The position numbers and the translations under genes were made by a program. Under the pieces are notes generated by a model. The model did no database searches, was not told the DNA's origin, and saw only the letters and a program-made list of their open reading frames with translations. A stretch of DNA of 64,000 nt from Pilaira anomala (lineage: Eukaryota > Mucoromycota > Mucoromycetes > Mucorales > Mucoraceae), in contig JAIXMQ010000094.1 in the NCBI GenBank assembly GCA_025716855.1, positions 1 to 64,000 on the forward strand, written 5' to 3'. Each line of letters starts with the position of its first letter. Position 1 is the stretch's first letter. This document shows, piece after piece, positions 1 through 64,000 of this stretch.

Positions 1-1610
1 TATCTCCAATATTATTTTTATATACTTTTCGTGAAAATCATTTATTCTTTTAGGATATACGAAAGAAAGGTATAGTCCCATTCTCATCTGAAGGGTTGTA
101 TCTCCTGCCTATACTTACGAAAACCCTCAAATGGAAGACACCTAGTGGATAACTTCAGATATATACGGATGTATCTTAAAATTGCTTAAATCGGTTCATA
201 AAAGCTGATTGAAAATAGCTTAAAGTATCGTGTTTACATGCATAATGTGTATTCAAAGTGTATGCAGTATCTTGCATTTTCGCTCGAGATTTCAGCCGTT
301 AGGATCAGGAGACTTGACACTGCTTGAGTCGGGTCGCAAAATAAAAAGTTTAAAAGGCCCCGTATATACCTGCATGAGGATGCATGTTTAGCCCACCCCC
401 CCCCCCCCTTATTTAACCCAGAAATTCAAACCTTAGATACATTCTACAAACTCTCTTTTATTAATTTCTCTTTTAATTGTATTTTAGAACACTTTACTTA
501 ATGTTTTAGGTCTATTTCAGAACTATCAGATCGAGTGTAAGTATCCTGGCTAACTCCAATAATATTTAACTGCTTTGTTTCTGTTAATTACTTTGGTGGC
601 AATGTCATTCATTAGTTATGATAACTACCTGACATTTAATGACAGGCTTAGTCCATTAGATTAACTATTGCGGCTAGTATATAAGCCAATTTGACAAAAT
701 TATATTATTCATTACTTTTTATGTTACTTGGTATCAAGATTAAGTAGCAATCATATACATTTTTCTTTTGGTATATAACTATTGTCTTAACATACAATAG
801 AGACTTCAATCAGTAAAACTTTCTATGGCTAACTAATCTTATGTACAAACTTTTATTTTGTAAATTTTCTCCCATCCTATTTTAGCCTGCACTCTATTTC
901 AAAGATCAAAGCACTAGTAATTTTTTAATAAAAATAAGCAAAAATTAAAAGCTGTTAGCAATAAAGTTTATGAAATCGAAAACTGTTTTTATTGCTAATA
1001 TAGTTTTAATTCAACCATCGTTTATGTACGTGAATATATTCAAAAAAAAACAAAATACATACACTGTATATTGATTTAGCCATTATATCGATATTTAACC
1101 AAGCTTGTCAGCGAAAGAGAGCAAATAAGATATATTTAATTCTGTCATACAAATGGGAAGTTACATCATTTGTAAAAAATATCAACTTGACTTGAAAGAG
1201 ATGTCGCATATTTGCTGTTTGGCTGTACCACCTATCGTATCTCCTTTTGGCCGACAAAAAAAAAACCTGGGCTTTAATGCGTTTGAGATAAAAAGAAATA
1301 TACTATGATGATAGTCATCGAATATATATTTTATATATATATATATATATTAGACGATAAAATTCATAAGAAATATATCAATTATCCTTTTAGATGATAC
1401 ATGTTTTTCGTTCTTTACTTTTTCCTTAACTACTGTAAACCATTTCCATGATTAGTTTTCACGTTACACACATCAAAATGTCTTCCACGGTCAGCTGATC
1501 TTGACTTCCATGCTTATTTAAAGCAACTCCTTTTTTCAGTCTTTGAAAAGATGAATCTGTTTTATTTTTACTTTTCCTTTTTATTTCTCTATTTTTCTAC
1601 ACCAAATAAA
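1..1610. other. Upstream spacer, no gene seen
   Basis: No convincing coding region is visible on either strand. The stretch is AT-rich with a run of about 13 C near 397-409, a TA-rich run near 1321-1350 and many in-frame stops. The last 60 bases before the next gene contain an in-frame ATG at 1551, but family resemblance of the next protein favours the later ATG at 1611. Confidence 0.5.
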
Positions 1611-3310
1611 ATGACTCTTCAAAGCTTTGTTACTGTTTCCAAGGATTCTGATTTCCCTATTCAAAATATTCCTTTTGGTGTATTTTCCACAAGTGATAAG
1701 GTATATCTATATATCAATATATTGTTACTTGTAAATACTTATTTCGATCTATAATCTAGTCCACTCCTCGTGTTGGTACCGCTATTGGAGATAAGGCTGT
1801 TGATCTCTCAGAGATTGCTAAAGCTGGTTTATTAGATGATGTAAAAGGTTTAAATGATCCCGCCAAGATTTTTAGTGAGGTAAGTTTAAGGGAGGTTTTT
1901 TTTTCTCGGTTATCATATACTGATGTGTGTGTGTAAAAAAAAAAAAAACAATAATAGCCAAGCTTAAATACATTCATGTCATTGGGTCGTCCTGTTTGGA
2001 AAGCAACTCGTTTAGCTATTCAAGAACTTTTATCCAAGGATAATGCTAAATTGAGAGATAACTCTGAACTTTTACAAAAGGTTTTGGTCCCTTTGACCGA
2101 AGTTAAAATGCATTTGCCTGCAAAGATTGGGTAAGTCTTTTTTTTTTCGTTTCTTCCAAATAATGTATTAATAATTATCTTATAGTGACTACACTGATTT
2201 CTATTGTTCTCGCGAACATGCTACTAACGTTGGTATTATGTTCCGTGGTAAAGATAATGCACTTCAACCTAATTGGCTTCATATTCCTGTCGGTTACCAT
2301 GGTCGTGCTTCTTCCGTTGTCGTTTCAGGTACCGATATACGTCGTCCCGCCGGTCAAAAGCTTCCTGCAAAAGATGCCAAAGAGCCTGTCTTTGGACCAT
2401 CTGGTAGATTAGATATTGAGTTGGAAGTTGGATGGTTTGTTGGTAAAGGTAATAACCTTGGTGAAAGAATTGATATCAACGATGCCCAAGATCATATCTT
2501 TGGTCTTGTCTTAGTAAATGATTGGAGTGGTAAAGTATAAAATATATAGTGTTTTATTTAATAGTGGATTAACACGTATTATTTTCGTTTTTTTTTTAAA
2601 AAAAAAAAAAAAAGCTCGTGATATTCAAGCTTGGGAATATGTCCCTTTGGGTCCTTTCTTAGGTAAGAGTTTCGGTACTTCAATCTCTCCTTGGATCGTT
2701 ACGATGGATGCTCTTGAACCTTTCCTCATTAGTGGTCCTAATCAAGAGTCTCCCAAACCTTTACCTTACCTTCAAGAGAATAAGCCTTCTGCTTATGATA
2801 TTAACCTCCAAGTTCAAATTAAACGTAAGTATACATGAATGTGTATGTATGTGTGGGTGTGAAAGAGACTAAAAGCTCAATATATTTGTACATATAGCTG
2901 CTGAAAATTCCAAGTTTGAAACTGTCAGTAACTCCAACCTCAAGCACATGTATTGGTCTGTCACTCAACAATTAGCGCATCATACTGTCAATGGTTGTAA
3001 CATGAGACCAGGAGATATGGGAGCTACTGGTACCATTTCCGGACCTGTAAGTATATATAATTGTAAACTTAACAGTAACGATTTATTAAACAAGTTTAAA
3101 TTATAGGAAAAAGGATCTTATGGTTCATTATTAGAAATTACTTGGAGTGGCAAAGATAAAATCACATTCGAAAATGGCGTTGAACGTACATTCTTACAAG
3201 ATGGTGATGAAGTAAAAATCACAGGCCAAGCTGGTAAAGATAGCACATTAGGCTATCAAATCGGTTTCGGTGAGTGCAGTGGAAAAATCCTTCCCTGTTT
3301 GTATCAATAA
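1611..3310 (+). CDS. FAH: Fumarylacetoacetase (fumarylacetoacetate hydrolase)
   Basis: This enzyme cleaves fumarylacetoacetate to fumarate and acetoacetate, the last step of tyrosine breakdown in the cytosol. I read seven exons: 1611-1700, 1760-1879, 1958-2130, 2186-2529, 2615-2824, 2898-3046 and 3107-3310, all joined in frame at GT/AG borders, for a product of about 420 residues, the usual family length. The N-terminal SH3-like domain begins [19 protein letters not shown]. Active-site segments known from the mammalian enzyme are present: [12 protein letters not shown] (metal Asp and catalytic His), [10 protein letters not shown] (two metal Glu), and [19 protein letters not shown] followed by GKSFG (metal Asp, Arg, Gln, Lys). 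An earlier in-frame ATG at 1551 would add a hydrophobic 20-residue leader not typical of the family, so 1611 is preferred. No other tyrosine-pathway gene lies nearby. Confidence 0.95.
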
Positions 3311-3528
3311 ATTTAAATAAAAATCCACATGACTTGACTTTATAACTAACTATACTTTTGTACATTTTCGGTGATTTTTTCCCCCGGCGAAACACTACAA
3401 TTAACATGACGTATAACACGTTATACTCTAAACTCAAAACTAAATTGATTAAAATATACCTCTATTTTTATTTTTTTCTCTTTCTTTTATCTCTTTTTCA
3501 TTTAAATTTAATAATATAATTATTGGTC

Positions 3529-4965
3529 ATGTCTAATAGTAGTAACAGTGATAGATCTTATGGGTTTCAACTCGAATCCGAGATTGAAAGTAGTGAAGAA
3601 GCGTGTGCTGAGTTACCACCTGGCTATCGATATGTAGCAGATACGCGTCGTCAAAGTATGATGCCAGAGCATAACTTGTCACCAGATTTAGAAAATACAT
3701 GCGATAATATTCGTAGACGCGGTTACTTACCTATTGAAAACTATGGTATTATTGGTAATATGCGAACCATTGCGCTTATAGGTACAGATGCATCCTGTGA
3801 TTTCTTTTGTTATCCAAAATTTGATTCTCCATCAATTTTTTGTCGTGTACTTGATAAAGATAAAGGTGGTCATTTTTCTATTGCACCTAGTACAGCACAT
3901 ACAAGCAATAAGCAAATGTATCTTCCCAACAGTAACATTTTGACAACTCGTTTTTTATCAGATGAAGGTGTATCAGAAATAATAGATTATATGCATGTTC
4001 CTGCAAATGGACAACGTATAACAACAAAACCACTTTTGCCCTGGATTATACGTAAAGTCAGAGTAATTCGAGGCTCAGTTTCATTCAAGATGGAATGTTA
4101 TCCTGCCTTCAATTATGCTAGAGATAAACATCATATACAAGTTGTAAATGAGCCAATATCGGATGATCAGCAAGCGATCGCCGGTATGGAAGCAAAGCTG
4201 TATCCAAAAGAAGAATTAAATTATTATGCTGGAAGTGACCGTGTGATTTTTGAAAGTGAATGTGGTTTAACAATGGATTTGCGTCATTTGGTGAAATGTG
4301 GTGAATTTGAGTGCCCGATTGTCAAATTCCATGTGGATAAAGAAGATACTGCTCATTTGGGACATGGTGTCTATTCCAAATTCGATTTAAAAGAAACACA
4401 AGAGGTTGTATTTGTATTCCGTGAAGTACCTATACCAACAGATCGTACCACTGAAACTGCAATTGATCGTAGGTTTAGATTAGCCTCTGACCCCCCTCTG
4501 ACTTTGAGTCTTTTAGACGCTTTATTCAGACAAACAAGCACGTATTGGTTGGAATGGGTCACTCAAAGTACTTATAAAGGTCGTTGGAGAGAGCATGTAT
4601 TAAGAAGTGCTTTAACGTTGAAATTATTGACTTATGAACCAGTAACTATTATTATTATTATTATTACCTTTCTCTTTATTGATTATTATACATAGACTGG
4701 TGCGGTAGTGGCTGCTCCAACCTTTGGCTTTCCTGAAGGTTAGTTTTTTCTTAAAGATTTCCATTTTTTTTTTCTTTTTGAATTCTGACTGAATAGTTAT
4801 ATGTATATATAGCTATAGGCGGGCCTCGTAATTGGGATTATCGTTATGTATGGATTCGCGACTCTTCTTTTACAATTTATGCATTCCTTCGATTAGGATT
4901 CAGTCATGAAGCAAAAGAGTTTATGAACTACATTAAAAACCGATGTGATGATTTGGTAATTATTC

Positions 4966-5001
<36 letters not shown>

Positions 5002-6026
5002 TTCTATCTATTATAATCTAATCATATCTATGTCCATATATATAGAATGAAGATGGTTCATTGAATATCATGTACAGTATCGACGGTGTAAAAAAGTTGG
5101 AAGAAGAAGATTTGTTACATTTAGATGGTTATCGTGAATCAAAACCCGTGCGTATTGGTAATGGAGCTTATGATCATATTCAGTTGGATATTTATGGTGA
5201 ATTAATGGATGGCATATATTTATACAACAAATATGGATCACCTATTTCTTATGATATGTGGTGTGCTGTTCGTAAACTGGCTGATTACGTTTGTGGAAAC
5301 TGGAACATACCTGACATGTCCATCTGGGAGGTTAGAGGGCGTAAACAACAATTTACATACTCTCTGATCATGTGCTGGGTCGCATTAGATAGAGGTAATG
5401 TCAATGACGATACTATATGTATGATGGAATAATAAAAAAAAAAACTAATAAGTTATGCATGCGTAGCTTTGAGACTGGCTGAAAAACGTGTATTTCCTTG
5501 TCCTAATCGCTTTAAATGGATGGAGACAAGAGATGAAATATATGAACTTGTTCAGAATAAATGTTACAACCATGAACTAAAGATGTTTACACAAAGCGTT
5601 GAGTCACCCGATGCTTTGGACGCCAGTACGTTGATTATGCCATTAGTATTCTTTTCTTCACCAACGGATCCAAGACTATTAAATACCATAAGCCGAATTT
5701 TAATGCCTCCCGAGAAAGGAGGTCTTGTAGCGAATGATCTTGTATTTAGATACAACTTCTTAACTACAGATGATGGTGTAGGTGGGCTAGAAGGTGCTTT
5801 CTCAATGTGTACGTTTTGGTTAGTTGAAGCTTTGACAAGAGCTGGGAAATACGATAAGAAACTATTGAATCGTGCTGTTGTTATGTTTGAAAAAATGTTA
5901 TCGTATGGTAATCATCTCGGCTTATTCTCGGAAGAAGTTGCTAGATCTGGAGAACTATTGGGTAATTTTCCTCAAGCGTTCACTCATCTGTCATTTATTA
6001 GTGGTAAGTTATTACATATATAAAAA

Positions 6027-6063
<37 letters not shown>

Positions 6064-6272
6064 ATATATATATATATTTGTTAGCCGAGATTGTGTATGT
6101 GTGATATAAGGGATAGAGTCGCATATTAAATAGGGATAAGGGGGGTGAGAAAGGAAAGGAAGATGGGTAAAGGAGGGGAAAGTATAAAATATATATATTT
6201 ATTAATATTATTTTCTTCATAGCTGCTTACAACTTGGATCGTGTATTATCTCATTCAAAAGAAAATGATTAG
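3529..6272 (+). CDS. Glycoside hydrolase family 15 protein (glucoamylase/trehalase-like)
   Basis: Six exons are read: 3529-4641, 4696-4738, 4813-4955, 5046-5394, 5467-6003 and 6223-6272, giving 744 residues. The C-terminal two thirds is an (alpha/alpha)6 GH15 catalytic domain: the blocks [34 protein letters not shown] and [19 protein letters not shown] are family signatures, with the Glu in IWEVRG and the Glu in SEEVA as likely general acid and base. The part around residues 70-330 is the trehalase-like N-terminal beta domain found in cytosolic GH15 proteins (it starts [19 protein letters not shown]). There is no signal peptide, so it is probably intracellular; the first 60 residues are a polar extension. 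Substrate cannot be told from sequence; trehalose or short alpha-glucans are the usual candidates. The last intron (6004-6222) is long and carries a TG microsatellite. The ATG at 3529 is the first in the frame. Confidence 0.9.
6028..6058. repeat. (TG)n microsatellite inside the last GH15 intron
   Basis: About 14 TG units followed by a TA-rich run lie within the intron 6004-6222, which is the longest intron of the GH15 gene. Confidence 0.85.
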
Positions 6273-6643
6273 TTAAATTGATAGGATGGTTAATTGAAAA
6301 ATAAAATAAATAAATATTGAGATTAAAATCTCATGAGTCGGTTCCTACTTTGTAATAAACCGAATTGTGTTTATTTTTTTTTCTATTGTTCAAAATGGAA
6401 TCATATTATCTAGTATAAGTAGGTGCCTTAAGAATCCCTTAATATTTTTTTTTTTTATCTTTCTCTTTCTCATATTTTTATTTTCCTTTTCTCACAGTCT
6501 CTAACACACACATTACATAGTAAACACACACAAATACATTCCACATATTATTCTATTTAATCCAGTTTCTTTTTCTATCTTTTTTGTACCTTTTTTTTTT
6601 TGATATATTCATCTCTTTTAAATTACATATATATATACAAACA

Positions 6644-7530
6644 ATGAAAAGTGTTCGATTATCATTCAGAAAAAAATTTGACGATCAATATACATTTGAC
6701 CTTCAAAACAATGTAAAAGAGCACAGACATTTTTTTCCTCCCATTGTTTATGTTTGTTTAATTTTGTTTCTAACTATAATTCTTTAGCTCACCGTTCATG
6801 ACTTTCACTCAATTGTTGGGCTTTTTAATCAAGCTACACGTCTCAGACCACCACCAGGTCCCAAGATACTTTGGATTGGTGCATTACTTACAATGTGGTT
6901 AACTTCTTCTATTTCCTTCTATTTATGTTGGATTCATTTTCAAAATCCTTATATTCTTGTTGCATTACCTGCTTCCATCATCACCAGCTCATTCTTTATG
7001 GCTTGGTTACATAGAAGTAGAAGAACCAAGGTAAACAGTTAATAATTATTTGTTTACATCATTAGTTATATGATACTGATCCATATACACGTTATACATA
7101 TGTATAGTTTGAGCGAAACATTCTCGAAATATGCAGTCGTTTAAACGCAACAGAAAACATCCGTGGGATTAATTTCAGGTTTAATAAAAACGGTCTTGAT
7201 GTAACGCCTTTCCGAATCCAATCGCTATCTGGTATAAAATCTGTCTACGTAAGAAAAACAAATATAAAAAATTTAATATATTGTTTGTCTAATAACCACC
7301 AAATTCCATAGGCTATTGATATTGAATTTGATGATCGTTATAATGCTCTCAAAAGCCGTCAATTTAACCGACGTTCACGCTCTGAAGATGACATGGGATA
7401 CGTTTTACCACCTAAAACTGCTTATTTTAATAATCAATATGCAGATGAAAAGGGTACAAATTCCATGTTTCAAGAGCCACCACCATCTTGGTCACCTCCA
7501 TACAACGAAAAGGCCCAACATTTTGTTTAA
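6644..7530 (+). CDS. Hypothetical protein with two membrane helices
   Basis: Four exons, 6644-6712, 6788-7030, 7108-7248 and 7312-7530, join in frame to 223 residues. I do not recognise the family. Two hydrophobic segments are clear: one around residues 50-75 (ILWIGALLTMWLTSSISFYL) and one around 82-102 (YILVALPASIITSSFFMAWL), separated by a short loop WIHFQN, so a hairpin in a membrane is likely. The following HRSRRTK run suggests the positive side faces the cytosol. After that comes a soluble tail with a Pro-rich end (PPPSWSPPYNEKAQHFV). The start ATG follows an A-rich leader (tacaaacaATG). The regular intron sizes and preserved frame argue for a real gene. Confidence 0.75.
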
Positions 7531-8230
7531 ATACAACAATCTCTAGTTTTTCTTTCTTGTAATTTAGTCCTTTTTCTCTCTCTCATTGTTATCATTAACA
7601 ATTTTTCTCTTTTTAAAACTTCTTGTCCCTCCCATTTTTTTTTCTTTCTCTCTCTCTCTCTCTCTCTGAAGCAGTTCTACTGTTTGCATATAATAAATAA
7701 TTGTTGTTCAATTTAAAACAAAAAAATTTCAAATGAATAGTTAAATATAACACTATGTGAAATAAACTAGCATTTTTTGTTACTGTTATAAAATTTTTCT
7801 GTCTGTTAGTCATAGTAATATGCCATTCTTTTTGTTTCAGGGGTTCTGACATTTTACATAAATATATACTATGAGCTAATACATTTAAAGTTACATGTAG
7901 GTTTTACATATAAAATCTGGGGGGTGACGATAGAAATGTGGAGGAATAAAAGAAGATAGATACATTTTTTTTTGTTATGATCTACACTTGGAACAACATG
8001 TTTTTGTTGCTCAACGTTTTTTAGTTTGCTAACTACGTTTTTTTTTTTAGAAAATCTACATAAAAGATGCAATCATAATTGACAAAAAAAGAAATATTAT
8101 AAATAGTTTTTTTTTTTTTTTTGCCTTCATACTCGTGTAAAGTATGATTAAATTTTCATAGTTAGTAAAGTGACATTATTCATCAATCATACATATTTAG
8201 CAAGTCTCCTCGATTTTGACATATTATTCT

Positions 8231-8265
<35 letters not shown>

Positions 8266-8360
8266 CAGGGTTATTAAAGAGGCAAAGGGATGATGATTGA
8301 GGGAATGTTACACAGCAGTTGATTAAGGAAATAATCACGAAAAAAAAAAGGGTCGCTCAT
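7531..8360. other. Intergenic, with poly-A tract
   Basis: No gene is seen. It contains a CT-rich stretch near 7640-7670, several T or A runs of 10-17 bases, and one uninterrupted run of 32 A at 8232-8263. The F-box gene that follows has its first ATG at 8361; the frame is open further upstream but without an ATG. Confidence 0.5.
8232..8263. repeat. Poly-A tract (32 A)
   Basis: This is an uninterrupted run of A about 100 bases upstream of the F-box gene. It could be a nucleosome-excluding promoter element or the tail of an old retroposed sequence; the sequence does not decide which. Confidence 0.9.
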
Positions 8361-9938
8361 ATGTCTTCTATCAACCAATACCCTTTTGAAGTCTTGTACA
8401 AAATCGCAAGTTATTTAGAAAAGAATGATCAACGTACTTGCCTTATTATATGTAGGTCATGGTATCGACCTTTTTTAGAAATACTTTACAGACAAGTTCA
8501 GATTAAAGATTTACGTGCCTTTCGATCGTTTCTTGTCAACATCACACACCACCGTCATCAGCCCAACTTATATGTCAAGAAGCTCGAGATGCCTTACACA
8601 AAAAGTGATTGGGAACTTTCAGAACGAGCCATGATGTTTACTGAGTTCGAGTTACTGGCACGCCATTGTATTCATTTAACCGAGATTTCATTTATCGAAA
8701 GTCGTTATTGGGGATGGATGGCCAAATTAGACTTGACTCAATACTGGCTTCATTTAACAAAGTTACCACTTTCTTTCGGTAGTAGAGACTCATATTATGT
8801 ATTTCAAGCCATGACTAACCGTATCACATCACTTGAGCTTCGGGCAAGCTTTCCATCACCCTTAACCGTTTGGAACTTAATACCACGCATACAAAACCTT
8901 CATACATTATATATTCACGATCGAACCATGCCATTACGTATCTCACATTTACAACAGTTGGATCATGTAGAAAATCTTACTTTAATAACAAAATTGATAC
9001 CTCCTGAAGACGATTTACAAAGACCATTACCACCTACACGATTAAAAACGTTTGCTTGCGCTATTGATGACCCAAATTCAGCTTGGTTTTCAGTTTTTAG
9101 ATCATATTATAAGGACATTGACAAGTTAACAGTGCATTGTCTTACAGATAGAAGCAGTACAGAGGATGCATTATTGAAAATGATCGGAGCCATACTTGAT
9201 ACCACACATGCTACACGTATCCAGCAGGTCAAGGCGAGCTTTCACGATACACATGATTTTAGACTCACGGTAGAAAGTGTGATTATGGATATTATATACG
9301 ATTACACTATTTGGGATAGACGTGGTATACCGTCTATCATTGAATTTGATATAAAATACTATGATGCTAGTGTATTTGTGTATCCACGAAATTCATTTGA
9401 ATCCATCTTTTCGAGAAGTAATAGAGGACACCATCTATTCAAGATGATCAGGAGTTGGTCGGATGATGAGAACGAAAAGGATGAAATTGGATTTCTTGCG
9501 AGTTTGATGAAGGAACCTATTCACCTTCAATTGAACCAGCTTACGATCACAAGAGTGACACATTGCTTAGGACCGACCCCAGTATTTCATTTAGACCTTC
9601 TCTTGCATCAATTCCCTCAATTAGAATACTTTTCTTTCACAGTCTCTAAAAGAATCAATATAAACAAAAAAAGATTAGGCAGACCTGAACCGATGGAAGG
9701 TGCTGAGATGTTGATTAGTAAAGATACTATGATTACAAATCGACGTTTTCATCCGCTTCAGGTATTAAAGATTAAATCAACCAAAATCAATCGTTCTGTG
9801 TACCATTATTTATTTAAATCATGTACAAGACTTCGAAAATTGTATTTGGATCATTGTTATTTTAAGGACGATGAAACCGTTATAGCTATCGAATACTTTT
9901 GCTTGCAACATGGTGTTGAATTGATCATTATAAATTAA
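8361..9938 (+). CDS. F-box protein with leucine-rich C-terminal part
   Basis: A single exon codes for 525 residues. The N-terminus (residues 6-50) fits a cyclin-type F-box: YPFEVLYKIASYLEKND, then CLIICRSWYRPFLEILYRQV, with the spaced Leu/Ile and the C-x-W pattern that contacts Skp1. The rest has irregular leucine-rich strands such as LYVKKLEMPY, HLTEISFI, ITSLELRA and LRKLYLDHCYF, as in fungal F-box/LRR proteins that choose substrates for SCF ubiquitin ligases. The substrate cannot be inferred. The frame is open upstream to about 8319 but only through a TTG, so the ATG at 8361 is used. The gene resembles the second F-box gene in this window in architecture (F-box followed by the motif LY[RK]x[VI]QIK), so the two are likely paralogues of an expanded family. 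Confidence 0.85.
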   Translation: MSSINQYPFEVLYKIASYLEKNDQRTCLIICRSWYRPFLEILYRQVQIKDLRAFRSFLVNITHHRHQPNLYVKKLEMPYTKSDWELSERAMMFTEFELLARHCIHLTEISFIESRYWGWMAKLDLTQYWLHLTKLPLSFGSRDSYYVFQAMTNRITSLELRASFPSPLTVWNLIPRIQNLHTLYIHDRTMPLRISHLQQLDHVENLTLITKLIPPEDDLQRPLPPTRLKTFACAIDDPNSAWFSVFRSYYKDIDKLTVHCLTDRSSTEDALLKMIGAILDTTHATRIQQVKASFHDTHDFRLTVESVIMDIIYDYTIWDRRGIPSIIEFDIKYYDASVFVYPRNSFESIFSRSNRGHHLFKMIRSWSDDENEKDEIGFLASLMKEPIHLQLNQLTITRVTHCLGPTPVFHLDLLLHQFPQLEYFSFTVSKRININKKRLGRPEPMEGAEMLISKDTMITNRRFHPLQVLKIKSTKINRSVYHYLFKSCTRLRKLYLDHCYFKDDETVIAIEYFCLQHGVELIIIN

Positions 9939-10876
<938 letters not shown>

Positions 10877-12526
10877 TTAAGCAGATGAGGTAGAAGCAGT
10901 TGGAGTTTGTGTTTGAAGATAAGTTTGAATTCTTTTATCTTTTATGACCTTTTTGTTTAAAGGATGTTCAACAATCGGTGGCATATTTAAGATGGGTACA
11001 GCATGCTGCTGCTGTTGCTGTTGTTGAATTGAATTTGGATCATCATAATGAGTAGTAGTAGTAGTAGTAGTAGGTGTCATTACAAAAGAATTTTTACTAT
11101 CATTTGTTATAGGAGGATATTGAAATGGATGTGGAGATATACTTGTTGGAGTATTTTTATAAGTAGTTGGTTCTAATTCAGATAAGGGTCTATTAGTAGG
11201 ATTTCTTTTTGATTTTAATGCAGCAGAAGAAGAATCATTAGAATCTTTTCTTTTTTGCTGTTGCTGTTGCTGGTGATAAAGATGTTTTTTATTAGATGTT
11301 ACACGCGATTTATTATGATTATTTCCACGTGTAGATTCTTTTACAGGTGGTGGTGGTGGTGGTGGTGATGGAGTTAAAGTAACTTTTTCGTTTGGTCCAA
11401 TACTCCTTTGTTGTTGTTCATGAAAGCTCCTAACATTTTGTTTTTGTTGACGTAGATGAGGATTATTAGTTGAACGATATTTAGGTAAAGGTTGGGGATT
11501 ATTATATGGATCATATGCATTATCTGGTTTTTGTGGCCAAAGTTCATTCTGATCAGATTCATCAAACATTGTAACATCACGCCATACAGCCAATTCATCT
11601 TGTTGTTGATTATTTTGATGATGATGTTGTTGAATATGAAAATTTGCACCAGTTAAACTTTGTTCACTTGTACTTCCTTTATTCTTCTTTTTTCTTTTAT
11701 TATTATATTGAAAACTCCAATGTTTTACTTGTTCTACTTGTTTTTCATCATCATATGTTGGAATTGTAAAGAAAGCAGAAGAAATGAACCAAAATATTAA
11801 TCCAATAAAGAGGAGAATAAGGGCCATGGCAAATATAACTACCTCAATTTGAACTGCATGTCTAGCACAATATACATTATTATTTAAACTTTTACATGTC
11901 TGTTTAATCATTCGAAAGTATTGATCATAAGTTGATCCAAAAGCATAAGCAAGTAATATAGATGTTGCCACTATTAATCCAAATACTATTTTACGATAAA
12001 TATATTTTCCTCTTCTATTTGCCCATAATCCAATTAAAAATGCTATACAACTAAATATGGTTGCTAAGATTAATGGTATAATTCGATTGAGAGATGTAGT
12101 ATTGGTAAGGGGTGGAATTGCATTATGTTCAGTTGCGACCTGAAGAATAGTTGATACATCTAATAATAATAATAAATAAATAAATAAACAGTTAGAGTAA
12201 TAATGATATCATTCAATTTTACCTGGTTGGTATTTTAGGTTAGTTGGTGTACATGAGCAATTCAAAGCATACATGTAACAATGTTTCCATAATCCAAAAG
12301 AAACTGAATCAGGTGTAGTTAAATTACTAGAGATATTTCGATACAAGTAGACTTGGTGTAGTGACATACTGCTTTTAAATGAACAGCTAGAAGCATTATC
12401 ATTGGTTTCAAGCCAGCTACCAAATCCAATAGCTAATACGGCTAATAATAATGCTCCAATACGAACTGCAGGTAATACAACTTGTTCAAGAAATGGGCCA
12501 TAAGGTGATCGTTTCCCTATGGACAT
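10877..12526 (-). CDS. SUR7/PalI (Rim9) family tetraspan plasma-membrane protein
   Basis: Two exons, 12526-12223 and 12159-10877, join through a 63-base intron to a 528-residue protein. Helix 1 is near residues 20-38 (VLPAVRIGALLLAVLAIGF). A large outer loop follows with the claudin-like GLW-C-C pattern of this superfamily: FGLWKHCYMYALNCSC. Helices 2 to 4 are RIIPLILATIFSCIAFLIGL, IVFGLIVATSILLAYAFGS and VVIFAMALILLFIGLIFWF. The remaining 280 residues form a low-complexity cytosolic tail rich in Gln, Asn, Ser and Pro, including a run of seven Pro and poly-Thr. SUR7 members organise eisosome membrane domains, while PalI/Rim9 members act in pH sensing; the long tail is more like PalI, but this is not decisive. 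The gene ends next to a GA microsatellite. Confidence 0.75.
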
Positions 12527-12693
12527 AATATACAGAAACAAAGAATATATATAAAGAAGAGAAGAAGAAGAAAAAAAAAAAAAAAGAAATGGGAAATCAA
12601 ACTGGGTTGTTTTTAGATTATTTTTTTTTTTTCATGTAATACAAAAGGGTCTTAAAAAGAAAGAGAAAAAAGTGGTAGAAGAAAAGAGAGACA

Positions 12694-12727
<34 letters not shown>

Positions 12728-13244
12728 TCCCTTAAGTTAAACAAGTGTCCCGTATTTCCAAGGGGCGAATCAATTGAAGAAAATCTCGATAAAATGGTCG
12801 AATATAAACTAATAATAATTTGAAAGGAGAACAAAGTAATTAAAAGTAATAATAAACATTTTCAAGTCGACCACAAGCAGAGAAGAAGCCTCTTCATCAC
12901 TAAAAATTATCTTGTGTGGCAACAAAGGATATCTATTTTACTGCGAGAATAATGACCGTGCGTGAGGGAGAATAATAATTGACATGTCTGCACAGAGAAG
13001 ATCATTCCCTTGTTGTATTATTATCATGCTGAAACAGGGCACAATGAAAGAGTAAAAAGGCTCATTAGATAAATTTCATTGTCTCTCAGCACATTTTTTC
13101 CTTCTGTATTTGATATTATTCTAATTAAATCGGGTTATGGTTGTTTTTGTACAGAATAGAGTACCAAGTCGAACAAATTAAGGTGGTAGATTTTTTATTT
13201 AAATATATAATAATATGTACAGATGTGAAGAAAGAGGGGGTATA
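12527..13244. other. Promoter-side spacer with (TG)n repeat
   Basis: This is spacer between two minus-strand genes and should contain the promoter of the SUR7-like gene. A run of about 15 TG units lies near 12696-12726, and there are A and T runs. No coding region is seen. Confidence 0.5.
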
Positions 13245-13769
13245 TTATAATGGTGGTAATAATTGTTTAAATTCATCAAAATCTATATAACCATCTCGAT
13301 TGGTATCTGCGATAGACATCATTTCCTTGATCATTTTAGGATTTACAGTTGAATCAAACATGGATAATACCTGTTCAAGTTCTTTTTGACTAATACGTCC
13401 ATCATGGTCCTTATCAAAGAATTGGAAACATGCCATTATTTCTTCATCGGTCGCAACATCTTTATCTGAATAAACATGATTTGTATTATAAACAGGAGTG
13501 ACTGGTGTTTGTTGTTCTACTTGGTTAGGTAAATAACGAAACATGGTCAATACAAATTCATGAAAATCAATCTTGTTGTCGTTATTCATATCTGCCAATT
13601 TTGCAACTTGATTAGGATCAGAAACGATGTGAAGACTTGAAAGGATTTGAGAGAATTGTTTAATACTAATGAAACCACCATGACGTGTATCATATAAATT
13701 GAAAGCTTCTTGTAACGTGTCAAGTTCTTCTGGAGTAATACCCAATGAATAGTAGTAAGCAGCAGACAT
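13245..13769 (-). CDS. Calmodulin-like EF-hand calcium-binding protein
   Basis: A single exon codes for 174 residues with four EF-hand positions in two pairs, the calmodulin/troponin C layout. The first loop (YDTRHGGFISIKQF) is missing some liganding acids and may not bind calcium. The second (ADMNNDNKIDFHEF), third (FDKDHDGRISQKEL) and fourth (ADTNRDGYIDFDEF) have the D-x-[DN]-x-[DN]-G or close pattern with a Glu at position 12. The linker between the two pairs is longer than in calmodulin (about 30 residues, Gln/Thr/Val-rich). It is too divergent to be the conserved calmodulin; a regulatory or sensor role with an unknown partner is likely. A second EF-hand gene lies 1.2 kb away in the opposite orientation. 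Confidence 0.9.
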   Translation of the reverse strand: MSAAYYYSLGITPEELDTLQEAFNLYDTRHGGFISIKQFSQILSSLHIVSDPNQVAKLADMNNDNKIDFHEFVLTMFRYLPNQVEQQTPVTPVYNTNHVYSDKDVATDEEIMACFQFFDKDHDGRISQKELEQVLSMFDSTVNPKMIKEMMSIADTNRDGYIDFDEFKQLLPPL

Positions 13770-14504
13770 TTTTAAGTGATATTGTTGTTACTGGGGGAAA
13801 AAAAAAAAGAAAAGAAATATGTATATTCTGCCTTTTATATAATATTTTTTTTTATACTCCACGTGAAACGGGGATCTACACGGATTTTTTTTTTTTATCG
13901 TTCAATAAATTAGCTTTTTCTCAAAAGAACATACCTTTAATTGCTGAGCTTACTCAAAAAAGAGTCAAATTACTGCTTTTGGAAGTGGCAGAAAAATTGG
14001 AATTTTCCTATCGTTTTCTTAACCCGCTTCATCCAAATAAAAGATTTACGAGAAAGTTTCTATTAAACAGGTCGTTGAAGCTGATAGAATACAAGGAACT
14101 CCCTTCTTCCGAGGTGTTTGTATATAAAATGTTATTATATGCTCATATTTGGCTTTTATAATATAAACTGCAGAGATCTCATTTTTAATTGATTATACAA
14201 GTTATAAAAAGTTTTGATTGTTTTTTTTTTCTCTCTTTTTCGTAGTCAATGCGCATATAGCCAAACATTCTTTATATTTGGTTCGGTAGAAAATGAATAA
14301 AATATAAACTCATTTTCACGATCTTTTCTTCTATTATTTTACGAATCAGGAGTTGTGTGTGTATGCACTGCTTATAATTATATTTGATTCTTCAACTCTT
14401 ATATTTTTATGCATGACACATGTTGTACCTTACTACTTTTGTTTTTCTCTTTCCACTTTTTCGGATACATTGTATATATACGGTGTTATATTAAAAGGTA
14501 CTCT

Positions 14505-14540
<36 letters not shown>

Positions 14541-14914
14541 GGCATAATAATAATTGATCCAACCTCCGAACAATAGTATATTTGTCTGTAACAAATACAT
14601 ATTTATGAATTGACTCTTTTTTTTTTTTTTTCCAAATAGAAAAACTGATTACGTAAACAAAAATAGACGGGTGGAAAATATTTCAGGAACCAACCGTACC
14701 TTTTCAACAATTAAAGCCAAGGTGTGGCTTCTTCTTTCACTTGCATAGCTCAGCTATTTATACCCACAAAGACTTGGAGTCATACATGACCACTCCTCCC
14801 CTCCCCTCCTTTTTTTTTTATTCAAGAGTGAATAGTAATATAGTGTGGTAGTGCGGAATTAAAAGGTGGCTTGCCACTTCTATACTTGTCTAAATCAATT
14901 TCCTACCTTTCTAA

Positions 14915-14954
<40 letters not shown>

Positions 14955-14965
14955 CTTTCTTTAAA
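13770..14965. other. Divergent spacer between the two EF-hand genes
   Basis: This 1.2-kb region should contain both promoters. A TATA-like sequence (tatttata, 14755-14762) lies about 200 bases before the plus-strand ATG. A CT-rich tract (about 14921-14952) directly precedes that start, a feature repeated before other genes here. One TTACGTAA palindrome is at 14650-14657. A 138-codon open stretch at 13745-14161 has simple, Lys/Phe-rich composition and no family resemblance, so it is not annotated. Confidence 0.5.
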
Positions 14966-15592
14966 ATGTCTTCTAAACGTATTAGTCTCGGTAGTCATTT
15001 TCTTAGTAGTAAAAAAAAGGATGATTTAGCCGACTTGTTTACTAGTTTTGATAAAGATCATAATGGAAAAATATCTCACTCGGAACTAGAAGATATGTTA
15101 CATTCAGCTGGAGTAAACAGTGAGTCAATTCCATCCATGGTAATAAAAAAAAAAAAAAAAAAAAAAACTCCCCTTTTTTTGTTTGTTTAATAAATAAAAT
15201 AGCTTAAAGATGCTCATGCTCAAACAGATGGAAGTTTAGATTACCAAGATTTCGCTCGACTCATGAGACCTACTTTATCTGATCCACATCGCTCTACTTC
15301 GAAACATTTGGAATTACAAGATGCTTTTGAAGCGTTTGATAAAGATGGGGATGGTACAATTAATGTGACAGAATTACAAGCCATGATGGAAAAACTAGGT
15401 GATAAATTAACTGCTGAAGAAGCACAACTACTTATTGAAGAAGTAGACTTGGATAAAGATGGTGTAGTGAGTTTTCATGAATTTTTAGTCATGATGGGTG
15501 TTGAGAAACCTTCTGCTCCTATCACTAGTTCTGCATGTACTCATAATCATCATAAATTCTCGGTACGAAGATTGTTTTGTAGCCACAAGTAA
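14966..15592 (+). CDS. Calmodulin-like EF-hand calcium-binding protein
   Basis: Two exons, 14966-15139 and 15203-15592, code for 187 residues. Four EF-hand positions are visible. The first is FDKDHNGKISHSEL. The second (AQTDGSLDYQDF) is degenerate. The third (FDKDGDGTINVTEL) and fourth (VDLDKDGVVSFHEF) look fully able to bind calcium. The N-terminus is a short basic stretch (MSSKRISLGSHFLSSKKK) and the tail ends in Cys and His residues (ACTHNHHKF, LFCSHK). The intron contains a run of A just after its donor. The order and spacing resemble calmodulin, but divergence suggests a calmodulin-like protein rather than calmodulin itself. It lies head to head with the other EF-hand gene. Confidence 0.9.
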
Positions 15593-16521
15593 ATGAGTCT
15601 TTTGCCCCTCCAACCTTTTTTTTTTTTTCCTTTTTTAAATAAAATAAAATATCTTTTAATTAGATGGTGAGAAGTATATACATGAAACGAGTGGAACGCC
15701 TTATTATTATTTTTTTTTTTTTTTTTTTGCATAATTGTTTTAATATAAACTTTAAGGCGATGACATTCAAGCTCATCTAATGTAATTACATATATGCCTG
15801 ATAAACAACAACGATTTTGAATGCATGATGAATTCGACAGCAGTCTATGCAGGTGGATGCTGAGTTAAACTCCAGAAAAAAAAAAGCGGTTAATAGGTAT
15901 AACGGCGTCAAATTTGTCCGTCCCGTCGTCCACCAAAAAGCAACATGTCGTCAAAGTAATATTTACAATTTATTATGAATAATCCCTAAACGCGCAGAGT
16001 GAAAGAGCGGAAATTTTATATTAAAGAGTATTTTATAGTTCTATCATTTGCTTTTCGGAATAAAATAAAGAGTGATGAATCTACAGAACATTTGATTATT
16101 ACTGGCGAGAAGATTGTTGATAATTTCCCAGGCATTTTAATTAAGCTTCACCTCTCTAAATAGTTTAGTGTATACACACTCGTTTCAATTCAACCCGTTG
16201 CCGAAGACATTTTTATGTACCCGATTTTTAATTTACTGTACATTTGTTATGTTATTCAATTACTTGAAACTGGTTAATAAGCGATATACAATATGTATGT
16301 ACCTACTGATTTAAAAAAGAAAAAGTAAATAGCTTTTTCCATACGCGTAAAAAATTTTTTCATAGAAGTGTTTATAGTTTATGTATCAAAGGAATCTAAC
16401 TACCAACTTTATTATAAATCGTCAGTGTATAAATTAGGATTTTTTTTTTTAAAAAAAAAAATTCAATTAACAACTTCTTCTTTTCTCTTTCTGAATTTTA
16501 TATTAAAAACTATAGACAAAA
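15593..16521. other. Intergenic
   Basis: I see no gene in this stretch. Just before the next gene is a self-complementary tract of 11 T followed by 11 A at 16440-16461. Confidence 0.5.
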
Positions 16522-17248
16522 ATGGCTCCTCTTGAAGTTATTGGTGCAGGTTACGGAAGAACAGGTACTGACAGTCTTCGTATTGCTTTAAATATGTTAG
16601 GGTAAAGTACCTATTAAAAAAAAAAAGGGGGGGGGGAAAGCTATATGCATCAATATAATAACATTTTTTTTTTTTTTTTAATTCAGATATAATACGCATC
16701 ATATGAGATGCTTTGTTATGGATCCTACAACAGATACAGATGATTTCTATAACGCTTATTATCATCGCGATGAAGCCGACTGGGATAAAATATATGAAAA
16801 CTATTCAGCTGCATGTGATTGGCCTACCTGTACATTCTATAAGGAATTGATGGCAAAGTACCCTGAAGCCAAAGTGATCTTGACTACGCGTACACCTGAA
16901 AGTTGGTACAAGTCTGTTCGAAACACGATATTAGCTCCTCAATCCTTCGCGAGGGCTCCACCCAAGTTTTTAAAGATGGTAAAAGCGGTTTGTATGGATG
17001 GTATGTTGACTGATCCTGAAATCCTTGATGATAAAGAGAAAATCGAGAAGGCCTTTGTTGATCATATAAATGAAGTCAAGACCTATGTCCCTGCAGAACG
17101 TCTGTTGGTAATGGAGCTCGGTGAAGGCTGGGAAAGACTTTGCAAGTTTCTTGGTAAAGAAGTACCTACTGTTCCATACCCCTTTGCTAATTCAACTGAA
17201 GAATTTAATAAGTACGATCCTACAGAAAGCTTTGCTAGACTTGAATAG
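16522..17248 (+). CDS. P-loop sulfotransferase-like protein (Sulfotransfer_4 type)
   Basis: Two exons, 16522-16601 and 16687-17248, give 213 residues. The N-terminus IGAGYGRTGTDSLRIALNML is the family's P-loop (GxGRTGTxSL), which in sulfotransferases holds the 5' phosphosulfate of PAPS. ADWDKIY, CDWPTCTFYKEL and KVILTTRTPESWYKSV are further family blocks; the TTRTPESW block carries the Arg/Ser usually contacting the 3' phosphate. Members of this family in fungi are small, soluble and mostly uncharacterised, sometimes labelled NAD-dependent epimerase-like through misannotation. The acceptor substrate is unknown. The intron falls right after the P-loop helix. Confidence 0.85.
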
Positions 17249-17665
17249 TTTAATAAAATAATATTTTTTTTTCGAGTCATACTCCTTTTTTTTTTCTTAC
17301 TGTTGTTACAATTCTATTGTTGCTCTTGTATGTGGTCATGAAATGCACTTGTTGCGAATATATACTCTGCTATAAGAATTTTTAAATGCTAGAAACACTC
17401 TCTGTGAAATTTAGATAGTTTTTTTTTTTTTTTTTTTGCGGTAAATTGTATTCTTTTCAATGTAACATTTCCAAAGACTCAGTGGCTGTTTGAACAATTA
17501 ATGCATTTTTCGTGTGTCTGAAGTGTGTAACTGAATTTGAATTAACAGTCATAAACTGTGACTTTGGTACATCTTTTTTTTTTTTTTTTTTTTTTTTTAT
17601 ATTTTTTTTTCTCCAATTTTTTTTTTTTACAACACTTTTTTTTATAAACATATACACATATAGAC
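17249..17665. other. Intergenic, T-rich
   Basis: No gene is seen. The last 90 bases before the next ATG are almost pure T on the plus strand, interrupted only by a few other bases. Confidence 0.5.
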
Positions 17666-18443
17666 ATGGTCAAGAAGGGGTCAAGAGCAACTAATGGAGT
17701 TAGAAAAGGGTCATTAATTCCCAATGAACAAGAAAATATTACGATAGTAAAAGCTAATGAACTTGGAGATCACAGTAAATACAGTGTGATTCGATCTGGA
17801 GCCGATTTTAAAAAGGAGGGAATTCAAGAGTGGAAAGATTTAAAGGAAGATTGTAAGACAACAGAAGAAATTCGGTCTAAAGTACGTCGTTTACCTTTAG
17901 AAAATGTTTTACCTTTACTTCAAGAACTTTTGGCTAAATTTGACGTACAACAAGCTCGTGATACTGAATTGACAGAGTGGATTAAAACTGTGCTCTTGAT
18001 TCATACAGCACATTTCATGACATTACCCGAGATTGTAGAAAGATTGTCCAACTTGTATAAAGAATTAGATGATCGTTTAACTGTTTACCCTAAATTATTA
18101 GCCATGCATGGTCGTTTAGACTTGATTCAAAATCAAATTGATGCTCGTAATAGAAAGGATGATTCTGATGATGATTTGGATACACAGTTATTTAGTGAAA
18201 GTGAGGATTCTGATGATGCTGAGGATGTAGATAATGAAGGTTCTGTTGATGATTCTGATGATGATTTGATGGACATGGATGGTGACGAAGAGGTAATTGA
18301 AGTGTGATTATAACTTGTATAAAATACATTTTTATTCATCATAAATTATATATATATAGGCTACTATGTTTGGTGAAGAAGAAGATGATTTAAATACTGA
18401 AGATGAGGATGACAACATCAGTGATAGTGATATTGAAGATTAA
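17666..18443 (+). CDS. Utp12-domain nucleolar protein (Dip2/Utp12 family, WD40-less)
   Basis: Two exons, 17666-18292 and 18360-18443, give 236 residues. Residues about 60-165 match a Utp12 domain as found at the C-terminus of Utp5/WDR43: VRRLPLENVLPLLQELLAKF, then WIKTVLLIHTAHFMTLPEI and LLAMHGRLDLIQNQI. Proteins with this domain belong to the U3 small-subunit processome that cleaves pre-rRNA. No WD40 propeller is present upstream, so this is a short stand-alone version. The C-terminus is strongly acidic (Asp/Glu/Ser), as in many nucleolar proteins, and the second exon codes entirely for acidic tail. The N-terminus is basic (MVKKGSRATNGVRKG). Confidence 0.8.
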
Positions 18444-18747
18444 AAAAAAAAAAAAAAAAAAAGAAAAAAAAAAGTAAAATATCTTATAATTCTCCCTCTC
18501 AATGTACAGTAAATAAAAACGCATCAACAAATGAAAATTCGTGTCACATAACTTTTTTTTTTTTTTTTTTTTTTTTTACCGTTTAAGCACAGGATATATT
18601 TATAAATTCACCCCCCAAATAGTTCGAGGGGGGTGAAGCTTTTACTCCATTATATCTTGGCTCTTTTTTTTTTTATCTTTTCTTCTTTTCTTCTTCTTTA
18701 AACACTTTTTTTTTTAAAATATATATATATATATAGATAAATAGATA

Positions 18748-21494
18748 ATGCCAGTATTAAGTCATCTTGCAAAGAAATTTAAAACGAAAATCCGAGAAAC
18801 AGTTGGTAGTGTGGTCAAATCAGAAGAAGATGAAGACGACAGAGAGGAAGATTATTTAGCGGAAGGACATCGATTTGATTCATTTGCGCCTATTCGACAT
18901 GAAGCCATGGTCAAGTACTTTATTGATGGTCATGATTATTGTTGGTAAACATATATATAAAAAAAAAAAAAAAAAGCTGTGTGATTTGTGAGTATAAAAT
19001 GTTTATATCATTACTATTCTAAAGGGCTGTAGCAGAGGCAATTGAAAACGCTAAAACGGTTGTCTTTATTGAAGACTGGTGGTTGGTAAAGTCCTAACTT
19101 GTATATTTAATAATATCGGAGAACTTATATGTATATATATTTTTTTTTTTTTATTCCCTTATATTCAGTCACCCGAATTGGTAAGAACATTTCTGCTATT
19201 TTTTTTTTTTTTTGAAGAATAATCTAATGATAAAAAATAGTATCTTAAGAGACCACCCGCCAAGTATCCAGAGTTTCGAATTGATGCACTATTGAAACGA
19301 AAAGCAGAGGAAGGTGTAATGATTTACATTGTTGTCTATAAGGTTTGAATTTATGGTCACACGCAACACAAAAAAGTGGAAAAAAAAAATTGACCTATTT
19401 ATATTTTAGGAAGTAGAAATGGCTTTAACTTTGGATAGTGCTCATACAAAGAAAGCTTTACAGGATTTACATGAAAATATTGTAGGCAAGTGATATATAC
19501 ATATACATGTCTTAGTAATGATTGATTGCATAATTTAAACTAACCAATTATCATCATCACACATATGTATAGTTCAAAGACATCCTGATCACGCTGTAGG
19601 TGGTACCTTCTTTTGGTCTCATCATGAGAAATTTGTTGTAGTAGATAATCATATTGCATTCTTGGGTGGAATTGATCTTTGTTATGGGTAAACAAAAAAG
19701 CAAAAAATATATATATATATATTTTTTTTACAAATATTAACCTTACAATCAATAACAGTCGTTGGGATACGCATGCTCATAGATTAGCTGATTTTAATAC
19801 ATCTGACCCTACTTTAGAGATATTTCCAGGTATATTATCTATATATAAAATGATATCATATTAAAAGAATCTCACATGTTTAAATAATGAATTATTAGGT
19901 CAAGATTATAGTGATGCCCGTTTAAGAGACTTCGAATATGGTAAGGCTAAAAAAAAGATTCCGCTAAAAAAAAAAATTTTTAATTCCATATTTGTATAAA
20001 TTATCTAATAGTAAAGGATTGGGATATGCGACTAATTGATAAAACGGTTATCCCGCGTATGCCTTGGCACGACATTTCACTTTGTATGGTAAAGTATAAT
20101 CTATTTTTTTTTGTATTTTCTGCCGTTACTCAAACCGTAGTTATTTTTATTATAGATGGGCCAACCTGTTTTAGATGTTGCACGTCATTTTTGTGACAGA
20201 TGGAATTTTATTAAACAATCCAAATCTTTGGATAAACAAAAGGCTCCCTTCTTAAAGCCTCCACTTGGTGGTTATAGTAGTTACCAAAATTTCAAAATTC
20301 ATCTTGAAAGTAGATTATTGCGTTCTTATCATTTTGAACATCAAACATCGGGTATTCACGGTTCTTGTAAAGTTCAAGTCCTTAGAAGTAGTGCTGAATG
20401 GAGTTCAGGTATTGCATTAGAGGTAAGTTCTTTATTTTTTTTAAAAAATGATGTCATTTCAAAATTTATTTTCTAACTTTATAATAATAGCATTCAATTC
20501 AAAATGCTTATATTAATGTGATTACTGAATCCAAACATTATATTTATATCGAGAATCAATTCTTTAGTAAGTTTTTTTTCTCTCCGTTTTAACATCTTAA
20601 AAATGTTAATTTTTTTTTTTTTAAAAAAAAAAAGTTACTGCAACCGAAAAGAATGAGAGCGGTATCGTTAAAAACTTGATTGGAGAAGCCATTGTGAAAC
20701 GTATCATTAAAGCATACCAAGATCAAGAAAAGTATAAGGTCTTTGTCTTGATTCCTTTAATGCCTGCTTTCCCTGCTGAATTAAGTACAAAGGAAGCTGC
20801 CACTGCCAGGTATAATATACATATATACCTATAAAAAAAAAAAAAAAAAAGAGAGAGACTCATGTTACTGTGATAAATTATATAGGTTGATCATGTATTA
20901 TCAATACATCTCTATCTGTAGTGGTCCAAACAGTATTTGTGAACAAGTGAAAAAGGCAGGTATTGAAAATCCAGAAGAGTATATTCGATTCTATAGTTTA
21001 AGAAGTTATGATCGTATTAATCGACCCAAGATGGAAGAAACTTTGGCCCGAGATGCCGGATTTACACCTCACAAACATGATGGTAAACCCTTATCTCCAG
21101 AAGAGTTGAAGGAAGCGAATGCTAAACCACTTCCTCCTGCTGGATTTGTGATGCCTGGTAGTCATCATGACTACCATCATCAAAGTATTTCTAGTCAGAG
21201 TATTGCTTCAGATGCCATGGCAAATCATCGTCATCCGATTACAGAAGAAACTTGGGTGTCTGATAAGTACAAGTGTAACGAACACGATAAAGCAGCTGAA
21301 TTACAAGAAGTCAGCGATTATGTGACAGAAGAGTTATATATCCATGCCAAATTGTTGATTGCAGATGATCGTATTGTGATTATGGGTTCTGCAAATTTAA
21401 ATGATAGATCACAATGTGGTGATCGTGATTCTGAAATTGCTATGATTACAGAGGATAAAGATATGATACCTTCCCGTATGAATGGTGAACCTGT

Positions 21495-21561
<67 letters not shown>

Positions 21562-22131
21562 CTTGTATAAATCATCTTACATTATAAATATTATATACAG
21601 TATCAAGCTAGTCGATTTGCAGCTACTTTACGTCGTCAATTATGGAAAGAACATTTAGGATTAATTGATGAAGAAGAAATTGATAGAGTAAATGATGCCA
21701 TGTTACCTTTACCTGTACCTCAATTAGATTTCACTCAAACAAAAGAAGATCATTGGGTAATGGATCCTTTAGATGATGATACTTTAATTCGTTGGAATAA
21801 TACAGCTGCTACCAATACAAAGGCTTTCCGAGAAGTTTTTCATTGTGTGCCTGATGATACTAGTAAGTAACTTTAGATGATCATACACAGTATACTCATT
21901 TTATTTATAGTTGTATCTTGGAATGAATACCATAAATTTTATCCTGATCCTAAAAAGATTGACTTGGGTCACGTACATGATCCTAGTATGTCAGTTCATG
22001 AAGTTCGACATGAATTAAACAAGATCCGAGGTCATCTTGTTGAATTCCCTACAAAGTTTTTATCTTTTGAAGACCTTCAAGGTGAAGCCATTCCTTTAAT
22101 TGGCTCAACCATGCAAGAGTTGTATACTTAA
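18748..22131 (+). CDS. Phospholipase D (HKD family)
   Basis: I read fifteen exons: 18748-18944, 19025-19085, 19169-19180, 19241-19342, 19410-19485, 19573-19687, 19759-19829, 19899-19940, 20012-20088, 20156-20422, 20491-20566, 20635-20809, 20886-21492, 21601-21862 and 21911-22131, for 786 residues. Both catalytic HxKxxxxD motifs are intact: [17 protein letters not shown] and [19 protein letters not shown]. The core also has the conserved IYIENQFF block. It hydrolyses phosphatidylcholine-type lipids to phosphatidic acid. No PX or PH domain precedes the catalytic core, unlike yeast Spo14/PLD1; the N-terminus has only a short acidic stretch ([11 protein letters not shown]). The third exon is only 12 bases (S-P-E-L). 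The intron 19486-19572 starts with GC, not GT: its donor TAG|GCAAGT fits the GC-AG class, and a GT donor nearby would break the frame. The intron 21493-21600 holds 60 consecutive A. Confidence 0.93.
21499..21558. repeat. Poly-A tract (60 A) in a phospholipase D intron
   Basis: An uninterrupted run of 60 A follows directly after the intron donor (gtaagt) of intron 21493-21600. It is the longest homopolymer in the window, and its length may partly be an assembly estimate. Confidence 0.9.
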
Positions 22132-22254
22132 AAAAGTCCGATAAAAAAAGAAAATTTTCCCTTTTTTTTTTTTCGCTCTCTCTCTCTCTCTCTACTCTCT
22201 CTCTCTACTCTCTTCTCCTTCTCTTGTATTCTAAATAATAATAATAATAAAAAA

Positions 22255-22551
22255 ATGACAGCACTTGGTTCTTTTACAACATTAATAACTTCAGCTAAAC
22301 CATTTGTTGCTAAAAGTTTAGGCCCATTGTCTTCTAATGTGATTCGACAACAACAACCGCAACATAATAATTATTCAACAAAACCTGTCATTACCGAAAG
22401 TGCTATATTAAACTCGTTTCCTAGACCTAATCTCGAACCTACTTTACAATCTTCAAATAAATCTAGTCTGCACATGTTGAAAACAAGGAATACTTTATCG
22501 TCCTGTAATAATTGTTCTGGTCCACATTCAACTGATTTCTGTCCTTGTTAA
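22255..22551 (+). CDS. Small protein with mitochondrial-type N-terminus and CCHC-like end
   Basis: A single 98-residue frame starts at an ATG after a CT-rich leader and ends just before an AT-rich 3' region. The first 45 residues contain no acidic residue and have scattered Lys/Arg with many Ser/Thr, compatible with a mitochondrial targeting sequence. The last 15 residues form a tight cluster, CNNCSGPHSTDFCPC, spaced C-x2-C-x3-H-x4-C. This is one residue shorter than the classical zinc knuckle (C-x2-C-x4-H-x4-C) but could hold a zinc ion. I do not recognise the family. It lies 123 bases after the phospholipase D stop codon. Confidence 0.55.
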   Translation: MTALGSFTTLITSAKPFVAKSLGPLSSNVIRQQQPQHNNYSTKPVITESAILNSFPRPNLEPTLQSSNKSSLHMLKTRNTLSSCNNCSGPHSTDFCPC

Positions 22552-22726
22552 ATATACACATATATTTATGTCTCACACAGATACACACACTTCGTTTACC
22601 AATAGCATTACCAATATAGAAAAAAAATAAAATAAAAACAATACTAATCATTTGTAATTCAATAAATATAATACAATTTGTTTTTATTTTCAGTCTTTTC
22701 TTTTTTTTTTCTTCTTCTTTTCAAAT

Positions 22727-22957
22727 CTATTTAGCGACTCTTGCACGTCTCTTCTTTTGCTTGGCCTAAGTTAAGTTGATGTTAATGAATATGTCAAAAA
22801 AACCCCCCCCCTTTTTTTTTCTTACCTTGAGAGCACCCTTAAGCTTGGCTGTCTTGTTGGGCTTTGAGGCAACACCACGAACGATCATCATGTTATTAGT
22901 TGTAGTGGCTTGTGTCATGAAACGACCAAACACATTTTTAGTTAAGAGTGAAAGCAT
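22727..22957 (-). CDS. Small basic protein, possibly mitochondrial
   Basis: Two exons, 22957-22826 and 22765-22727, give a 56-residue product. The N-terminus (MLSLLTKNVFGRFMTQATTT) looks like a mitochondrial presequence. The C-terminus is very basic (KLKGALKAKQKKRRARVAK), as in small ribosomal proteins, so a mitochondrial ribosomal or nucleic-acid-binding role is possible but unproven. The second exon adds just twelve codons. Splice borders are standard (AAG|gtaag and ttag|GCC). Confidence 0.6.
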
Positions 22958-24165
22958 TCTTTTAAAAATAAAAAATAATAAAGAATAAAAAAAAAAAATC
23001 GAAGGTGAGCTTTTTTTTTTTAAAAAAAAAAACCAGGGTTGACAAGAATCTCCCATAATTTATGGCTGTCACACCAGTCCTGATTTTGAAAAATAACGTA
23101 CTTTTTGTGCATAATGTCCCCCCTGAATTTTTTATTCTGGAGGATCTCATGTCTTTTAATTCAGGCTACTGATAAAAGACATTGTTGGTCTTTTTTTTTT
23201 TGGCTTGAGAGCATTGGCGGAGAAAGGTACCATGAGATTTATATATAATTAAGTTACAAGGGAAGAAGAGGAGGAGGAGGGGGGTTTTCGGAAAAAAATT
23301 TTTTGTTGTTGTTGTTGCTCCAACGTAGCTCTAAATAATTCCTATAGCACTTTGCTAATAAAATCATTGACCACACCCGTATCGTTGGTATCTCCAAGTA
23401 AAATCTGAAGCGATTAAACTCTGTCTCTGACTGAAGTATTTTTTTTTTTGTGGACAATCAGTAACCAATGAGAAAAAGACTTGTGGTTGATTTATCAAGT
23501 AAAATAAAACCAAAAGAACTCTCCTAAACTCTAAAGTAATAGTCATCTTTTTTATCTCTTGAATATTCTGATAAATTGTGTTTAAAAAAGACCATCTTTT
23601 TGATGCGCTTATGTAAATGAATCTAGACCTAATTCTTCTGCTTTTGAATAAATACGTTCGAATTGACCGTATATTTAATCGTGAATCCTATCTACCTATA
23701 GTTCCTGGCTAAAGATCATCTTGTAATTATTTACATGGTTGTTATTATTCTGGAATCTGTTGCTATAGATTTCATTGAATACCGTATATCTAGTTGATGC
23801 AGAAAAAAAAAACGCAGGTCTTTGGCCTTTGGAGTTCCTGATTGCGGTGTAGATGAGTTTATGTAGTGCCATTTGAGCTTATACATAAACCAAAGGCTTC
23901 ATAATAAATGTTTAGATAAATAATAATGATAAAAAAAAAACTCTAAATAGCTGTAAAAAAAAATAGTGTAATCTTGTTGGGGGCAATCTTGAGGGAAACT
24001 TATTGGATGGTAACTACATAAAGACAAGACACTTTAAGAAGGAATGGCTTTTTTTATGTATATCACAACATGTCAAAGAAAATTAAGTTTAATCTGGACT
24101 TTTTGTTTATTACCCCCTTTTTTTTTTTTTATTACAATAATTATTTAAAAAAAGTTACTAGTGCT
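22958..24165. other. Gene-poor spacer
   Basis: No gene is seen over about 1.2 kb. It contains a self-complementary tract of 11 T and 11 A at 23011-23032 and a run of A/G-rich sequence near 23261-23285. Short open stretches have simple composition. Confidence 0.45.
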
Positions 24166-24339
24166 TTAGCCTTTATAATCCGGAAAGAAAAAGTTTCCAA
24201 ATTCAAAAGTTTCCCAAGACAAACCACGAGGAGGTCCACTAGCTGAAGTCTCAAAAATAAGAATGCAACGGATAAGTACAACAACACAACAGTCAATGAT
24301 AATATTTTTCTTAGAGATGACTACCAAGATAAGAACCAT
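24166..24339 (-). CDS. Short membrane-protein frame, possibly last exon of a larger gene
   Basis: An ATG-initiated frame codes for 57 residues: a hydrophobic segment (MVLILVVISKKNIIIDCCVV, then VLIRCILIF) followed by a soluble end that looks like genuine coding sequence (TSASGPPRGLSWETFEFGN then FFFPDYKG). The start lies inside the tandemly duplicated segment described below. In the second copy the equivalent frame ends after 18 codons. It may be the terminal exon of a minus-strand gene whose upstream exons include 24734-25054, but I could not build a continuous splice model. The function is unknown. Confidence 0.35.
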   Translation of the reverse strand: MVLILVVISKKNIIIDCCVVVLIRCILIFETSASGPPRGLSWETFEFGNFFFPDYKG

Positions 24340-24710
24340 CAATCCAACTCTCCCTTCGATATTCGTATGGTTTTACGTGCCATTACACCCAGGATTAAAC
24401 TGCACGAACCGCTCGTAAACGAGGACGGAAGAGAAGGAGACAGGACTTACCAAGATAGAACATACTCGCCAAAAAATAGAATCACTAACTGCTGCGGTGT
24501 TGTGGCAACAATCAACCTTTGATCATAATACTTTCCTTTGAGATGACATCCACCGAGATGAGAACCATCAATCCAACTCTCCCTACGATATCCGTATGGT
24601 TTTACGTGCCATTACACCCAGGATTGAACTGCACGAACCGCTCGTAAACGAGGACGGAAGAGAAGGAGACAGGACCCATCAAGATAGAGCATACTCGCCA
24701 GAAAATAGAA
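24314..24710. repeat. Direct tandem duplication, offset 229 bases
   Basis: Copy 1 (about 24314-24481) and copy 2 (about 24540-24710) are near-identical over about 165 bases, from gaaccatcaatccaactctc to the shared end catactcgcc/aatagaa. An additional three-base length difference lies near the start of the copies. Both strands stay fairly open across the copies, so coding orientation cannot be decided by eye. Confidence 0.85.
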
Positions 24711-24733
24711 CTCACAAAACTTGATCATTGCTT

Positions 24734-25054
24734 TTACAAACCCGTTGCATTGCTGAAACTGTTAGAAACTGCTTGGAAACATAATATATAAAAATAAAAA
24801 AATAACTTACCATCATAACAATAGCCGTTTTGTCCTTTTGATTTCAAGTTCCAGCAGACTACAAATAGCGATATTTTTAAAATGAGTGTTAGAAACTGTT
24901 GGAAACTATTTGGAAGCATAATAAATATATACAAAAAAAAATAACTTACCATCATAACAACAACAACTAAAGCAGCACCAGTATTAGTCAGAGCAATACC
25001 TATCATAGCAACACCTGTCATAGCAGCACCTGTCATAGCAACACCACCAGCCAT
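24734..25054 (-). CDS. Hypothetical hydrophobic protein, uncertain
   Basis: An ATG-started frame of 106 codons begins MAGGVAMTGAAMTGVAMIGI, an Ala/Gly/Met/Thr repeat, and continues with hydrophobic segments. The frame is open upstream to about 25189 through another hydrophobic stretch (WVSFVGYLVLFVIQLIW) but lacks an ATG there, so an upstream exon may exist. Two similar sequences ending in atgatg|gtaagttatt occur inside it (near 24810-24832 and 24950-24965) and look like duplicated donor regions. Splicing them together gives an early stop, so the structure is unresolved. It could be a remnant of a duplicated gene. Confidence 0.3.
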   Translation of the reverse strand: MAGGVAMTGAAMTGVAMIGIALTNTGAALVVVVMMVSYFFLYIFIMLPNSFQQFLTLILKISLFVVCWNLKSKGQNGYCYDGKLFFYFYILCFQAVSNSFSNATGL

Positions 25055-25189
25055 AACAATAACCGGTAACACCAATAAACAAACACCCGGTGATGACAGC
25101 AGAAAATCGATACTATGGCACCATATTAACTGTATCACAAATAGAACAAGATACCCGACAAAAGAAACCCAGAAGCAACTGGTATTCAA

Positions 25190-26421
25190 ATCTTTAAATC
25201 TTTATGCAGCAATACACTTAACCTCCCAGAAGTAAACTTCTAGGACCAGGAACTATCCCATGGTAAGTTAATTACAGATGAAGAATAAAGAAATGTCGAG
25301 ATCTATACTAATCTGCAAGTAGAGAACTAATGCATTACACTTCGAGAAGTGCTGATTGCGGCATGTCAAAACATTGTAAATGTTCCACGGTAAGAAAACC
25401 GCTACATTCGCATCACAATCAAACAATAGAACACCATACTTTGCAAAAGAAAAGATAATAATGGGTATAAAAGGAGGAACAACAGGATTATTTTATATAT
25501 TTTTTTTTTATTCGTAATTTTGATGATGACGTTTCCAAAAAAAAAAATTATGATAAAAAAAAAAGTGTGTCACAAAAAAAAACCACAGAGACTGAAGCGC
25601 CGTAGAAACAGAATTTATTATTATCTCACCTTAACATACATAGCCTTATTTCTAACTTGAGAAAATTAAATATGGCCAAATTTTTCAGAAAATTACGGTC
25701 TTAAATAAAAAGATGCATGGTTAGAAAATTATATATATGTGTATTAATAAGCATTTATTTTTATATAAAAAGATCCTTTTCTTTTTTTAATCGTACGTTT
25801 TCAAAGTAACAACTTTGCTAGCACAAAAAAAAAAAAAAAAAAAAAAAAAAGTAGTAATCTATTATAAACATTTATGCTAAAATGTAAATAGACGTTGAAA
25901 AAAAAAGTGATGAGGAGAATCAAATATTAATGCCTAACATAATATTTGGAGTTGCTGTTGCAGCTTCAACAGAGAAGAAAAAGAAACTAAACTTTTTCTT
26001 ATGTGGCGTGTGAAAAAATATACGATACCAATAAGAATCGAGTATATCCATAATGGGAAAATTTATGCTAAGCTTCTTTTTCACATAGTGCATTGGCGTT
26101 ATGGTATTAATAATACAGTGGCTATCCAACCAGAGCTTGAAATAATACGAAAACCTGTCAATGTTTACTTTTAATATGAAAAAAAATTTTATGCTTGTTT
26201 TCTTTTTTTCTTTTTTTTTTCTTCTTCTTCTTCTTCTTCTTCTTTTTTCTGTAAGCCGTACTCAAGCGAAACCTGCTTTTATTGCAATCGGATAGGAAGT
26301 TGCAGATGTATCTGGCGAGTAGATCGCATTTTTGAAGCTTTGGTGTACGTAGTTTATTTCTTCATGAACCCTTTCGTACTTGCTCTGGTGATACTGGATA
26401 TAGATGAAAGAATGGTGGCTC
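25190..26421. other. Gene-poor spacer
   Basis: No gene is recognised. A TATA-box-like sequence (ggtataaaagg) is present near 25456 on the plus strand with no clear gene behind it. There is also a run of about 26 A near 25825-25850 and a CTT repeat near 26221-26245. Confidence 0.4.
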
Positions 26422-26942
26422 ATCTCTTATATATTACCTCTTCGTCAAACGCTATGCTTGTTTTATTTCAGAGAGTTATATCAGATTAATTTTGTACTGG
26501 CTCACTTTGGTTTGCAGATCTCTGATGTGATTTTTGTACAAAGGTATTAGAAAGGATTGTTTATTACGTCTTTGGTGAACCGTGGTACTTCTTAATATGT
26601 CTAGCATAGAAGACTGTAGTATTTTAGTAATATGGTGGTATATGATGATTTTCGATATGCTGAAGTGCTGATAACTTTATGTATGGAAATGGTGTGTTTT
26701 CCGTCTTTGAAGAATCGAAGGTAAGTAGGTGTTTAGGTGTTTGGTGTAGCTTTTGGAAGTCTTGACTTCACTGGATGAACTATTTTTATTTTCCTTGCTT
26801 CTTCTTGTTCGTCTGGTGTTCTCCTACAATCTAACTTGATTGTTCTTGATAAAGAGTCTACTTGACCCGGGTTTACTTCTTACTTGGTTATCTTCTACTA
26901 GAATCTTGTCTTCTGCTTGGGGTTTCTATAATGTCAATCAAC
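26422..26942 (+). pseudogene. Left arm of inverted repeat: decayed coding-like copy
   Basis: This segment is the inverted, diverged copy of 27121-27648. Read on the plus strand it contains peptide blocks matched in the other arm with conservative changes: ELYQINFVLAHFGLQISDV here against ELYQINSVLNHFGLQISEV there, and YAEVLITLCM against YVEVLIALCM. A donor-like gtaagtagg follows the second block, but the acceptor is damaged (ctcctacaa instead of ctcctacag). Frames are broken by stops between blocks. The protein family is not recognised; a mobile-element gene or expanded host family is possible. Confidence 0.55.
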
Positions 26943-27120
26943 CAAAAAAAAAAAACAGTATAGTTTTGCAAAAACTCTTTCCTTCGCGGTTTTTACTCTT
27001 TTTACGCACTTATAACAAAAATCAATTTGTTTAGAAATTATAGACCTACCACCCCTCTCTTCAAAAAGCAGATCCAAAAATTCAAAAAAACACAAAAAAA
27101 AAAATATAAAATTTAAAAAA

Positions 27121-27648
27121 AATGGTTGACATTCTAGAAACACCAAGCAAAAGACATGATCCCAGTAGAAAAAACCAAGACGGTTGTAAATCTTGAACAA
27201 GTGGACTCTTCATCAAGACCACACAAGACTGACTGTAGGAGAAAACTAGAAGGGCAAGAAGCTGGAAGGAGAATAAATCTAAAGTTCTGAAGGTGTTGTT
27301 GAGATGGAAGAAAGCTGCAACAAACACTGACACACCTACTTACTTTCGCTTCATCATAGATAGAATATTCACCAGTTTCATACATAAAGCTATCAGTACT
27401 TCAACATATCTGTATCATCATCATGTATCACCATAATACTATTGTAGTGCAAGCTTCCATGTTAGACATATTGAGAAGTACTATGTAGATACGATTCACC
27501 CGAGACGTAGCAGGCAATCCCTAATACTTTTGTATAAAAATCACCTCAGAGATCTGCAAACCAAAGTGGTTCAGCACAGAGTTAATCTGATATAATTCTC
27601 TGAAATAAAACAAGCACTGCATTTGACGAAGAGGTAATATATAAGAGC
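27121..27648 (-). pseudogene. Right arm of inverted repeat: decayed coding-like copy
   Basis: Read on the minus strand this arm aligns with 26422-26942 through its whole length. It keeps an apparently intact intron border pair (gtaagtaggtg ... ctcctacag), followed by a hydrophobic block (CVVLMKSPLVQDLQPSWFF) that corresponds to LFLIKSLLDPGLLLTWL in the left arm. In-frame stops separate the blocks, so the copy is probably not functional, unless exons I have not resolved bridge them. The two arms face away from about 180 bases of A-rich spacer (26943-27120). Confidence 0.55.
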
Positions 27649-27659
27649 AAGTGAGTTGT

Positions 27660-28260
27660 TATTTGGAAGTCTTATTTGGTGATCTGGTTCCGGTCTTAAG
27701 GTATTAGTGGCAGGGTACGCTATTTATATCAGGTGGATAATTTTCGCTGGTCAAAAGTTCTGGGTAGTCTGGGCATGTGTCCTCCGTTTTGCGGTAATCG
27801 TAACAACCTCATTGAGTGTAAAGCAAGGGCCCTATAGTGAAGTAAATAAGCTGGTATCATACAAGTTGGGCTTTGGCTCAGGCGAGAAGGAAGCAAGGAC
27901 CCTTGACCGGTGAGCCTTGTTCTATAATCAAAATTCTTTGCTTGTTGGTATTCGGTACGGATAATAAGTAGTAAGAGCGGGATGTCTTGATTGTATGTCT
28001 CGTTAGTCGAGTGTATTTTTATGAATCTTCTACTTGTTTGACGATACAGAATAGGGTACCGTTAGTTGGTGGCGGGTAAATAGACCGCAGGACGTGATCG
28101 TACGTCTAACACAATATGCTTGCATGAGCAGATCCAGTTGATCGTATCTTGGGTTTTATTGCATCCACTAACACTTTACAAGCGGTAATATTTTTGGGAC
28201 CAGATGTGTTTTCGCCTTCTCGTGGCTGTTGTCCTGTTAGTATCATTGTAGTTTTTATAA
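27660..28260. other. Base-composition island, possible transposon remnant
   Basis: This stretch is visibly richer in G and C than its surroundings and lacks the homopolymers typical of local spacers. It follows directly after the inverted repeat. Short open stretches are present but no family is recognised. It may be an LTR or another part of a mobile element; I see no clear terminal repeats. Confidence 0.3.
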
Positions 28261-29289
28261 TTACTTTGAGAACCAAGAGAAACACTTTTTTTTTTATCTA
28301 GCTATTAATAAATAAATAAAAAACGTATTTTTAATATATCATTACTTCTGTTTATAACATGAAACTATAAGTTCTACTCTTTAACTGTTTTTTATTCTGC
28401 CTACATTAATTGTAAGTGGCAATTTATGCGAGTTGAATACGTTGGAGGGCGTTTCTTTTATGCTTTAAATTATATAAGCATTATAACGGGTATGTATCAG
28501 CAAAGTTATTATTTAACAATATGATGACTAGCAATAAGATAAGAGTAGGAAATACAGATAATCACATAGAAATATTAAATCTATTTATTATAGACGAGTG
28601 GTAAGGAATATTAAACAACGAACTCTTAGAGTGATACTTTGAAAGGTAATAAAAAACATAACAGAAAGTAAATAGTGAAGAATTGGGAAGGAATATTAAA
28701 AGAACCGGACAGTGAATACAAAAATGAACTTATATTTCAAGTTATTACTTGATTAAAGATTTATTTATGATGTTTTTGGAAAGCGTATTTATATGTTTTT
28801 TGAAAGTTGGTGCTACTCTCTTGTAACAGTACGATCATACAAATAGGGTAAGAATATGTAGAGTAGATAAACAATACTTTTATGTAATAATATCACAGGA
28901 ATACAAATATACTTAAAGTGGTATTCTAAATGTACCCTCTTACGTGCCCCCCCCCTCTCTTTATATGAGAGTCTAACTTGATTCTCTTAACGACTTTATA
29001 AATATCTCGGTTGTTACTTGTAGTTTCCTACAATAAAATTCTCACTTATATTTCCAGAATTGTATTTGCATTTAAATATAGAATATTTCCTTTAGGCTCA
29101 AGATATTGATAATGATATGTATACAATGTGAAACATCTATATTATTATGAATATATAATAGGCTTTTATTACGATGTTTAATTTATATCCCTGATCTACT
29201 TATTTCTTTATGAGTAAACATGGTGCAAATACAACAAACATAACCTTATTTGTGAAATCTTATTTCAACAGATACGGCAGCTTACGAAA
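28261..29289. other. AT-rich spacer
   Basis: I see no gene or clear repeat here. A short C run lies near 28945-28955. Confidence 0.4.
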
Positions 29290-29625
29290 TCAGTCCAGTT
29301 GATTTATCTTTATACAAGTCCTTTCAGCAAATGTCGTCGTGGAAATACTTTCACATACTCAATTATCGTTCCTTGATCAGCGGCAATAATAATCGTGAAG
29401 CTCTCGCGCTCCTAATATCAGTTGCCTCACTGAAACAATTCTAGTTTACCTCAATGATCCTTTAAAATCGTGCTCTATGGTATCGCACCTTCTTAAAGAA
29501 ACTACCTACAGCATTTTATAGGAACAGTTGTATCCCCTAACTGTCGCTTGTGTAGTAACTCCAATATTGATCCACTTGATCGTTTTCTGTTATACTTCCC
29601 ACTCAAACAAGAAATTTAATCTTCA
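29290..29625 (+). pseudogene. 3' remnant of a non-LTR (LINE-type) retrotransposon
   Basis: Two adjacent frames carry the signature of the end of LINE reverse-transcriptase proteins. At 29469-29511 is RALWYRTFLKKLPT, matching the usual W-[YW]-[RK]-x(5-7)-[KR]-LPT block. After a frameshift at 29536 comes PNCRLCSNSNIDPLDRFLLY, matching the terminal C-x2-C zinc motif followed by D-x-F-L-x-x-x-P. The frameshift and stops show that this copy is dead. The upstream part of the element is not recognisable in the window. Confidence 0.6.
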
Positions 29626-30969
29626 GTGTTGCTAGAATATTTCTGTACTCCTCCCCTTGCATCTGCTGAAGCCTTGGCCACTTTACTTACTCTTACACCT
29701 CCTGCAACAGTCCACCGTACTCAGGTACTAACGTCTTATACTATTGTAACCACAACGCACTGGATTATCTGGATCCATTATTGGAATTTCATCATTGACA
29801 AAAAAAAAAAAACCTTTCCTATCAAAAGCTATTCTGACTTCCATTCACTCCCAAGTGTCTCTACTACTATATCCTCCAAGTCAAGGCTAAGCCGCTCTGC
29901 GATTGCTCTCTCAATTATTTTAATTTTTTCCCTCTATTTTATTTACTCTTCATTCTTTTAATTTTAATTATCTTATATTTAAGTCCCACCTCTCTGAGGA
30001 TTTGTGATCCATAAGTTTAATAAAACTTATTTTACAAAAAAAAAAAAAGCATCGTCTACACCAACGTGTTTTTTAAGTGGTTTTTTCAAAACACGTGATC
30101 CGAGTTTTTCAAAAAAAAACACGTAGAATCATTCCACAACACTAGAACGTATCACTCTGAAATTCTGGCCGAAAAATATACGGTCAGCCAAATTTTTGGT
30201 CCTTTTAACTTCGAAGAAGCCGTGTGGTTGGCGAAGATGAAAAATGATCCCTCTCTCTTATAATCTTGCGCATCACAGATTTTTTCTTCAATTTATTTTT
30301 TGGCCTTTCATCTTGATAAATTATCTCTTTTATGTACACTTATTAATCCTTCTGTGGTAGTAAATCCGGTTTTTGGAAAGGATTTACCAGATTCTCTTTA
30401 TAACAGAAATTAAAAAATCAAGAAAGTCCTTTTAAAGTCTACATTTTGATAAGAAGGAGATTGATATTTTATAGCCATTTGTTTCATATTTAATAAAAGT
30501 CCTATAATCATACTTTACGTACACAGCCTTCAAACTTTCTAATATGAACAGAGGATAAATTACGAAAATATATATATATATATATAAATCCAATTGTTCA
30601 ATGTTATCCGGCTATATATTTTGTATTATCTGCTTTCAGTTTTTAGTTCTTTCTTGCATGATCAGTTAATATTCTGAATTTTCATGCCTAAAAATATTCG
30701 TATAGGTAATTCCGGCATAATAGATATGTTTATTTACACCATTTTGAAATATAGCTTTACAATGGGTCTGCATTAAAGAGAGTATCTAAAAAAGAAGAAA
30801 GAAAAGGTGATGTCAGCATTTCTGCTTGAATTAAATACAAAAAGGAACATTAATTTTATTAAAAGTAGTACAAGTCTTTCTTTTAATTCTTCATTTTCCT
30901 TTTTATTTATTTCCCCTTTCTCTTTCTTCTTTTCCCCCTTTTTTCTTTGATATTTGTAATTAATTTAAA
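29626..30969. other. Spacer before second F-box gene
   Basis: No gene is supported. An open stretch of about 110 codons at 29626-29961 is Thr/Ser-rich and shows no family resemblance; it may be the 3' part of the dead retroelement. A T/C-rich tract (30880-30950) just before 30970 resembles the pyrimidine-rich leaders seen in front of other genes here. Confidence 0.4.
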
Positions 30970-32739
30970 ATGCCTTACAGCAGCAGCAGCAGCAGCAGCA
31001 GCAGTAGCCATAGGCTTCCTTCGGAACTTATAGAGTTAATAGGAAGTTATTTAAGTAATCAAGAACAATACAAGTGTTTATTCGTATGTAAGAATTGGTT
31101 TGATCCAATCCATCGAACCTTATATAAAACGATACAAATCAAGACTCGACATCAGTTTAAGACACTTTTACCACAACTAGAAAGCAACGGAAAGCTTGTA
31201 AGATCACTTTACTTTTGTAAATCGAAACATCGTGTAGGTGTGACAAGAAATGAATTGGATCAATTAGCAATTGTATGTCCATATATAGAAATTTTGGATT
31301 TCCATCAAGCAATATGGAAATACATTTATAATTCAAACCTATTAGATCAGTTTAAACACATTTACCAATTACCTCCACTCACACATAATTTACGATTAAG
31401 TCAGCACCAAAATCAACTTACTTCACTTTCTCTTTACGGTCCTATTGTATCTGATTATTTATTTCAACAAGAGGAATTATTAAAATGTACACCTCATCTT
31501 GTGTTTTTATCATTTAATAGTCAACAAGATAAATCACATGCAATTCATATTTCTAACATGCAATTAGAATTCATTCATGATAGTTTACCTTTATTAAAAG
31601 AATTAGAATTATCTGGTTCTTTCAAGTTGCATTATATCACGCAGCAGGCATCCATCACAACAGCAGCGGTACACCTGACTCGATTTTTATTAAAAGCAGA
31701 TTCTATCTCACCTCAATGGATTTATTATTTTGCTTACAAGTATCCACATTTAGAAACACTTGATTTGGAGCTCACATTATTATCACAGAAACAAAAAAGA
31801 GTTGATAAATCATTTTCTTTTTTACTCAAATCATGTCCAAATCTAAACAAGATAGAACTAGATAGTTTAAGTGCAAAGACATTAATGACAAAAGAATTTT
31901 TTGATATGGCAGATCAACATCAACATTTAAAAGAGATCAAAATGAAGGATTTATCTTATAATTTAGTATCAAGACAAGATGGATTTTTTGATTTATTGGT
32001 GAAGAGAGGAAAGAGATGGATTTCTGGATTAGGAACAGAAGTGATTGAATCCGACCTGACAATTCGACGTATTTTAGAATCACTTATGACATTGAATCAA
32101 TTAACAGATTTAGTACTTTGTTGTGGTCATCCTTATTTTGATTGTGAACTTGATTTGATACTTGATCATTGCCCCAACTTGATACAACTTACAATTCGAT
32201 CTGCTCAAGTGATATTATCATCAAAACAACAAGCACTGATGATGATTAGTAGAGTACATGGTTTAAAATCAATTTCTTTTAGTACAGTCTCATTTTCATC
32301 TTCTATTATATTTGATTATTTATCTTTAAAATGTCCTGTTTTAACAAAATTGATGTGTTATGAATGTGATCAAAAACAAGGCAATGTGATTCAAATTCAT
32401 ATGCCTCAACATACATTTGAAACAATTTCATTAAATGGAATTCGATTAGCAGTAGGCACTCTAGAAGATCAACCTAATATTCGTATAATTTCAATCACAC
32501 AACAACAAAAAAAGGAACAAAAAAGATGGTACCATGCCAACCATAATATGTGTTACCCAAAGATACATCGTTTTAATCAACGCCAAACAAATCAATTACA
32601 ACAATATTCAAGTAGTATTAAAAAACCTCCTACTACATTTCGAAAAATCAAAGATATTTTATTTGGTTACATCTCCATTCAATGTCAATCAATTCAACAT
32701 TGGGAATTTATTTGTGAAACTACTTATAATGAATTTTAA
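30970..32739 (+). CDS. F-box protein with leucine-rich repeats
   Basis: A single exon codes for 589 residues. After a poly-Ser start coded by AGC repeats (residues 4-13), the F-box spans about residues 15-55 (HRLPSELIELIGSYLSNQEQ, then CLFVCKNWFDPIHRTLYKTI). The remainder contains many irregular leucine-rich units: LTSLSLYG, LLKELELSGSF, HLETLDLELTLL, LNKIELDSL, LTDLVLCCGH and LIQLTIRS. Such proteins are substrate adaptors of SCF ubiquitin ligases. It is similar in layout to the F-box gene at 8.4-9.9 kb and to the dead fragment near 51.2 kb. The stop codon is only 15 bases from the convergent stop of the next gene, so the two 3' UTRs must overlap. Confidence 0.85.
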   Translation: MPYSSSSSSSSSSHRLPSELIELIGSYLSNQEQYKCLFVCKNWFDPIHRTLYKTIQIKTRHQFKTLLPQLESNGKLVRSLYFCKSKHRVGVTRNELDQLAIVCPYIEILDFHQAIWKYIYNSNLLDQFKHIYQLPPLTHNLRLSQHQNQLTSLSLYGPIVSDYLFQQEELLKCTPHLVFLSFNSQQDKSHAIHISNMQLEFIHDSLPLLKELELSGSFKLHYITQQASITTAAVHLTRFLLKADSISPQWIYYFAYKYPHLETLDLELTLLSQKQKRVDKSFSFLLKSCPNLNKIELDSLSAKTLMTKEFFDMADQHQHLKEIKMKDLSYNLVSRQDGFFDLLVKRGKRWISGLGTEVIESDLTIRRILESLMTLNQLTDLVLCCGHPYFDCELDLILDHCPNLIQLTIRSAQVILSSKQQALMMISRVHGLKSISFSTVSFSSSIIFDYLSLKCPVLTKLMCYECDQKQGNVIQIHMPQHTFETISLNGIRLAVGTLEDQPNIRIISITQQQKKEQKRWYHANHNMCYPKIHRFNQRQTNQLQQYSSSIKKPPTTFRKIKDILFGYISIQCQSIQHWEFICETTYNEF

Positions 32740-32754
32740 TAATAATAAAAAAAA

Positions 32755-33578
32755 TTAGGGTATCGAAATCATCGTATCATGATGCATAATATTGCTATAA
32801 GTTTTAAATGTTTCAATTTCTTGAATAAATTCTGTCAATGCACCTTGTTCAGTAGAACCAAATACAAATCCTACAATTAAGCAAATAGGTAAACAAAAAC
32901 AAATTAAATTCATAAATGCACTACCAAATACTGTCATCAAGATAATCACTAATGGATGTGGTAATAAAGTAGGTATAGCTACAACCATTGCATACAGACA
33001 CCCTACGATCAATATACCTACACACATCCATCTCAATAACCTATTTGCATCTCTTTTGGCTTTCACTCGATTCAATTCTAAAGCATTTAAAATTTCACAT
33101 ACAGTCTTTGGTTCTAAATGAGTATAACCAGGATCACCCAACAGATGATGCGTCTCTAACGATTCTTTTCTTGGATAAACTTTAAATATTGAAACTACGC
33201 CAAAATGGTCAGAGTAACTCATATCATTTATCTTTTCGACCAAGACCACTTGAGAATCAATACAACTCAATTGTTGCGTTTCTCTATAGAAGATATAATC
33301 TAGTCTTTTCCCCATACGTTTCTGAATATTTTCTTTTTGGTCTTTATAGTATCGAGAGAATGTATTAAATGGTGAATTACATGTGAACCCAAATAATTGA
33401 CTGTAGGATTCTGCAGTGATATGCTCTGTATTGAATTTATTTATATCGGGTTCGCCATGTACTTGTAACCAAGAGTCGGTCATGAAACCATGTTGTTGAA
33501 TTAATTTATAGTTGAATGAACTCGGCATACTATTAAAGTCACCACACTATATAAATAGATATTGTTATTTTCAAATTC

Positions 33579-33617
<39 letters not shown>

Positions 33618-34187
33618 CTATAATAATCTGTCTTCCCATAGCAGCTGATTGTCTTAGAAGATGAGCTAGTTGCCAGCATTGAGATGCACGATGTGCTTTA
33701 TATGGATCCTTAGGTCCATAACCAGCATGTAAATGTGTATTAAATATCTCTAAAAATCCTAAATCAGGATGCTTGACAAGTGCTGTACCACAACCTTTTC
33801 CAACATAATAATCTCCATGAAATATCTTTAATGGTTTACCATTTAATGCATAACGATGATAGGTTGTAGATACAATTGGATATTTTGATAAAATCGCGAG
33901 TCCACTACCTAACGCACCGCTTTTTTTTTTTTTTCTGATTAATATCGCATGTTTTATCTCTAAATATTCTCTTTTTTTTACCTGTAAAAGTATTTAGCAA
34001 AAGGTAAATTTTGCTTTACACTGTCTAGAATATATTGATAATCCTTTTGTACCCAGACTTCTTGTAATGTTACAATGTCGTAAGAACATGAACTTAATAC
34101 TTTAGCTATCGCTTCGATTCGAAACTTTCTATTTTTAGATATAACTGCAAGTCCCCTATTCATTTCTGTGTAAGCATATATTTTTTC

Positions 34188-34230
<43 letters not shown>

Positions 34231-34273
34231 CTTACCAGCAGTTTAATGAAAGTACTTGAAGGTCATGACTCAT
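32755..34273 (-). CDS. ISC1: Inositol phosphosphingolipid phospholipase C / neutral sphingomyelinase (ISC1-like)
   Basis: Four exons, 34273-34236, 34155-33982, 33919-33619 and 33546-32755, give 434 residues. The first exon codes for just MSHDLQVLSLNC plus two bases, continuing WGLAVISKNR in the next. The Mg-dependent endonuclease/phosphatase fold motifs of the nSMase family are complete: DIVTLQEVW (metal Glu), THLHAGYG, CGDFNSMPSS (catalytic Asp/Asn), RLDYIFY and YSDHFGV (catalytic His). Two C-terminal membrane segments (WMCVGILIVGCLYAMVVAI, and LVIILMTVFG through VGFVFG) match the ISC1 layout, where they anchor the enzyme in ER or mitochondrial membrane. It releases ceramide from complex sphingolipids. 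The first intron contains 38 consecutive T. Confidence 0.92.
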
Positions 34274-34429
34274 TAATAAAAAAAATAATAAAAAATAAAA
34301 AATAAAAAATAAAAAAAAAAAAAAAAAAAATCAGCTTACGCGGTGATTTAAGCGGGAGAAAAAAAAGATTGCCCTTTGTTGTTTCACTGTAAAGCAGTAA
34401 TATGATGATTGTTCGTAACAGAGCATGAG

Positions 34430-34462
<33 letters not shown>

Positions 34463-35190
34463 GGAAAGGAGTGCATAATGCACTCTTTGCGGACAATGGC
34501 GTATATAAAAGAACTAACTAAAGAGAATGATTTGTTATTTTACATCAGATCGAGGTGTAACTAATTTATACAGTTTATTTTTAAATCTTTTTACCCAAGT
34601 GGTTGTACACATACAAACTATTGGCTGGATATGAATTAGATACTGGATACAACAACAATTATAAAGTTCATGGGCCTTTTTATGCTTTGTTCTTCTTTAC
34701 ACACACACACACACACACACATCTTTTTTTTTCCTTTTGAGATCACATGTCTAATTAACTATTTCGTCTGTGGTTTTTTCTTTATAGTTATAAAGAATTA
34801 GATCTTCTGTGAGTTAATTTTTTTGGTACTAATTCTAGACACAAGGCTTGTTGCAATCGCTGGACAAAAGAAAAGAAAAAAAAAACGCACCTTCCAAGTG
34901 GACTTTCATTTGTTGTCATACAAGCATTAACTCTATCGCTTTTCATACGATTGCTTTATTTTTTTTTTTCTAAAAAGTAACTTTAATTGACTCTTTATTT
35001 TCTGCTTTGAGTAAAAAGTAAAGCAAACATTTACATTTAGATTGTATGTATCTCTCTCTATTAAAGTAAAATTTAATACAGATAAAGAAAAGGAAAAAAA
35101 AAAGAAGAAATCGTACTTCGAAAGAAGAGATATAGAGGAGTTTGGTTTTTCTTAAAAACTCCCTGGCAAATGATTTGAAAAAATCAACAG

Positions 35191-35228
<38 letters not shown>

Positions 35229-35922
35229 CACACACATGATAATAAAGAAATCAGCTGTGTCCTTCTCCCAAAATAAATCATAAAAGCGATTACAATTACA
35301 TTACGTTATATGCTGGTACAACGCGTGAATAAGATATATTTTTTTACTCTTCTTAATTGATGTAGTGTAATAATGATACCATTTTTTTTTTTTTTTTTGA
35401 TGATGATGATGCAGCTTTTAAAAAGGTAGAAAAGAAATCAAGACCGTACAAATATAGATAAATATTATATTAGAGTGTAACTATTATATATGTTGTAACA
35501 TGTGATGCAAAGTATCGTCATTCTGTGTACACACACAACATAACATTTACTACTAGAAAATAAATAAAAAGGAAGTCAATTGCTTTCACAAGTATTTGGT
35601 TTCAGTGTCTATTTGAATTTAGAGCGGGCTGTACCTGATTAAAATGTACAACAACAATAACAAAAATAAAGTCCAAAAAAAAATGCTGTTTTTTTTTTTA
35701 CTCTTTAAAGTTTTGAACTCAGTAGGTGATCCCTTTTAAGGCCATGGTTACCTCAGTAACCTTTTCTCTCTCTCTCTCTCTTTTTTTTTTTTTTTTCCTA
35801 TCTTTCTCTTTCTCTCTTTTTCTCTCTATATTATTATTTACCCTTTATTTATACCCAACTTCTTTTTTTTAAATTAAAAAAAAAAAATTTTTTTTTCTGT
35901 AAAAAATCAAAATAATTAAATC
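34274..35922. other. Spacer with microsatellites
   Basis: This is a divergent spacer between the ISC1-like gene and the Zn-cluster regulator. It holds (AC)n repeats near 34700-34722 and 35194-35236, several T and A runs over 15 bases, and a CT-rich tract (35766-35830) before the Zn-cluster gene. No coding region is seen. Confidence 0.5.
35194..35236. repeat. (AC)n microsatellite
   Basis: About 21 AC units with one GC interruption lie in the spacer upstream of the Zn-cluster regulator. Confidence 0.9.
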
Positions 35923-38717
35923 ATGCCACCACCACAACCACCACCAAAAGAAAAACCAGCAGTGACAGAAGATGTCAACAAAAATAAAAAACCTGTTGCA
36001 AATCAAAAAAGACAAAAAATCGTAAAAGCATGTAAAGATTGTAGAAGAAGAAAGGTAAATAAATAAACAAAAAAGTAGAAAGAAATCAGTAATATGAATT
36101 AAAAAAAAAAAAAAAAACTTAGGTGAAATGTGACGGTGCAACACCTTGTGGTACATGTAGAAGATCATCCATACAGTGTATATTTGAATCTACTTCACCA
36201 AAAAGAGGAACTTCTAAACATTATATTGAGTCATTAGAGAATAGACTTTCGGTTATGGAGAAAGCAATGAATTCTCTAAGTGGGCCTACTGCTGAATTAG
36301 TGAAAGAGGCAGTTCGTAGGCAAGAAGAGCAACAGCAATTACAGCAACAGCAATTACAGCAATTACAGCAACAGCAGGTTACTATACCAACCAGTCCAGG
36401 TAACTAGGATAATAAATGCAATTTAAATGTACTTACTCTCTCAAATAGATGCATTGATAAAAGCAGAGGATAGATACATGTTGAATGAATTTGGTAGTCC
36501 TTCTTATATTCAAGAATACTACCAACAAGAATCATCTCAATCCAGTACATCATCACCAAAGAGCATGGACAGTCAACAAGATGAGATAGAGATTCAAAAT
36601 CATTTAAAGTTTTATTTGATACAAATTCAACCTTATTTCCCATTATTTGTTCCATCCTATTTTAATCGACAGTATACAGCTCATGAATTACCCAAAATCT
36701 TGATTTATTCAATGTGCGCCTTATCTTGTTTATTTCAACAAATGGAGGAACATTTTGGATATTATCAAAGAGCAATGATTATATTGGATGAATGTATTGG
36801 TAGACCTTCTATTTCACTTGTTCAAACATTATTGATTTTAATCAAATATAAGGAATATTCAAATACAATCAATTATTTCTCTGATACAAAAAGTTTAATT
36901 ACACGTACAATTGAATTATGTAAAATATTAAATCTACAACAAATCAACACTAATAATCATGATTCGATTACTGAAACTAGAAAGAGAACCTATTGTATGG
37001 TATTTACTTATAACACCCTATTAAGGTAATAATAATTCAAAACAATCGACTTTATTAGGAAATTAATATTTTTTTTTTTTTTTTTTGTAGTGTTGAACAA
37101 GGTATGTTTAACGAATTAGGTTTAACAACAGATCATTTACCTTGTACTGTAACTGATGAATCAACTGTGGATTGTCAACGCTATATAATTCAATTCTCAA
37201 ATACATTAAATCAAATTCATCATCATTTATTACGTATGAATCAAAGACAACAATCTCAAAATGATTTACGTAGTCAAGATCAAATTACAGAAGAAAATAT
37301 GGCTATATTTCATTTACAAGTTAAAATTGAAAATGATTTACTTCATTTACCACCTAATCTTATATTAACTTCTTCATCATTTAAAAATCAACCTACTTTC
37401 CCTGCTGAAGATATCCTTGTTACTGTTTCACCCATGACAAGATTACTACACATGTTGTATCATTTAAATATCATTTTATTACACCATCATTATTCTAAAT
37501 ATCCATTACCTACTAGTACTACAGCAACTACTACTACTTATTCACATACCGAAATTTCTTCTCATTCTGCTTCAAGTATTATTCGTCTAGTAGAAGGTCT
37601 CATTCAAGATCCATCTCAAAGTTATCGTTATTCTCCAAGAGGGATTCAATTCATCAATCATTGTGTTTCTTCTGCTTTTACTGTATTACAATTCGATACC
37701 CATAATTCAACTAAAAAAGTCTACCTAGATGAATTTCAACGTTGTGCTCATCTATTACAACGTACAAGTTCTGCTTCTCCTTCAAATGAAATGCGTTCTT
37801 ATGCAAATGAATTGGATTTAAATCTAGATGTTTCTTCCCTAAAAGTATCTTGTCCATCTACTTCTCCATCTCCTACTGCTGAACCAATGAAACCCAGAAG
37901 AAATACAATCTCTCATAGACCCACTGTACCACCTTCCTTATTACAATTATCAAGTGCTGGTGTATCTCAACAATTTTCTTCTATACATCATCCATTACAT
38001 AATATTCATGCTACTCCACTTTCTGTTCAACAACAACAATCTTCACCAATACAACAAACACCACCACCACCACCACCACCACAGCAACAGCAACAGCATT
38101 ATCCCATGTTGCGTGGTTCAACTCAATCTTGTAATGACCTAAGATCTCTAAATAGATCACATAAACTTTCTCCTCCTCCTCCTCCACCCATCGCAACCCA
38201 ATTCACTTCAAATTCATTTACACAACATCGTAAACCGGTAGGATCAGTCATATCCTCCAGTACCACCAGTAGTTCACAAGGACCTTATCGAGCCAATACG
38301 GTAAGAAACGTATCACCTTCTATACCGTATATGAAACCATACGATACAACGACCCCACCACCTACTATGACCCAATCCTCGGGTTACCCACGTCAACCGA
38401 CTGTAGGTAAGATGAAGCGTATTAAAAAGAGTGTATCTGTTCAAGGCATTTCAAATACATATCGTCTTCAACAACAATTCCAACAACAAGAACAATTTCA
38501 ATTGTATCAACAACAACAGTTACAGTTACAACAACAACAGATGGCGAATTATTTAGGAAATCAAATGCTTCATAGACCTTATCAACCTACTTTTGATGAT
38601 AAGTATATGACCGATCAACAGGATTTCTCTTTAAATGTAGATGAATTGAATTTCTTAACTGCTTTTCCTGCTTTGGATGATCAACAACAAAGATCTGAAG
38701 GACATCAATTATTATAA
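35923..38717 (+). CDS. Zn(II)2Cys6 fungal-type transcription factor
   Basis: Four exons, 35923-36054, 36123-36399, 36449-37025 and 37091-38717, give 870 residues. The binuclear zinc cluster spans the first intron: CKDCRRRK joined to VKCDGATPCGTC, then RRSSIQC, with the exact C-x2-C-x6-C-x5-C-x2-C-x6-C spacing. A short coiled-coil dimerisation stretch follows (HYIESLENRLSVMEKAM), then a Gln-rich linker. Residues about 180-430 look like the fungal-specific middle homology region, with QPYFPLFVPSYFNRQ typical of its start. The C-terminal 400 residues are low-complexity Pro/Gln/Ser, as in activation domains. Target genes cannot be inferred. The intron inside the zinc cluster is a common fungal arrangement. 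Confidence 0.9.
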
Positions 38718-38876
38718 TAAATACCCTTTTCTTTTTTTTTTTTTTTTTTTGTTTATTTATATTTAAAATGGTTATTGTACAACAAAAAATATATATATGG
38801 GTCATTTTACATACGTGTAAACAAAAATAAAAATAAAAATAAAAATAAAAAAAAAAGTATTTACATGTATATTTTT

Positions 38877-39386
38877 TTAGTTTGGTGGATGAGATGGTAT
38901 AGGTGGTCTATGACGAGTTCTTAAGATAGAAACCAGATCATCCAGTACTCTACCTTTTTCACCAACCACTTTTTGAGGTACAAGAGAAGATTTTGAATTA
39001 TTACTTTTTGTTGTTGATATAGGTTCTACTAATTTACTACCACTACTAAACATCTTTTTCTTATTACTTTCTTGTTGCTGTTGTTGTTCTTGGTCTGCTA
39101 ATAATTCATTAATCTTTCTCTTTAATGCTTCATTTTCACTCTCCAAATGTTCCATACGCGCAGGCCAATCTACCATCGAATTCACTTTGGCCTCTAATTC
39201 TTTTACATACCGTTCCTTTCTTTGACGAAACGCTCTTTGTGCCGCTCGGTTTTGTTCCGCTCTACGACTTTCTATCACCGTCTTTTTTATAGGTGAAACT
39301 GAGCGTGATCCTTCTCTATTGGTTTCTTCTTTGACTTTAGTTATTTCTTCTGTAGTAGTTGCACTAGATGAAGATGGACTTGACAT
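38877..39386 (-). CDS. AP-1/Yap-like bZIP transcription factor
   Basis: A single exon codes for 169 residues. The basic region RRAEQNRAAQRAFRQRKERY has the fungal Yap/Pap1 signature N-x2-A-Q-x2-F-R (Gln in place of the usual Ala in the DNA-contacting motif), followed by a leucine-zipper heptad stretch (VKELEAKVNSMVDW, then MEHLESENEALKRKINELL). The protein is much shorter than Yap1 or Pap1, and I do not see the Cys-rich redox domains, so it is unlikely to sense peroxide by that route. Known Yap-type proteins prefer TTACTAA or TTACGTAA sites; two copies of the second lie just upstream of this gene (39495-39528). It is convergent with the Zn-cluster regulator. Confidence 0.9.
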   Translation of the reverse strand: MSSPSSSSATTTEEITKVKEETNREGSRSVSPIKKTVIESRRAEQNRAAQRAFRQRKERYVKELEAKVNSMVDWPARMEHLESENEALKRKINELLADQEQQQQQESNKKKMFSSGSKLVEPISTTKSNNSKSSLVPQKVVGEKGRVLDDLVSILRTRHRPPIPSHPPN

Positions 39387-39494
39387 TGTTTTAATTTTTT
39401 TTTTTTAAAAAAAAAAGGAGGGGAGAAAGAGAGAGAGAAAAAAAAAAAAATAATAACAAAAAAAAAAATTTACTATCAGTTCTCACGAAAAAAA

Positions 39495-39528
39495 TTACGT
39501 AATATTTAAAAATTTATTTATTACGTAA
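39495..39528. promoter_or_regulatory. Two TTACGTAA palindromes (Yap-type sites) upstream of the bZIP gene
   Basis: Perfect TTACGTAA sequences sit at 39495-39502 and 39521-39528, about 110-140 bases before the bZIP start codon on the minus strand. They are 26 bases apart start to start, close to two and a half helical turns. TTACGTAA is an established binding site of fungal Yap-type bZIP proteins, so autoregulation is plausible. That they act on this gene is inference. Confidence 0.5.
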
Positions 39529-40115
39529 TCGTCACAAGAGAGGCGGTTTCCGAAAATGGTTTAATTCAGAAAGTAATTCACTCTGGTAATCAAAACAAAG
39601 AAGAGATATAATCCATTATAAACTTTTTATTGTATTTTGAAAGCATCAAATATTCTCTACCTTACGCACCTAAAAAGTTCATTTCACTACAAGTAGTAGT
39701 GAAACATTTGCTGGTACGAAATTCGTCAATAAGAACATACTTTTCTAAAAGTGTTTGGAATTCACGGCTTCAAATTGGCTCATGTTATTTCATATGAGGA
39801 GCGAACCAATTTTATAAGAGAAACAATTAATAAGGCTTCTTCATTCGATTATCGTCTCTTGATAATATAGGCTGAAAGCCTAAGCTTAGTAGGCAGGCCA
39901 AGTTTAAAATGACGGAAAACTTTGATTAAATTAAAAGATCGGAAAAATTCTCCTTACATGGTGTAAAAAAACAAGAGTCTTGATATATCCTGTCGAGTCT
40001 TTAAGTTTTCTCTGTTTCGTTTCTTATATTTTTCAGTCTTCTCTTTTTGTTCTTTCAACATCAACAGCATACCGAGTTTCTGTATCGTTTCTTTTTTATT
40101 AACACCGAATCGCCA
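39529..40115. other. Intergenic
   Basis: No gene is seen. The last 100 bases (about 40010-40100) are pyrimidine-rich, as in leaders of other genes in the window, and precede the candidate small gene. Confidence 0.4.
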
Positions 40116-40536
40116 ATGCCATCAGTCAACAAGATTGTTCTTCGGAACCGAGTAGAGCAGGTGTGTATAGATTAACCACTCTTGCCCAACGAGTAAGCAA
40201 CAAATATTTTGGTATCCAATCTGGAAATCTTTAGTAACTCTAACAGAAAAAAAAAAAAAGTTACTTGAATTGGATGGCTGGGCGCGTAATAGTGTGATCC
40301 CTTCCCTCCCTCGTACTCTTCTTCGATAGAGAGAGATTCAGGCCTGTTCGAGATACTGGAAACAGCTTCATCAACAACAAATGAAATCCCGAGTCCAAAT
40401 TCCTTCTAAGGACACATCCCGAGATCATCAGGTCATATTAGAAGCGCGTTGTTTATTCCCGCGCACAGATTATTACAGTTTGAGCAAGATTAAGACAAAT
40501 TCTAGTGATTTTTTTAATTTAAAAGGATATTTCTGA
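40116..40536 (+). CDS. Possible two-exon small gene, unknown product
   Basis: An ATG at 40116 (MPSVNKIVLRNRVEQ) runs to a CAG|gtgtgt donor at 40160. A gatag acceptor before 40330 continues in phase with REIQACSRYWKQLHQQQMK, then residues to a TGA at 40534-40536, giving 83 residues. Exon lengths (45 and 207) keep the frame, the leader is CT-rich, and an aataaa-type sequence follows the stop. The 169-base intron is long for this genome and the donor is not the favourite gtaag. The family is not recognised. Confidence 0.4.
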
Positions 40537-40768
40537 TTATAAAGTAAAGAAACGAGCAGCATTTTTATTTCTCCAAATAATTTATAAATAAAGAGTGTAT
40601 GCTCACAATCATACAACAAAATAATTTACATGGCAACAGAATAACAAAAATGGAAAGTTATATTGGAGGAACTAATAATAATAATTCAGGCACAAAAAAA
40701 AAAAAAAAAATAGCTTTTTTTACAAATAAATGATAAAGATGATATATAAAAGATGGTTGATTCCTCGC

Positions 40769-41834
40769 TTATTGTTGGTTACTGCTGTTAATAGTTGCAT
40801 TTGAGAAATGATCATCCATTGATTTATTGTAACGAACAGGTTGTTCTCCAGGCAAACCATGACCACTACCATCAAATATCTCGATAGGGCATCCAAGTAC
40901 TTTTGATAGATGAAAAGAGTTATTAGGATTTACTAAATTATCCCAGGTACCCGTCATAACCAAGACAGGAATATGTGCTTCCTTGATCTTCAATAATCGA
41001 GCATCTGAAACATAATGAGTTAAACAAGCTGCAGTTTGTCCAATATTACCCGTTAAAGTTTGAGGTCTACTACGCTCAAGTCTTGCCAAGTAACTATCAA
41101 TAAATAAATCCCGGTTGGTTTCAAAGTGCGCATGTGCTTCTTCTTTAGGTTTTTCTGATAACCATTCAGCTGGATAAATAAGTGATAAAGCATGTCCTAC
41201 TTTTAATTTTGGATCTTTAATAAATACAAGTCGACCCAATGTTGTAACTGCTTTCCACTTGAGTCAAATTTCATTTTTTTTTTTTTTGTTAGTATGTCTA
41301 GGTATATGTATATAAATTTTATTTTCATCAAACTTACAGGTGGTATTTGTCTACCGGATGTAGTGCTTGTTAATATCAAAGATTGAATTCGTTCAGGCCA
41401 AGTGCTGGCTAATTCCAATGCAATCATACCGCCCATCGAAACACCATTCACATGAATTTTATCTTTCCAACCCACATGATCCAATAAGTCAATTAAATCT
41501 TGTGCCATTTGTGATGTACTATATAATCCACTGGGTGCATCGGATAGTCCCATACCACGGTTCTCAAAAATTAATACTGTATATTTTCCTGTCTCTGCTA
41601 AATACTTTGTTTGATTTTCCCAAGCCAAGCATGAAGAATTTAAACCTATTGTTTTTTTTTTTTTGTTAAAATAGCTCGCTGCCAAGATATAATATGAGTA
41701 TAATACTTGCCCATGATAAGTACAACATGTTGAGGTCCATTGCCATGAAGTTCGTAATAAAGTTTTATTCCTGGTGCCTCTCTGTCAGCTGCTACTGTAG
41801 CGTACCCTGTTTCAGTTACCGTAGATAAAGACAT
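40769..41834 (-). CDS. Alpha/beta-fold hydrolase
   Basis: Three exons, 41834-41711, 41645-41338 and 41257-40769, give 306 residues. The oxyanion region is VVLIMGLNSSCLAWENQ. The nucleophile elbow is VNGVSMGGMIALELA (GxSxG with Ser). The acid is likely the Asp in VMTGTWDNLVNP and the base the His in DGSGHGLPG. The substrate is unknown; fungal relatives are annotated as esterases, epoxide hydrolases or lipid hydrolases. The first intron (41710-41646) begins with GC: the border is ATGG|GCAAGT, and frame and family resemblance (LIMGLN) require this donor. This is the second GC-AG intron in the window. Confidence 0.88.
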
Positions 41835-42283
41835 GATAATATGAAAAAGAAAAAGTATAAAAGAAGAAAAAAAGAAAAAATCTTACGCACATGAAATAAA
41901 GCTAATAAATGTCTTCTTTGGTCGGACCAACTAATCTACCGCATTTATGCTTATATTTTTGTATTCCAATTTTTCAATGCAGTGGGAAATAGAAAGAATA
42001 AAATTACGTTTTGAAGTAAGCTTAAGAGTATAATGTCATCATCATCAAGTGTTTTATCATGACTAAGTCGTAGAAAGATGAACCGCTATAGAACACTTTT
42101 CTTTTAACTTTTTCATGTATACATACCTACATCCAGGTCGGGACAGTCACGAGAATGTCACACGTTTTTCGTATCTACTGTTTACTTTTTTTTTAGCAAG
42201 AAAAATATGCTCACTTCACACTCTTTTTATCTGTTTATTATTCCCTTTTCTCTTTCTTTTTTTTTTTCTTTTATTATCCCAGA
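41835..42283. promoter_or_regulatory. Divergent spacer, hydrolase and PHO85
   Basis: These 449 bases separate the starts of the minus-strand hydrolase and the plus-strand kinase, and should hold both promoters. A pyrimidine-rich stretch directly precedes the kinase ATG. No defined site is recognised. Confidence 0.4.
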
Positions 42284-43165
42284 ATGACAACAAATGAACA
42301 AAAATACCTAAGACAAGAAAAGTTGGGAGAAGGAACGTACGCAACAGTATTTAAAGGAAAGAGTAGAGCGAATGGAGATATTGTAGCATTGAAAGAGATT
42401 CATCTTGATGCAGAAGAAGGAGCACCTTCTACTGCTATTCGTGAAATATCACTCATGAAAGAATTAAAGCACACGAATATTGTTCGACTCTATGATGTGA
42501 TTCATACAGAGAGTAAGCTTATGCTCGTTTTTGAATTTATGGACCAAGACTTGAAGAAATTTATGGATACCACCGCAAGATCTACACATGGTGCATTAGA
42601 TACAGCTACAATTAAATCATTTTTGTTTCAATTGTTAAAGGGTATTGCTTATTGTCATGAAAATAGAGTTCTTCATAGAGATTTAAAGCCACAAAATTTA
42701 TTAATTAATAAGCATGGTGAATTAAAATTGGGTGATTTTGGCTTAGCTCGTGCTTTTGGTATACCCGTTAATACTTTTTCAAATGAAGTAGTTACGCTTT
42801 GGTATAGAGCTCCAGATGTATTATTAGGTTCTCGTATGTATTCTACATCAATTGATATTTGGTCAGCCGGTTGTATTATGGCAGAAATGTATACTGGTAG
42901 ACCCTTATTTCCTGGTACAACAAATGAAGATCAATTACAAAAGATATTTAGAATGATGGGTACACCTACTGAACAAACTTGGCCAGGTGTAACTCAATTA
43001 TCTGAATATAAACAACCTCATGTCATTTATCCACAACAAAATATATCTCAAATCTTACCAAATATGGATGCAACTGGTCTTGATTTATTAAATCGTATGC
43101 TTCAATATCAACCACAATTAAGAATATCTGCTAAAGAAGCATTAAATCACCCTTATTTCTATTGA
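42284..43165 (+). CDS. PHO85: Cyclin-dependent protein kinase PHO85
   Basis: A single exon codes for 293 residues. All kinase landmarks are present: glycine loop [13 protein letters not shown], catalytic Lys in VALKEI, the cyclin-binding helix [16 protein letters not shown], catalytic loop [30 protein letters not shown] and [18 protein letters not shown] together with [10 protein letters not shown] and the WYRAPDVL ending is characteristic of PHO85 rather than CDC28, and matches the yeast protein closely. It pairs with several cyclins to regulate phosphate response, glycogen metabolism and morphology. In the activation loop Ser replaces the phosphorylatable Thr of CDK1, as in yeast Pho85. The absence of introns is unusual among its neighbours. 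Confidence 0.95.
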
Positions 43166-43179
43166 TATTGAATAAATAA

Positions 43180-43182
<3 letters not shown>

Positions 43183-43216
<34 letters not shown>
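43183..43216. repeat. (TA)n microsatellite between PHO85 and CCT6
   Basis: A TA run of about 16 units lies in the 130-base spacer between the convergent stop codons of PHO85 (+) and CCT6 (-), so it is in or near both 3' UTRs. Confidence 0.85.
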
Positions 43217-43218
<2 letters not shown>

Positions 43219-43295
43219 TATATTATACTATACTTGATTTTTATTTTCATTTTATTTTTTTTTAATATATATATAAATTTCATTCTACTACTTAT

Positions 43296-45277
43296 TTACT
43301 CTCCAAGTTGAGGTCCCTTTAATGAAGTTCTACCAGCACGCATCATTTCATCTACCAATAAAAGATTACTTGCAATAACAGAACATGAATGAAGCATATG
43401 ACGATGAACACGATAGTTATTCCAGATACCTTCAAGCTTAGGATCCATTGTTTCACCAGTTTTTAAATCAACACCAACAATATGTCCATCCATATGTTCT
43501 TCTTGTAAAGCAACAATAACATCTTGTGCATCAAAACCTGCATTTTGTGCCAAAACCTTAGGAATCACCAACATAGCATCAGCAAAAGCTTGAATACCCA
43601 TCTTGGCACGTCCTTTAACTTCCTTTTTATATTGAATTAAATGTTGAGAAAGTGCTACTTCAAATGCTCCAGCACCAGGAACAACACATTTATCTTCAAT
43701 TGCATTCTTTACAGCACGAAGACCATCACGAACTGCATCATTAATTTGTGCAATTGTATGAGGATTGGGACCCTTAATCAAGATAGTAACACTATAAGGA
43801 TCTTTGACATCTTCAATAAATGTATATTTATCTTCTCCCAAGACTTGTTCATAAACTAATCCTGCATAACCAAGTACATCAGGTGTTAAATCATCAACTG
43901 AATTTTGTGCTACACCACCAACTGTCAATTGAAGACGTTCCATATTTCTTCTCTTGGCTCTACGAAGGGCCAAAATACCATTCTTAGCCAAGATATCAAG
44001 TGAAAGGGGATCAATACCCTTTTGGTTCACAATAACAAATCCACGACCGGCATGTTCTCCACTACAAACCTCATTTTTGAATTCAACTAAACGACGCACC
44101 TTATCATCAACATGTTTACGTTCACTTTCTACCAATTTGTCACGTTGTTCAGGTGTAGAATAAAAGAATCCAGAGTTAATCTCGGATTTCTCATATTCAA
44201 GACTAACATTCAATGTCAAAATAAATGCATCCTTTACTTTCTTGGGCATATCAGGGTGACGTGCACCATGATCCATAACAAGACCACGAATCAATTTGGA
44301 TTCAGAATCAGAACGATGTTGCATCTTCATGATTTCAACCATATGAAGATCAATAGGTTCTCCTTCACGACGAATAGCTAATACTGCATCAACAACAGCT
44401 TCAGTTAATGTATCGGCTAAAGCACGGTGAACCTTGGTACGAAGAGAGGTACGGGCAACTGATACAAGTAATTCACGATCAATAACAACATCCTTGGTCT
44501 TGAAATCTTCCAAAAACTATTTTTTTTTTTTTTTACGTTAATTTGACACGAGAACTTAAGTTTTTTTTTTCTCTCTTTTTTTTTTTTACCTTGAGGGCTT
44601 CCTTCTTGGCAAGGTCATAACCTTCAGTAACAACGCGAGGATGAAGACCTTCAGAAATATAACGTTCAGCTTGCTTTAAAAGTTCACCAACTAATAAAAC
44701 AATAGAAGTAGTACCATCACCAGTGATCTCATCTTGAGCAATAGATGCCTTTGCAATCATGGCGGCAGTAGGATGTTGAATTTGCTATTTTAAAAAAAAA
44801 ACGTGTTAATTTCAGTAAACGAAAAACTCAACCACCTATTATTATTTTTTTCTTTAAAAATACTTTACCATCTCACTCAATAAAACTTTACCATCCTTGG
44901 TAAGTTTAATACCACCAGCACCATCAACCAACCTAGTGTGATACAAAAAGTTTAGTTCATGTCAAAAAATTTTAGAAAAAAAAAAAAAAGATGATGATGA
45001 CACGAGAATAAAAAAAAAAACCATGCTTTTTTTTTTTATCATCATCTTGTAGACCTTCTTACATTTTAATGGTTCCTCTAGGGCCCAAGTTGGATTTTAA
45101 TACATCTTGTAAACCGATCGCGGCAGTAATGTTGAGCTGGAGTGCTTGACCACGTCTAGCTACATCCGAGTTGGGATTAATCATTTTCAAAGCAGAGGAC
45201 GCCCTAACAAAAATAGATTCATACGTTAATAAAACATGTCAGCCTTATTCAAATAACCTTTTGCTTTTGGCTTACAT
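43296..45277 (-). CDS. CCT6: Chaperonin TCP-1 zeta subunit (CCT6)
   Basis: This is a subunit of the cytosolic TRiC chaperonin that folds actin and tubulin. The exons read are 45277-45276 (only the bases AT), 45203-45063, 44932-44869, 44784-44590 and 44516-43296, giving 540 residues, the normal length. Group II chaperonin motifs are present: [57 protein letters not shown] and VVPGAGAFE. The first exon contributes only AT of the start codon; a 72-base intron (gtaagcc ... gttag) precedes the G. Without splicing, the ATG would be followed at once by TAA. An internal Met eight codons in (MINPNSDV) is an alternative start. The next intron also splits an ATG as AT|G (KM in GTIKM). Confidence 0.93.
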
Positions 45278-45532
45278 TTTTCCTATATATTTCTAGTCTT
45301 TTTGGAAAAATAAAAATAAAAAAAGAAGGAGAATGAAGGATGTGGAAAGATCTTTTTTTTTTTTTTTTTTATAATAGAAAAAAAATTCTCGAAACACCTC
45401 TGCTCCTCGCGATACGTCACCTGAAAGGAAAGGAAAATGAGGCGGATTATCAATTGGAAAACCTTTTTTTTTTTTTCTTCTTTTTTGTATTCCAATAGCT
45501 TTTTACACCCTTTTTTTTCACTCTTCATTGAC
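45278..45532. promoter_or_regulatory. Shared divergent promoter, CCT6 and SANT-like gene
   Basis: Only about 255 bases separate the CCT6 start (-) from the start of the SANT-like gene (+), so one region must serve both. It contains a run of T near 45354-45370 and near 45463-45476. No specific factor site is recognised. Confidence 0.5.
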
Positions 45533-46579
45533 ATGACAAATAACATCTTTGTACCTCAAACGTTTAACGGTGAGCGTATGGTAAATGTGAACCTACCTAA
45601 TCGTAGGGTAGGTAATCAACCTATGAATGAGTCATCAACTACTGCACCGACAAATCCTAATACCAGTACTCCTGCTGCTCCTTCTGGTTCTGGTTCTGGT
45701 TCTACTGCCACTACACCTACCAGTACAACAACAACAGTAGTTCCAACGCGACTCAGAATAGCGCCTGCTGTTGCAGAAGCAACGAGTCCGAAAAGCTTAA
45801 AGATAAAAGCCTCTAATCCACCTCCACCTCCGCCTTCTGCTTCTTTTGCACCGCCTCCTCCTTCTTCTTCTTTTGTACAGCCTTCGTCTTCTTTTGCTCC
45901 ACCACCACCACCACCACCTAATACTAATTTTTCATCAAAACCAGTCCCTTATTCTCCACATACCACAAAAACCTTTCAAAAATACTGGTCCGAAGCAAAC
46001 ATTGCCGTCCTTATTCAGTTACATCGTAAATACTTTAATAACAATTCCAACGACCCAAACCTAGACAACACATGGTCACTTTTGACTAAAGAATATAATG
46101 CCATTACGTGTGAAGATCGATCCAAACAAACCGTTAAAAAGAGATGGAATAAAGTCATGAGAAAATATAATGCGGAAAGATGCTGTCTTCAGATTCAAAA
46201 AACTTCCTCACAACAAATGCCACCTGTATCTTATTGGAATCATTTTCTTTACTTGGATGGTTACTTGAGTCATTTACCTATACCAGATGATAGTTTATAT
46301 ATCAGACACGATGATGAGGATGAGGATGAAGATTATGATTTAGTGGGCGTACCTGAAAAAAAGAGAAAATTGGATACAAGTAAGGTCCTGGAATCTCTTT
46401 TGGAACAAACGATGGCTAGACAACAATCTCAAATTGATTCAATCAAGACACATTATGATGATATGAATAAAATGAACCTAAAGTTTGTAGATATGTGTGA
46501 AAAGGTTACTTTAAGGAATCAATCCAATGAATCTCGTTTTTTGGATTTATTAGAAAAAGTATACAACAAGACTGAATAA
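45533..46579 (+). CDS. Myb/SANT-like (trihelix/MADF-type) DNA-binding protein
   Basis: A single exon codes for 348 residues. The N-terminal 145 residues are low-complexity Pro/Ser/Thr with Gly-Ser repeats and several poly-Pro runs. Residues about 150-225 carry a three-helix domain of Myb/SANT-like type: KYWSEANIAVLIQLHRKYF, NTWSLLTKEYNAI, then KQTVKKRWNKVMRKY, with the regularly spaced Trp residues. An acidic patch (DDEDEDEDYD) precedes a basic nuclear signal (PEKKRKLD), and the end is a predicted coiled coil. It is probably a nuclear DNA-binding protein; targets are unknown. An earlier in-frame ATG at 45437 would add a Phe-rich stretch and lies in the shared promoter, so 45533 is preferred. 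Confidence 0.7.
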   Translation: MTNNIFVPQTFNGERMVNVNLPNRRVGNQPMNESSTTAPTNPNTSTPAAPSGSGSGSTATTPTSTTTTVVPTRLRIAPAVAEATSPKSLKIKASNPPPPPPSASFAPPPPSSSFVQPSSSFAPPPPPPPNTNFSSKPVPYSPHTTKTFQKYWSEANIAVLIQLHRKYFNNNSNDPNLDNTWSLLTKEYNAITCEDRSKQTVKKRWNKVMRKYNAERCCLQIQKTSSQQMPPVSYWNHFLYLDGYLSHLPIPDDSLYIRHDDEDEDEDYDLVGVPEKKRKLDTSKVLESLLEQTMARQQSQIDSIKTHYDDMNKMNLKFVDMCEKVTLRNQSNESRFLDLLEKVYNKTE

Positions 46580-46596
46580 TAAAATCGTAGTTATGT

Positions 46597-46631
<35 letters not shown>

Positions 46632-46650
46632 TTTTTTATTATTATTATTA

Positions 46651-47761
46651 TTATTTTGCTTGACATAAAACAGATATTCCTTCTGCACAACTTCCTGGAT
46701 AAATGCCATAATCCGTATGAAGAATTAAACAACTGGGTCCAGTCAATGAATAAGTATCTCCATTCCATGACCCAATAATCAATCGACTATGTCCCATCTT
46801 CTTTAAACTATCTGATATTCCTTTGAAACTATCTGTTGTAATTGTTGCGACCGTACCTTGGTTTTGTTTACATGTATTCTCTGCGGCACTAAGAGTACCT
46901 TGACTTTTAGTTACTAAAAAGAACGTTTTACCATTATAACTAAATCGAGGTAAGTTCGCAGAATTCTCAGGTGTCTGTTTATCAGTGGATACAGAGAGAT
47001 CTGTTTGTGTTGCTATATCTAGGGAAATAGCTGTCGGTACCGTCTTTTGAGTCGTTGTCTTGGCAGCACCTGTAGGAGCTGATTTTGTCATTTTCATACC
47101 ACTTGGAATACTAGGAAGTGTTTGCTATATATATATATGTAAGGTTTCAAGAAAATTATATTACAACAACAAAAAAATTTACCTGTCCCCAGAATCCACA
47201 TACAGCTACTCTAGCCATACTACATATTGGATGACTCTTTGGAAAATGATTCAATTGATTGCCACTATATATATTAAATTCTTGTAAATAACAAACAAAT
47301 AAAAATAAAAAATCTTTTTTTTTAAAGCTTACGGTTTAATTTGTATACACCCAATACCATTACCTCCTTCCGCATCTTCCAGTCCTAAATGATTCTATAG
47401 ATATACAACATGTTGGTTTATATTATATAAGCGTGTGAAAATCCTTTATACGAACCAAAAGATAACTCTCTCCAACTTTTAAAAATCCATTACCGATCAA
47501 AACAGAAGCCGAAATATCCATCAAAGTCAATCGAGCCAAATCTCCTCGATTCGAAGACTGTGTCACAATCTGTGCGCCACAGCTATAATAACACGCTTCT
47601 TGAGGCGCTAGTGGATTACGGCCATCATCCACATACGCTAAAGCAAACGTATAATCTTGATTAGGTGGTTTTAATGTACCCAAGCAAGGTTGTAATTGAT
47701 GTGATAAAAGCACGAAATTTGTTGCTATCAAAAGTATTGAATATTTAAATAAATGATACAT
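46651..47761 (-). CDS. Secreted protein with C-type-lectin-like C-terminal domain
   Basis: Four exons, 47761-47456, 47394-47333, 47264-47183 and 47124-46651, give 307 residues. A signal peptide is clear (MYHLFKYSILLIATNFVLLS). The N-terminal 150 residues contain several Cys (ACYYSCGAQIV, ICSMARVAVCGFWGQ) and resemble secreted proteins of unknown function. A Thr-rich linker follows. The last 100 residues fit a C-type-lectin-like fold in outline: FFLVTKSQGTLSAAENTCKQ, GTVATITT, LIIGSWNGD and a closing SCAEGISVLCQ. Calcium-binding QPD/EPN-type motifs are not seen, so sugar binding is uncertain. It is probably a cell-wall or extracellular protein. The first intron uses an unusual donor, TTG|gttcgt. 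Confidence 0.7.
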
Positions 47762-47855
47762 GTATATAAAAAAAAAAAAAAAAAAGAAAAGGTACAAAAT
47801 TAAACAGGAGCAAAAGGAAACATTATATGTATATTTCAGCTTTTATATATAAATT

Positions 47856-48380
47856 TCAAAACAAACAAACAAGGTCTTTCTTGGTTACTTTTCCCATTGC
47901 ATTTTTAGGTAATTCAGAAACTACCTTTAGTAAACTAGGTACTTTATACACTGCCAATTGTTTCTTGAGTTGATTTCGAATAGTCAATAACTCAATTTTC
48001 TGAATGATACATGTAATCTGATCAGAAATCTCTCTTTACTTTCTTATGTATATATGTCTTTACCTTTCCATGATCCATCACTACGACAGCAGCTACTTTC
48101 TGTCCCCATTCAATATCAGTAATACCAACTACAGCTACATCTTGAATACCCAAATTACAAGACAACAACTCTCTTTCAATCTCAAGTGCCGAGACTTTTT
48201 CACCACCCGTCTATTTATTTATTTATATTAAAATAAGTATTCTTCATTCCTCACACTTTTATATTACCTTAATTATATCGATACTATTTCTTCCCATAAT
48301 TTGATAATAACCATGGTATCCAATTCTTTGTGCAACATCGCCTGTTTTAAACCTATATACACGCGTTGTTAATCTATATG

Positions 48381-48411
<31 letters not shown>

Positions 48412-49954
48412 ACTTCTTTACATACCATCCATCTTCTGTGAATTCCTTCTTGGTAGCATCAGGTCTTTGCCAGTATTCTTTAAACACAGTCTTTCCTTTC
48501 ACTTGCAACATACCAGGTGTATTTCTCAATTCCGTAATATCTTTACCTTCTTCAGAAATGATACGTACTTGAATACCAGGTAAAGGAATACCAACTGTAC
48601 CTTGTACTCTTTCCCAAATCACATACTCTTGACTTAATGCCATACCGATTTCTAAAATAAAGTAACAAAAAAAAAATTGGTTCATTTTAGAATCGCCCAG
48701 AATTTTCTTTATAAATTTATATATACTAACCTGTCATGCCGTAACGTTCCAATAAGACTTGTCCGCCACTTGCCTTTCTCCATTCGTTACGTAATGAAGT
48801 AGGTAAAGAAGCTGATCCAGAGACCATAAATCTAAATTGTTGGCATGCCTTTGTTAACTCTGTACGTGTTTCTTTATCTCCCATTTTATAATATTGATAT
48901 AATTTCGCTACAAAAAAATACAAGAATTAGAGTTTTTTTTTTTCTTCTTCTTCTTTCAAGTATATTTTATATATGCGTTACAATAAACTGTGGGAACTGA
49001 CATAAATACAGTCAACTTGGGTCTATCAATATTAGCCCAACGTTCCCAAACTTGTTCGGTCACAAACTTTTGATGCATTTCAACGGTAGCGCCAATATAA
49101 AGAGGTGATACTAAAGCGTTTATAACACCATGAATATGATGTAAAGGAAGGATATGATGAATACGATCCGTAGCGGACCAATACCATGCTTTCACAAGCA
49201 CAGATGCTTGTGCGTCAATCACTGCGTGTGTGGATACGGCTCCTTTAGGTTTTCCCGTTGTACCACTTGTATAAATAATCAATGCTCCTGCATCAAAATC
49301 CGATTCAAATAATTCAGGTACTTTCTTGTTGTTCTCAACTACTGCAGTAGTAAACCAATCGTCTGTTTTGACAACGCAACTCAAAGGTGAAAGTTTTGTC
49401 AACTCATCAAGTCGATCTTGAAAGACGGGATGACCAACCAAGATGGAGGCCTGTGAGTCTTGTAAAGTATAAACTTGTTCTGGTGTAGGGTGAGAAGTAC
49501 CTTATTTTTTTTTTTTTTTTAAGTTTGAGTTAGTATATGTATTTTCAAAATAAATAAAAAACAACTTATTTACATAAAGGTACAGCAATTCCACCTGCAG
49601 CCCAAATAGATAATAAAGATATTACATAAGGAAACCCACTAATTTTTTGTTAATTTTTTTTTTTTTCATGTATAGTGTATTTTTCTTTTTTACCTTGGAG
49701 ATAAAATAGCAATTCGTTCTTGGTTTAAAGAACTATGATAATAATTTGGTGAGATAAACAGAAAATAGATAGTGATAACGGTAGTACCTTTTTCCATTTA
49801 AAAGTTCAAGTCTAAACTTTGCAACGGCTTGCATTAATTCGAGATAAGTAAAACTTCTATCCATTCGAATATCATCAATTGCAATACCGTTACTCTCGGT
49901 AGCATATTTTATGGCATTTTTAAATAATGGAAAATTAGGTACAGCAAAACTCAT
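47856..49954 (-). CDS. Malonyl-CoA synthetase, ACSF3-like (AMP-forming)
   Basis: I read nine exons: 49954-49788, 49732-49694, 49638-49574, 49500-48982, 48907-48731, 48651-48426, 48352-48268, 48210-48064 and 47999-47856, for 522 residues. Adenylation-domain motifs are intact: YTSGTTGKPKGAV (A3), LPLHHIHG, ERYGMTEIGMALS (A5), GWFKTGDVA (A7), IIKTGGEKVSALEIE (A8 hinge) and KNAMGKVTKK with the catalytic Lys (A10). The pattern YGMTEIGMALS with VGIPLPGIQVRI is that of ACSF3 and plant AAE13, which ligate CoA to malonate or methylmalonate; in animals this feeds mitochondrial fatty-acid synthesis. The first residues are not strongly presequence-like. Another AMP-forming synthetase lies 3.4 kb away on the other strand, but it belongs to a different subfamily. 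Confidence 0.9.
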
Positions 49955-51172
49955 AGTTTAAAACAAAAAGTGTAAAAAAAAAAAGAAAGAGTAAAGAAAT
50001 ACAGAAAGTAAATATAGTAAAAATATTGTATTGAAACGGCGGTTCAAAAACAAGCAAGCCAAACGTATTCTTAGCTTGTTTATACTCTTTCATCATCCTA
50101 GATATAGCATTGGATCGAAGTAAAGACTAACTAGTTTTACAGATGGTGTTTATAAAAGTTTGTTACTGAAAACTCTTTTATTATTGTTTGACTTATTTAT
50201 CACATAGTTATGTTTGTATTGCTACAGACTCTTTATACACTAGAATCCAGTAATTTGCTGTAAATATATCTATTAAAAAAAAATTACTACTAACTGTCTT
50301 CCTCTATCATCATTAATATACACACATCGTACAAATAAACGTTACTCTTCTCATTTACCATTATTGACAAATGATTTAATTTTTTATAATCTTATACTTA
50401 ACTAGTTATTACATAGTAATGAGACAATAACTAATCGAAAATGAGAGTGAGGACCGATTATCACTGGAATTCGTACCAACCATTCACTTTGATTGCTATT
50501 GACTCTCTTCGCACACTACATTTTTTTTTTAACTAGTTTCATTAGTTAACTATTAATCACTTTTTTTTTTACCCTTGTTCTTTCTCTTTCTCTTTCTCTT
50601 TTTCTTTCAGCTCGTATAGTACACCTAACTTTTTTATCCTTGTTTTTTTTTAAAACTGTCCAACTTTACTTCAGTGATCAGTACTGTCATCCATGAGCCC
50701 TTAGATCTAAAAGGTGAAGCCATGACTATGGTTTTATTTATTAAATATTTTCAAGAGAACGATATAGAAGTGCCGTCTATTTTAGTATCGATGAGGGCAT
50801 TAGTAAATTTTCTCTTCAGTAGATAGTTTGATTAAATTTATGAAAGTAAATCGTAGAAGCAGAGATGTTATTCTGGTGTGCAGTCCTAACAATATGCGAA
50901 ATAATGATATTCAACATGTTGTATTTACAACCCACCAATTAGAAATAAAATTTCCGGAACTTGATTGCCGCCTTTTTAGCTATCAATTCTACATGCTGCA
51001 GGAAATTCCGTCCAGTCACTTCGAATAAGCATACAGGCATTTTATTACAAAAAAATTGAAATATGGTTAGAAAACATTCGAAATATTTATTTGATACTTC
51101 AGTTGTGCCTGCATTAGAAAATTTTGATTTCGGATATATCGGAACTACATTAAAAACAGGATATTGATTTTA
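49955..51172. other. Spacer, left part
   Basis: No intact gene is seen. From about 50.8 kb onward short frames with Leu/Ile-rich character appear, probably belonging to the decayed leucine-rich gene described next. Confidence 0.4.
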
Positions 51173-51382
51173 CATAAGCATTTAAAATTGAAGTCACTTT
51201 CTATTTGTGGAGAAACACTCGATTTTTTGAAACGTGCTGGATCCAACTTACCAAACCTCATTTAGAAGATACATTTTCCAATAAAAATATTATTAAACGA
51301 TATGTACATATTCATAGATATTCCGTTCACAAGCCTTGATTTGTTAGAATGGAGCGGTCATTCTACCACAGCTATATATTAG
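51173..51382 (+). pseudogene. Dead leucine-rich (F-box/LRR type) gene fragment
   Basis: A frame interrupted by a single TAG (about 51278) reads HKHLKLKSLSICGETLDFLK, then SNLPNLI-stop-KIHFPIKILL, then FTSLDLLEWSGHS. This is the style of the leucine-rich part of the F-box proteins at 8.4 and 31.0 kb. Neighbouring frames upstream (50.8-51.1 kb) and downstream (to about 51.6 kb) are broken and of similar composition. I take it for a decayed family member; the F-box itself is not recognisable. Confidence 0.45.
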
Positions 51383-52425
51383 ATAAGAAACCCCGTCGCT
51401 GTTATATCAACTCAAATATCAACTCGAAGAAAAAAATCTTTACCGCAAATGAAAATGGTTTATCTATGATAGATGAAAAGCAATACCTCTCATCTCAACT
51501 AGAAAGACCGAACAAAATACACTTTATGATTACCTGTCAAGGGCTAAATCGATTCGAGGTTTCCTTTCACTCTCACCGAGGTAGAAAATCAATTGGTAAT
51601 TTGAAAAGTTTTAATAGAATACAATAGTTAGTTGTGCTTGGACTTTTTTTTTTAATAAAAAAAATGATATAGTCGCCAAGATACTTGGGAAAAAAAGAAG
51701 GGGCACCCAGACATAAACTTAAAACCTCAAATCTTCTACAAAACTACTTTTTTGCTTTTATTAAACAGGTGAGTAAATGTACAGATAAGTGCTTTAATTC
51801 TGAATACGTACGACTGTTGTCTTTTTTATATCTGCTTGTCATCTTTTGCTTTTATCCTTTTCACACTGTAGAGACAGTATACATTCTTCTCCCCTGTCTC
51901 TATTCTCTATTAACGTAGCCGCTTTTACTCTGGATGCTTCTGATACAATAGTACGTACGTATAATATATCTTCTAATATAATTTATAGCTAATAAAAATG
52001 TAATCAATAAAGTATTTCATTATTACAGCCACACATAATTCCATTTAATCATTTCAAAATAAATAAACATATAATAGTCGTCATTCATTTATTATTAAAT
52101 ACGGCCCAAAAAATTGACAATCCCCAATAGTTTGAGCAGGAACATGTACGACCCATCTTGTACAAAGTTTAACTTTACCAGCTGTTGCAATTTTGTTTTT
52201 AGTTAGAGCAATTATATGTAACAGAACTAATTTCTATTTGCTAGATTAGTGATACTCAAGATCGTCTAAAAGTCTTAACTTTGGCCTGACTTCATCATTC
52301 CTTTTAAGCTCTTTTTGAGTTCAACAAGTTGAACAAAAAAACACCTTTCTTTTTCTTTCTTATATATATATATATATATATATCATTTACCTTCTTAAAA
52401 ATAAAATACTTCTTTATATTGAATT

Positions 52426-52465
<40 letters not shown>

Positions 52466-53364
52466 TATCACTGTAATAATACGAATTGAACAATTATAAT
52501 TTTACATCAACTGTTTAAATTTGATGTGGTACGCATATCAGGGGAAATTATTTCACACGCCAAAAATTAATAGTTTAATCCCTCGTTTGGATAAAGTGAT
52601 ATACCGTATTTAACAAAAACGTATCGAAAAAGAGCCTATGGATCGGGACCAATCAAAAACAGGTTCAATACCTTCAAGTAATGCAAGCACAAAAGATTGT
52701 GCATTTTGTGTGCAACTTATTTTGATCGCGTTTTTCCCTTGTTTTTTGTTTTTACAAACGATTATAAATATCATAAAGCTCTTTATATAAATATGCTAAT
52801 AATAATTTAACCCAATGGGTTTGTCTTTTCGGTAATTTCTTTAAATCTCAGGGATGATTGTGGGGTAATAAGTATTAAACTTTCTTCCCCATATATTATC
52901 CGTGGGGAATCTAAAGAAGTTAATTTGTTCTTTGGAATCTTCGGCTCAAACAGATAAAACTTACTTGGATAAAAGATCAACCCTCAGTTGCAATCACCCC
53001 GCATTTACGTAATATTTCCGATTAACATTTGTTTTATTTAAATCAAATAAACATATCATCAAAAACCTTTTTTTTTCAACTAATTAAACTTTTTTTTTTT
53101 TTTATGTATAATTCTGTTTTGTTGAATTTTGTTATTTTTTTTTTTTTTTTTAATAAATCCTTTACCGTTTATCTATCTCTTTTTTTTTTTTTTTTTTTTT
53201 TTTTTTCTTTTTTTTTTGAGCATTTTGAAATGGATGTGGGAGAGAGTTTAATCTGTTTTTCCCACAGCTTGTGTAACCTTAGTTATGAGCGAATGTGAAA
53301 AAAATGTATAAATGTGTGATTTTTTTTTATCGTAGCTTTTTTCTCTCTTAACACTAAAAAAAAA
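51383..53364. other. AT-rich spacer before acyl-CoA synthetase
   Basis: No gene is recognised. It includes a TA run (52362-52382), a run of about 30 A (52431-52461), T runs up to about 26 bases (53180-53206) and one TTACGTAA palindrome at 53005-53012, about 350 bases before the next gene's start. Confidence 0.45.
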
Positions 53365-55453
53365 ATGTCTGCTAGTATTGCTAATAAACGTTTACAAAAA
53401 TTAAAGCATCATTTAGCTCCAAATGATAATCCTCACTTTGAATCATGTAAGTTATATTATACCATAGAAGAATGTGGAGAAACGAAAACTAAAAAAAAAA
53501 AAAAAAAAAAAATGAATTAATATAGTGCGTTTGCATAGAAGACCAGAAGATGTACCACATATGTCCAAATTAGATCCTTTACGATTCTTATTAAGAAGTG
53601 CTATGGTACATGCACAAAAGAAAGCGATCATTCATCATCAATACAGTTATACTTACTTGGAGTTATCCGAACGCGTTAAGGCATTAGCCAACATTTTAAT
53701 TGGTACTTATAATGTAAAACCTGGAGATCGTGTCGCTATCTTGTGTCAAAACATTCCTGCTTTTATGGATGGTCAATTTGCTATCCCTGCTATTGGTGCC
53801 ATCATAGTACCTGTCAATACTAGACTTGCTGCTAAAGAAGTGGATTATGTCATTGAACATTCTGGTGCTTCAGTCTTAATCGTACAAGAAGAACTTATGG
53901 ATCGTCTCAGTCAAACTTCAAGAGATTTATTGAATCATGTGATTATAGTAGCTGATTCTGAAGATCGCTCAAAAGATCCTTATGAGCAACTTATTGCTGG
54001 AAGTAAAAATCACTTATCTTGGAGAGAGTTTCCTACAAACCATGATGAAAATGCTACCATCTCTCTTAATTATACTTCCGGATCCACTGGAAAACCAAAG
54101 GGTGTCATGGTAAGTTATCGCGGCGCTTATATGATGGCTATGGGTATGGCTATTCAGGATGATCTCAACTCTAGAACTGTCTTCTTATGGACTTTACCCA
54201 TGTTTCATTGTAACGGTAAGTGATATTTATTTAATGAATTATTGCATTTTTTTAATACTCTATGTTTATAAAGGCTGGTGTTTCCCTTGGGCACTTGTAA
54301 TGGTAGGTGGAACACAAGTCATGTTGAATAAATTAGATTATACTCGTATTTGGGAACTCCTCAAAGAGCATGGCGTGACACATTATAACGGTGCACCCAC
54401 CGTTCAAAATGAAATCTGTAACCATCCTGATGCTGTTAAATTAAAGCATAAAGTAAGTGCCTATAGTGGTGGTAAGTTTAATTTGAAGAAAAAAAAAAAA
54501 AAAAAGGTTTTTAAATTTCTTCCCCGTAAATAGGTTCCGCTCTTTCAAGCACATTGATTCGTCGTATGAAGGATTTAAATCTGGTACCTACTCAAGTTTA
54601 TGGACTTACTGAAACCTATGGTCCTGCTGTCACCACTTATGACTATCACACCTTGGCTGACTATACAGATGAAGAGCAGTATACCCTTTTAGCTCGCCCT
54701 GGTTTCGGTATTGTTACAGCAGATGAAGTACGTGTCTTGAACGTAACGACCTATGAAGATGTCAAACCCAACGGTAAAGAAATTGGTGAAATTTGTTTCA
54801 CTGGTAACTTGGTCATGAAAGGATACTATAAAAATCCAGAGGAAACCGAAAAATCTTTCCGTAACGGTGTTTATTGGTCTGGTGATCTTGCTGTTAGACA
54901 CCCTGATGGTTCTCTCGAGATTGTGGACAGAAGTAAAGACGTCATTGTTTCTGGTGGAGAGAATATTAGTTCGATTGAAGTTGAGAGTGTTATTGCTCAA
55001 TTAAATGATGTGAATGAATGGTAACTAGTAGTAAATATATATTCAATCCTATCATATTCTAATTAATTAATTTATTTTTCAGCGCGATTGTTGCAGGTCC
55101 TGATGATAAATGGGGTGAAAGACCTGTTGCTTTTGTCGTAGTCAAAAAAAATGGTAAATTGCAAGCTGAAGAAGTGATTACCCATTGCAGAGCTTCACTA
55201 GCTGGTTATAAGGTAAAAAAAAAAAATTAGAGCTCGGATATTCAAGGTATCTAACTTCTTTTTCAATTTCTTTAGTGTCCCTCTAAAGTCGTATTCATTA
55301 ATGAATTACCAAAGACAAGTACTGGTATGTTGTTTATTTTTATAAATTACTTTTTTTTTTATTAACAGTTTTTTTTTATTATGATTAGGTAAAATTCAAA
55401 AATATGTGTTACGTGAAGAATTATGGAAAAACTACACAAAAAATGTCAACTAG
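53365..55453 (+). CDS. AMP-dependent acyl-CoA synthetase/ligase
   Basis: Seven exons, 53365-53446, 53526-54215, 54274-54471, 54534-55020, 55083-55212, 55276-55324 and 55389-55453, join in frame to 566 residues. Motifs: NYTSGSTGKPKGVMVSYRGA (A3), LPMFHCNGWCFPWALVM, QVYGLTETYGPAV (A5), GVYWSGDLAVRHPDG (A7), IVDRSKDVIVSGGENISSIE (A8) and LPKTSTGKIQKYVLRE with the catalytic Lys (A10). The FHCNGW and YGLTETYGP blocks are those of the plant AAE and fungal medium-chain or short-chain acyl-activating group. The exact acid substrate is unknown. The ending KNYTKNVN is not an obvious peroxisomal PTS1, and no N-terminal presequence is evident. Confidence 0.9.
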
Positions 55454-56686
55454 AAAGTTATCTTCTCTCTTCAAAATTAAATAAAATATAAACCCATAGA
55501 TATCCTCCTATTTTAAAAACGATACTTCTATTGAGCCCTTGAAAAAAAATTGTGCAGAAACATTTATAAGTATTCTGATCTGAAAGTCGGATATTGTGAA
55601 TTTTAAACTTGGGATGTGCATTTATTTATCTTATCTTTTACGGTGGGCATATAGTCTGTGGAAAGATTTTAAATGCCGTATGTTTTTTATTGTCAAAAAA
55701 AAAAAAAAAAAAAATGTAGCGGATATCTTTGATGGCTGGACCAAGTATGAGCTGGCTATTGATGGATGTTGAATCAAATTGAAGGCGCTGATAGGTATAT
55801 AAGATAACTGATTGGTTATTAATCTAGAAACACTCTTAAAAGGACTCATTTATACAATAATACAACTAAATTGTGATTTTGTACATAAAGTAAAAGAAAA
55901 CCCTCAAAAATTCTCCGAGAATAAAATGCTATTGAAGGAGCTGATATACACATACACAAAGTTTCGATTTAAAGAACAAAATCAGCAAAGTAAGCACACT
56001 AAGCTATCCAATAACAACTATGTGAGCTTATCATAAATATAATGAAAGTATCTAAAGCATTATTACATACCGAATTGTTAGCCGAAGATTCCATGAACGC
56101 ATTTATAGATCGCCAAAAAGTAACTTGTACAAATGTAATCATTAATTTAATAGCCTGTCAAGTTTAAAGGAGAGAAGAAAATATGATTCATTCCGTCTAC
56201 TGAACGCATGTTTCATGATTAAAATTTAGCTCTTATTAGACTACAAATACTTTTTTCTTTTGTAAGCCAAAAAAGAGCAGTTAATCTTATAATATATAGT
56301 TTTTATAGCAAAAAAACGTTTTAGCTTATGCCGAAGTGTACCCCAGTTATGTTAAAATTATAACCAGCAAATTTTTTTAAACATGTATGGGTTTTTTGGT
56401 TCACGTAGATGATGAAATGAATATCTACACTATAAACAGCTACACATTATATTTAAACATAATATTTATGTATAAATACAAAAGAGATCAATATCATACT
56501 ATCTTCACGAAGTGAGTTTATGGTATGTACCATATTATGTACATGTACTATCATCTGTGACAGTATATTATTTAAGAATGTGTTGTAATATCGAATTTAT
56601 TTTTATAGCCTAGATAAAAATGAAATCATTCTATATATTGCACCAGAGTATCACATACCTTGCCCAAAAGACCTTCAAAATCAAAA
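55454..56686. other. Spacer
   Basis: No gene is recognised in about 1.2 kb. It contains short frames with many stops. It ends just before the start of the 607-residue unknown gene. Confidence 0.45.
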
Positions 56687-59076
56687 ATGAAGGAGTCGAG
56701 CACCTCTTTTTTTTTTCAAAAGTTTAAAAAGACACAAAAAGAAAACCAAGCTTTTGATCCTTCTGTTTTTTTTTCTATTGCGATTTTCAAAATGATGCTC
56801 TTTTCACTTCATTCAATTTTTACTCAACCTACCGTCTCTCAAACTGATAATAAGCTTTTAAGCTACGTTCAAAAGACAAATGTAAACGAATTTAGTATTG
56901 TGAATTTCTTTCAATATTTCGGATTCAAGGAAAGAAACCCTGCTAATGCTACTTTCAAAGAACTTATCAGTATCATCATGAATCAGTCAAAGCCTGAAAA
57001 AGATATACTTGAATTTGCTCAATATCATTATATCAATGATTATGCAGTTAGTGTGAATTTCTTGTATAGTGATTAAAGTATTCTTAAATTTGTCTTTTTT
57101 TTTAGGTATTAGATTCAGATGAAGCTGTTATGTACTGGGCAGAAAAAGTCAAGAAATCAATTGAAAACATCAATGTTGAGATAGGTATTAAAAATAAAAA
57201 ATTGGATGCATTAAATGCCTTGGATAAAGTCAATTGTCTTTTAAAAGTCAAGGTATATATATACACATAAGAAAAGAAAGATTTGGCAAAGTGAGTGAAA
57301 TCATGCTAATGTAATAGTATCCCAATCCAGGAAAACCAAATTTGTACGCCACCTAATGTCAAGCAGAAATTGAGCGCCCCTGTCAAGGAGGAGAAGATGA
57401 GGGATAACAAGGTATGTTTACAGAAAAAAAAAAGTGCTTAAAATTACATTCAAGCTAAATACTAGTAAATAGAATGAAACTTATGATGAAGGGTAAACAA
57501 CTTTACTAAACTATTAACTTGTCATTCTTTTTTTTTTTTTATTAATTTATTTATGCAGGGCAGTCGAGGAAGAAACTAAACTAACGGGTATCTCGGAACG
57601 AACTTCAGCACCATACTCTCAAACACCTCAAAGTTTATTGAGAAAAGTTTCTAGTCCTCTTGTTATTCCTAAAGTGATCGACGATGTGAATATTGGAACA
57701 TTTTTAGCAAACCTTAAACCGGTTTCACAAAACAATCAATGGACTGTAGGCAATCGTAATATGATGAAAGCTTGGACACTTTTTAAGACAAAATGTGCAG
57801 AACAATGTATTAGAGGGGGTGTTTCTGTTGCTGATGATATTCAAGCGATTTTGTAAGTAAAATGAAATTTATGGTTTTTTGTGACGATATTAACATTTCT
57901 GTGAAAAAAAAAAGACCCCTTTCTCATATTTTCTATGTCAAATCTAATGATAATTCCAAATTCATGAATGAGTACTATTTCGGGTACAAAACCCTATGTA
58001 CAGTTCAAACATATATCAAATCAAAGATTGGCATTGAAGATAAATATACCTTTAAAGGTACCGCACAAGCCGAAGCTGTTCAAGTGGTCGAGGTAATGGT
58101 GAGCATATTCAATATTCGCAATTCAGGAACTGATTAATTTTTTTTATAACAGAACCTTTTGAAAAAAGATACTGGGAAAAGAAAACCTGCAGCTAAGCAG
58201 ATCATTAATCTAGCAGTAGACCTTCCTGAGGATGAATATTTAATCATGTCAGAACTGGTTTCAATGTAAGTGCAAAAAAAAACAGATACCAATTATTAAA
58301 TACCTGGCTCACATAATTTTCTATTTAGGATAAATTACTTGCCTCGACGACCAACATCGCCAGACAAGACGCAGCATAAGGTATGTCTTACAGATTATGC
58401 AAACCCCGTCCTTCGACCTATATTTGAACATGTCAATGCTAAAACTAAACTAAAATGGTAAGCTTTTAGTATATATTTTCAATGCTTTTGCTGATATTTT
58501 ATGTACGCCATAGGTTAAATATGGAAACTCCAGAAAAGAAAATGTCGCTTGAACCAAATGCAGTCATATACCCCCTTGCTGCACACCCAAGATGCTATCT
58601 TGGTATGGGTAAAGTTACGCCTATCACAGGCGATGAAGAAGAAGATCGTTTTAAAGCATCGACCGACCTTATTGGTTTAGCAATTAGTTCGAAAGCTATT
58701 ATCGACAATTGTTTGCAAACGTATGTTCGAGATGTTGTATTTTTTCAAATAGTTGGTAAATATGCTTACAATGAGAAAAATGTATCTATAACTTTTCTAA
58801 TAAGGTTATACCCTAGGATTTAAAATTACATTTTATATCATGTCACTTTTGCATGAGGGTATGTACGTCATGACAGACATAGCCGAGATTGAGGTCCCAC
58901 AATCTATTGAAGATTTGATCTCCTTTGCTACTAACTTACAGTCTTCACTGACTGTGTCAAGGATCTTTAAAGCATGCTGTAATAACGAAAACAAAGATGC
59001 CGCACGAAAAGGATATTATAGACCAACTTTATCAACTCCCAAATTTGACCAATTGATAAATCTCAGTAAAGCCTAA
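56687..59076 (+). CDS. Ten-exon protein of unknown function, 607 residues
   Basis: The exons read are 56687-57046, 57106-57252, 57331-57411, 57473-57492, 57559-57852, 57915-58092, 58153-58265, 58329-58457, 58514-58755 and 58817-59076. All borders are GT/AG and all phases agree, so the gene is intact. No catalytic motif or membrane helix is evident. The N-terminus is polar and Lys/Ser-rich; the middle has a Pro/Ser linker (ERTSAPYSQTPQSLL); the C-terminal half is a globular region with blocks KVCLTDYANPVLRPIFEH, LGMGKVTP, DLIGLAISSKAIIDN and HEGMYVMTDIAEIEVPQSIE. From memory, proteins of this general style occur in large numbers in mucoralean genomes as hypothetical proteins, but I cannot verify that here. 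Exon 4 is only 20 bases. A donor six bases later in exon 6 (58098) is an equally possible variant. Confidence 0.7.
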
Positions 59077-59185
59077 GATACATACATCATCTTGGCAATA
59101 TCAAAATTAATATCATCTTTTAATAAATAAAAACTACTACTATTACTATTATCATTATATATATTTTTACACTCTATAATATTAT

Positions 59186-62100
59186 TTATTTATCTGTAAG
59201 TAATTTCGATTTTCCTCCTGCCATCATATGTGCAGATTGAGGCGCAAACTTTTTGATAGCAGCAATTAACTCGGGGAATCTTAAGGGTTTAGTGACATAT
59301 TCATCCTATGCAATTGATTAATATATTGTGTATAAAAAAAAAATAAGAAAAAAAAAAGAACTTACCATGCCAGCTTGCAAACATTTTTCTCTATCACCAA
59401 TCATTGCGTGTGCAGTCAAGGCGATAATTGGAATATGTGCCTTTGAGTTCGAACTATGTTCAATTTCACGAATTTTTTGTGTGGCTTCAAAACCGCCCAT
59501 GACAGGCATTTGCACATCCATTAAAATTAAATCAAATGTTTGAGATTCGTAAGCTTCTACAGCTAATTTACCGTTTGCTACTACCGTCACATGATGTCCA
59601 AACTTTTCTAAGATACGAACAGCTAATTTTTGATTAACATCGTTATCTTCAGCAAGTAAAACTTCTAAAGGTACAGTCTTGGATGCATCTCTTGGAAGTG
59701 CAGCATGACTTTCTAATGCAGGAGATAAAACGTCGGCTAAACCAGCAAGGTTAGTGGGTGAGTTAATATAACCGGTGATGCCCAAATCAATACATAGTTT
59801 CATGTTGAGTAAGTGTACTTCAGGTGCAATTAATACAATTGGTGTATAACGAAAAGGTACTATTTCTCTAATCTTTTCCGCTAAACCCATTTTATCAACA
59901 ATGACAGTATCAAAGAATGGTGCATGTTTGCTCTTATTTGAATTAGCGTTAGAAATAGTTGCTGCTTCTTCAATACTGCTGACACGATAAGGTTTGAGGT
60001 TTAAGGTTTTAATTTTGTCTATAACACCTGTTTCATCATTCATTGTATCCACAAACAAAATACGTCTATTTCTGAAACGTCGTAATTTTTCAACAATTTC
60101 TTTTTCTTCTAAACTGAAACGGAAAAGATTGACTGTAAAGTAAAATTCTGATCCACGGCCATATTTGGATTCAACCCATAAGTCACCACCCATTAATTGA
60201 ACAAGATGTCTAGAGATTGAAAGACCTAAACCAGTACCACCATATTCACGACTAGAAAATAAGTAGTTAGTAAACGCTTATTTATAAGATATACATTATA
60301 TATATATATAAAAAAAAAAGGGCTTACGTGGTACTACCATCTGCTTGACAGAAAGTATCGAAAATAACATGAAGTTTGTCTTCTTGAATACCAATACCTG
60401 TGTCACTGACACATAACTCCAATCTTACGGTACTATCTTGCATACGAACAGCTCTTGTACGAAGTACAACTTCACCTTGAGTAGTAAACTTGACAGCATT
60501 ACCAATAAGGTTAGTAATGACTTGTCTTAAACGCAAGGGATCACCAATTAATTGATCAGGAATAGATTGATCAACATGATAAATAAGGTCTAATTTCTTT
60601 TGATTGGCCTTTACAGCTAATGTCTTTAATACACCAAAGACAGCAGAACGAAGAGAGAAAGGAATAGATTCGATTGTCATACGACCAGCTTCAATCTTTG
60701 AAATATCCAAAATATCATCGATAATAGTTAACAAACTATTTGCTAAGCTTGAAACAATCATCAAGTTTTCTCTTTGTTGTCTATTTAATTCAGTTTCCAA
60801 AGTTAGTGAAGTCATACCAATAATACCATTCATAGGTGTACGAATTTCGTGACTCATATTAGCCAAAAATTCACTCTTGGATCTATTTGCTAATTCAGCA
60901 GCCTCCCTTGCCAATCGATTTTTCTGAATAGCATCACGAAGTGAGCCAACCATTTGATTAATCTTGGTTTTGAGGGAATCCATTTCACCAGAAGCTTCAA
61001 CAGTAATTAATCGAGAAAAGTCATTTTCAGTAGCTGCAGCAGAAATTTGAGCAAATGCACGGACTTGTGTTGTTAAATTAGAAGCCATGGTATTTACATT
61101 ACTGGTAATTTCTCTCCAAACACCTTCTACATCCATGACTTGAGCTTGAACACCAAGCTTACCTTCTGTACCTACTTCTCTAGCTACTCTCGTCACTTCA
61201 GAAGCAAATGAACTCAATTGATCCACCATAGTATTAATCGTGTTTTTCAATTCAGCAATTTCGCCATGTACTTCTACTTCAATCTTTTTACTTAAATCAC
61301 CTTGTGCTACAGCTTTACAAACTGCTGCAATTGCTCGAAGTTGATCCGTCAAATTACTTGCCATTAAATTTACGTTATCTGTCAAATCTTTCCAAGTACC
61401 GTCGACACCTACAATAGCTGCTTGACCGCCTAGCATACCTTCCGTACCCACTTGTCTCGCAACTCTTGTTACTTCTGCAGCAAATACTCGTAGTTGATCC
61501 ACCATATCATTGACTGTCTCCCTATTATTTTATATATAACTATTAGTTATAAAGTACAAGTCATCAGCAATAAAAAGAAATGCACTTACTTTAATTCACG
61601 AATCTCACCTCGAGTTTCTACTTCAATTTTTTTAGATAAATCACCAAGAGCAACCGCTTTCGTTACTTCAGCAATAGAACGTACTTGCGTAGTAAGGTTT
61701 GCAGCCATAATATTGACATTGTCTGTTAAGTCCTTCCAAGTACCAGCAACACCTTGAACATTTGCTTGACCGCCTAATTTACCTTCTGTACCTACTTCAC
61801 GAGCCACACGAGTTACTTCGGATGAGAATTCACGCAACTGGTCCACCATAGAATTAACAGTAATCTTGAGCTCTAAAATTTCACCTCGCGTTTCAACATG
61901 AATCTTTTTGGACAGATCGCCGTTTGCTACAGCCTTTGTGACCTCTGCGATAGAACGTACTTGGGATGTTAAGTTTGCAGCCATAATGTTGACATTATCC
62001 GTAAGTTCATTCCAAGTACCAGCAACACCTTGTACTACAGCTTGTCCACCCAATTTACCTTCAGTACCTACTTCTTTAGACACACGAGTTACTTCGGACG

Positions 62101-64000
62101 CGAAAATACGAAGTTGATCCACCATGTTATTGACAATATTTTTCAGGTCTAGTATTTCACCACCAGACTCTACCTCAATCTTTTTAGAAAGATCACCAAG
62201 AGCAACCGCTTTGGTCACTTCAGCAATTGATCTTACTTGGTTTGTCAAGTTTGCAGCCATAATGTTTACATTATCGGTTAATTCGTACCATGTACCAGCA
62301 ACACCCTTAACAACAGCTTGTCCACCGAGTTTACCTTCAGTACCTACTTCTTTCGATACACGCGTTACCTCAGAAGCAAAAATACGTAGCTGATCCACCA
62401 TGCCATTTACGATATCTTTTAGTTCTAGAATTTCACCTCGCGTCTCCACTTCAATCTTCTTTGAAAGATCGCCTAAAGCAACCGCTTTTGTGACTTGAGC
62501 AATTGAACGTACCTGGGTTGTTAGGTTTGCAGCCATTGTATTGACATTGTCCGTTAAATCTAACCAAGTTCCCGCAACACCTTGAACAACAGCCTGACCG
62601 CCTAATTTACCTTCCGTACCTACCTCCTTTGATACACGAGTAACTTCCGAAGCAAAAATACGTAGTTGATCCACCATGTCATTCACCGTGTCTTTTAAAT
62701 CTAGAATTTCACCTCGCGTTTCAACTTCAATCTTCTTTGATAGATCACCATTAGCGACTGCTTTTGTCACTTGAGCAATCGATCGCACTTGAGTCGTTAG
62801 ATTTGCAGCCATTGTGTTTACGTTATCTGTCAGATCCATCCAAGTACCAGCCACGCCTTCTACTGTAGCTTGACCACCTAATTTACCTTCAGTACCTACT
62901 TCTTTAGCAACACGCGTAACTTCAGATGCAAAAACACGTAACTGGTCCACCATTTCATTGACTGTATTCTTTAAATCAAGAATTTCACCTCGAGTTTCAA
63001 CTTCAATCTTTTTTGACAAATCACCATTGGCTACAGCTTTTGTTACTTCTGCGATCGACCGTACTTGTGTGGTCAAGTTGGCAGCCATAATATTCACATT
63101 ATCAGTGAGTTCATTCCAAGTACCAGCAACACCTTGTACAACAGCTTGGCCACCTAATTTACCTTCAGTTCCTACTTCCTTTGATACACGTGTTACTTCA
63201 GATGCAAAGATACGTAATTGATCCACCATGTTGTTTACAATATTTTTCAAATCTAATATTTCTCCACCGGATTCAACTTCAATCTTTTTCGATAAATCAC
63301 CAAGCGCTACAGCTTTTGTTACTTCAGCGATGGAACGTACTTGATTCGTTAGATTAGCAGCCATGATATTGACATTATCCGTCAATTCATACCAAGTACC
63401 AGCAACTCCTTTCACAACAGCTTGACCACCTAATTTACCTTCCGTTCCTACTTCTTTAGACACACGAGTTACCTCAGAAGCAAAGATTCGTAGTTGATCC
63501 ACCATGTCATTCACAATATTTTTCAGTTCTAGAATTTCTCCTCGCGTTTCCACTTCAATCTTTTTCGATAGATCACCTAGAGCAACTGCTTTCGTCACTT
63601 GGGCAATCGAACGTACTTGAGTTGTCAAATTAGCAGCCATAGTGTTTACATTATCTGTCAGGTCTAACCATGTACCAGCCACACCTTCTACCATTGCCTG
63701 TCCACCAAGTTTACCTTCAGTACCTACTTCCTTCGATACACGAGTAACTTCAGCGGCAAATACACGTAATTGATCCACCATGTCATTGACCGTATCTTTT
63801 AAATCAAGAATTTCACCTCGAGTTTCTACTTCGATTTTCTTTGACAAATCACCATTTGCAACAGCTTTTGTGACTTGAGCAATCGAACGAACTTGCGTGG
63901 TAAGATTAGCAGCCATAGTATTCACATTATCAGTAAGATCCATCCAGGTACCAGCGACACCTTCAACCGTAGCTTGACCACCCAATTTACCTTCAGTACC
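59186..64000 (-). CDS. NIK1: Group III hybrid histidine kinase (NIK1/OS-1 type), N-terminus beyond window
   Basis: This is a cytosolic osmosensing and fungicide-target kinase upstream of the HOG pathway in other fungi. The exons read are 59186-59305, 59366-60251, 60328-61521 and 61590 to beyond 64000. In order it has at least eleven 92-residue HAMP-type repeats (VDQLRxFAxEVTRV ... KLGGQA ... GVAGTW ... LTDNVNxMAANL ... [10 protein letters not shown]), a histidine-kinase dimer domain with [17 protein letters not shown] (phosphorylated His), an ATPase domain with the N box [24 protein letters not shown] and [12 protein letters not shown], and a receiver domain with [10 protein letters not shown], phospho-acceptor Asp in LILMDVQMP, and YVTKPL. 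All catalytic residues are in place. Family members usually carry five to nine such repeats; this one has more, and the protein starts outside the window. Confidence 0.93.
61590..64000 (-). repeat. Tandem 276-base HAMP-coding repeats with a 4-unit higher-order duplication
   Basis: Within the kinase gene, units of 276 bases (92 codons) repeat in tandem. Units also match at four-unit distance: the unit with [10 protein letters not shown] and [10 protein letters not shown] appears near 62281 and again near 63385, exactly 1104 bases (4 x 276) away, and the units on each side match their counterparts in the same order. The repeat continues beyond the right edge and into the exon 60328-61521 with more diverged units. 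Confidence 0.9.

Follow-up and report, generated by a model that had tools for sequence, protein, structure and literature searches.

When the repeats of a protein are nearly identical to one another, have they been copied recently, or have they been kept alike over a long time? The question is raised by a minus-strand gene of Pilaira anomala (69468..59186 on contig JAIXMQ010000094.1; 8 exons, 3253 aa), the 3' part of which lies inside the window, that is, the whole stretch of 64,000 nt that was analysed. The window boundary falls within the gene, and the remainder is found on the same contig up to 69468. An initial annotation of the window had described a HAMP array enlarged by duplication of a four-unit block.

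Anatomy of the kinase and its HAMP array

The product of this gene (protein A) is, judged by its sequence, a hybrid histidine kinase of group III-like (Nik1/Os-1) kind with 26 tandem HAMP units (A1-A26) of 92 aa each. Eleven units are visible in the window, A16 in part and A17-A26, and the gene does continue beyond it, as had been anticipated. Pfam places HisKA, HATPase_c and receiver domains in that order, and the catalytic boxes (43 protein letters in all) occur in sequence order as well (Table 1). Exon 5 contains 21 stretches of HAMP (PF00672) and 20 of HAMP_2 (PF18947), alternating along the chain; we read PF00672 as the canonical and PF18947 as the divergent HAMP of each unit. The PDB chain 9trk, in which a histidine kinase is fused to Gcn4p, can be aligned over 268 residues, or about three units of the array. 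As to a transmembrane segment, which group III kinases lack, the highest hydropathy over any 19 residues of the protein is 1.65; it is reached at residue 188, within a stretch of alanines. A single-sequence structure prediction of A20-A22 gave a pLDDT of 41.6 and was discarded as useless. A search of phage records found no match.

Table 1. Features of the Pilaira anomala kinase gene in the window (positions on contig JAIXMQ010000094.1)
Feature	Position	Strand	Remarks
Exon 5, window part	61590..64000	-	whole exon 67366-61590, 5777 bases, open throughout
Unit A16, M type (GTWMDL/TRGE)	63779..64000 in window	-	whole unit 64054-63779; opens block copy 2
Unit A17, L type (GTWLDL/TRGE)	63503..63778	-	block copy 2
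Unit A18, Y type (GTWYEL/ESGGE)	63227..63502	-	block copy 2; 92/92 residues as in A22
Unit A19, N type (GTWNEL/TRGE)	62951..63226	-	block copy 2
Unit A20, M type	62675..62950	-	block copy 3
Unit A21, L type	62399..62674	-	block copy 3
Unit A22, Y type	62123..62398	-	block copy 3
Unit A23, N type	61847..62122	-	block copy 3
Unit A24 (GTWKDL)	61590..61846	-	outside cycle; last 19 bases in next exon (61521-61503)
Exon 6	60328..61521	-	A24 end, units A25 and A26, HisKA, first part of HATPase_c
Unit A25	61502-61227	-	exon 6
Unit A26	61226-60951	-	exon 6
HisKA domain	60684..60881	-	PF00512; H-box SHEIRTP
HATPase_c, first part	60345..60545	-	PF02518; rest in exon 7
Exon 7	59366..60251	-	HATPase_c end and receiver domain (PF00072, 59662-59366)
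Exon 8	59186..59305	-	receiver end and stop codon

Nik1, Os-1, TcsC, DhNik1 and CaNik1 are built in the same way, with HAMP-pair repeats of ~90-92 aa followed by HisKA, HATPase_c and a receiver, and some of the long-array homologues have been deposited under the names NIK1 or histidine kinase osmosensor. Group III kinases are described with 5-7 repeats (PMC5159414) or with five to six, the HAMP pairs of CaNik1 also being 92 aa long (PMC3848655). The Pilaira kinase differs from these in its 26 repeats, against a described range of 5-7 that we take as descriptive and not as defining, and in its internal four-unit super-repeat. No paper on long HAMP arrays in Mucoromycota was found in the open-licence literature searched, and we do not claim it as proven that such arrays are undescribed.

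Over 61589-64000, Tandem Repeats Finder reports a period of 276, with 8.7 copies and 78% matches. The repeated type order M, L, Y, N is seen in the minus-strand translation, and the GTWYEL/ESGGE units are indeed 1104 bases apart, with starts at 63502 and 62398. The block is tripled, however, and not doubled as had been thought: A12-A23 are three copies of the M-L-Y-N block (368 residues), the first of which, A12-A15, lies beyond the window. The cycle is confined to A12-A23, leaving 14 of the 26 units outside it. Growth by a 368-residue block is supported for A12-A23, where the relative P0016 differs by exactly four units, but not for the array as a whole. Seven columns of the unit (15, 38, 39, 46, 60, 78 and 79) are fixed within each type yet different between types. 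We place columns 38-39 (GTWxx) and 78-79 (TR or SG preceding GE) at connector/AS2 junctions, a region reported to distinguish HAMP classes (PMC3570549).

Residue and silent-site divergence within the block

Of 5000 unit-order permutations each, none in A4-A24 and 4 in A12-A23 reached the observed lag-4 DNA identity; A4-A24 is also above chance at lags 1, 3 and 5 (66, 23 and 56 of 5000 permutations, respectively). A tree built from the residues of A12-A23 accommodates the types in 3 changes, the fewest possible, and 0/2000 label shuffles did as well, although the N units do not form a strict clade. The tree from codon positions 1+2 likewise needs 3 changes (0/2000 shuffles), and there all four types are separate. 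The whole-DNA tree needs 4 changes (3/2000 shuffles as good), and the third-position tree, in which there is no grouping by type, needs 6 (341/2000). The expectation that unit n should be closer to n+4 than to other units is borne out at replacement sites and fails at silent ones.

The same division appears in the pairwise values for A12-A23. In residues, lag-4 pairs have an identity of 0.965 and lag-8 pairs one of 0.967, whereas the remaining pairs reach 0.879. No such gap is seen in synonymous codon identity (0.524, 0.519 and 0.525 for the same three classes; random expectation ~0.47), whose highest value, 0.566, is found at lag 3 and not at lag 4. Lag-4 pairs have a dN of 0.028 and a dS of 1.50 (ratio 0.018), and other pairs a dN of 0.084 and a dS of 1.38. 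Codon identity falls below random only at lags of at least 16 in A4-A24, a range in which the units are unequal in third-position GC. A nearly constant protein beside silent sites near saturation gives the copies an old look: by this comparison the block duplication is not recent.

That the block was duplicated in tandem only recently, and that its copy number still varies between strains, would fit the three in-phase copies, the full residue identity of A18 and A22, the difference of exactly one period in P0016, and the 2 of 16 pairs of close relatives compared in which unit number differs though all aligned units are identical. Against this, A18 and A22 have the same codon at only 44 of 89 synonymous positions where 42.1 would be expected at random, ~65% of silent sites differ between lag-4 copies, and no exact match between block copies is longer than 32 nt at lag 4 or 35 nt at lag 8. 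The two pairs in question, Rhizopus microsporus/azygosporus (21 vs 19 units) and Apophysomyces BC1034/BC1015 (22 vs 19), rest on gene models, and unit spacing in the Apophysomyces pair is irregular. We find a recent duplication highly improbable, and the DNA lends no support to the proposal of a current copy-number hotspot. Nor was ongoing exchange seen at lag 4; the single long exact tract in A measures 84 nt and lies at lag 6.

Misassembly of the repeats is an explanation of negligible probability, the only point for it being that the sequence is a tandem repeat. Lag-4 copies in A12-A23 differ at ~18% of bases, none of the 5678 100-mers and 68 of the 5727 51-mers in exon 5 are non-unique, there is no N in 58001-74000, and the relative P0004 has an equal number of units in matching order. 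An artificial expansion of the array, which the initial annotation had named as a result that would refute it, was rejected on k-mer uniqueness and on the matching array of P0004.

We therefore regard it as probable that A12-A23 represent old duplications of a four-unit block in a 26-unit group III-like kinase, kept by purifying selection while silent sites became saturated. Since these sites are near saturation, DNA can neither date nor order the duplications, and we infer the block duplication from residues and from the proteins of relatives.

Related arrays in fungi and bacteria

Repeat number varies across relatives. P0004 has 26 units, matched 1:1 and in order with those of A, and the 24 units of Pilobolus keep the cycle in phase. 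The close relative P0016 has 22, four successive units being absent from the block region, in a gene model where a wrongly predicted intron could mimic a four-unit loss. The lag-4 M-L-Y-N cycle is clear in Pilaira, Pilobolus, P0004 and P0016 (residue-level permutation hits per 2000: A 0, P0004 1, P0016 6, Pilobolus 0) and partial in Blakeslea. The closest counterparts in A of the latter's units 9-11 are M, L and Y, and those of its units 13-16 are M, L, Y (or A8) and N, in phase, such that its block appears in part to resemble that of Pilaira. Lag 4 was not significant in P0013, P0008, P0058 and P0018, arrays of the same kinase clade, and this leaves the age of the block uncertain.

A wider set was taken from the best 120 of 7996 hits to the array query, a choice biased towards long arrays and excluding proteins below 0.55 of query length. 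The 64 fungal rows chosen from it (rows marked partial being left out) have 15-28 units by gene model, with a median of 21, and the low end of this range may reflect shortened gene models. Long-array kinases, present in many early-diverging fungi and in some basidiomycetes (Mucorales, the Mortierella group, Dimargaris, Calocera and Mycena), have the same kind of array as Pilaira's; block size and unit types vary by lineage. A lag survey covered 117 of 122 proteins, the other 5 having fewer than 11 interior units, with bacterial rows included, P0007 counted twice and kinship ignored. In it, p<0.01 was found at lag 1 for 41 proteins, at lag 2 for 23, lag 3 for 14, lag 4 for 9, lag 5 for 5, and lags 6, 7 and 8 for 1 each. 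A universal period of four was rejected, as other lineages show periods of 2, 3 and 5.

It could be supposed that there was no block duplication at all, each type having arisen once and selection for a four-unit functional period having made the same order three times. The silent sites, without trace of a block, agree with this, and so does Rhizopus microsporus, in which lag-4 periodicity (2/2000) comes with a different four-unit block (by match to the units of A, its units 11-14 read A10, A11, Y, Y and its units 15-18 A10, A11, Y, N). The periods of other lineages nevertheless speak against a general four-unit rule, and L and N units carry copy-specific residues that are common to several species at matching positions; we consider this supposition extremely unlikely.

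The genome of Pilaira anomala also encodes a paralogue, B (BD770DRAFT_469190, P0007), with 22 units and the domain order of A. Where A has the four-type cycle, B has nine near-identical units of a single kind in succession (B11-B19), again with near-identical protein and near-random codons. A23 and B20 are identical at 86/92 residues, including an ending of 21 residues, and the longest exact tract within B is 132 nt at lag 10. A kinase tree of long-array relatives only, from which P0064 was dropped for want of a required motif, puts the A/B split before the Rhizopus-Pilaira split. Codon identity between A and B is 0.571 in eight matched units and 0.600 in the kinase, slightly higher than the within-array values and opposite to what a simple clock would predict. 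Use of the A/B split as a clock was rejected, since all values are near saturation and yield no date.

Bacterial poly-HAMP hybrid kinases have units alignable with the fungal ones, but fewer per array: 8-15 in 69 arrays, and 14-18 in the 14 bacterial rows chosen from the best 120 hits. The 69 are those with at least 8 units among 80 loci, the top-ranking ones of at least 590 matches; 11 loci gave none. Bacterial-named rows among the best 120 hits are 67-72% identical to the query array and list PF13185, a GAF domain. Extended poly-HAMP regions are described for myxobacterial AskA, AskB and Amb07 (PMC7643160).

These arrays bear on a further alternative, in which silent sites would be actively driven apart, DNA dissimilarity stabilising the array against recombination, and the block may be younger than its silent divergence suggests. 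The near-random codons of A12-A23 and B11-B19 under a near-identical protein are consistent with this, as are the presence of a unit pair with >95% DNA identity in only 3 of the 69 bacterial arrays and the lack of greater silent divergence between A and B, which the kinase tree makes the older split. In A12-A23, however, codons agree slightly more often than at random, with neighbours no less alike than distant units, and bacterial arrays retain more codon memory (median excess 0.28). The six-unit polyubiquitin of the same genome is similar, with protein-identical units and drifted silent sites (synonymous codon identity 0.70 vs 0.64 at random), though it is an unrelated protein and has unit pairs up to 97% alike in DNA. 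Ordinary age suffices, and we hold active divergence to be very unlikely.

Unit order and proposed signalling along the array

Returning to old duplication under purifying selection, we consider it probable that one four-unit block was duplicated to give A12-A23 in an ancestor shared at least by Pilaira, Pilobolus, P0004 and P0016. Strong purifying selection would then have held each unit near its type-specific sequence while silent sites drifted to near saturation, with whole or half periods gained or lost now and then. The protein would work as a soluble dimer, each 92-aa unit being a HAMP pair, one canonical and one divergent, and the pairs may form a long helical rod along which conformational signals travel to the kinase, presumably in an osmotic role. 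The four types differ, among other places, at the connector/AS2 junctions of both HAMPs, and may in this way set the switching readiness of each unit.

It is tempting to go further and regard the order of unit types as itself a conserved trait, the four-type period (eight HAMPs) being a functional super-unit that selection kept after silent memory was lost, and mainly whole or half periods being gained or lost harmlessly. We think this rather doubtful. If true, conservation of type order would be an unusual case beside the general pattern in published work, that repeats within a protein first diverge fast and are each conserved afterwards (PMC5120217).

In any case, the long-array kinases offer natural variants of length and order (15-28 units, lineage-specific blocks) with which to study the passage of a signal through a long HAMP rod. 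The Pilaira array also illustrates clearly that near-identical repeats need not be young; had only protein identity been considered, the duplication would have been misdated.

Two long-array kinase genes

Repeats of period 276 fill 61589-64000, and in a search of the 34.25 Mb genome the HAMP matches ran past the window edge up to 67949, with a second site on another contig (C160). We modelled the gene at each site (A and B) by hand from the fetched regions (Table). Gene A has a product of 3253 aa, a group III-like hybrid histidine kinase of a long-array form, with 26 units (A1 to A26, N- to C-terminal), each 92 aa long. Gene B, also in this genome, is an old paralogue of gene A; nine of its 22 units (B1-B22) are near-identical in a row (B11-B19), a run of one kind by which the paralogues have expanded differently. 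The hand-modelled gene B protein is identical to P0007 of Pilaira anomala, a mucoralean mould, so an independent annotation bears that model out. For the gene A product, the matches listed in the array-query protein search include no identical annotated protein.

Table. Hand models of the two kinase genes (positions on contig JAIXMQ010000094.1 unless another contig is named)
Feature	Coordinates	Strand	Remark
Gene A exon 1	69468-68910	-	hand model
Gene A exon 2	68830-68156	-	hand model
Gene A exon 3	68086-67803	-	hand model
Gene A exon 4	67727-67461	-	hand model
Gene A exon 5	67366-61590	-	hand model
Gene A exon 6	61521-60328	-	hand model
Gene A exon 7	60251-59366	-	hand model
Gene A exon 8	59305-59186	-	hand model
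Gene B	C160:657069-648319	-	hand model; 2800 aa

The repeat range published for group III kinases is given as 5-7 (PMC5159414; five to six in PMC3848655), whereas gene A has 26 units. The long-array form can be found in databases for many early-diverging fungi (15-28 units, median 21, in 64 named fungal rows picked from the best 120 of 7996 matches to the array query); the open-licence papers searched yielded no account of it. Gene A units match both PF00672 and PF18947, and each may be read as one canonical plus one divergent HAMP. The HAMP units of exon 5 are also overlapped by Pfam matches to HTH_6 and SpoIIID that are weak and summed, no single stretch passing on its own; similar overlapping matches in the myxobacterial AskA and AskB are interpreted as possible DNA-binding domains (PMC7643160), but those in gene A may be just helix similarity. 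An apparent multi-exon gene on the plus strand (57862-59076) lies tail to tail with the kinase gene and stops about 110 bases short of its 3' end; two of the ORFs in this plus-strand gene have no Pfam match.

The four-unit cycle at replacement and silent sites

The initial annotation had proposed a duplicated block of four cycling unit types, here M (GTWMDL), L (GTWLDL), Y (GTWYEL, with ESGGE) and N (GTWNEL). Types and order stand, but the M-L-Y-N order occurs three times (A12-A15, A16-A19, A20-A23) and 14 of the 26 units lie outside the cycle; copies 2 and 3 fall within the window except for part of A16, which opens copy 2. At the DNA level the top lag (distance in units) across A4-A24 is 4 (identity 0.794; 0/5000 permutations), with lags 1, 3 and 5 likewise above chance, and within A12-A23 lags 4 and 8 lead (0.822 and 0.824; 4/5000 and 51/5000 permutations). 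The residue tree of A12-A23 needs three type changes, the minimum (0/2000 shuffles), with N units paraphyletic, while a tree of codon positions 1+2 separates all four types.

Silent sites behave differently. Lag-4 pairs in A12-A23 share 96.5% of residues and 52.4% of synonymous codons, against 87.9% and 52.5% for pairs at lags not divisible by 4 and about 47% expected from random codon choice; Nei-Gojobori dN and dS are 0.028 and 1.50 at lag 4 and 0.084 and 1.38 for other pairs. A18 and A22 are identical at 92/92 residues, yet have 44 of 89 codons in common (42.1 expected). A third-position tree does not group A12-A23 by type (341/2000 shuffles equally good), and codon identity within the block region is highest at lag 3 (0.566). 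The annotation had staked its proposal on units n and n+4 being closer than other pairs, which holds at replacement sites and fails at silent ones; the simplest reading is that the block duplications are old, with purifying selection keeping each unit near its type. The nine-unit run of gene B has the same pattern (residues 97.1%, codons 53.8%).

Codons are kept between A and B slightly more than between lag-4 units (57.1% in eight matched units, 60.0% in the kinase). In the kinase tree, whose deeper branches are weakly supported, A groups with one Rhizopus protein and B with another, which places the A-B split before that of Rhizopus and Pilaira; the higher A-B codon identity despite this older split is evidence against a simple clock and, since all silent-site values are near saturation, we draw no date. 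Third-position GC is 0.30-0.47 in A4-A9 (65711-67366, beyond the window) against 0.18-0.32 in A10-A26, and early and late units, at lags of at least 16, share fewer codons than the array-wide random expectation.

We compared 69 bacterial poly-HAMP arrays of 8 or more units, from the best 80 of at least 590 matching loci; three contain a unit pair above 95% DNA identity. For unit pairs with residue identity of 90% or more, the excess of shared codons above random has a median of 0.28 (range 0.05 to 0.65) across the 60 arrays that have at least three such pairs, against 0.10 at lag 4 in gene A. Polyubiquitin of the same genome (six units, residues 100%, codons 0.70 against 0.64 expected) has an excess of 0.16. 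These controls indicate that old repeats under purifying selection are ordinary, gene A being at the more drifted end. The bacterial loci (L014-L093) and bacterial-named protein matches place poly-HAMP hybrid kinases in several bacterial phyla, and their units closely resemble those of fungi (67-72% identity in the bacterial-named rows among the matches listed).

Exact tracts and the arrays of relatives

Exact matches between gene A units reach only 32 nt at lag 4 and 35 nt at lag 8, and no 100-mer is repeated in the big exon, which makes an assembly artefact very unlikely as the source of the array. One tract in gene A is clearly beyond the nulls, 84 nt at lag 6 linking A8/A9 with A14/A15 (longest null tract 41 nt with 30 recodings and 48 nt with 100 column shuffles); gene B has 132 nt at lag 10, B6 with B16 (null maxima 44 and 53). 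Both look like single gene-conversion events. The null comparisons covered tracts within each gene; between the genes, A7 and B12 share a 59-base exact match, perhaps from exchange.

Unit-by-unit alignment matches the 26 units of P0004, a protein 97% identical, one to one with gene A. The relative P0016 has 22: its counterpart of L17 leads on to one Y unit and then to the counterpart of N23, without N19, M20, L21 and one Y relative to gene A. In Pilobolus umbonatus the count is 24 and the cycle stays in phase. Lag 4 stands out in all four arrays (A 0, P0004 1, P0016 6, Pilobolus 0, of 2000 each) and, among 17 further arrays including paralogue B, in Blakeslea (3/2000) and Rhizopus microsporus (2/2000), with no such signal found in the other 15. 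In Blakeslea the best gene A matches, in phase, are M, L and Y for units 9-11 and M, L, Y (or A8) and N for units 13-16, a hint that the block predates Pilaira and Pilobolus. The block of Rhizopus is another one, which matches A10, A11 and units of the Y or N type.

Across 117 proteins other periods reach p<0.005, at lag 2 (e.g. Mortierella alpina), lag 3 (Linnemannia zychae) and lag 5 (Dimargaris). Growth by multi-unit blocks is thus not rare in this kinase family, four being one size among several. In two of 16 close-relative pairs the unit number is not the same even though every aligned unit is identical. These pairs (P0022/P0043 and P0012/P0045, from Rhizopus and Apophysomyces) are very close strains or species whose gene models are two or three units apart, and in gene models alone real variation and an annotation fault look alike. 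Periods of 5, 3 and 2 units occur in P0037, P0014, P0040, P0059 and P0117 of other fungi; in the last three, neighbouring units are less alike than chance, in an alternating pattern.

Proposed working of the array

HAMP order and number are described as mattering for kinase control in DhNik1 and CaNik1 (PMC5159414, PMC3848655), and two PDB chains, 9trk and 9trj, are of a related histidine kinase in fusion with Gcn4p. Type-specific residues in A12-A23 lie in columns 15, 38, 39, 46, 60, 78 and 79, of which 38-39 and 78-79 would, on our reading of the HAMP motif, be connector/AS2 junctions, a feature named as separating HAMP classes (PMC3570549). The unit types would then be expected to differ in ease of switching, and the array ahead of the kinase would act as one long rod built from units of different types.
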